From Chitinophaga pinensis (GTDB lineage: Bacteria > Bacteroidota > Bacteroidia > Chitinophagales > UBA10324): a DNA stretch of 37,287 nucleotides. This document shows, one piece after another, positions 1 through 37,287 of this stretch (position 1 is its first letter; the number at the start of each line of letters is the position of its first letter). The stretch lies in assembly GCA_945903305.1 (NCBI GenBank), contig CAMDOA010000021.1, forward strand, positions 1 to 37,287. Direction: 5' to 3'. The notes under the pieces were generated by a model. That model did no database searches and had not been told where the DNA came from. It was given only the letters and a program-made list of their open reading frames with translations. Made by a program: the position numbers and the translations under genes.

Positions 1-1105
1 ACTTGCTTTTTACTGATAAGTGACCCCCCATTAACGCAACCAACGATTTAGAAATAGTGAGTCCTAATCCTGTGCCACCAAATTTGCGGTAAGTTTCTTT
101 TGATGCCTGTGAAAAACTTTCGAATATTTTTTCCAGTTGTTCGGGTGTCATTCCGATTCCGGTATCACTTACACTGAATTCAACATTTGCAATATCATTT
201 TCAGTTGATATAACTTTTGCTTCAACAGTTACACTTCCGCTCTCGGTAAATTTTATGGAGTTGCCGGCGAGGTTCATCAACACCTGACCGAGGCGGACAG
301 GATCACCGATTAATGCTTCGGGTAAATCAGATGAAGTTTTTACAATGAAATTTAATTTGTGTTCATCGGCTTTGAAGCGCAGTAATTCATACACATTCTG
401 AATGGTTTCGGCTGGAGAGAAGTCAATTTTTTCCAACTCTAATTTTCCGGCTTCAATTTTACTCATATCGAGAATGTCATTGATAATAACAATGAGATTA
501 TCGGTTGACTTGCGAATGATTTCGAGGTTTCGTTGCTGATTACTTTCCAGATTTTCTTTTAGCAACATTAAAGTCATTCCCTTAATTGCATTCAGCGGAG
601 TGCGGATTTCATGACTCATGTTTGATAAAAACTGTTGCTTGAATTTTTCCGATTGCTCGGCGCGCTCTTTATCAAGTTTAGCATTTATCAAATTTTCTTT
701 TGCAGAAATTCCTTCAATAATTTTATTGTATTCAAGTATGCTTTTAGTGAGCGTAGTTTCAAAATCAGAAAAGTCAATTGGTTTTGTAAGGAAATCAAAC
801 GCACCACGATTCATGGCAGTGCGAATGTTATCCATATCGCCATACGCCGAAACCACTATGGTTTTAAAAGCAGGATCGAGTTCACTTATTTTTGATAACA
901 ACGCCAGCCCATCCATCTCGGGCATATTAATATCGGTAAACACCAATGAAAATTCGCCTTCAGAATTTATTTTGTCCAATGCCTGAATTCCATTGTGTGC
1001 AAACTCAAACTGATATTCGCCTGACGCAATTTTGCGGCGGAATTTCTGCCGGATGAGTTCTTCTAAATCGGGCTCATCATCAACGATAAGAATTCTGGAG
1101 AGCAT
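1..1105 (-). CDS. Response-regulator/histidine kinase hybrid, C-terminus cut by window edge
   Basis: This is a two-component signalling protein reading leftward off the window; 368 codons are visible and the gene is open at base 1. The start ATG at 1105 opens directly into a receiver domain (residues 1-120, [14 protein letters not shown], phospho-acceptor Asp58 in [11 protein letters not shown], Lys in LTKPID). A short helical linker (about 120-155) leads to a HisKA dimerisation domain with the H-box [11 protein letters not shown] (His165), then a HATPase domain with the N-box ([11 protein letters not shown]), DTGIGM and the G2 box GGTGLGL close to the edge. There is no signal peptide or membrane segment in the visible part, so it is probably cytosolic and takes its input through the N-terminal receiver. 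Further receiver or output domains could lie beyond the window. Signal and partner cannot be told from the sequence. Confidence 0.93.
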
Positions 1106-1138
1106 TTTTTTTTCCTGTTTCAGATAATTATTTTTTTT

Positions 1139-1187
1139 TCAAAATTCAAAATTCAACATTCAAAATTCAGCATTCAACATTCAACAT
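1139..1187. repeat. Short AT-rich tandem repeat between kinase and M1 peptidase genes
   Basis: The gap between the kinase start and the peptidase stop is filled by about five degenerate copies of a roughly 10-base unit of the form CAAAATTCAA / CAACATTCAA. It is simple-sequence DNA with no ORF. Copy number may vary between strains. No terminator hairpin for the peptidase gene is visible here. Confidence 0.6.
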
Positions 1188-1188
1188 A

Positions 1189-3045
1189 TCAAAGTCCATC
1201 CTTCCAGTTCAACAATTCATCTACACTTTGTCGTGCAACGAAATGATAATTTGGGCGGGCTTGTTTGTAAATTTTCATGGCTAATTCTTTTCCTGCGGTT
1301 GACTTCATCATCTCTTTGTAAAGCGGCATTAAAAATTTACGGCGACCCACTTCAATCAGAAATTTTTCCATGTAAATATAAGCAGGAGAATAGTTGTTTA
1401 TTAAACTTTGTAAAAACCAAGCATCGGCAATTTCAGCATTTCCGGTTGATGAGAATTTGAATATTGTATCCAACTCAGTCATTCTTTCAATGGAAATTTT
1501 TGCCGGAAGTTTATCAATAAAATTTAACCACTGTTGCGTAAACCAATTGGCAGTGCGCAAACTTTTTGGTGAAGCACCATCCATCCACTTTTGAAATTCG
1601 CGATCCACTTCATTGAATTTTTCACTGGCAATCACCGGGCAATTAGCAGGCAATCCGGGCTTGAAAATCCAATCATTCAATTTTATTTTTTCCTCGGCTC
1701 CGGGAAACTGGCTGAACAAATCTTTTTGTATGTAAGATATAAATTTTTCTGTGGTCATTACCTGAAAAGCATGTGAGTCAAAATATTTCCGCAGGAAATT
1801 ATCCAATGCATCGCGACCAATTGTTTTTTCAATTAACAACAACAACGCATACCCTTTTTCATAAGCAATGCTGTTCATTCCATCATCCGGATCCTTGCCA
1901 TCGAGTTTTAATTTAAGGTGAGTGGCATCAGGTGTTTTTTCAAAATCTTTTAATGTCTCCTTCAAATCTTCCATTCCAAGATACGCTTCCATATCGGCGA
2001 AATCTTTTCCATACAATGCCTCGGTAATTCTTCTTTCAAAATAAACAGTGAAACCTTCATTGAGCCAGAAATCGTTCCAGTTGGCGTTGGTTACTAAGTT
2101 GCCGCTCCAGCTATGTGCGAGTTCGTGCGACACCAATGAAACCAATGACCGATCACCTGCAAGAATAGTTGGAGTGGCAAAAGTTAATCGTGGATTTTCC
2201 ATTCCGCCAAATGGAAAACTCGGTGGCAAAACCAACACATCATATTTTCCCCAGCGATAAGGGCCGTATAATTTCTCAGCAGCTTCCAGCATCTTTTGCA
2301 TATCAGCAAATTCGTAAGCCGATTTTTCCAACATAGATGGTTCGGCATACACACCAGTTCTGTCGCCAATGGACTGAAACTTTATATCGCCAACCGACAA
2401 TGCCATCAGGTACGATGGAATGGGATTAGTCATTCTGAAATGATAAATTCCGGTGTTATTTTTTTCTGTTGGATTCTCAGCACTCATGAGCGCCATCATT
2501 TCAACAGGAACTTTTACATCTGCTTCATAAGTAAACCGTATTCCCGGACTATCTTGACACGGAAACAAAGTGCGACCTAAAATGGCCTGGCACTGTGTGA
2601 AAAGAAAAGGTAGTTTTTTTCCGGCTGTTTGTGATTGATCTAACCACTGGCACGCTGCCGATTCAGGTGTTGTGGAATAATAAATGGTAACAACGGTGGT
2701 GTTACTTTTCAGCGGAATAATTAATTCGTGCCCCAAAATTTCATCGTCTTTTCCCCATGAAAATTTCCAGGGATTTTCAATTTCATCAATTGTTACTCTG
2801 TTAATAGTCAGATTTTTTGTGTCGAAGTGAATGGCATCGGCATCGGCACTTTTTTTAATGGTCCATTGTGCTTTTCCTGAAATTGTTTTTTTTCCGAAAT
2901 CAACCGAAATGTTGAGATATAATTTTTGAACCACTGCTTCATCAGGTATGGCAACACTATGTGGATCGAAAGCAAGAACTGGAACGGTAGTAAGAGTGGA
3001 CATGATGAGCAGGAGAATGAATTTTAAATTTTTATAAAGAAACAT
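1189..3045 (-). CDS. Secreted M1 family metallo-aminopeptidase, leukotriene A4 hydrolase type
   Basis: A 618-residue zinc aminopeptidase. The N-terminus is a signal peptide (hydrophobic residues 9-24, ending PVLA), so the enzyme acts in the periplasm or outside the cell. The substrate-binding motif GGMENP is at residues 280-285 and the zinc site HELAH is at 307-311 with the third ligand Glu330 in WLNEG, giving the M1 signature HExxH-18-E. FWLNEGFTVYFERRI and the C-terminal helical domain are typical of LTA4H-like bacterial enzymes (such as cold-active aminopeptidase ColAP), and the length is normal for that subfamily. It removes N-terminal residues from peptides; epoxide hydrolase activity cannot be inferred. 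DedA lies 61 bases upstream on the same strand, but a promoter-like TACTTTTG in that gap suggests separate transcription. Confidence 0.93.
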   Translation of the reverse strand: MFLYKNLKFILLLIMSTLTTVPVLAFDPHSVAIPDEAVVQKLYLNISVDFGKKTISGKAQWTIKKSADADAIHFDTKNLTINRVTIDEIENPWKFSWGKDDEILGHELIIPLKSNTTVVTIYYSTTPESAACQWLDQSQTAGKKLPFLFTQCQAILGRTLFPCQDSPGIRFTYEADVKVPVEMMALMSAENPTEKNNTGIYHFRMTNPIPSYLMALSVGDIKFQSIGDRTGVYAEPSMLEKSAYEFADMQKMLEAAEKLYGPYRWGKYDVLVLPPSFPFGGMENPRLTFATPTILAGDRSLVSLVSHELAHSWSGNLVTNANWNDFWLNEGFTVYFERRITEALYGKDFADMEAYLGMEDLKETLKDFEKTPDATHLKLKLDGKDPDDGMNSIAYEKGYALLLLIEKTIGRDALDNFLRKYFDSHAFQVMTTEKFISYIQKDLFSQFPGAEEKIKLNDWIFKPGLPANCPVIASEKFNEVDREFQKWMDGASPKSLRTANWFTQQWLNFIDKLPAKISIERMTELDTIFKFSSTGNAEIADAWFLQSLINNYSPAYIYMEKFLIEVGRRKFLMPLYKEMMKSTAGKELAMKIYKQARPNYHFVARQSVDELLNWKDGL

Positions 3046-3069
3046 TTTTACTTTTTTAAATCAGGTGTT

Positions 3070-3077
3070 CAAAAGTA
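3070..3077 (-). promoter_or_regulatory. Putative -7 element for the M1 peptidase gene
   Basis: On the minus strand the sequence TACTTTTG matches the Bacteroidota -7 consensus TAnnTTTG and would place the transcript start about 18 bases before the ATG at 3045. No TTG is found at the expected -33 spacing, so the call rests on the -7 box and its position only. Confidence 0.35.
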
Positions 3078-3106
3078 ACTGATGAAGTGAAACATTGAAT
3101 TGCAAT

Positions 3107-3787
3107 TTATTTTTCTGATTCCGGAAATTGTGCTTTTAATTTTTTCTGTTTGCGCCGTTCCTTAATCACTTTGTAAATCACAGGGGTTGTAATTCCAATC
3201 ACCATGGCAAGAATGATGTATTCCAGATTATGCTGTACAAACTGAATCTTTCCTAGAAAAAAACCGGCACCACCAATGGGAAGTACCCATAGTACAGCAC
3301 CGAAAGTGCTATAAAAGAAAAACCTGCGGAATGGTAAATCAATTACACCGGCAACTATGGGCGCAAAAGTTCTGATGATGGGCAAAAACCGGCCAAGCAC
3401 CAATGCCATTCCTCCATAGCGGCCATAAAAAGTTTCGGCGGTGGTTACATATTCTTTTCTGAAAAAAATAGTGTCTTTTCGTTTCATCAATAAGCTTCCG
3501 GTTCTTTTTCCAAACCAGTAGCCAACCATGTTTCCTAAAATTGCTGACAAAATCATGAGCGATAAAACCATGCTCCAGTGATAGGGCAGTGCACCGGTTG
3601 CAGTGAGCACACCGGCAGTAAACACCAGCGAATCGCCGGGAAAGAAAAAGCAAAAGAACAAACCGGTTTCGGCAAAAATGGTGAGGCACAAAATGGTAAT
3701 GCCGCCATAACGGATAACTGCTTCGGGATTAAAAATAGATCCCGGATCGTTTTGTATCTGCTGAATAAATTGCCTGATTTCGTCCAT
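3107..3787 (-). CDS. DedA family inner-membrane protein
   Basis: A polytopic membrane protein of the DedA/SNARE-associated (VTT) family, 226 residues from the ATG at 3787. An in-frame TTG at 3805 would add six residues but is less likely. Family marks are AETGLFF followed by FPGDSLVFTAG (acidic Glu40 and Asp52 in ATG numbering) and the motif GRFLPIIRTFAPIVAG with Arg133 and Arg139. The C-terminus is basic (ERRKQKKLK) and cytoplasmic in the usual topology. Known members are proton-motive-force dependent and some recycle undecaprenyl phosphate or phosphatidylethanolamine across the inner membrane; the substrate here is not determined. The gene stands alone, with M1 peptidase downstream and about a kilobase of gene-free DNA upstream. 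Confidence 0.92.
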   Translation of the reverse strand: MDEIRQFIQQIQNDPGSIFNPEAVIRYGGITILCLTIFAETGLFFCFFFPGDSLVFTAGVLTATGALPYHWSMVLSLMILSAILGNMVGYWFGKRTGSLLMKRKDTIFFRKEYVTTAETFYGRYGGMALVLGRFLPIIRTFAPIVAGVIDLPFRRFFFYSTFGAVLWVLPIGGAGFFLGKIQFVQHNLEYIILAMVIGITTPVIYKVIKERRKQKKLKAQFPESEK

Positions 3788-3954
3788 CGTAAAATCGGTT
3801 GGCAATGTAGCTTTTTTGTTTTAATAGAAAATGAAAAAAATAAAAAATATGGATGTGATAAAATGAATGATAAATTTTTTTTGGGGAAAAGAATAAAGAT
3901 GGGGCTGGTTTGCGTTTATGGGTTTGGTGGAACGCGGGTTTGCCTTTGCTGCAG

Positions 3955-3969
3955 TCCGCCTTTGGCGGA
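3955..3969. repeat. GC-rich hairpin inside a compositionally odd stretch (3901-4020)
   Basis: TCCGCC-TTT-GGCGGA is a perfect 6-bp stem with a 3-base loop. It sits in about 120 bases that are much richer in G and C than the surrounding DNA, with recurring GGTTTGCG / GGGTTTGC / GGGTTTTGCG strings. There is no ORF and no T-run, so it is not a convincing terminator; it may be a remnant of an interspersed repeat. Confidence 0.45.
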
Positions 3970-4030
3970 TGGGTTTTGCGTTAGAGCGTTTTTGTTAGGT
4001 CGCAGGGTGCTCATTTTACGGATTCAATTC

Positions 4031-4313
4031 ACAACACTTTCCATGATTTCAATAGTGGTACCCGTTCTCTGAATCATACTCTTCGTCATTTCAATAGTGG
4101 TATTGGTACTACGGATACAACTCTCCATTATTTCAGTAGTGGTATTGAAACATTGCATACCACTTTCCGGAATTCGGATAGTGGTATCCAAACTCTGCAT
4201 AGTACTATCCAAACTTTTCATAGTGGTATCGGGAATCTGGATAGTACTATCCGAATTCAAAATAGTACTATCCAAATTCAAAATAGTACTATTTCATTTT
4301 CAAATAGTGCTTT
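4031..4313. repeat. 21-bp phased array with palindromic core ATAGTACTAT / ATAGTGGTAT
   Basis: Fourteen consecutive units start every 21 bases without slip: 4031, 4052, 4073, 4094, 4115, 4136, 4157, 4178, 4199, 4220, 4241, 4262, 4283 and 4304. The 10-base core is a perfect palindrome, ATAGTACTAT, in four units (4199, 4241, 4262, 4283), ATAGTGGTAT in four (4094, 4178, 4220 and, with one change, 4136), and degenerate elsewhere. GG-type and other units alternate over much of the left part, giving a 42-base superperiod. The unit lacks stops, so several frames on both strands stay open for about 250 bases and encode heptads such as xxxDSTI; the minus-strand reading (4024-4281) begins at TTG and has no recognisable start region. 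I treat it as noncoding satellite-like DNA or a binding-site array, without excluding a heptad-repeat peptide. Confidence 0.85.
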
Positions 4314-4805
4314 TTTAGTTAAAAAATTAACAATTCAGTTTATAATCCATAAATTATAACATCATTGACAGCCATTATTCAAGAACTCAAAAACAATTTA
4401 TTGCATTTAAAAAAGGTATCAATTTAAACAATACCCGAAGGGCTTTAAGTGGCACCGCCTAACACCCGGCATTTTCACAAATAAAGGAATTGTGAATAAT
4501 GATTTATGATTTTAGATTTATGAAGACTTCAACTCCCTCAGTGTCTCCTTAAGCATTTGCCTTTTCGCTAATTGCAATCCTCGCTTCTTATCGTTCTTAA
4601 TAGCAAAGGTCTCAGCGCTTTCACCTCTGTGTCCTTTCACTGCACATTCCATTGCTTGGGGAAACACAGAGGGAGGAGGAGTTATTCAAAATCGCAGCCA
4701 CGCATACTGGATTATACAGTAAATTAAATTTAGTACTATTGACCTTTCAACCGCAATAACCATTACCTTAGAAATACATTTTGTTAATTTTAAACATCAA
4801 AAATC
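4314..4805. other. Gene-free stretch upstream of the LRR gene
   Basis: No ORF, tRNA or strong hairpin is seen. Bases 4325-4430 are very AT-rich. Bases 4430-4480 contain a small GC-richer patch (CCCGAAGGG). Bases 4520-4680, read on the minus strand, resemble the degenerate noncoding text often found between Bacteroidota genes (CACAGAGGTGAAAGC, CTCTGTGTTTCC). The last 100 bases are the AT-rich leader of the LRR gene; TACATTTTG at about 4777 resembles a -7 box with one extra base, with no good -33 partner. Confidence 0.5.
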
Positions 4806-6615
4806 ATGAAAGCAAAACTACTTCTTGCAACTACTTTCTTACTTACAAATCTTGCGACTTTAAGCGCTCAAAATGTAAACATTCCCGACCCCCGCTTTTA
4901 AAGCGGCCTTGGTTGGAAATGCATTTATAAACACTAGTGGTGATGCTGAAATTCAGCTCTCAGAAGCCACTGCTTATTCAGGCTCTTTATCGGTAAACAA
5001 CTTAGTAATTTCAGAACTAACAGGCATTGAAGCTTTTACAACTCTTACTAATTTGAATTGTTCCAATAATCCATTAACAAGTTTGGATGTGTCTGCTAAT
5101 ACAGCTCTTACTTCGTTGATTTGCGGCAGTAATCAATTAACAAGTTTGGATGTATCTGCTAATACAGCTCTTACTTTATTGAATTGTCCCTATAATCAAT
5201 TAACAAGTTTGGATGTGTCTGCTAATACTGCTCTTTCAACTTTGTATTGTTACAATAATCAATTAACAAGTTTGGATGTGTCGGCTAATACAGCTCTTTC
5301 AACTTTGCGTTGTTACAATAATCAATTAACAAGTTTGGATGTGTCTGCTTGTACAGCTCTTTCTACTTTGTACTGCTTAAATAATCAATTACCAAGTTTG
5401 GATGTGTCTGCTAATACAGCGCTTACTGAGTTGCAATGTTCCAGTAATCAATTAACAAGTTTGGATGTGTCGGCTAATACAATCCTTAATTGGCTCGAAT
5501 GTTACAATAATCAATTAACAAGTTTGGATGTGTCGGCTAATACAGACCTTAATTATTTGGATTGTGACACTAATCAATTAACAAGTTTGAATTTGCCTGC
5601 CAGTACAGCTCTTGAAGGGTTGCATTGCGCGGAAAATCAATTAACAAGTTTGGATGTGTCGGCTACTACAGCTCTTGCTGCTTTGTATTGCGGCAATAAT
5701 CAATTTACAAGTTTGGATGTTTCTGCTTGTACAGCTCTTTATACTTTTTACTGCTTAAATAATCAATTAACAAGTTTGGATGTGTCTGCTAATACAGTTC
5801 TTGGTAGTTTGCGTTGCGAGGATAATCAATTACCAAGTTTGAATTTGTCTGCTAATACAGATCTTTTTAATTTGTCATGCGCCAATAATCAAATAACAAG
5901 TTTGAATGTGTCGGCTAATACAGCTCTTGCTGAGTTGCAATGTTCCAATAATCAATTATCAAGTTTGGATGTGTCGGCTAATACAGCTCTTTTTAATTTG
6001 TCATGCGCCAATAATCAATTAACAAGTTTGAATGTGTCGGCTAATACAGCACTTATTACTTTGTCTTGCGCTAATAATCAATTAACAAGTTTGGATGTGT
6101 CTGCTAATACAGCTCTTACTACTTTGTCTTGCGCCAATAATCAATTAACAAGTTTGAATGTGTCGGCTAATACAGACCTTATTACTTTGTCTTGCGCTAA
6201 TAATCAAATAACAAGTTTGAATGTACAGAATGGCAATAATGCAAATTTCTATTCTTTTTTGGCAACCAGTAACCTCGGGTTAAGCTGTGTGCAAGTGGAT
6301 GATACCACCTATATGAACACCAACTGGCCGAATGCAATAGATGCATCTGCAAGTTACAGCACTAACTGTATAATTGGTAATATAGGCTACACTACCAATC
6401 CCGATATCGTTGCATACCCTAATCCAACAACAGATATATTATATTTATCAGATTTCTGCAATGTGATACTCACTGACATAATCGGCAAAGTAATTCTTGA
6501 AAAACAACATGTGAAGGTACTGGATATTTCCAATCAAGCCGCAGGTATGTATTCCATTTTGCTCAGTGATAGGAATGGAAAATTTATTCAACGAATGAAA
6601 GTAATTAAAGAATAG
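4806..6615 (+). CDS. Secreted leucine-rich repeat protein with T9SS type A sorting domain, apparent frameshift
   Basis: The natural start is ATG 4806, encoding a signal peptide (MKAKLLLATTFLLTN...LSAQ) followed by NVNIPDP. The frame then hits TAA at 4899-4901. Removing one C from the C-run 4889-4893 restores IPDPAFKAALVGNAFINTSGD, the usual start of this LRR family, and joins the 568-codon frame ending at 6615. The body has 18 full 21-residue LRRs (NQLTSLDVSANTALTTLSC type), then a cysteine-bearing cap and a C-terminal sorting domain (VAYPNPTTDILYLSD ... GMYSILLSD ... MKVIKE) that directs export by the type IX system and cell-surface attachment. As written the signal peptide is separated from the body. 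This is a phase-off allele, a pseudogene or a sequencing error. The LRR frame has no ATG near its beginning, only TTG 4909. A hairpin terminator follows. Confidence 0.85.
5068..6201 (+). repeat. Eighteen 63-bp tandem repeats within the LRR gene
   Basis: Eighteen consecutive 63-base units (21 codons each) run from Asn codon 5068 to 6201, with a partial nineteenth beginning at 6202. The segment AATCAATTAACAAGTTTGGA is almost invariant between units, while the codons for the 6-8 residues after TALx vary. High DNA identity makes copy-number change by recombination or replication slippage likely, and makes the region prone to assembly collapse. Confidence 0.93.
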
Positions 6616-6657
6616 CATAGACTTTAAAAGCACAAAAAAAGGGACACTTCAGTCAAA

Positions 6658-6685
6658 GCAGGGTCTTCCAGAAAGGAGACCCTGC
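6658..6685. terminator. Bidirectional terminator between LRR gene and ribD
   Basis: GCAGGGTCT (6658-6666) pairs perfectly with AGACCCTGC (6677-6685); the stem can extend inwards by TCC/GGA with a one-base bulge. It lies between two convergent genes, with an AT-rich tail on the right and, for the minus strand, a run of seven T after CCC on the left. It could terminate both. Confidence 0.75.
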
Positions 6686-6687
6686 GA

Positions 6688-7728
6688 TTAAAAATTATTT
6701 ACCACCATCAATTCATCCTCACCAACCAAAATAATTTCAGTATTAAAATTTCCGGTTTCAAGCACAGGTGCTTTAATTCCATACACTAATTTTTTCGGAG
6801 CGGTAAATATTCGTGCTTCATCCCACAAATTTTCGTCAATAAATTTTTGCAGCGTGGTGGTTCCGCCTTCAATTATTATGGATTGAATTTTTTTCGAATA
6901 CAGGTGAGCCAGTAGTTGATGGAGAATGGGGTTTTTGAAGTTTAATTTTACAAATGATATATTTTTCTGCTCTTCAGTTTTTATTGAATTGAAAATGATG
7001 GTTGGTGTTTCACGATCAAATAAATTCAAACTTTCGGGTAGCAACAATTTTGAATCAATCACAATCCGTACTGGGTTTTTCCCTTCCCATAATCTCACAT
7101 TCAGTTGCGGGTTATCAGTTAGGGCAGTTTCTTTTCCCACTAAAATAGCTTGCTCTTCGCTGCGCCACTTGTGCACTAATTCCTGTGCCTGATCACCGGA
7201 AATCTGAAACCGTTCTTTCGTAACAGGTGCTATAAAACCATCAGCCGTTTGCGCCCACTTTAAAATAATGAATGATCTTTTTTGTTCATGAAAAGTAAAA
7301 AACCGGCGGTTCAGTTTTCGTCCTTCTTCTTTTAAAACATCAGTGACCACTTCAATTCCTGCCGCTCTTAATTTTTCAATTCCCCTTCCTGAAACTAATG
7401 AATTCGGATCTGTATTCGAAATAAAAACTTTTCTGATTCCTTTCTGAATAATTAAATCAACACACGGTGGAGTTTTACCAAAGTGTGAACAAGGTTCCAG
7501 ATTAACATATAATTCAGAGGAAGAAATTAATCCGGGATAATTTTTTTCAGCATCAATTATCGCATTCACTTCAGCATGTGCTTTACCGAATTCATGATGA
7601 TAACCTTCGCCAATAATTTTTTCATTGTGCACCAGCACAGCACCCACCAACGGATTGGGCGCCACATTTCCCAATCCTGATTTTGCCAGATCAAAACAAC
7701 GATGAATAAAATTTTCGGAAGCGGTCAT
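6688..7728 (-). CDS. ribD: Bifunctional riboflavin biosynthesis deaminase/reductase RibD
   Basis: This enzyme performs the second and third steps of riboflavin synthesis: zinc-dependent deamination of the diaminopyrimidine and NADPH-dependent reduction of the ribosyl side chain. The N-terminal deaminase domain (residues 1-145) has the zinc site HAEVNAI (His51, proton-transfer Glu53) and PCSHFGKTPPC (Cys80 and Cys89). The reductase domain (about 150-345) begins IILKWAQTADGFIAP and contains IIIEGGTTTLQKF. Length is normal (346 residues). I chose ATG 7728; the longer reading to 7740 uses GTG and would overlap the promoter -7 box. No other rib genes are adjacent. Confidence 0.95.
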   Translation of the reverse strand: MTASENFIHRCFDLAKSGLGNVAPNPLVGAVLVHNEKIIGEGYHHEFGKAHAEVNAIIDAEKNYPGLISSSELYVNLEPCSHFGKTPPCVDLIIQKGIRKVFISNTDPNSLVSGRGIEKLRAAGIEVVTDVLKEEGRKLNRRFFTFHEQKRSFIILKWAQTADGFIAPVTKERFQISGDQAQELVHKWRSEEQAILVGKETALTDNPQLNVRLWEGKNPVRIVIDSKLLLPESLNLFDRETPTIIFNSIKTEEQKNISFVKLNFKNPILHQLLAHLYSKKIQSIIIEGGTTTLQKFIDENLWDEARIFTAPKKLVYGIKAPVLETGNFNTEIILVGEDELMVVNNF

Positions 7729-7739
7729 ATTAAAAAACA

Positions 7740-7747
7740 CAAATCTA
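7740..7747 (-). promoter_or_regulatory. Putative -7 element for ribD
   Basis: Minus-strand TAGATTTG is an exact match to TAnnTTTG, which would put the transcript start about 5 bases before ATG 7728 and outside the GTG-initiated reading. The -33 position has CTT rather than TTG. Confidence 0.4.
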
Positions 7748-8012
7748 AAAATGTAATGGCTGCAGAAGTAAAATGCAGTTGAGTTTTTTAAGTTTTACTA
7801 TTTGAAAAAAACCATTTAAAATTTCATCCTCGCGTTTTTACTGCTTTTCAGGACTAATACAACAATCGGGGTTTTTATAATTCTGACTAAGTTATTTACC
7901 GGTTCAGCCTGTTTTATTTCCCGAAGCTTAAAGTGAAACTAAATTCGTGAAACATTATTGAAACCATTCGTAAAACACACTACAATGATTGCGTGCCGTG
8001 TTGAAATTATAA

Positions 8013-11000
8013 ATGAAAACCAGAAGCAAGTTCATCTTAAATTTAAGTCTAATGAATAGACTTTACAAGGGAGAAATGCTTATCAGAATTAAAATTTTAT
8101 TCGTATTCGGCTTTATTTTTCTACTTCATTATTTTCCTGCTAAATCTCAATCAACCAATTGTACCAATTCAAATTTTGAATTAGGCGATTTCTCAAATTG
8201 GCAGGGCGGAACCGGAACTCCAAATGGAAATTCAGGAAATAATCCGGGGGGTTGCTGTCAGATTGTAATTAATAACATATTGAATTCTGGTGGTTTAATT
8301 CCACCAAGGCACACCATTACCAATCCAATTACTGACCCCAATACTTTTAATAATTTAAATCAAGTGGCTCCCGGTGGAAATTTTTCAGCCAGATTGGGTT
8401 CTTGGCAAAATTCTTTTTATGCACAAAATAATCCGGGGCCATTTCCGGGTTCAAAAGCTGAAATGCTTCGATATACTTTTACAGTTACTCCAGCTTCAGA
8501 ATTATTTGTTTATCAGTATGCAGTTGTTTTAGAAGATCCGAATTACAATGTTACCCAGCACTCGCATGGTGAAAAACCACGATTTGAAATCAGCGTACTT
8601 GATCAAGCCGGAAATTATGTTCCAAACGCATTGTGCGGTCACTACCTTGTGGTTGCCGATTCAAATAACGCCGGATTTTTACCCGGAATTTTAACTTCCG
8701 CTTCTCAGGTTCATTATAAAAACTGGACCACGGTCGGTATAAATTTAACCGCTTACATGGGTCAAGTAATCACTATCGAGTTTAAAGTAGGTGATTGCGC
8801 ACTGGGTGGGCATTTTGGTTATGCCTATATTGATGCTTATTGCGCGCCGCTTGAAGTGCTTGCCCAATATTGCGTTGGGCAAAATCAGGTGGTGTTAACA
8901 GCGCCTCCCGGATTTAGTTATTTGTGGATGCCGGGTGGATTTACCACTCAAACCATAACCATAAATAATCCGCAGATTGGTGCGGTTTACACTTGTGATT
9001 TAACTTCTATTACCGGTTGTGTAGCTACTATTTCTACTATTGTTCAACCTACTTTAATAACTCCAAATTTTGGTTATCAGGTTGATTGTAATTTAAATAC
9101 TGTTTTATTTTTTGATTCAACTACCGTTCAAAACGGAACGGCATCAAACTGGTCGTGGAATTTTGGGGATAATTCTACTGTGATGAATGGGGTTCAAAAT
9201 CCGGTTCATACTTATTCCGGCCCCGGAACCTATAATGTAACACTTACTATAACTTCAGTTGCAGGTTGTCAGGCATCGGTTACAATTCCAATCACCATTC
9301 CATTGGTAACTGTTGATGCACCTTCGAGCACCATTTGTGCCACCGCATTTGTAACCATTAATGCAAGCGGAGCAAGTAGCTACGAATGGAGTCCGTCAAC
9401 CGGTTTGAATGTTACAACCGGTGCTACCGTTCAGGCATCGCCAACTGTGAGTACCACCTACACTGTAACAGGTTATAATGTAAATGGATGTTCGGGAACC
9501 ACCACCGCATTTGTGCACATTGCCCCCAATCTTGTGGTAAATGTTACAGCAGTAAATGATAGTTTGTGCATGGGGCAATCAACTGTTTTGAATGCCATGG
9601 GCGGAACAAACTATACATGGAGTCCTTCCATCTATTTGAATTCAACAACAGGAACAACGGTAATTTCTTCTGCAATTGCAAATATTACTTACACGGTTTT
9701 CGTAACAAATGCAAGTGGTTGCAGCGGACAGGCAAGTATTCCGATTACATCTCTCTCCAATCCTGTTGTTTCATTAAATAATCCTGCGGCTTGTTTGGGG
9801 CAAAGTGCTGTGCTAAATGCAAACGGTGCACTTTCCTATCAATGGTCAAATGGTTCAACCGGAAATTCAATTTCTGTCAGTCCGATAGTGAACACCAATT
9901 ACACTGTGATTGGGTCTGATGGATTTTGCAGTGATACAGCAAGCGGATTAGTCACCATTAATCCGCTGCCAATTGTAAATGCCGCACCTAATGGAAATAT
10001 TTGTTTAGGTGGAAGTATACAATTGAATGCAACCGGTGCATCAACTTATACATGGTCGCCATCAACGGGTTTGGATTTTTCAACAGGTTCAATTGTAAAT
10101 TCTACTCCTATAACATCAACTACTTATACTGTAACCGGAACAGATTTGAATGGATGCAGTGCATTGGCACCTGTAACAATCATTGTCAATAATCCACCTG
10201 TAATTTCTGTTGTTGCTACAGATTACATTTTATGTATTGGTTCAAACGCAACATTAACTGCAAGCGGAGCTTCCACTTATTCCTGGGCACCTTCAACCGG
10301 TTTATCAGCATCAACCGGAAGTTCTGTTTTAGCAAATCCAATTTTAACAACTACCTATACTGTAATTGGAGTTAATGCTTTCAGTTGTGCTGATACAACT
10401 ACTATAAATATTGTTGTTTCTCCGGGGCCTCCGATTTCATTAACAAGTACCAATCCTATTATTTGTGTTGGCGGAAGCACTACCTTAACGGCAACAGGTG
10501 CAAGTACTTATTCATGGAGTCCGGCTGTTAATCTGAATACTTCAACAGGTTCAGTGGTTGTTGCATCCCCTATCGTTACTACTACTTATCAGGTGGCTGC
10601 ATTAGATGCGTTTGGCTGTGCGGCCAATGCGGTTTCCATTGTAATTGTTAATCCATTACCAATAATCAATTCAACTTCAACAGGAAATATTTGTGCAACG
10701 GGAACAGTGCAGTTAGGTGCAACAGGTGCAACAACCTATCAATGGAGTCCATCAACAGGTTTATCGGCTACAAATGGAAATTCAGTGAATGCAACTATTT
10801 CCAATACAACAACCTATACCGTTGTTGGAATTGATGTGAATGGTTGTTCTGCAGTATCGTCAGTTGTTGTAAATGTTTTTCCTGACCCGGTGATAAGCGC
10901 CACTGCTAATTCAACCATATTATGTACTTCGTCAAGTGCAACATTAAATGCGAGTGGTGCAATCAATTATTCATGGAGTCCGTCTGCTGGTTTATCATCA

Positions 11001-14000
11001 TCAACGGGAAGTTCGGTGCAAACCACACCGAGCGCTTCTGTTACATACACAGTTATTGGAATTGATTTGAATGGATGTGCTGATACAGCCACAATAAATA
11101 TTACTGTTTCGCCTGCGCCACCAATAACTATTGCCAGTACTAACCCAATAATTTGCAGCGGGGATAACACAACACTGACTGCTTCGGGAGCAAACACATT
11201 TACCTGGAGTCCTTCCTCAAGTTTAAATGCATCAACCGGTTCCGTGGTTATTGCCTCGCCAATCACTACAACTACTTATACCGTATTAGCCATTGATACT
11301 TCAGGTTGCATTGCTAATTCTATTTCAACTGTAGTGGTAAACCCAATTCCTGTTATAGGAGTAACTCCAATTGCTCCTGCGCTTTGTTTTGGTGAAGCCA
11401 CTTCGTTAACTGCAAATGGCGCTTCAACTTATACCTGGTCGCCATCAACGGGGCTTAGTGTTACAGTTGGAACTTATGTTACAGCTTATCCATCAGTAAC
11501 CACAACTTATACAGTGGTTGGAAGTTCAGCATCGGGATGTACCGCGTTGAATTCTGTGGTGGTCAATGTTTTTCCAAATCCGGTTTTAAATGTACTGGCA
11601 AATAATCCACAAATCTGTTTCGGACAAAGTGCAATTTTAACAGCATCGGGCGCATTAACTTATATCTGGTCGCCTTCTTTTAATTTAAGCAGTTCAACCG
11701 GAAGCAGTGTAAATGCCACGCCGAACTCAACTACTATTTATACAATCATTGGTGCTGATGTAAATGGATGTACTTCTGCGGCCAACACCAGCATTATTGT
11801 AAATCCGAACCCAATAGTAAATGCATTTTCCAATACAGTATTTGTGTGCTTAGGAACAAGTGCATCGTTGGGAGCAAATGGTGCGAATTTTTATTCGTGG
11901 AGTCCATCAACCGGTTTATCAAATACAACCGGAAATATTATTCAGGCAATACCCAACACAGCCATAACTTATACAGTAACCGGAACAAATCTTTACGGGT
12001 GTACTGATACAGCAATGAAAAGCGTGTATGTAAATCCTTTGCCGGTTCTAAGTATATCGAGCACTAATCCTGTGATGTGTGTTGGCGACAGTGCCACTCT
12101 TATAGCAAGTGGAGCAGTTTCATACACATGGTCACCAATTACTTTTTTAAATTCATCAACAGGAGCAAGTGTTATAGCCAATCCGAATTCAACAATTTAT
12201 TATATAGTAGCTGCAACCGATTCGAATGGATGTGTTGGTTTCGATTCGTCAATTATAAATGTGAATCCGCTTCCTGTAATTATAACCTCCGGCTCAGATT
12301 CATTTTGTTTGAATCAATCCATTACTATTTCAGCAAGTGGTGCAACGGTTTATAACTGGAGTCCTTCAACAGGATTAAGCGGCACAACAGGAAATTCAGT
12401 AACTGCATCTCCAATCACTTCAACCACATATACAGTTTCTGGTACTGATGTGAATGGATGTTCTGCTTTAGATGATATTCCGGTTACAGTAAATCCTTTA
12501 CCAATTGTAATTGCATCAACGACGACGCCAACATTGTGTTTAAATACGAGTGCTCTGTTAACAGCAACAGGAGCAGTAATTTATAATTGGAGTCCTTCTA
12601 TTAATTTGTCTTCTTCAATTGGCGACTCAGTCATTGCATCGCCAACAACTTCAACCACATATTCAGTTACAGGAATTGATTTAAATGGATGCACTGCCAC
12701 ATCATCGCAAAGTATTTTAATAAATACATTACCGGTTATTGCCGGTTCTGATTCTGCAATCTGTTTTGGATTTTCAACTCCGTTGAATGCAACAGGTGCA
12801 AGTACTTATACATGGACCCCTGGAACAAATCTGAGTTCAACAATTGGCGCAACAATAATTGCAAATCCGGTTTCAACTATTACTTATACAATAACAGGAA
12901 CTGATGTGAACGGATGCACAGGAATTTCAACTTCTGTAGTAATTATAAATCCATTGCCAATAATTAATGTTTCAGCAGTTGATTCAACTTTTTGTTTAGG
13001 ACAATCAACCACTTTGAATTCAAGTGGTGCAACCGTTTATAGCTGGAGCCCTTCAACAGGATTGAATAACACAACAGGAAATTCAGTTATTGCTTCTCCA
13101 ACAAATTCAATCACCTATACTGTTTCAGGAACTGATGTGAATGGATGTTCTGCTTTGAGTAATATTCCGGTTACTGTAAATCCATTGCCAATTGTGATTG
13201 CCTCAACCTCAACACCCACTTTGTGTTTGAATGCAACTGCATCCTTAACTGTTACGGGAGCTTCAACATACACATGGAGTCCTTCTATAAGTTTATCTGC
13301 TTCTACCGGAAGTTCGGTAATTGCATCACCAACTTCTTCAACAACTTATTCGGTTACAGGAACCGATTTGAATGGGTGCACTGCTACTTCAACACAGAGT
13401 ATTTTGACAAATTCTTTTCCGATTATTTCAGGGACTGATTCAGTAATATGTTTTGGATTTTCAACTCCACTGAATGCAGCAGGTGCCAACACTTATACCT
13501 GGAGTCCTGGAACAAATCTAAGTTCAACAAATGGTGCAACAGTAATTGCCAATCCAATTTCAACAATCACTTATACAATAACAGGAACTGATGTAAACGG
13601 ATGCACGGGAATTTCTACTTCGATTGTGATAATTAATCCATTGCCAATAATTACTGTTACAGCAGTTGATTCAACTTTTTGTTTAGGACAATCCACTACT
13701 TTGAATTCAAGTGGTGCAACAGTTTATAACTGGAGCCCTTCAACAGGATTGAGTGCAACTACAGGCATATCAGTTATAGCTTCACCCACAAGTTCAACCA
13801 CATATACTGTTTCAGGTGTTGATGTAAATGGATGTTCTGCTTTAAATAATATTCCGGTTACAGTAAATCCATTACCAATAGTAATTGCGTCAACTGCAAC
13901 TCCCACTTTATGTTTGAATGCAAGCGCTACTTTAACTGCAACAGGAGCATCAACATACAACTGGAGTCCTTCGGCAAGTTTATCGGCTTCTACCGGAAGT

Positions 14001-16205
14001 TCGGTAATTGCAACACCAACTTCTACTATTACTTATTCGGTTACAGGAACCGATTTGAATGGATGCACTGCCTCTTCCACACTAAGTATTTTGATAAATA
14101 CATTGCCTTTAATTGCCGGTTCTGATTCAGCCATATGTTTTGGATTTTCAACTCCATTGATTGCAACCGGAGCCAGTACTTATACCTGGAGTCCGGCTAC
14201 AAATCTGAGCTCAACCAATGGCGCAACAGTAATTGCAACTCCTGCTTCAACCATCACATATACAATTACCGGAACTGATTTAAATGGATGCACCGGAGGT
14301 TCTACTTCAATCGTTATAATAAACCCATTGCCAATAATTAATGCAACTGCGATTAATTCAACATTCTGTTTGGGACAATCAACAATATTAAATGCAAGCG
14401 GTGCATCGGTTTATAACTGGAGCCCGTCAACTGGATTGAGTGCAACCACAGGAAGCTTTGTTTCAGCTAGCCCGTCAATAAATTCAACTTATACCGTTAC
14501 AGGTAGCAATTCGTTCGGCTGTGTATCAAGCAATACAATTTCAGTAGTTATTTATCCATTGCCGGTAGTGAATATCACTCCCAATACTCCTGCTGTTTGT
14601 CCGGGTGAATTTGCAATACTGACTGTAACAGGCGCATTAAATTATTTATGGTCAACCAATGCCTTAGGAAATACCATTGCAGTAAATCCGATTGTGAATA
14701 CCCTGTATTCGGTTATCGGCACTGATGTAAATGGCTGTACGGCTAGTGATAGTACCACAGTCATAATTAATCCGGTTCCAATAATTTCAGCTCAAGCACA
14801 ACAATCAACTTTATGCATTGGTCAATCAACCAGTATAACTGCAAGCGGTGCTGTTACTTATTCATGGTCGCCTTCAAATGGTTTAAGTGCTACTTCAGGT
14901 TCGATGGTTATTGCAACTCCAGGCTTATCCCTTACATATACCATTATCGGAACCAATGCCACAGGATGTAAAGACACAACTACCATTTCATTAATTGTTA
15001 ATTCGCTTCCTTCTGCTGCTGCCGGTGTTGATGAAAATATTTGTGAAGGAAGTTCGGTTCAGTTAAATGCAAGTGGCGGAACAACCTATGAATGGAGTCC
15101 GGCTACCGGTTTAAGCAGTACGAATATTGCTGATCCTATTGCATCACCCACTTCAACTATTTCATACATTGTTATTGTTGCAAACCTGAATGGATGTTTT
15201 GCAAGTGATACAATACAAGTAGTAGTTCACCCTTATCCAGTAATTGATGCAGGTCCGGCACAAACTGTTTGTTATCCAAATTCAACTCAGTTACAAGGAA
15301 GCGGAGCATCAATCTATAGCTGGCTTCCGGTTCTTTATTTGAACAATAGTCAAATTCAAAACCCGGCTTGTATTCCATTATCAAATATCACATACACTTT
15401 AACTGGCACCGATAATTTCGGTTGCATGGCTACCGATACTGTTTCAATAAAACTGATGATGCCTTTTCAGATTATTGCATCATCTGATGTTATGATTTGT
15501 TACAGCGAAAGCATTCAATTGTTTGCATCCGGTGGAAATAATTATCAATGGACTCCGCCTGATGGTTTAGATAATACGACCATTGCAAACCCAACTGCTT
15601 CGCCATCCAATACAACTACTTACATTGTAACCTCAACAGATGGAGTTTGTTTTACTTCATCAGATTCAGTAGTTGTAACCGTCATTCAAATACCTGAAAT
15701 TTTTGCTGGTGCTGATGCTGAAATGATTTATGGACAGACTTATCAATTGAATGCTTTTACAAATGGCGGAAGTATTTTATGGGAACCTTCTACTTTTCTT
15801 GATTGCGCTACTTGCGAAGATCCGATTGCCTCGCATGTAAATATTCCAATAACTTACAAGTTGACAGTTACCGATTCATTTGGTTGTAAGGCAGAAGATT
15901 ATATAAAAATTAATTTGGCATGCGACGATGATGTCTTTTTTATACCCAATACTTTTACACCGAATGGCAATGGGAAAAATGATATTTTCAGAATCAGAAC
16001 TTATGGCTTAAGTTATATATCTGCATTCAGAGTATTCAACCGGTGGGGCGAAATGGTATTTGAAACATATGATGTGAATGAAGGTTGGGATGGCACCTGG
16101 CAGGGTAAACTTTGTACTCCTGCTGTATATGTCTGGTACATTCAAGGCACTTGCGCAAATGGTGTGGAGTTACGAAAAAAAGGGAATGTGACTTTGATCC
16201 GATAA
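8013..16205 (+). CDS. Giant modular surface protein, PKD plus about 29 Ig-like modules, T9SS type B sorting domain
   Basis: A 2,730-residue secreted protein. ATG 8013 gives a 27-residue n-region before the hydrophobic core; ATG 8076 (MLIRIKILFVFGFIFLL...AKSQ), preceded by AAGGGAGA, gives a normal signal peptide and may be the true start. Residues about 50-290 form a unique N-terminal domain, followed by a PKD domain (about 350-430; WSWNFGDNST ... HTYSGPGTYNVTLTI). From about 435 to 2,630 there are roughly 29 modules of about 75 residues with the pattern ICxGxSxTLTASGASTYxW, SPSTGLSxxTG, TTTYTVTGTDxNGC, VNPLP; most have two cysteines, possibly a disulfide. The C-terminal 90 residues (IPNTFTPNGNGKNDIFRI ... 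VFNRWGEMVFET ... GWDGTW) are the gliding-motility-associated type B sorting domain (CHU_C). An adhesin or stalk role is inference. The gene stands alone; no enzyme domain is seen. Confidence 0.95.
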   Translation: MKTRSKFILNLSLMNRLYKGEMLIRIKILFVFGFIFLLHYFPAKSQSTNCTNSNFELGDFSNWQGGTGTPNGNSGNNPGGCCQIVINNILNSGGLIPPRHTITNPITDPNTFNNLNQVAPGGNFSARLGSWQNSFYAQNNPGPFPGSKAEMLRYTFTVTPASELFVYQYAVVLEDPNYNVTQHSHGEKPRFEISVLDQAGNYVPNALCGHYLVVADSNNAGFLPGILTSASQVHYKNWTTVGINLTAYMGQVITIEFKVGDCALGGHFGYAYIDAYCAPLEVLAQYCVGQNQVVLTAPPGFSYLWMPGGFTTQTITINNPQIGAVYTCDLTSITGCVATISTIVQPTLITPNFGYQVDCNLNTVLFFDSTTVQNGTASNWSWNFGDNSTVMNGVQNPVHTYSGPGTYNVTLTITSVAGCQASVTIPITIPLVTVDAPSSTICATAFVTINASGASSYEWSPSTGLNVTTGATVQASPTVSTTYTVTGYNVNGCSGTTTAFVHIAPNLVVNVTAVNDSLCMGQSTVLNAMGGTNYTWSPSIYLNSTTGTTVISSAIANITYTVFVTNASGCSGQASIPITSLSNPVVSLNNPAACLGQSAVLNANGALSYQWSNGSTGNSISVSPIVNTNYTVIGSDGFCSDTASGLVTINPLPIVNAAPNGNICLGGSIQLNATGASTYTWSPSTGLDFSTGSIVNSTPITSTTYTVTGTDLNGCSALAPVTIIVNNPPVISVVATDYILCIGSNATLTASGASTYSWAPSTGLSASTGSSVLANPILTTTYTVIGVNAFSCADTTTINIVVSPGPPISLTSTNPIICVGGSTTLTATGASTYSWSPAVNLNTSTGSVVVASPIVTTTYQVAALDAFGCAANAVSIVIVNPLPIINSTSTGNICATGTVQLGATGATTYQWSPSTGLSATNGNSVNATISNTTTYTVVGIDVNGCSAVSSVVVNVFPDPVISATANSTILCTSSSATLNASGAINYSWSPSAGLSSSTGSSVQTTPSASVTYTVIGIDLNGCADTATINITVSPAPPITIASTNPIICSGDNTTLTASGANTFTWSPSSSLNASTGSVVIASPITTTTYTVLAIDTSGCIANSISTVVVNPIPVIGVTPIAPALCFGEATSLTANGASTYTWSPSTGLSVTVGTYVTAYPSVTTTYTVVGSSASGCTALNSVVVNVFPNPVLNVLANNPQICFGQSAILTASGALTYIWSPSFNLSSSTGSSVNATPNSTTIYTIIGADVNGCTSAANTSIIVNPNPIVNAFSNTVFVCLGTSASLGANGANFYSWSPSTGLSNTTGNIIQAIPNTAITYTVTGTNLYGCTDTAMKSVYVNPLPVLSISSTNPVMCVGDSATLIASGAVSYTWSPITFLNSSTGASVIANPNSTIYYIVAATDSNGCVGFDSSIINVNPLPVIITSGSDSFCLNQSITISASGATVYNWSPSTGLSGTTGNSVTASPITSTTYTVSGTDVNGCSALDDIPVTVNPLPIVIASTTTPTLCLNTSALLTATGAVIYNWSPSINLSSSIGDSVIASPTTSTTYSVTGIDLNGCTATSSQSILINTLPVIAGSDSAICFGFSTPLNATGASTYTWTPGTNLSSTIGATIIANPVSTITYTITGTDVNGCTGISTSVVIINPLPIINVSAVDSTFCLGQSTTLNSSGATVYSWSPSTGLNNTTGNSVIASPTNSITYTVSGTDVNGCSALSNIPVTVNPLPIVIASTSTPTLCLNATASLTVTGASTYTWSPSISLSASTGSSVIASPTSSTTYSVTGTDLNGCTATSTQSILTNSFPIISGTDSVICFGFSTPLNAAGANTYTWSPGTNLSSTNGATVIANPISTITYTITGTDVNGCTGISTSIVIINPLPIITVTAVDSTFCLGQSTTLNSSGATVYNWSPSTGLSATTGISVIASPTSSTTYTVSGVDVNGCSALNNIPVTVNPLPIVIASTATPTLCLNASATLTATGASTYNWSPSASLSASTGSSVIATPTSTITYSVTGTDLNGCTASSTLSILINTLPLIAGSDSAICFGFSTPLIATGASTYTWSPATNLSSTNGATVIATPASTITYTITGTDLNGCTGGSTSIVIINPLPIINATAINSTFCLGQSTILNASGASVYNWSPSTGLSATTGSFVSASPSINSTYTVTGSNSFGCVSSNTISVVIYPLPVVNITPNTPAVCPGEFAILTVTGALNYLWSTNALGNTIAVNPIVNTLYSVIGTDVNGCTASDSTTVIINPVPIISAQAQQSTLCIGQSTSITASGAVTYSWSPSNGLSATSGSMVIATPGLSLTYTIIGTNATGCKDTTTISLIVNSLPSAAAGVDENICEGSSVQLNASGGTTYEWSPATGLSSTNIADPIASPTSTISYIVIVANLNGCFASDTIQVVVHPYPVIDAGPAQTVCYPNSTQLQGSGASIYSWLPVLYLNNSQIQNPACIPLSNITYTLTGTDNFGCMATDTVSIKLMMPFQIIASSDVMICYSESIQLFASGGNNYQWTPPDGLDNTTIANPTASPSNTTTYIVTSTDGVCFTSSDSVVVTVIQIPEIFAGADAEMIYGQTYQLNAFTNGGSILWEPSTFLDCATCEDPIASHVNIPITYKLTVTDSFGCKAEDYIKINLACDDDVFFIPNTFTPNGNGKNDIFRIRTYGLSYISAFRVFNRWGEMVFETYDVNEGWDGTWQGKLCTPAVYVWYIQGTCANGVELRKKGNVTLIR
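9330..15750 (+). repeat. Array of about 29 Ig-like modules, roughly 225 bp each
   Basis: Counting the ICxG / LCLN / VCxG cysteine motif followed 15-20 residues later by a W-S-P motif gives about 29 modules. Outer modules (first ten and last five) are diverged, central ones are much more alike, consistent with recent expansion from the middle of the gene. Confidence 0.85.
12280..14440 (+). repeat. Higher-order tandem repeat, exact 687-bp period (three Ig modules)
   Basis: Three distinct module types (A: FCLGQSTTLNSSGA; B: TPTLCLNASA; C: ICFGFSTPLNATGA) recur in order A-B-C. Anchor strings fall at 12307, 12994, 13681 and 14368 for A, at 12538, 13225 and 13912 for B, and at 12762, 13449 and 14136 for C; every interval is 687 bases (229 codons). 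This shows block duplication of a three-module unit with no indels. Confidence 0.92.
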
Positions 16206-16328
16206 TTTAAATTCAAGTAATTAAAAAAGGCATTTTATTAATGACTTCATACACACTTTAATTTATCCAGAAATATAAAATTCCAATTAGATAGATAAAT
16301 CATTTTAAAGTTCTGTCGGCTTATCATA

Positions 16329-16358
16329 TTGCATCTGTGCCCTGTATTATTAGTTTTG
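16329..16358 (+). promoter_or_regulatory. Bacteroidota-type promoter for nuoLMN
   Basis: TTG (16329-16331), exactly 19 bases, then TAGTTTTG (16351-16358), a full match to the TTG-N19-TAnnTTTG consensus of the Bacteroidota housekeeping sigma factor. The transcript would start near 16364, about 14 bases before the nuoL ATG. It lies between the giant gene and nuoL, so nuoLMN should be transcribed on its own. Confidence 0.75.
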
Positions 16359-16377
16359 TCGCGCACAAAAAAACAGG

Positions 16378-18291
16378 ATGACAGAATTAGTATGGTTAGT
16401 GCCATTGCTCCCATTAATCGGGTTTATTATTAATGGATTGGGCTTCGGTAAAATATCTAAAAACCTCGCAACAATTATTGGCTGCAGTTCTGTTTTACTT
16501 TCATTCATTATTGCTGCTGGAATTTTTTACGAAGACCTTGGTCGTTCAGGTGAACCTGTTCAAAAAACATGCTTCACCTGGATAACCGCCGGAAATTTCT
16601 CGGTTGATTTTTCATTTCTGGTTGACCGACTCAGTATAATAATGATGCTGATAGTAACCGGAGTTGGTTTACTCATTCACATTTATTCAGCAGGTTACAT
16701 GAGCCATGATGAGGGCTATGGAAAATTTTTCGCTTACATGAATTTTTTCATGTTCAACATGCTGGTTCTGGTGCTCGGTGCAAATTATGTGATGCTGTTT
16801 ATTGGATGGGAAGGTGTTGGGTTATGTTCTTATCTATTAATTGGTTTCTGGTACAAGAATCATGAATACACTGCTGCGGCAAACAAGGCATTCATCATGA
16901 ACCGCATTGGCGACCTTGGATTTTTATTAGGAATATTTTTAATCTTCAAAACTTTCGGCACATCTGATTTTACTTCGGTGTTTAACAGCGCAAGAAGTTT
17001 TGCTTCGGGTGATACCACCATCGCACTCATTACACTTTTTCTTTTTATTGGTGCAATGGGAAAGAGTGCGCAGTTACCACTCTTCACCTGGTTGCCCGAT
17101 GCAATGGCTGGGCCTACTCCTGTGAGTGCACTCATACACGCGGCTACAATGGTAACTGCAGGTATTTACATGATTGCGCGTTCAAACATTATGTATGCGC
17201 TTGCTCCATCAACAAGTGAATTCGTTGCAGTAATTGGAGCACTCACAGCTTTGATGGCTGGCATTATAGCGCTCACTCAAACGGATATTAAAAAGGTTTT
17301 AGCATATTCAACAGTCAGTCAGTTGGGATACATGTTTGTTGCACTCGGAGTTACAGCTTATTCAGGTGCCATGTTTCATTTAATGACTCATGCATTTTTC
17401 AAAGCGCTTTTATTTCTTGGAGCAGGAAGTGTAATTCATGCTATGAGCGGCGAGCAGAATATGCGCAAGATGGGCGGGCTGCGAAAATATTTACCAATCA
17501 CATTCATCACTATGGCCATTGCAACATTGGCCATTGCCGGCTTTCCTCCATTCGCAGGTTTCTTTTCGAAAGATGAAATTTTAGCTGCTGCCTATTCTCA
17601 TTCCATGTTTTTGTTTGTGATATTGGCTGTTACTTCTGTACTAACAGCATTTTATATGTTCCGCTTATTCTTCCTCACATTCTTCGGTGAGTTTCGCGGA
17701 ACAAAACACCAACTAGATCACATTCACGAATCACCAAAATCAATGACTGTTCCGCTGTTGATATTGATGGTGCTTTCAGCCGTTGGTGGTTTCTTCGGAA
17801 TACCGGAAGCATTAGGTGGAAAACATTTTCTGAGTGAATATTTCTCTCCGGTGTTTGGTGTAAACACAAGAATACAATTGCACGAAGTTTCTCATTTGTT
17901 TGAATATGGATTAATGATTGTATCAATAGTGATCATCATATTGATTTATCAGTTTATTATGAAGCGATATGATAAAAAGAAAATTGAGAAGAGCATTGAA
18001 GAATCGAAAATGAGTTTGTGGTACAAACTTTCATTGCACAAATTTTATGTGGATGAATTGTATGATAGAATTATTGTGAAGCCATTGAATGGCATGAGTA
18101 ATTTCTTTTTTCATTCAATTGAGAAGAAGGTAATAGATGGAGCAGTCAATGGAGGCGGACAAACAATTTATTTTTTCAGCTCTGTGTTAAAGAATCTCCA
18201 AAGCGGCAACATTGGCTTTTATGTTTTAATGATGGTGATTGGAACTGCGCTGATTATATTTTTCTCATTGATAAATACAATCAACTTCTGA
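16378..18291 (+). CDS. nuoL: NADH-quinone oxidoreductase subunit L
   Basis: The largest antiporter-like membrane subunit of complex I (637 residues, normal length). It is hydrophobic throughout, with the signature GWEGVGLCSYLLIGFWY near residue 145 and the conserved block GKSAQLPLFTWLPDAMAGPTPVSALIHAATMVTAGIYM (about residues 222-263), including the lysine and histidines of the proton channel. The C-terminal part contains the charged segment (about 515-560) expected for the lateral helix and a last membrane helix. It pumps protons as part of the inner-membrane arm. nuoM starts one base after its stop, so the genes are cotranscribed. Upstream is the giant surface protein gene rather than nuoK. 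Confidence 0.96.
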   Translation: MTELVWLVPLLPLIGFIINGLGFGKISKNLATIIGCSSVLLSFIIAAGIFYEDLGRSGEPVQKTCFTWITAGNFSVDFSFLVDRLSIIMMLIVTGVGLLIHIYSAGYMSHDEGYGKFFAYMNFFMFNMLVLVLGANYVMLFIGWEGVGLCSYLLIGFWYKNHEYTAAANKAFIMNRIGDLGFLLGIFLIFKTFGTSDFTSVFNSARSFASGDTTIALITLFLFIGAMGKSAQLPLFTWLPDAMAGPTPVSALIHAATMVTAGIYMIARSNIMYALAPSTSEFVAVIGALTALMAGIIALTQTDIKKVLAYSTVSQLGYMFVALGVTAYSGAMFHLMTHAFFKALLFLGAGSVIHAMSGEQNMRKMGGLRKYLPITFITMAIATLAIAGFPPFAGFFSKDEILAAAYSHSMFLFVILAVTSVLTAFYMFRLFFLTFFGEFRGTKHQLDHIHESPKSMTVPLLILMVLSAVGGFFGIPEALGGKHFLSEYFSPVFGVNTRIQLHEVSHLFEYGLMIVSIVIIILIYQFIMKRYDKKKIEKSIEESKMSLWYKLSLHKFYVDELYDRIIVKPLNGMSNFFFHSIEKKVIDGAVNGGGQTIYFFSSVLKNLQSGNIGFYVLMMVIGTALIIFFSLINTINF

Positions 18292-18292
18292 T

Positions 18293-19762
18293 ATGCATAC
18301 ACTACTGTTGTTGATTATACCGATTGTTTTTATGACGATTGTTTTATTTCTCAAAGGAAAAACAGCGGGATATGTTGCGCTTACAAGTTCTATTTTGTCG
18401 CTGGTGGTTTCCATCATTGTTGCCATTCATCTTCACTTCAACGGATACTTCGATGAATTCAATCACACCTGGATTTCATCATTCGGAATAAATTTTCATG
18501 TGGGCATTGATGGAATCTCATTGATTCTGGTTCTGCTTACTACAATCTTAACTCCGTTTATAATACTCACTTCACTTCAAAAAGAAACTGAAAACTCAAG
18601 CACTTTTTATGCTTTGATACTTTTAATGCAAGCCGGAATGTTAGGAGCATTTACGGCAATGGATTCATTTCTGTTTTATGTAAGTTACGAAGTGGCGCTC
18701 ATCCCTATTTATTTTATCTGTGGATTGTGGGGAGGTGAAAACAGAATTGCGGTTACGCTCAAATTTTTTATTTACACATTGGCGGGAAGTTTATTCATGC
18801 TCGTTTCAATTATCTACTTGTACTTGCAAACGCCGGGAAATCATACATTCGAAATATCAGAATTTTATAAACTGAATCTTTCATCAACGCAACAGACTTG
18901 GATTTTCTGGGGATTCTTTATAGCATTCGCCGTGAAGATTCCAATCTTTCCATTTCACAGTTGGCAGCCTTCAACTTATACCACCGCACCAACCGCAGGA
19001 ACCATGTTGCTTGCCGGTATCATGTTGAAGATGGGATTGTATGGATTACTTCGTTTCGTTTTACCAATTGCACCCGAAGCAGTTGCGTACTGGAATACAT
19101 TCGCTATTATTTTATGTGTGTGCGGAATTATTTATGGTAGTGTAATAGCCATGCGGCAAAACGATTTAAAAACATTGATTGCTTTTTCATCTCTCGCACA
19201 TGTGGGTTTAATAGCCGCCGGAATATTTTCAATGAATGTTCAAGGCATTCAAGGTGCCATGATTCAAATGTTCAATCATGGGGTGAATGCAGTCGCACTT
19301 TTCTTTCTGGTTGATTTATTGGAAAGAAGAAGTGGAATAAGATTGATGGATAAATTCGGTGGAATAGCATCTGTAAATAAACGAGTAGCAGTAGTGTTTG
19401 CGATTGTGATGTTGGGAAGTGTTGGCTTGCCTTTGACCAATGGTTTCGTTGGAGAATTTTTATTACTGATGGGTGTTTACCAATGGAATATGTATGCCGC
19501 CATGTTTGCAGGACTAACAATTATACTTGGTGCAGTTTACATGTTACGACTTTACAGAAATATTTTCTTTGGAGAAATTTCTGACGCAAGCAGAAGCATT
19601 ACGCCAATGTCAATGATGGAAACCATCATGAGTTACAAATTGGTTGCGCTGATAATTGTGTTGGGAATATTTCCGAATCTGTTGTTGAACCTTTCGGCTC
19701 CTGCTGTTACAAAATTGTTGAACCTGATTGCTAACCATTCAACCTTGACCTCAGCTTTATGA
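18293..19762 (+). CDS. nuoM: NADH-quinone oxidoreductase subunit M
   Basis: Second antiporter-like proton-pumping subunit of complex I, 489 residues, polytopic. Marks include FHVGIDGISLILVLLTTILTP, the conserved Glu in YEVALIPIYFICGLWGG, and the channel region FAVKIPIFPFHSWQPSTYTTAPTAGTMLLAGIMLKMGLYGLLRF. This block and the length distinguish it from NuoL and Mrp-type antiporters. It starts one base after nuoL and its last four bases overlap the start of nuoN (ATGA), so translation is probably coupled. Confidence 0.96.
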   Translation: MHTLLLLIIPIVFMTIVLFLKGKTAGYVALTSSILSLVVSIIVAIHLHFNGYFDEFNHTWISSFGINFHVGIDGISLILVLLTTILTPFIILTSLQKETENSSTFYALILLMQAGMLGAFTAMDSFLFYVSYEVALIPIYFICGLWGGENRIAVTLKFFIYTLAGSLFMLVSIIYLYLQTPGNHTFEISEFYKLNLSSTQQTWIFWGFFIAFAVKIPIFPFHSWQPSTYTTAPTAGTMLLAGIMLKMGLYGLLRFVLPIAPEAVAYWNTFAIILCVCGIIYGSVIAMRQNDLKTLIAFSSLAHVGLIAAGIFSMNVQGIQGAMIQMFNHGVNAVALFFLVDLLERRSGIRLMDKFGGIASVNKRVAVVFAIVMLGSVGLPLTNGFVGEFLLLMGVYQWNMYAAMFAGLTIILGAVYMLRLYRNIFFGEISDASRSITPMSMMETIMSYKLVALIIVLGIFPNLLLNLSAPAVTKLLNLIANHSTLTSAL

Positions 19763-21135
19763 ATGTAGTAATCGCTCTAACCATTACAGGAATTTTAAAT
19801 TTATTGGGGAGCATTTTCAATTACCGGAAAATTACTCCGCTTCTTTCCATTATCGGATTAGCAGCAGCGATTGTTTTTAATGCCATGTACTGGAACTCCA
19901 ATCAATCTTTTTTCAATCACATGATGGTGATGGATAATTATGCAGTTGCATTTGGAGCAATTTGCATAGTGTTGGCGGCGGTGTTAATTATTTTTTACAA
20001 TCGTTTTTTGGGTGAAGATGACCATCATCTTCCCGAAGTACTTTCAATCATTGTTTTTTCAGTAGCGGGCGCAATTGTTATGGTTTCATATACCAATCTG
20101 CTCATGTTGTTTTTGGGAGTGGAAATTTTATCAATCAGTTTTTACATACTTGCCGGATTAAAAAGAAAAGACCTCGGAAGCAATGAAGCGGCGATGAAAT
20201 ATTTTCTGATGGGTGCTTTCTCAACCGGATTTTTACTTTTCGGTATCGCATTAATATATGGAACCACCGCCTCATTTGATTTATCTGCTATTGCAGCATT
20301 TGTAAAATTGAATGGCGCCGCCACAAATTATATTTTACTCGGTGGAGTACTAATGATTTTAGTTGGGTTGCTTTTTAAAGTGGCCGCCGCGCCATTTCAT
20401 TTCTGGACTCCCGATGTATACCAGGGCGCGCCTACTATTATCACTGCATTCTTTGCCACTGTTGGGAAGATTGCTTCGTTCGGAGCATTCTATCGTTTGT
20501 TCAGTTTGTGTTTTGCTCCAATTGCAAGTGAATGGAGCGGTGTAATTATGGTTGTTGCCATCATCACTATGTTCATTGGAAACATTAGTGCATTGCAACA
20601 AAAAAGCTTGAAGCGCATGCTCGCTTATTCAAGTATCGCACACGCAGGATATATGTTGCTTGCTTTGCTTTCTCCTAATTACATGGGAGCGAGTGCCATT
20701 TTATATTATTCCATTGCTTATGGAATTTCTTCAATGGCAGCATTCGTTATCCTTCACATTATTCAAACCAAAACCGGAACTGATGAAGCAATGGGTTTCA
20801 CAGGATTGGCGCAAAAAAATAAAACGCTTGCATTCATAACAGCTATCAGCATGTTGTCGCTTTCAGGCATTCCACTCACTGCTGGTTTCTTCGGAAAATT
20901 TTATTTGTTCTCTTCAGCCATTGAAGGTGGATATGTTTTATTGGTTTGCCTCTCAGTTGTAAATTCCTTCATCAGTATTTATTATTATTTCAAACCGGTG
21001 ATTGAATCGTACTTTAAAAATTCGCATACTGATACTGTTATTGAGTTGAAGAATACTGAAGCTGTTTTACTTATTCTTCTTTCCATTGCCACCATCGCAC
21101 TTGGAATTTTGCCGGGATTTGTTCCTTCGATATAG
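19759..21135 (+). CDS. nuoN: NADH-quinone oxidoreductase subunit N
   Basis: Third antiporter-like subunit of complex I, 458 residues. Family features include LLMLFLGVEILSISFYILAGLKRKD, the motif FKVAAAPFHFWTPDVYQGAPT with the channel lysine, and LKRMLAYSSIAHAGYMLLAL. The ATG overlaps the nuoM stop by four bases. It is the last gene of the cluster; a small hairpin with a run of eight T follows directly, and dapF lies opposite. Confidence 0.96.
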   Translation: MNVVIALTITGILNLLGSIFNYRKITPLLSIIGLAAAIVFNAMYWNSNQSFFNHMMVMDNYAVAFGAICIVLAAVLIIFYNRFLGEDDHHLPEVLSIIVFSVAGAIVMVSYTNLLMLFLGVEILSISFYILAGLKRKDLGSNEAAMKYFLMGAFSTGFLLFGIALIYGTTASFDLSAIAAFVKLNGAATNYILLGGVLMILVGLLFKVAAAPFHFWTPDVYQGAPTIITAFFATVGKIASFGAFYRLFSLCFAPIASEWSGVIMVVAIITMFIGNISALQQKSLKRMLAYSSIAHAGYMLLALLSPNYMGASAILYYSIAYGISSMAAFVILHIIQTKTGTDEAMGFTGLAQKNKTLAFITAISMLSLSGIPLTAGFFGKFYLFSSAIEGGYVLLVCLSVVNSFISIYYYFKPVIESYFKNSHTDTVIELKNTEAVLLILLSIATIALGILPGFVPSI

Positions 21136-21158
21136 AAAGGTTTTCGAAACTTTTTTTT
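21136..21158 (+). terminator. Probable terminator of nuoLMN
   Basis: AAAGGTTT (21136-21143) pairs with AAACTTTT (21147-21154) with one G-U pair, a TCG loop, and T-residues running through 21158. It begins one base after the nuoN stop. The stem is AT-rich and short, so the call is moderate. Confidence 0.45.
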
Positions 21159-21248
21159 CACTAAATAAAAAAATGTTTTTGCGAATGCATCAACAATTCA
21201 TTTAAGCTGGATCATCCATAATAAAAAGGAAAAAGAAATTATAAAAAA

Positions 21249-22037
21249 TCAAGCGAAATCAATACTGCCTTCAAATACTTTTTTCGCAGGGCCTATCAGA
21301 TATAAATTTTTAAAAACGCCCTCGCTAAATTCACCCGTAACTTTTAAATCACCACCAAGCGCTTTTATGTCCACTTCAAATTTCCCTGGAATTGGAGTAT
21401 CATTATTAAAACGGGTACTGATGGCAACTGCAACTGTACCGGTTCCACAGGCCAGTGTTTCATTTTCAACTCCGCGCTCATAAGTCCTCATATTAATTTC
21501 GTTACTAACTATTTCAAAAAAATTTATATTAATACCTAATTCTTTAAAATGTTCATTGTATCTGATTTTTCTACCCTCAAATAAAACATCCAAATCTTTT
21601 AAGCCGCTAACCCTTTTTATGTAATGTGGTGAACCTGTTTCAATAATAATATCATTATCTGAATTCTTCCAGGTTTTAACATCATTCATACTTACTTTTA
21701 CGGCCCCATCAGGGAATATTTTAGCTGTGTGTGCTCCATCAAAAGATTTAAAATTCATAATATTTGATGAAACTATTTTCTGATCGAAAGCAAATACAGC
21801 CGCGCACCTTGCTCCATTTCCACACATACTTCCAATATTACCATCAGCGTTGTAATAAACCATTTCAAAATCTGCGGTTAAATTTTCGCATAACACAATA
21901 AAACCATCAGCACCAATTCCAAAATGGCGGTTGCAAATATTTTTAATTACCGAATAATCAAGGTTTGGAATTATACCTTTATTAACTATTACAAAATCAT
22001 TACCAGCACCTTGATACTTACTAAAATTTATTTTCAT
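21249..22037 (-). CDS. dapF: Diaminopimelate epimerase
   Basis: This enzyme converts LL- to meso-diaminopimelate for lysine and peptidoglycan synthesis without a cofactor, using two cysteines. Both are present: Cys72 in SMCGNGARC and Cys197 in ETLACGTGTVA. The N-terminus FSKYQGAGNDFVIV and the substrate motif YYNADG are typical, and 262 residues is normal. I start at ATG 22037; an in-frame TTG at 22043 adds two residues and is less likely. No other dap gene is adjacent. It is convergent with nuoN and divergent from the HtrA gene. Confidence 0.96.
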   Translation of the reverse strand: MKINFSKYQGAGNDFVIVNKGIIPNLDYSVIKNICNRHFGIGADGFIVLCENLTADFEMVYYNADGNIGSMCGNGARCAAVFAFDQKIVSSNIMNFKSFDGAHTAKIFPDGAVKVSMNDVKTWKNSDNDIIIETGSPHYIKRVSGLKDLDVLFEGRKIRYNEHFKELGININFFEIVSNEINMRTYERGVENETLACGTGTVAVAISTRFNNDTPIPGKFEVDIKALGGDLKVTGEFSEGVFKNLYLIGPAKKVFEGSIDFA

Positions 22038-22108
22038 AGACAATAATTCAATTTAATTGATTAAACATTTTAATTATGCAAAAAACATCTGCTATAAAAT
22101 AAATTCAC

Positions 22109-22138
22109 TTGTTCATTCGTTCATCGGCATATAATTTG
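22109..22138 (+). promoter_or_regulatory. Putative promoter for the HtrA-like protease
   Basis: TTG (22109-22111), 18 bases, then TATAATTTG (22130-22138), one base longer than TAnnTTTG. It would give a leader of roughly 45 bases, which is very AT-rich. The match is close but imperfect. Confidence 0.4.
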
Positions 22139-22192
22139 CAAACACAAATTTCATAATAAATAATTAAAACAAACATTTAATAATTTTTCAAA

Positions 22193-23686
22193 ATGAACAT
22201 TAACAAAATTGCTTCAACCATTTTAGTTGCTGTAATCAGTTCGGTAATTACAGTTACTGCCATTAACTATTTTCAAGGCGATTTCAACGCAAATAATCGC
22301 TTTAATAAGCAGCAAAGTGCCGCTAGATTAGTTAGTTTATCGGGGTCGAATATTGGATCGCAAGGAACTCTCGATTTTACTTATGCTGCAGCCATGACCA
22401 CTCCGGCTGTGGTTCATATTCGCACCATTTATTCGCCAAAACCTGTTTCAAACCGAGGATATAATAATGATCCATTCCGCGATTTTTTTGGCGATCAATT
22501 CAGTTGGGGGTTTGCCGACCCATATCACAATCAACCCAGAGAATCATCTGGATCAGGTGTGATTATTTCTGCTGACGGATATATCGTTACCAATAATCAT
22601 GTGGTTGCCAATGGCGACAAACTGACTGTAATTTTATCTGATAAAACTGAATTTGAAGCTACAGTAGTAGGTTTAGATCCATCCACTGATTTGGCAGTAA
22701 TAAAAATTGATGAAACAAACCTTCCATTTATAATATTTGGAAATTCAGATTCAGTAGTTGTTGGTCAGTGGGTGTTGGCAGTTGGCAATCCATTTAATTT
22801 AGAATCAACAGTAACCGCTGGAATTGTTAGTGCAAAAGGCAGAAATATTAATATTTTAAAAGATACTGAAAACAAAGGTGTAATCGAAAGTTTTATTCAA
22901 ACAGATGCTGCAGTAAATCCGGGAAATAGTGGAGGTGCATTAGTGAATCCTGCAGGTGAATTAGTGGGAATTAACAGCGCCATAGCAACCCCAACCGGAA
23001 CTTTTGCAGGTTATTCATTTGCTATTCCGGTAAATATTGTTCGGAAAGTGGTAAATGATATAATGAAATTTGGTGAGGTGCAACGCGGATACCTTGGTGT
23101 TGGCATAGCTGAAATTAATGCCGAACTAACTAAAACAAAGGGAATAAAAATTTCAAAAGGGGTTTATATTGATACAATTTATAATGGCAGTGCCGCTGAA
23201 GCTGCCGGACTATTAATAGGAGATATTATTACCCAGGTAAATGGTGTTGAAGTAAATTCTGTTCCTTCATTGCAAGAGCAAGTAGCCAATTATCATCCCG
23301 GCGATAAAATTACAGTAACCTATTTCAGAGGCGACGATAATAAAATAACAAATGTTACACTAAAAAATCGCGAAGGATATGCAAAAATTGATGAGCAATC
23401 AACAGCCTCCTTTTCTATGCTTGGTGCACAATTCGGCGATCTATCAGCAAAAGATAAAAAAGATTTGGGAATAACAGGCGGCGCAAAGGTTTTAAAAATT
23501 GAAGATGGTAAACTGGCCCAATATACTGATATACGAACCGGATTTATTATTACAAAAGTTGATAACAAACCCATTACCAATGTTGCTGCTTTAAAAAGTT
23601 TTTTAGAAAATAAAAAAGGAGGAGTAATGATTGAAGGAACTTACCCCGATGCACCAGGGCAATATTTCTACGCTTTTGGGTTGTAA
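22193..23686 (+). CDS. HtrA/Do-type periplasmic serine protease with two PDZ domains
   Basis: Envelope quality-control protease/chaperone, 497 residues. Residues 6-26 form a hydrophobic N-terminal anchor or signal sequence. The trypsin-like domain has the full triad: His136 (VTNNHVVA), Asp166 (STDLAVIKI) and Ser246 (NPGNSGGALV). PDZ1 follows (from about 298, GYLGVGIAEI ... AAGLLIGDIITQVNG) and a second, more diverged PDZ covers about 400-497 (GFIITKVDNKPITN). This is the DegP/DegQ layout; which of the two it corresponds to cannot be decided. The next gene is a secreted thioredoxin-fold protein 63 bases downstream on the same strand, so the two may form an envelope-stress pair. Confidence 0.94.
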   Translation: MNINKIASTILVAVISSVITVTAINYFQGDFNANNRFNKQQSAARLVSLSGSNIGSQGTLDFTYAAAMTTPAVVHIRTIYSPKPVSNRGYNNDPFRDFFGDQFSWGFADPYHNQPRESSGSGVIISADGYIVTNNHVVANGDKLTVILSDKTEFEATVVGLDPSTDLAVIKIDETNLPFIIFGNSDSVVVGQWVLAVGNPFNLESTVTAGIVSAKGRNINILKDTENKGVIESFIQTDAAVNPGNSGGALVNPAGELVGINSAIATPTGTFAGYSFAIPVNIVRKVVNDIMKFGEVQRGYLGVGIAEINAELTKTKGIKISKGVYIDTIYNGSAAEAAGLLIGDIITQVNGVEVNSVPSLQEQVANYHPGDKITVTYFRGDDNKITNVTLKNREGYAKIDEQSTASFSMLGAQFGDLSAKDKKDLGITGGAKVLKIEDGKLAQYTDIRTGFIITKVDNKPITNVAALKSFLENKKGGVMIEGTYPDAPGQYFYAFGL

Positions 23687-23749
23687 TCAGGTTAAACAAA
23701 CCGGATTTTTTTAAAAAAAATAAATTTTGCATCAACTAAAAATAAAAAC

Positions 23750-24271
23750 ATGAATAAAATTTCTGTCTGGTTGCTAACTATTATTCTTTCGTTGGCTTCT
23801 CATACTCTTTGCTATTCGCAGGCAACTGAAATTAAATGGATGAGCTTATCAGAAGTAGAAACTGCTATGAAAAAGAAACCCAAGAAAATTTTTGTTGATG
23901 TTTATACCGACTGGTGTGGGTGGTGCAAGCGATTAGATGCAACTTCTTATAAAGATGCTGCAGTAATAAAATACATTAACGAAAATTTTTATTCCGTAAA
24001 GTTAGATGCAGAAATGAAAACACCAGTCACTTATCGTGGCAAAACATATAACTATGAAGCATCATTGAAAAAAAATGCGGTCGCTAATCAATTCATGGGC
24101 GCAAGTGGCGGTTATCCTACGCTTACTTATCTGGATGAAAACTTTAAAGTACTTACAGTCAATCCTGGATATGTGGATGGACCTGCGTTTCTTAAAACAT
24201 TAAAATATTACGGTGATAATTATTATCTGAATATGGATGTAAATAAATACTTGAAGGAAATTTCAAATTAA
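23750..24271 (+). CDS. Secreted thioredoxin-fold protein
   Basis: A 173-residue protein with a signal peptide (hydrophobic 6-22, CYSQ) and a thioredoxin-like domain. The active site is DWCGWCKRLD (Cys56 and Cys59) after the strand KIFVDVYT. The cis-proline region is SGGYPTLTYLDE. The active-site dipeptide Gly-Trp and the insertion between the first helix and cis-Pro resemble the Thioredoxin_7 / DUF255-like group rather than classical thioredoxin. It probably acts on thiols in the periplasm; whether it reduces or isomerises cannot be told. It follows the HtrA gene and is closed by a strong hairpin terminator. Confidence 0.85.
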   Translation: MNKISVWLLTIILSLASHTLCYSQATEIKWMSLSEVETAMKKKPKKIFVDVYTDWCGWCKRLDATSYKDAAVIKYINENFYSVKLDAEMKTPVTYRGKTYNYEASLKKNAVANQFMGASGGYPTLTYLDENFKVLTVNPGYVDGPAFLKTLKYYGDNYYLNMDVNKYLKEISN

Positions 24272-24290
24272 AATTTATATCTAATTAATT

Positions 24291-24331
24291 AAACCCTGAA
24301 TCAATTATTTGATTCAGGGTTTTGTTTTTTT
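24291..24331 (+). terminator. Strong Rho-independent terminator
   Basis: AAACCCTGAATCA (24291-24303) pairs perfectly with TGATTCAGGGTTT (24310-24322) around a 6-base loop, followed by GTTTTTTT. It ends the thioredoxin-fold gene and any HtrA-thioredoxin transcript. Confidence 0.9.
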
Positions 24332-24352
24332 ATAGCTTGTCACATCATTGGT

Positions 24353-24360
24353 TATTTTTG
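24353..24360 (+). promoter_or_regulatory. Putative -7 element for the DUF3822-rsmD-coaD cluster
   Basis: TATTTTTG matches TAnnTTTG exactly and lies 13 bases before ATG 24374, just after the upstream terminator. There is no TTG at 17-20 bases, so the -33 region is weak. Confidence 0.4.
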
Positions 24361-24373
24361 GCAACGAAACATT

Positions 24374-25240
24374 ATGGCGCTTCCAGAAATAAAAAAACAC
24401 ATTCAAACCGGAATTACTCTGAGCGATAAGAGTTTTAAAACCAAACTCGCTCCTAATTTTCGTTTATCAATTTATTTGAATACTGATCAGTTAGCCTATT
24501 GCGTGACTGACATTTTGAGTCGTAAATTATTGCATTTAAAGTCATATACTTTTTTCAGTATTTTAAACAAAGAAGAATATAATAATACCCTTAAACAAAT
24601 GTTTGCCGGCGATGAGCTTCTTACATTGCCATATGGAAAAACAGACATACAGATACTATCTGATTGCTATACAATAGTTCCGGAATTGCTATTTGATGAA
24701 TCAAAAAAAATAAATTTTCTAGAGTTCAATCAAAAAAATGTTCAGGCTTTCAATATTAAGCACGAACCAATTTTTAAAAAACAAGCAATAATTATTTATG
24801 GGATAGATGTTGAAACTGAAAACACGCTTGCTTTTTATTTCCCGAAAGCAATAATCAAACATTCCGCTACTTCTTTAGTTGAATGCTGGCTAAATTTAAT
24901 ATCACAAGGTGAAGTACTTTATTGTTATGTTCAACCAACTACTATCCAAATTTGTTTTATAAAAAACGGGGTATTAAAATTTTTTAATATTTATCAATAT
25001 AAAACACCGGAAGATTTCATTTACTACCTGATGAATGCAGTGAATCAATTATCACTTGACCAAGATAAAATCAATTTAATATTCAACGGAGAAATTGTGC
25101 CGGATTCGGCTATTTATAAATTAGCTTTTAAGTATATCAGAAACATCCGGTTTGCTCAACGCCAACAATGGGTTCATATTTCTGATGAGATGAATTTTCC
25201 GTCCCACTTCTATTATAATTTATTCTGCATCGAATCATGA
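24374..25240 (+). CDS. DUF3822-like protein of unknown function
   Basis: A 288-residue protein without signal peptide or membrane segment. I recognise it by its look and neighbourhood as a member of the Bacteroidota-restricted DUF3822 family (FRLSIYLNTDQLAYCVTD near the N-terminus, two related halves at about 25-150 and 155-285). The alternating short strands such as LAYCVTDI and VLYCYVQPTTIQICFIKNG suggest an actin/ASKHA-like arrangement, which is inference. The last four bases overlap the start of rsmD (ATGA) and rsmD overlaps coaD in the same way, so the three are translated together. Its function is unknown; the coupling suggests a link to ribosome or CoA metabolism. Confidence 0.7.
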   Translation: MALPEIKKHIQTGITLSDKSFKTKLAPNFRLSIYLNTDQLAYCVTDILSRKLLHLKSYTFFSILNKEEYNNTLKQMFAGDELLTLPYGKTDIQILSDCYTIVPELLFDESKKINFLEFNQKNVQAFNIKHEPIFKKQAIIIYGIDVETENTLAFYFPKAIIKHSATSLVECWLNLISQGEVLYCYVQPTTIQICFIKNGVLKFFNIYQYKTPEDFIYYLMNAVNQLSLDQDKINLIFNGEIVPDSAIYKLAFKYIRNIRFAQRQQWVHISDEMNFPSHFYYNLFCIES

Positions 25241-25806
25241 GAGTTATCAGTGGGTCATTGAAAGGAAGGAAGATTCATCCCCCTAATAATATTCCAACCC
25301 GACCAACCACCGATTTTGCAAAAACGGGTTTGTTCAATATTCTCACAAATAATTTTGATTTTACTGAAATCAGTTTTCTCGATTTGTTTGCAGGAACCGG
25401 AAGTATCTCTTTTGAAATGGGCAGTCGCGGTTGTCCAAGAATAGTATCGATTGAAAATGATTTTAAGTGTGCTGGTTTCATATCGCAAACAAAAACAGAA
25501 TGGAAGCTTCCCATTGATATTATAAAAATGGATGTGTTTAAATTTCTAAATAATTGCAATGAAAAATTTGATTTGATTTTTGCTGACCCGCCGTATTTAT
25601 TATCGAACATTGATTTATTACCTGAACTTATTTTGACTACCAAAAAATTATTGAAACCTGATGGATGGTTAATTTTAGAAACTTCGAACAAACATAAATT
25701 CCCGGAGCATCCACATTTATTTCGTGTTAAAAATTATGGTGAAATACATTTTCATATCTTCACCACAGAACCAGTTCCTGTTCAAACCACAAAATCATCA
25801 GAATGA
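25237..25806 (+). CDS. rsmD: 16S rRNA (guanine966-N2)-methyltransferase
   Basis: Methylates guanine 966 (E. coli numbering) of 16S rRNA using S-adenosylmethionine. The 189-residue protein has the N-terminal MRVISGSLKGRKI, the SAM-binding LDLFAGTGSISFE (residues 48-60) and the catalytic DPPY at 117-120, the normal RsmD layout. The start ATG overlaps the stop of the upstream gene, and the stop overlaps the coaD start. The rsmD-coaD pair is common across bacteria, which supports both calls. Confidence 0.94.
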   Translation: MRVISGSLKGRKIHPPNNIPTRPTTDFAKTGLFNILTNNFDFTEISFLDLFAGTGSISFEMGSRGCPRIVSIENDFKCAGFISQTKTEWKLPIDIIKMDVFKFLNNCNEKFDLIFADPPYLLSNIDLLPELILTTKKLLKPDGWLILETSNKHKFPEHPHLFRVKNYGEIHFHIFTTEPVPVQTTKSSE

Positions 25807-26273
25807 AAACAGCTGTTTTTCCCGGGTCGTTTGATCCGTTTACGATTGGGCACGAAGATATTATTCGCCGAGCGCTGCCTTTGTTCGATCAGATAATTGT
25901 TGCTATCGGTTACAACTCTTCGAAGAAAAGCATGTTCGATTATGAAGTGCGGTTGAAATGGATTGAAGAAATTTTTATTAACGAAAAAAAAGTTATTGCT
26001 GAAGCTTACGAAGGTTTAACTGTTGACTTTTGCGTTGAACAAAAGGCGCAATATATTTTGCGTGGTCTTCGCTCATCAGTTGATTTTGAATTTGAAAAGG
26101 CAATAGGACAAATGAATATGTCATTGCAACCGTCACTGGAAACATTGGTGTTGCTTTGTCGCCCTGAACACACGCACATCAACAGCACCATCATCCGCGA
26201 TATTATTTTACACAAAGGTGATGTGAGCGCTTATGTTCCGAAAGTGGTTGGTGATTATTTAAAGGGAGTTTAA
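25803..26273 (+). CDS. coaD: Pantetheine-phosphate adenylyltransferase
   Basis: Catalyses the fourth step of coenzyme A synthesis, transferring AMP from ATP to 4'-phosphopantetheine. The 156-residue protein begins KTAVFPGSFDPFTIGH with the nucleotidyltransferase motif T-x-G-H at 14-17, carries QYILRGLRSSVDFEFE and ends with HINSTIIRDI, the ISSTxxR-like phosphate site. Length is typical. It is the last gene of the overlapping trio; the next gene starts 72 bases on. Confidence 0.96.
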   Translation: MKTAVFPGSFDPFTIGHEDIIRRALPLFDQIIVAIGYNSSKKSMFDYEVRLKWIEEIFINEKKVIAEAYEGLTVDFCVEQKAQYILRGLRSSVDFEFEKAIGQMNMSLQPSLETLVLLCRPEHTHINSTIIRDIILHKGDVSAYVPKVVGDYLKGV

Positions 26274-26345
26274 GAGATTCATTTTAAAACTCAGCTAAAC
26301 ATCTTCTGAAATAACCATCGAATTTTTTATTCCTATAAAACAATT

Positions 26346-27437
26346 ATGCAAAAACAAAATCCAAATTCAACACAAATAAAAGCTGGCGTCAAATTATTTA
26401 TATGCATCCTGTTACTAGCTGCTATTTCTTGTTCACCTCTTCGCCAAATTCATAAAATTCAATCAGATAAAAGAATAAAACATACTGAAAATCTGAATTT
26501 TATTGATTCAAAGGTTGTGACTCAGTGGTGGTATTACGATTGTGTTTTTGAGGATGGTTCAGTATTGGTTATTCTTTTTACCCCCTATCAATGGTGGGAT
26601 GAGGTAGAAAAAATGCCAACTAACAACTCACTTTTTTATTTAAGTTACATGAATTCCAATGGAGAGATAATATCGCAACGAAAAGTTTTTAATGTATCCA
26701 AAATTCAATATGATACAAACAGTATAAAATCTCCTTGTTTTGAAATTATAAAGGCTCATGAAAATAACTGCAGGAACTATACTGTAAATTTTTTTTTAGA
26801 TAGTATAAAAGGTTCCATAAATATCTGTTCCAATGAAAAGGGCTTTTCCCCATTTCCAAGAGGCAGCATGAGTTCAACACTAACACGGCTATTCAAACCT
26901 AAAACAAAAGGAGTTGCATACCGATATGCCGCACATGTTACAGATGGTCAAGTTAATTGCAGTCTTGATTTAAATCAGAAAAAACTTGAGCTAACAGGCA
27001 AAGCATATCTTGAGCAGGGTTGGTTTACAGGATCGCCGGATCAGATGGGAAATGGATGGACATGGTTTCATTTCGTATCAAAAAACATAAACATTTTTGG
27101 CACTGCAGAACAATTTTTTTGTCTTGAAAAACAAGGTACCCGCTTGATTGGTGGACTTGATAAAGAGTGCTCCGTTTCAGAAATGACTTATTCAAGTAAA
27201 TATAAAAATTTGCTTATCAGAGGAAACCTTAGCTTTCATACAAATAAATTATCTTTTAATCTTTGCCCTGTTGGTAATACAGCAACTCCAATAATTGTAA
27301 TGCCTTCAATAGATACCGATCAACTTTGGGGTTCTGTATTACAGGAAACTGCAATTAAGTTCAGATACAAAAAAAATGAATTGAATGAGGAGGGAGTTAT
27401 GTTTTTAGAAACCTGCAGGATGAAGAAAAAAGAATAG
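26346..27437 (+). CDS. Lipoprotein of the CrtC/AttH-like lipocalin family
   Basis: A 363-residue putative lipoprotein: hydrophobic h-region (16-28) and a lipobox ending AISC with Cys29. The mature part resembles the AttH/CrtC group (carotenoid 1,2-hydratase fold, two lipocalin-like barrels): TQWWYYDCVFEDGSVLVI near the N-terminus corresponds to the WWYFDA..DG motif and GKAYLEQGWFTGSPDQMGNGWTWFHF to the GxGYxDxNWG motif. In CrtC these regions form the active site that hydrates carotenoids; here the pattern is diverged and the enzyme is lipid-anchored, so carotenoid hydration is not assumed. No carotenoid genes are near. Monocistronic by position. Confidence 0.7.
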   Translation: MQKQNPNSTQIKAGVKLFICILLLAAISCSPLRQIHKIQSDKRIKHTENLNFIDSKVVTQWWYYDCVFEDGSVLVILFTPYQWWDEVEKMPTNNSLFYLSYMNSNGEIISQRKVFNVSKIQYDTNSIKSPCFEIIKAHENNCRNYTVNFFLDSIKGSINICSNEKGFSPFPRGSMSSTLTRLFKPKTKGVAYRYAAHVTDGQVNCSLDLNQKKLELTGKAYLEQGWFTGSPDQMGNGWTWFHFVSKNINIFGTAEQFFCLEKQGTRLIGGLDKECSVSEMTYSSKYKNLLIRGNLSFHTNKLSFNLCPVGNTATPIIVMPSIDTDQLWGSVLQETAIKFRYKKNELNEEGVMFLETCRMKKKE

Positions 27438-27565
27438 AATAATTTCCTAATTATTTAATCCGGATTTTATGAAACCTATCTGTATTGCTTATTTTTTTAA
27501 CAAAAAAATGCAGCTTAACAATTATGCAGTAATAAATAAAACTGAAGAATTTTTCTAAAACAAAT

Positions 27566-28645
27566 TCAGACTCTGCTGTTCTTATTCCTCAAATAAAAAT
27601 CAGCCAGCACAATTGCAGTCATTGCTTCCACAATAGGAACCGCGCGTGGCAACACACAAGGATCATGACGACCTTTTGTTTCCAATAAAATTTCTTCGCC
27701 ACTATTATTAATTGTTTCTTGTTGCTGACTTATTGTAGCAGTTGGTTTAAAAGCTACACTGAAATATATATCCATACCATTACTGATTCCGCCTTGTATG
27801 CCTCCGGAAAAATTAGTTTTTGTAAATGGAATTCCCAGTTTCATTTCAAAAGCATCATTGTGTTCAGAACCTTTCATGGCGGCCCCTGCAAATCCGCTTC
27901 CATATTCAAACCCATGAACTGCATTGATACTGAAAATTGCTTTTGCTAAATCGGCTTGCAGTTTATCAAACACAGGTTCACCCAAACCAACCAGAACATT
28001 TTTTATCACACAATGAATAATTCCACCAAGTGAATCACCTTCTGCTTTAGCTTTTAAAATTTCGGTTTGCATTTGCTGAGCGACTACTTCATCCGGACAG
28101 CGAACTAAATTTGAATCAATATTATTTAAATCAATTTCAGAATATTTTTTACTCAGTTTAATTTTCCCTACCTGCTGCACATATGCTGTAATGATTAATC
28201 CGGATTGCTTTAATAACAATTGCGCAATGGCGCCTGCTGCAACTGAAGCAGCAGTTACACGCGCCGAAGCTCTTCCGCCGCCGCGAAAATCCCGAATACC
28301 ATATTTTGCTTCATAAGTATAATCAGCATGCGAGGGTCTAAAAATATTTTTCAATGCTTCATAATCCTCCGGTTTGGCGTCAGTGTTATTAATCAATAAA
28401 CAAATTGGAGAACCTAAAGTTTTTCCTTCAAAAACTCCAGAGAGAATGTGAATGGTGTCGCTCTCGTTTCGTTGTGTAGTGATTACAGATTGGCCGGGTT
28501 TTCTTCGGTCGAGTTGATGCTGAATAAAACTTTCATCAATTTCTAATCCGGCAGGGCATCCGTCAATCACAGCACCAACTGCTATTCCATGTGATTCGCC
28601 AAAAGTGCTGACTTTAAAAATTTCTCCAATGCTGTTTCCTGCCAT
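27566..28645 (-). CDS. aroC: Chorismate synthase
   Basis: Last step of the shikimate pathway: converts EPSP to chorismate with reduced FMN. The start at ATG 28645 gives the family N-terminus [20 protein letters not shown] (His19). Other marks are [25 protein letters not shown], the flavin-binding [16 protein letters not shown], and [18 protein letters not shown] near the C-terminus. Length 359 is normal. A longer reading from TTG 28690 would run through the probable promoter and is rejected. It is divergent from hutI with 48 bases between the two ATGs. Confidence 0.96.
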
Positions 28646-28669
28646 TCGAACTATTATTTTCTTTCTTTG

Positions 28670-28677
28670 CAAAACTA
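28670..28677 (-). promoter_or_regulatory. Putative -7 element for aroC
   Basis: Minus-strand TAGTTTTG matches TAnnTTTG and is the same 8-mer as in the nuoL promoter. Transcription would begin about 18 bases before ATG 28645. The -33 region would lie inside the start of hutI and lacks TTG at the ideal distance. Confidence 0.4.
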
Positions 28678-28693
28678 AAACGGAATTCAAAAG

Positions 28694-29935
28694 ATGAGTT
28701 TATTAATTAAAAATATAAATGTGCTTGCAGGCATTCATGCGATTGATAAATTGTTTTTGAAGGGAAGTGAGTTAAACAATTTTCCATTTGTTGAAAATGC
28801 ATTTCTTTTAACTGAAGGTGAAAAAATAAAATCATTTGGTAAGATGGAAGAAATTTCATTGCTGAATATTCCGGTTGGAACTAAAGAGATTGAGGCAAAA
28901 GGAAAATTTGTTTTACCGGCATTCTGCGATTCGCATTCGCACTTAGTTTTTGCTGCCACAAGAGAATCCGAATTCGTTGATAAAATTTCAGGTCTCACTT
29001 ACGAACAAATAGCTGCAAAAGGCGGTGGCATTTTAAATTCCGCTAAGAAACTTTCTGAAACATCGGAAGAAGAATTAATTGAAAGCGCTTTGAAAAGATT
29101 GCACGAAGTTCAATCACAAGGAACCGGAGCAATAGAAATAAAAAGCGGTTACGGTTTATCAGTTGATGCCGAATTGAAAATGTTGCGTGTAATTCAAAAA
29201 CTAATAGCACTTTCTCCCCTTGCAATCAAAAGCACATTCTTAGGTGCACATGCCATACCTTTTGAATACAAAAACAATCGAAACGAATACATAAGAATCA
29301 TAATTGACGAAATGATGCCTCGCATAGCTGATGAAGGTCTAGCAGATTATTGTGATGTGTTTTGCGAAAATGGATTTTATACTCCCGATGAAACCGATAA
29401 AATTTTACAAGCCGGTTGGAAATATAATCTGAAGCCAAAAATTCATGCGAATCAATTAGCCATTTCAGGTGGTGTTCAAGTTGGTGTTCGCAACAATGCA
29501 ATCAGTGTAGATCATTTAGAAAATATTGGCGACGAAGAAATTTCAGTTTTGAAAAACTCCAATACCATTGCAACTATGCTTCCTTCAGCAGCTTTCTTTT
29601 TAAGATTACCATATCCACCTGCACGAAAAATGCTTGACGAAAATTTAACTGTTGCGCTTGCCACTGATTTTAACCCAGGCTCCTCTCCTTCCGGCAGAAT
29701 GAGTTTTGTGATTTCTCTAGCCTGCATTCAAATGCGAATGACACCTGAAGAAGCTATCAATGCGGCTACACTAAATGGCGCTGCAGCCATGGAAATTTCC
29801 AATGAATATGGTTCCATTGCACCAGGTAAAACGGCCAACCTGATTATCACTAAAGAAATTTCTTCACTCGCAAACATTCCCTATTTCTTCGGAAGAGATT
29901 GTATTGATCGGGTGATTGTGAATGGTGAATTGTAA
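28694..29935 (+). CDS. hutI: Imidazolonepropionase
   Basis: Third enzyme of histidine degradation; hydrolyses imidazolone propionate to formiminoglutamate. It is an amidohydrolase of 413 residues with the metal-binding HxH at 81-83 ([18 protein letters not shown]), the substrate loop [37 protein letters not shown], and the catalytic Asp in [13 protein letters not shown] near residue 324. HutH, HutU and the formiminoglutamate enzyme are not in the window, so the pathway is split. Divergent from aroC, followed by a convergent hairpin terminator. Confidence 0.95.
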
Positions 29936-29995
29936 ATTGTCAATAGTGAATAAAAAACTTTTCAAGCCTTTTTGATTCGGAAATTTTATACACTA

Positions 29996-30025
29996 GAAAA
30001 GCGCTCCTAAAACGAAGCGCTTTTC
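29996..30025. terminator. Bidirectional terminator between hutI and the membrane protein gene
   Basis: GAAAAGCGCT (29996-30005) pairs perfectly with AGCGCTTTTC (30016-30025) around a 10-base loop, followed by AAAAATTT on the right and AT-rich sequence on the left. It lies between convergent genes. Confidence 0.75.
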
Positions 30026-30061
30026 AAAAATTTAATTGCGATAAAAACTGCCTGCTTGCGT

Positions 30062-30877
30062 TTAATCTTCAATGTCACTTGTATTAGTTCCAACAATGGA
30101 ATCATAAGCAGCATACATAGCACACATGGAAAGCGGAATGGTATAAAGCAAACCGACAACTAAACAGATTGCTCCGGCAATATTTATTAGGAATATCACA
30201 ATGAAAAACAGGAAGAACGAAATAAATTTTTTCCATACGATTTTAAAACTCAGCGTAATGGCTTCCATCGCACCCTTCTTTCCAAACACCAAAATATATT
30301 GACTGAAAGTAAATCCGATCTGTGCAATCAACATAATAAAAAATAACGGAATTAATTTCGCAATCAGGTCAAGAAAAAATTGCAATACCAGCATCGGATC
30401 ATTATCACCGCGTCTCGAATTGCTGACCAATTCAATAATCGCATTTATTTGACTTCCCAATACAATAATCAGGTAAGGAATAATTATAGCCGAATAAATA
30501 ATTATTAATAAAAAATTTAACAGCGCTAGCTGTCCGATAAAATTAAAGCCGCCAAAAAATTTACTGAAATCAGTACTCTTGTTTTTCGATATACGAAAAG
30601 CCATAATTGCAAAACCGATGTATAAAACAGGAGTAAGAAAAAATGTGTTGGCAATAAAACCTATAATCGGAATAAAATTGCAAATCCAACTGATGATAAA
30701 TACAACTAACAAGTAGCCAATAAAACTGCCGAGATTTTTTCCAAGTATGCTGGCTCCGGTTGAAATGTATTTCCCCAGGTCAAAGGTGTAACCATTACTT
30801 AATAAGTTTTTTACTTTTTCATCGAAATTAATTTCTTCTGATTGAGAAATATTTTCGTCGAGCATTTGATTTTCCAT
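30062..30877 (-). CDS. Polytopic membrane protein of unknown function
   Basis: A 271-residue protein with an acidic N-terminal tail (residues 1-30) and about six long hydrophobic segments (roughly 45-70, 73-97, 112-138, 165-190, 215-240 and 242-262). The repeating pattern, with amphipathic stretches such as GAMEAITLSFKIVWKKFISFF between hydrophobic blocks, resembles DUF975-like and glycerophosphodiester phosphodiesterase membrane-domain proteins, but I do not recognise a specific family. ATG 30877 is used; ATG 30865 is an alternative. It lies 96 bases downstream of ndk on the same strand and may be cotranscribed with it. No catalytic motif is seen. Confidence 0.8.
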   Translation of the reverse strand: MENQMLDENISQSEEINFDEKVKNLLSNGYTFDLGKYISTGASILGKNLGSFIGYLLVVFIISWICNFIPIIGFIANTFFLTPVLYIGFAIMAFRISKNKSTDFSKFFGGFNFIGQLALLNFLLIIIYSAIIIPYLIIVLGSQINAIIELVSNSRRGDNDPMLVLQFFLDLIAKLIPLFFIMLIAQIGFTFSQYILVFGKKGAMEAITLSFKIVWKKFISFFLFFIVIFLINIAGAICLVVGLLYTIPLSMCAMYAAYDSIVGTNTSDIED

Positions 30878-30973
30878 AATTATTGTTTGGAGGTTTTGTA
30901 GTTCGGTTGAAGGTAAATAAATATTTTACTTTCAAACTAAAATTTCAAACAATTGAAGTCACTGAATCAGGTT

Positions 30974-31396
30974 CTAGCTAATTCTTTCTAACTCTGAAAA
31001 GAAAAAATTTGATTCAATAATCGCGTTATCGTTAGAGTCGCTTCCATGAATTGCATTTTTATCAATGCTTTCAGCAAAATTTTTTCTGATTGTACCGGGC
31101 TCAGCATTTGCAGGGTTTGTGGCGCCAATCAATTTCCTGAAATCTTCCACCGCATTTTCTTTTTCCAATATCGCAGGAATTATGGCGCCGGAACTCATGA
31201 AGGAGCAAAGGTCAGCATAGAAAGGTCGCTCGCAATGTATGAAATAAAATTTCCCAGCTTGTTCAGGACTCATTTTTGTTTGCTTGAGCGCAATAATTTT
31301 AAATCCTGCTTCCTGAATTTGTTTTAGTATGGCACCACCGACTCCTTTCTCTATGGCATCGGGCTTAATCATGGTGAATGTTCTGTTACCGGTCAT
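30974..31396 (-). CDS. ndk: Nucleoside diphosphate kinase
   Basis: Transfers the terminal phosphate of ATP to other nucleoside diphosphates through a phosphohistidine. The 140-residue protein starts NRTFTMIKPDAIEKG, and has the active-site motif NAIHGSDS with His117. FYFIHCERPFYADLCSFMSSG is the nucleotide-binding helical region. Length and motifs are standard. It is divergent from nrnA with 114 bases between the starts. Confidence 0.97.
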   Translation of the reverse strand: MTGNRTFTMIKPDAIEKGVGGAILKQIQEAGFKIIALKQTKMSPEQAGKFYFIHCERPFYADLCSFMSSGAIIPAILEKENAVEDFRKLIGATNPANAEPGTIRKNFAESIDKNAIHGSDSNDNAIIESNFFFSELERIS

Positions 31397-31427
31397 GTCT
31401 GTATTGATTTTATTTTTTTATGAGGCG

Positions 31428-31435
31428 CAAAAATA
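31428..31435 (-). promoter_or_regulatory. Putative -7 element for ndk
   Basis: Minus-strand TATTTTTG matches TAnnTTTG and lies 32 bases before the ndk ATG. At about 19 bases upstream the sequence is GTGG rather than TTG, so the promoter is only partly supported. Confidence 0.35.
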
Positions 31436-31510
31436 TACGGCTGACTGCGATTACCACTTTTATAGCGAAAAATATTTTATCCTTGAGCCCTGAAAAAAAA
31501 ATTCATACTG

Positions 31511-32518
31511 ATGACCTTTGAACAATTGAAAGAATTTTTGCAAACACCACGGTACATTGTCATCACCACTCATCAAAAACCCGATGGCGATGCGCTTGGT
31601 TCTTCATTGGCACTTTATCATTTTTTATGCAAGCTCAGTCATACTCCCATCGTTATATCTCCAACTGACTATCCTAATTTTTTGCAGTGGTTGCCTGGAA
31701 ATGATACCGTTGTAAATTTTGAACAGCAACCTGATTCCGCTAAAGAGTGGGCTGCCAATGCCGAATTAATTTTTTGCCTTGACTTTAATAAACTCTATCG
31801 CATTAATTCACTTGGTGATTTATTAGGGAAAGCTGCTGCTCCAAAAATTTTAATTGATCACCACCTTGAGCCCGATGCATTCGCCGACTATGCTTTGTGG
31901 GATGTAGAAAAATCTTCGACCTGCGAATTGGTTTATGATTTTATCGAAATGCTGGGAATGACTCATCTGATAGATGTAAATATTGCTACCTGTTTATATG
32001 TGGGTTTGCTAACCGATACCGACAGATTCCGAATACCGCGAACCACACCAAGAGTGCATCAGATAACAGCAGCATTATTGGAAAAAGGTGTTGATCATAC
32101 CAGAGTTTACAACGAGATTTATGAAACCTTCAGCGAAAACAGATTGCGGTTTTTTGGTTTCTGCATGACCAAGTGCATGACCGTGTTGCCCCAGTATCAC
32201 ACAGCAATTCTCGCAATTGAGGGAGATGATATCCGACGCTTTCATATTTCAACCGGTGATACGGAAGGCCTGGTGAATTATCCGATGATGATTAATGATG
32301 TCTGGATGACCGCCATAATTATTCAACGACCTGATCAGGTAAAACTTTCGTTCCGCAGTAAGGGCGATATTGATGTAAACCAATTGTGTAAAGACTATTT
32401 TCAAGGAGGCGGGCATAAGAATGCAGCAGGGGGAAAGAGCGAACATTCTGTTGCTGAAACCAAAGAAAAATTACTTTCTATATTAGCCGCCCAAAAAAAT
32501 AATTTAAATCTCGTATGA
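31511..32518 (+). CDS. nrnA: NrnA-like DHH phosphoesterase (oligoribonuclease / pAp phosphatase)
   Basis: A 335-residue DHH/DHHA1 protein that degrades short RNA oligonucleotides and dephosphorylates 3'-phosphoadenosine 5'-phosphate in characterised relatives. Motif I is THQKPDGDALGSS (His21, Asp25, Asp27), motif II has Asp91 (CLDFNK), motif III is IDHH (Asp116-His117-His118), motif IV is LLTDTDRF, and the DHHA1 substrate motif GGGHKNAAGG is near residue 300. It is cytosolic. Its last four bases overlap the start of the first FKBP gene (ATGA), so it heads a four-gene run with three prolyl isomerases. Confidence 0.92.
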   Translation: MTFEQLKEFLQTPRYIVITTHQKPDGDALGSSLALYHFLCKLSHTPIVISPTDYPNFLQWLPGNDTVVNFEQQPDSAKEWAANAELIFCLDFNKLYRINSLGDLLGKAAAPKILIDHHLEPDAFADYALWDVEKSSTCELVYDFIEMLGMTHLIDVNIATCLYVGLLTDTDRFRIPRTTPRVHQITAALLEKGVDHTRVYNEIYETFSENRLRFFGFCMTKCMTVLPQYHTAILAIEGDDIRRFHISTGDTEGLVNYPMMINDVWMTAIIIQRPDQVKLSFRSKGDIDVNQLCKDYFQGGGHKNAAGGKSEHSVAETKEKLLSILAAQKNNLNLV

Positions 32519-33426
32519 ACCGTTCAATAAATTTTAAAACAATTACAATAGCCGCAGCTATTTGCGTTTTATTCACTTTTCAAGCGTGCAATAGCGGCGA
32601 AAATGTTTCCGGCTATTCTACCTCAAGCAATGGACTTGATTATAAAATAATAACTGACAGTAATCAACCGAAAGCTAAGGTGGGTGATTATGTACAGTAT
32701 TATTCAACTATCAGAACTACAAAAGATTCAGTAATCTTTTCATTGAACAATTCAAAAACATCTGAAATCGGACAGGTATCGGCACCAAAAGAAAAAGGTG
32801 ATCCCATTGAGATTTTAACATTGTTAGGAAAAGGCGACAGTGCTTCCTGTTTAATATCGGCAGAAACATTTTTTAAAACCGAACAATTACCTCCGCCATT
32901 AAAAAAAGGAGACCGAATAAAATTAGATATAAAAATAATTGATGTTTTTGCCCAAGCAGAATTTGATGCGAAACTGGCAGAAATTGAAAATCAAAAATTA
33001 TTGCTGGCAGAATCTGCAGCAATAAATTATATAAAGGCAAATAACATTCAAGCACAGCGGTTACCAAGCGGAATGTATTATGTAGTTGAAAATCCGGGTA
33101 GTGGTGTGCAACCGGAAAACAATAAAAATGTGAAAGTGAATTACCATGGCACTTTATTCGATGGAACTGTATTTGATTCGTCATTAAAACCCGGTCGCGA
33201 ACCCTTTGAATTTATTTTAGGAAGAGGACAAGTGATAAAAGGCTGGGATCAGGGCATTCCATTATTTAAAGTTGGTGGTAAAGGAAAATTAATTATTCCA
33301 CCTTCAATGGGATATGGCGAACAAGGGCAGGGAAGTATTCCGCCAAACAGTTGGCTCGTATTTGACATTGAGGTGTTAGGTGTTTCAGATGCTCCGCAAA
33401 AACAAGGCGGTATGCCAATGCAATAA
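32515..33426 (+). CDS. FKBP-type peptidyl-prolyl isomerase lipoprotein (first of three)
   Basis: A 303-residue lipoprotein: h-region 10-22 and lipobox TFQAC with Cys25. A C-terminal canonical FKBP domain (about 205-292) has VKVNYHGTLFDGTVFDSS, GRGQVIKGWDQGIPLFKVGGKG and PPSMGYGEQ...IPPNSWLVFDIEVL, all expected rotamase-site aromatic residues included. The N-terminal half (about 38-145: GLDYKIITDSN, KVGDYVQYYSTIRTTKDSVIF, LGKGDSASCLI, IKLDIKIIDVF) looks like a second, degenerate FKBP domain without those residues, joined by a helical linker. It probably assists folding at the outer membrane. The ATG overlaps the nrnA stop; the next FKBP gene begins 31 bases downstream. Confidence 0.9.
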   Translation: MNRSINFKTITIAAAICVLFTFQACNSGENVSGYSTSSNGLDYKIITDSNQPKAKVGDYVQYYSTIRTTKDSVIFSLNNSKTSEIGQVSAPKEKGDPIEILTLLGKGDSASCLISAETFFKTEQLPPPLKKGDRIKLDIKIIDVFAQAEFDAKLAEIENQKLLLAESAAINYIKANNIQAQRLPSGMYYVVENPGSGVQPENNKNVKVNYHGTLFDGTVFDSSLKPGREPFEFILGRGQVIKGWDQGIPLFKVGGKGKLIIPPSMGYGEQGQGSIPPNSWLVFDIEVLGVSDAPQKQGGMPMQ

Positions 33427-33457
33427 ATAAAAGTTTTAACTTCATAGAAAATCATAA

Positions 33458-34339
33458 ATGAACAAAAAAAAATCGCTCTTCATATTTACTGGAATATTGG
33501 TGTTTTCAGTTTTAATAATTGCTCTCATTACTGCATTGGGTTCAGGAGGTGGGTATAAAATACTTGCTTCCGGATTACAGTATAAAATCATTTTGAATAA
33601 AGCAAAAACTAAAGCTACCGAAGGCCAGTTGATGATTGCCTATCTCACCTATAAAACCGAGAAAGATTCCATTGTTTTTTCTACTTATACTACCGAAAAA
33701 AAAACCACCACATTTCCGGTTGGTAAACCAGAAAATATTGCTGATTTAAATGAAGCATTTTTATTACTCGGCCCAAATGATTCTGCAATCATCAGATTGC
33801 CTGCTGATAGTATTTTTAAAGGTAATGCCAATCGACCAGCCTTTGCTGGAAAAGGTTCATTTATTCATGTAGGTATTAAAGTAGATACTGTAATGAATAA
33901 AGAATCATTTGAACAATTGACTTTAATGAAATCAACTCAACAAAAAGAAATCGATGATGAATTAATAAAAAAATATTTAAAAGAAAATAACCTCAAAGCC
34001 ACACGAACCGAAACCGGATTGTATTACATTATAAATAAATCAGGAACCGGCCAAAACCCAACTGATGGGCAATCTGTTTCTGTTTTATATACCGGAAAAT
34101 TAATTGACGGAAAAATATTTGATTCGTCACAAATGTCAGGAGGCGAACCTATAACTGTAAAATTGGGTGCTCGAAGTGTAATTGCCGGATGGGAACAGGG
34201 ATTAAAATATTTTAATCGAGGAGCAAAGGGATTACTGCTCTTACCTTCAAACCTGGCCTATGGTGATCGCGAATTCCCTGACAGAATTCCTGCAAATTCA
34301 GTTTTAGTTTTTGAAGTTGAAATAACCAGCATAAAATAA
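33458..34339 (+). CDS. FKBP-type peptidyl-prolyl isomerase, inner-membrane anchored (second of three)
   Basis: A 293-residue paralogue of its neighbours. An N-terminal uncleaved-looking helix (KKK then residues 7-27 hydrophobic, followed by GSGGGYK) should hold it in the inner membrane facing the periplasm. The N-terminal half (SGLQYKIILNKAKTKATEGQLMI...) is the same degenerate FKBP-like module. The C-terminal domain (about 205-293) has VSVLYTGKLIDGKIFDSS, VIAGWEQGLKYF and PANSVLVFEVEI; the flap LPSNLAYGDREFPDRIP is shorter than in the first copy. Cotranscribed with the copies on either side by spacing (31 and 45 bases). Confidence 0.9.
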   Translation: MNKKKSLFIFTGILVFSVLIIALITALGSGGGYKILASGLQYKIILNKAKTKATEGQLMIAYLTYKTEKDSIVFSTYTTEKKTTTFPVGKPENIADLNEAFLLLGPNDSAIIRLPADSIFKGNANRPAFAGKGSFIHVGIKVDTVMNKESFEQLTLMKSTQQKEIDDELIKKYLKENNLKATRTETGLYYIINKSGTGQNPTDGQSVSVLYTGKLIDGKIFDSSQMSGGEPITVKLGARSVIAGWEQGLKYFNRGAKGLLLLPSNLAYGDREFPDRIPANSVLVFEVEITSIK

Positions 34340-34384
34340 TTTTTCACTTACCTTTTTTTAAAAAAAAAAATCACAATTTAATCA

Positions 34385-35239
34385 ATGAAAAAAATTTTCC
34401 TGTTACTCGTTACACTGCTTCCTCTTTTACTTAATGCACAACAGAAGTACAAAGATTTTAAAACTACCCCCAGTGGTTTAAAATACAAAATCATCGAAGA
34501 CCAGAAAAAAGCGAAAGCGCAAATGGGCTATATGATAAAAATCTTTTTGACCTATTCCACCGAAAGTGACTCAGTAGTTTTTTCATCAAAAATGATTGGT
34601 GAAGGTGCAGAGTTAAAAATTGAAAAGCCGCAATACAAAGGTGATCCAATGGAAGGCTTTGCTTTGATGGGTGAAGGCGACAGTTTGCTGTTTCTTGTAC
34701 CAGCTGATAGTATGTTTAAAGGAGGAATTGAAAGACCCGGTTATGCAACACCAGGTTCCTATTTAAAGTTAGGCGTGAGAATGCTGAGTTGCTTATCACA
34801 AACCGATTACGGTGCTGCCAAACAAAAAGAGGCTGCCGGACAAATTGGAATTGATGATAAAATTATTCAACAATATATTAAGGATAAAAACCTTACTGCA
34901 TTGAAAACCGCAACCGGTTTATACTATGTTGTAGAAAAACAAGGCGAAGGTGCTAAAGTTGAATCCGGAAAAAAAGTAACTGTAAATTATACCGGAAAAT
35001 TAACCAACGGAACCATGTTTGATTCTTCGCTCAACCCAGGTCGCGAACCATTTCAATTTACCATTGGTCAGCATCAGGTAATTGCAGGATGGGACGAAGG
35101 CATCGCTTTATTTAATGTAGGTGGAAAAGGAACATTGTTAATTCCATCAGCACTTGGCTATGGCGCACGCGGCGCCGGAGGCACCATAGGTCCGAACTCA
35201 GTTTTAATATTTGATATTGAAATTTTAGGAGTTGAATAA
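34385..35239 (+). CDS. FKBP-type peptidyl-prolyl isomerase, secreted (third of three)
   Basis: A 284-residue paralogue with a type I signal peptide (MKKIFLLLVTLLPLLLNAQ), so it is a soluble periplasmic form. The N-terminal degenerate module (about 25-135, SGLKYKIIEDQKKAKAQMGYMIKI ... GEGDSLLFLVPADSMF) is followed by the helix TDYGAAKQKEAAGQIG and a full FKBP domain (about 195-284: VTVNYTGKLTNGTMFDSS, HQVIAGWDEGIALFNVGGKG, GYGARGAGGTIGPNSVLIFDIEIL). A strong terminator 24 bases after the stop ends the nrnA-FKBP run. Confidence 0.92.
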   Translation: MKKIFLLLVTLLPLLLNAQQKYKDFKTTPSGLKYKIIEDQKKAKAQMGYMIKIFLTYSTESDSVVFSSKMIGEGAELKIEKPQYKGDPMEGFALMGEGDSLLFLVPADSMFKGGIERPGYATPGSYLKLGVRMLSCLSQTDYGAAKQKEAAGQIGIDDKIIQQYIKDKNLTALKTATGLYYVVEKQGEGAKVESGKKVTVNYTGKLTNGTMFDSSLNPGREPFQFTIGQHQVIAGWDEGIALFNVGGKGTLLIPSALGYGARGAGGTIGPNSVLIFDIEILGVE

Positions 35240-35262
35240 TATTTTCAGGAGATAAATAATTG

Positions 35263-35292
35263 AAAAGCTGTTACTCTTCAGTAACAGCTTTT
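35263..35292. terminator. Strong terminator shared by the FKBP run and the opposing pepP transcript
   Basis: AAAAGCTGTTACT (35263-35275) pairs perfectly with AGTAACAGCTTTT (35280-35292) around a CTTC loop, followed by TTTTATTTT on the plus strand. On the minus strand the stem is also followed by TTTTCAATTATTT, so it can act in both directions. Confidence 0.9.
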
Positions 35293-35297
35293 TTATT

Positions 35298-35423
35298 TTA
35301 CATATCGCGTTGCGTTTTTCTATATATAAAATATTGCTCAACGACAGCATACAGTATTCCAATGCAACCCAAAGTCAGGTTGAGGAGCGTGAGCATGTTC
35401 GGAATTTGTTTGATGAGTTTCAT
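35298..35423 (-). pseudogene. 41-codon ORF resembling the N-terminus of phosphatidylserine synthase
   Basis: This minus-strand ORF starts at ATG 35423, overlapping the pepP stop in an ATGA arrangement, and ends with TAA 35298-35300. It encodes MKLIKQIPNMLTLLNLTLGC then IGILYAVVEQYFIYRKTQRDM. The segment IPNxLTLLNLxxGCIxIxxAV is characteristic of the first membrane helix of Bacteroidota CDP-diacylglycerol-serine O-phosphatidyltransferase (PssA), but the catalytic motif DGxxAR...GxxxD is absent because the frame stops first and a terminator follows within a few bases. It may be the stump of a truncated pssA, or a real small single-helix membrane protein translated together with pepP. Resemblance is by eye. 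Confidence 0.55.
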
Positions 35424-36712
35424 TTGCTTTGCATTAACTCTTCAATCTCCTCAACTTCAATCGGTATAGTGCTCATCAAATCAATCGGGTCATTGTCTGT
35501 AATTAAAATATCATTTTCAATTCTGATACCGATGGATTCTTCAGGAACATAAATGCCGGGTTCGCAGGTAAAAACCATTCCGGCTTTCATTGGCGCATAA
35601 CGATTTCCAATGTCGTGTACATCCAATCCCATGAAGTGCGAAGTGCCGTGCATGAAATATTTTTTATAAAGTGGTGCATCGGGGTTTTGTTTTTTCACTT
35701 CGTCAGCATTCAGCAATCCGAGCTTGATGAGTTCGCCTTCCATAATTTTTCCGACTTCGGCATTGTAGTCGTTCAATATTGTTCCCGGGCGAAGCATGTT
35801 TTTCGCCTGCTTCATAACGCGCAAAACAGCATTGTACATTTCTTTTTGTCGTGGAGTAAATTTTCCATTCACCGGAATGGTCCGTGTTAAATCAGAAGCA
35901 TAGTTGGCATACTCGCAACCGAAATCCATTAACACCAAATCACCATCCTTACATTCTTTATTGTTCTCAACATAGTGTAATACACAGGCACTCGCGCCAC
36001 TCGCAATAATGGGATAGTAGGCATGGTCGCTCGAACGATTGCGAATGAACTCCGAAATTATTTCTGCTTCAATTTCAAATTCCATTACACCGGGCTTCAT
36101 CGCTTTCATCACTCGGCGAAAAGCTTTCTCGGTAATCGCGCACGCTTCGCGAATCAGTTTTATTTCTCCTTCTGATTTTATGGAGCGCAATTCACTCATG
36201 ATTCTTCCGGCTCTTTCATAATTGTGCAACGGAAAGCGGCTTCGCAATTCATTCGCTAAACGCAAATCGCGGTAAGGCACTTTTATAACGGCGCGGTCAT
36301 TTTCATTTAAGTTGATGTAAACATTTTCAGCATACACCATCAGCAGATTTAAAATGGTATCAAACTCTTCGTTCCACAAAATGGTTTTTGCACCCGATGC
36401 CTGCTTCGCTTCTTCAATGGTGTATTTATGTCCTTCCCAAACCGCAATTACTTCATTGGTTTTTCTCATCAACAAAACTTCTTTGTATTCAGGTCGTGGT
36501 GAATCGGGATACAAAATGAGCATCGTATCTTCCTGATCAATACCGGTGAGCCAGTACAAATCAGCATTCTGACGGAAATAAAAAGTCTGGTCGCCACTGC
36601 GAGGCATCTGATCGTTGCTGTGAAAAACAGCAATGGAGTTCGGCTTCATCTTACTGACAAAACGCTGACGATTTTCAATAAAGAGAGAACTGGAAGCGGG
36701 TATATATTTCAT
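35420..36712 (-). CDS. pepP: Aminopeptidase P family Xaa-Pro aminopeptidase
   Basis: A cytosolic dinuclear metallopeptidase that removes N-terminal residues preceding proline. The N-terminal AMP_N domain (1-170, SIAVFHSNDQMPRSGDQTFYF) precedes the pita-bread domain (about 178-425). Metal ligands are all visible: Asp263 (VLMDFGCEYANYASD) and Asp274, His359 (HGTSHFMGLDVHD), Glu384 (FTCEPGIYV) and Glu399 (IRIEND). Length 430 matches E. coli PepP. ATG 36712 is used. Its stop overlaps the start of a small PssA-like ORF. A promoter-like TTG-N17-TATCTTTA lies just upstream. Confidence 0.94.
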   Translation of the reverse strand: MKYIPASSSLFIENRQRFVSKMKPNSIAVFHSNDQMPRSGDQTFYFRQNADLYWLTGIDQEDTMLILYPDSPRPEYKEVLLMRKTNEVIAVWEGHKYTIEEAKQASGAKTILWNEEFDTILNLLMVYAENVYINLNENDRAVIKVPYRDLRLANELRSRFPLHNYERAGRIMSELRSIKSEGEIKLIREACAITEKAFRRVMKAMKPGVMEFEIEAEIISEFIRNRSSDHAYYPIIASGASACVLHYVENNKECKDGDLVLMDFGCEYANYASDLTRTIPVNGKFTPRQKEMYNAVLRVMKQAKNMLRPGTILNDYNAEVGKIMEGELIKLGLLNADEVKKQNPDAPLYKKYFMHGTSHFMGLDVHDIGNRYAPMKAGMVFTCEPGIYVPEESIGIRIENDILITDNDPIDLMSTIPIEVEEIEELMQSK

Positions 36713-36733
36713 GTGTGTTTTTTATGAGGGCGG

Positions 36734-36761
36734 TAAAGATAAAATTTCAAGACAGCCACAA
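36734..36761 (-). promoter_or_regulatory. Putative promoter for pepP
   Basis: On the minus strand TTG (36761-36759), 17 bases, then TATCTTTA (36741-36734), one mismatch from TAnnTTTG. The spacing is slightly short. Confidence 0.35.
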
Positions 36762-36775
36762 AATAAAAAAAATGT

Positions 36776-36969
36776 GAGCCACAGATTCACAGCTTAAATT
36801 ATCTGCCGCACAATTCAAGGGTTCTTTTTATAGCCACGAATTACACGAATTTTCACTAAGAATACAGTAAAGCATTCGTGTTAATTTGTGTAATTCGTGG
36901 CCAGTATTTTTATGAAATAAATTTCAATTTGAATTCAATGCATTTCAAAAATCAGTGAATCCGTGGCTC
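36776..36969. repeat. Nested imperfect inverted repeats between pepP and rpsL
   Basis: Outer arms GAGCCACAGATTCAC (36776-36790) and GTGAATCCGTGGCTC (36955-36969) are complementary with one mismatch. Inside them, GCCACGAATTACACGAATT (36833-36851) and AATTTGTGTAATTCGTGGC (36883-36901) are also complementary with one mismatch, leaving a 31-base loop. The element has no ORF. Similar GCCACGAATTACACGAATT text recurs between genes in many Bacteroidota and other environmental genomes, so this is probably an interspersed repeat. It fills most of the 358-base gap between the two divergent genes; the remainder (36970-37070) is the AT-rich rpsL leader. Confidence 0.8.
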
Positions 36970-37070
36970 TCTCATATTTCGCAAATATTCTTTTTCAAAT
37001 TCATTGTTGATATTTTGAGTTTTTTTGTTTTCATTTGCCGTCCCAAAAAAATAAAGTAAAATAACCCTGA

Positions 37071-37287
37071 ATGCCTACCATTCAACAACTTGTAAGAAAA
37101 GGTCGTAAAATCATCAAGGCGAAGAGCAAGTCTCGCGCCCTTAATGCCAGTCCTCAAAAGCGTGGAGTTTGTACAAAAGTGTACACCACAACCCCTAAGA
37201 AACCAAACTCAGCATTGCGTAAGGTAGCGAAAGTTCGCCTAACAAATGGCATTGAAGTTATCTCTTATATCCCAGGAGAAGGTCACA
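37071..37287 (+). CDS. rpsL: 30S ribosomal protein S12, C-terminus cut by window edge
   Basis: The first 72 codons of S12 are present: [20 protein letters not shown] ... [20 protein letters not shown] ... [19 protein letters not shown]12 forms part of the decoding centre. The lysine in [10 protein letters not shown], where substitutions give streptomycin resistance, is wild type; the second resistance-associated lysine lies beyond the window. In most bacteria rpsG and fusA follow. Upstream, TTG (37007-37009), 20 bases, TTCATTTG (37030-37037) is a possible but imperfect promoter. Confidence 0.97.

Follow-up and report, generated by a model that had tools for sequence, protein, structure and literature searches.

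At positions 4031–4313 of the window (the whole stretch of 37,287 nucleotides that was analyzed), short palindromic cores recur at a spacing of two helical turns, which raises the question of what such an array is and to which gene, if any, it belongs. The phased array, to which no strand is assigned, consists of 14 dyad-type 10-bp cores separated by 11-bp spacers; the cores start at 4031, 4052, 4073 and so forth up to 4304, with a successive offset of exactly 21 bp. This register of 14 units, as claimed in the original prediction, is borne out by the core list, by Tandem Repeats Finder (a period of 21 in the right part of the array, with a higher score for a period of 42) and by the autocorrelation (z of 14 at lag 42). 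The two-core pattern at 21-bp spacing matches the window five times, compared with zero matches expected by chance. Most units in the right half (4199–4313) carry the perfect palindrome ATAGTACTAT. In the left half (4052–4198), the orientation alternates between ATAGTGGTAT and a ATACCACTAT-like core, and a 42-bp unit thus comprises two inverted sites: ATAGTGGTAT/C is found at 4052, 4094, 4136 (with the first base changed), 4178 and 4220, and its degenerate reverse complements are interleaved at 4073 (ATCATACTCT), 4115 (ATACAACTCT) and 4157 (ATACCACTTT). The left half had been described as a core alternating with other, decayed variants; the alternation is confirmed, but the variants are degenerate reverse complements and not a decayed mixture. 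The complementarity between the cores is 0.79 at unit distances 1 and 3 and 0.65 at distance 2. A heptamer (TTCAAAA/TTCAACA) with a 7-bp period at 1138–1193, in the 3′ end of an M1-peptidase gene, is a microsatellite and a different element.

The host genome is a Bacteroidota assembly of 3.1 Mb in 138 contigs. A combined pattern and DNA search found two further related arrays in it, at C3:396–741 and C108:624–885, each preceding the start of the same gene (MTAFIQELKNRFIALKNGM...) by approximately 50 bp. The intact 5′ parts of this gene occupy C3:3–344 and C108:3–572, and its 3′ part runs off the contig at both sites. Hence, two of the three arrays in the genome are followed by intact 5′ parts of the gene, and the third, that of the window, is followed by a remnant. 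Alignment with both sister loci shows a conserved A+T-rich leader on the + strand from the array to the gene start (4314–4365), followed by the 5′ remnant of the gene (4366 to approximately 4450, + strand), a frameshifted pseudogene of the helix plus Fn3 type that we designate as family 1. The leader and the first codons persist, frameshifted, and the homology fades beyond approximately 4450; therefore, the window contains a decaying copy of an array-plus-gene locus from which the gene has been lost. A locus in a second genome (L108 in G399) likewise consists of an array and a 5′ gene remnant. Compared with both sisters, the window array has one additional 21-bp unit near its right end, which hints at the proposed growth from that end, but the middle of the C3 array is 84 bp longer than the window copy. 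Near the C3 array (L007:1000–1440), a strong hairpin, GATGCCATCGCTTGGAGCGATGGCATC, occurs twice at a distance of approximately 395 bp, and the two copies are probably terminators or a repeated element.

The array had been noted to lie upstream of a surface protein gene; its partner gene is the remnant from approximately 4366 and not this leucine-rich repeat (LRR) gene 500 bp away. The LRR gene (4806–6615) has a 63-bp coding repeat, a type IX secretion tail and a frameshift in a run of C near 4889, which places its signal-peptide and repeat parts in different frames; an assembly error or a variable tract is possible. Further downstream, 8013–16205 encodes a 2730-aa protein with at least 10 Ig-like (Ig_7) and PKD domains and a CHU_C type IX secretion domain.

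When the genome collection was scanned with the pattern, 42 array loci were obtained; many lie in Bacteroidota assemblies that each contain several arrays. Among the 12 array-bearing genomes that were followed up, seven contain the family 1 gene, and every full-length copy with available upstream DNA has an upstream array. In a gene-first search, 395 genomes of the class were scanned with a profile and without regard to arrays; the gene proved to be rare (six genomes), and periodic DNA is present upstream at all six new loci (L115–L120). Their unit sequences are very different: L115 has 42-bp units, L116 has CGAATCTTTCCCGAAAACATG-type units, L117 has a 43-bp unit, L120 has TGTTTTTGCCGATCACACGAC, and the arrays of L118 and L119 are degenerate and A+T-rich. 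Among 18 family 1 loci (including two remnants), the best lag is a multiple of 21 at 14 loci and a multiple of 22 at two, and the other two loci have a best lag of 43, a periodicity never matched in 300 shuffles; part of this family was selected array-first, the periodicity threshold is arbitrary, the assemblies are drafts, and the analysis covers three gene families. One genome contains both L117 and L120, paralogues whose proteins are 97% identical; their arrays differ (43-bp versus 21-bp units), which indicates that the arrays turn over much faster than the genes. Additional strongly periodic 21/42-bp arrays are present on the same contigs in L125 (approximately −2585 to −2385 relative to the family 1 gene) and L122 (+698 to +900). 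Neither the array nor the gene was found in the 15 other genomes of the host's family. Absence of the register in relatives had been proposed as the mark of a neutral minisatellite; because these genomes also lack the gene, the missing register does not settle that point, and the register recurs wherever the gene recurs.

Two of the arrays adjoin other orphan genes, that of L027 a second family and that of L037 a third. When families 2 and 3 were searched by gene in 295 genomes each, arrays were present at 18 of the 22 family 2 loci and at 8 of the 11 family 3 loci. As a control, M1-peptidase genes in the same genomes have arrays at 5 of 29 loci; for the loci found by the gene only, judged at an equal threshold, the comparison is 29 of 38 versus 5 of 29 (p = 1.7e-6). 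In families 1 and 3 the array is upstream of the gene; in family 2 this holds for part of the loci, and one branch has the array just downstream. Away from the orphan genes, the same genomes contain approximately six periodic windows per 100 kb. We conclude that the array element is real and recurrent and that its linkage to the orphan genes is supported by the controls. Outside the three families, L179:40–400 has an array upstream of an M1-type peptidase gene with a period of 41 bp, which is not a multiple of 3.

The cores are wholly different among the arrays (ATAGTACTAT, GAAGTACTTC, TTGAATTCAA, TTTCCCGAAA, and GGAGACGACTTT alternating with AAAGTCGTCTCC). The dyad complementarity between neighboring units exceeds that of column-shuffled arrays in 12 of 27 cases at p < 0.05, with a combined p of 5e-11 that is somewhat generous because the host genome's own arrays are mutually related; taken singly, about half of the arrays have no significant dyad signal. 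The period is the second constant, with lags of 21/42/63, 22/44/66 and 43. The tight values of 21 ± 1 and 42 ± 1 correspond to two and four helical turns, the whole-turn period expected of a protein-binding array. Because the periods recur and the complementarity exceeds that of the shuffles while the letters of the arrays are unrelated, it is supported by the controls that spacing and symmetry are kept and the sequence is not. The window by itself revealed neither the link to the genes nor the alternation of orientation nor the free sequence. The original prediction that all cores face the same side of the helix also gains support: next to members of the same gene families, arrays of unrelated sequence repeatedly show periods of 21, 22 and 43 bp. 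The complementarity at unit distances 3 and 5 equals that of neighbors, with no wobble bias and no pair-specific covariation, which accords better with inverted sites in duplex DNA than with hairpins that co-evolve. Intrinsically curved DNA was rejected on the absence of a 10.5-bp A-tract signal (no excess power over column shuffles, combined p of 0.10 and 0.48). A scan for TAnnTTTG promoters gave no consistent placement, with the exception of four loci of one genome, where the motif lies between the array and the gene.

The linked genes encode proteins with a similar layout. Family 1 (16 members) has predicted helices at residues 3–21, 33–85 and 90–96 and a C-terminal Fn3 domain; its model has a mean pLDDT of 83 and a pTM of 0.48, and the relative placement of the domains is uncertain. 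The family 2 model (pLDDT of 87) likewise consists of helices and a C-terminal Fn3-type domain, and family 3 by inspection seems helix-rich with a beta-rich C-terminal part. For families 1 and 2, structure searches gave no hits other than Fn3-type domains (family 1 was searched against the PDB and viral structures), and no profile-profile similarity between the two families was detectable. Searches of Pfam, NCBIfam, PHROGs and PADLOC gave no named family, only weak Fn3 and other sub-threshold matches, and no known DNA-binding domain was detected in the linked proteins. Relatives were found neither in plasmids or viral contigs (family 1) nor in phage records (family 2). Because visual inspection of the family 1 sequences revealed no obvious signal peptide, the protein is likely cytoplasmic.

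As a working explanation, we tentatively prefer, at somewhat less than even confidence, an array of dyad sites in helical phase that acts in cis and nucleates a nucleoprotein complex at these loci. The locus would have two parts, the phased array and a small gene whose product combines an N-terminal helical region with a C-terminal beta-sandwich. The sites would be bound as double-stranded DNA by a dimeric or polymerizing protein; with sites two turns apart on the same side, the bound units could touch and form a regular nucleoprotein complex, which may act in cis on the locus by silencing, bridging or marking it. The linked protein would be the first candidate binder; that no known DNA-binding domain was detected in these proteins speaks against the explanation. 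Since the architecture and not the sequence is what is kept, the array and its binder may drift together, or the binder may read shape and spacing. The unrelated arrays beside close paralogues argue against classical sequence-specific recognition, and the downstream array in one family 2 branch, the arrays away from the orphan genes and the many arrays whose dyad signal is not significant singly also stand against a nucleoprotein complex. The wider proposal, of a recurrent Bacteroidota element in which selection keeps only the architecture of the array (one dyad site per two turns) and the paired helix plus beta-sandwich proteins assemble on it, is possible but doubtful. If true, it would define a class of loci that inherit position and symmetry with free letters and are missed by ordinary homology searches, would point to proteins that read the spacing or shape of DNA, and would open a first route to the function of three orphan protein families, testable in culturable Bacteroidota.

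A neutral or selfish minisatellite, generated by slippage or template switching on short palindromes with the mutational machinery setting the period, is a rather unlikely origin of the arrays. Dyad sequences are generally known to promote slippage, turnover and changes in unit number are very rapid, and the same genomes contain arrays without a linked gene; the association with orphan genes would then arise because arrays accumulate at labile intergenic sites where such genes also come and go. However, a neutral process is not expected to favor three orphan families over a housekeeping gene of the same genomes, nor to hold the period at 21–22 bp in one family after another while the sequence varies freely. 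Even if the arrays are products of slippage, it would need explaining why the mutational process is tied to 21 bp and to these genes. An ordinary operator array, in which the palindromes are bound by a locus-specific and sequence-specific regulator of the adjacent gene, is highly improbable. Palindromic cores in helical phase are typical of repressor arrays, the arrays lie mostly upstream of the gene, and the ATAG-CTAT core recurs in several lineages. Against this, no conserved regulator gene is present beside the family 1 loci, close paralogues in one genome carry different arrays, and one family 2 branch has its array downstream. Moreover, across 398 genomes of the order, ATAG-CTAT does not occur as a common pair: outside the host, an exact-core search returned mainly short terminator-like inverted repeats and no 21-bp array; therefore, this core is not a common regulon site.

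If neighboring cores paired in a transcript or in single-stranded DNA, they would form stems of approximately 10 bp with 11-nt loops, and the folded array might be what is recognized, as in the attC sites of integrons. We regard this as distinctly unlikely. The complementarity is independent of the sequence and the predicted folding is strong (z down to −11), but sense and antisense folding are about equal, units at distances 3 and 5 are as complementary as neighbors, G–T is not favored over A–C, and a period of 21 bp is no requirement for hairpins. A structured RNA was rejected on the lack of strand bias and of pair-specific covariation and on the absence of a match in Rfam. Hardly any credence is given to a coding repeat, in which the array would encode a short peptide repeat of the xxxNSTI type, although the period is usually divisible by 3 and an open sense frame runs through the arrays of the host genome, L058, L116 and L120. 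The claim that the frames are open on both strands stood for the sense strand (two frames with 0 and 1 stops in 285 bp) and failed for the antisense strand (6, 8 and 2 stops). Some arrays have periods of 22, 41 or 43 bp, none of the six frames is free of stops in L107, L112 and L053, and stop counts are not below those of column shuffles in any frame. An excess of synonymous changes is not confined to the open frame, although the same test recognizes the LRR control gene as coding (27 observed versus 16.5 expected); a codon-column entropy test gave no signal for the arrays and was discarded because the LRR gene, its positive control, gave none either. The heptad reading of the original prediction is therefore rejected on the period, stop and synonymous-substitution tests.

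In the open-access literature, we found no description of such arrays or of the ATAG-CTAT core. The element is apparently of an undescribed kind among bacterial DNA elements, and we rate it as a new class because its period and symmetry are fixed and its sequence is free. Iteron and centromere arrays of plasmids and chromosomes consist of direct repeats of approximately 20–22 bp in helical phase. The present arrays share this spacing and phase, but their sequence is free between loci and their partners are helix plus beta-sandwich orphans. An iteron origin or centromere was rejected, as inspection of the open reading frames listed around 14 family 1 loci revealed no recognizable Rep or Par genes or conserved neighbors. 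BIMEs combine short palindromes in alternating orientation, as here, and repeat one conserved sequence genome-wide, whereas each array locus has its own unit; REP/BIME elements, for which one palindrome family spread across the genome and a RAYT transposase are expected, were rejected because the pattern and DNA search gave only three related arrays in the host genome. An attC site comprises only one imperfect palindrome, located downstream of a single-gene cassette, and its structure is kept while its sequence varies. The present loci resemble it in keeping structure beside single genes while the letters vary, but they have 10–20 phased units, and no integrase was seen near the family 1 loci. 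A CRISPR array, with identical repeats of 23–47 bp and unique spacers, does not match the variable 10-bp cores and the 11-bp spacers, which are similar or identical within an array.

The closest published element is the BrickBuilt MITE of Porphyromonas gingivalis, which contains an intergenic 23-nt minisatellite. BrickBuilt and the 464/PgRS repeats (PMC4596501) are also intergenic tandem arrays with several copies per genome in a Bacteroidota genome. Their direct repeats of 23 nt and 41 nt differ from the dyad cores at a period of 21–22 bp, and BrickBuilt copies have one common sequence and terminal inverted repeats (PMC4596501), whereas the units here differ between loci and the arrays accompany orphan genes. 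A MITE is marked by terminal inverted repeats, a target duplication and one sequence in all copies; the sequence here differs between loci, and the copies in the host genome run off the contig ends. Arrays with a 21-bp period were also observed in two Treponema assemblies (L028:3771–3948 and L039:4609–4807), with a ATACCGGTAT palindrome and unrelated spacers. Assemblies of rumen Prevotella (L026, L038, L040, L052 and L059) contain several short arrays of a ATAGTAGTGT core at 21 bp, with an identical unit at several loci within each genome.
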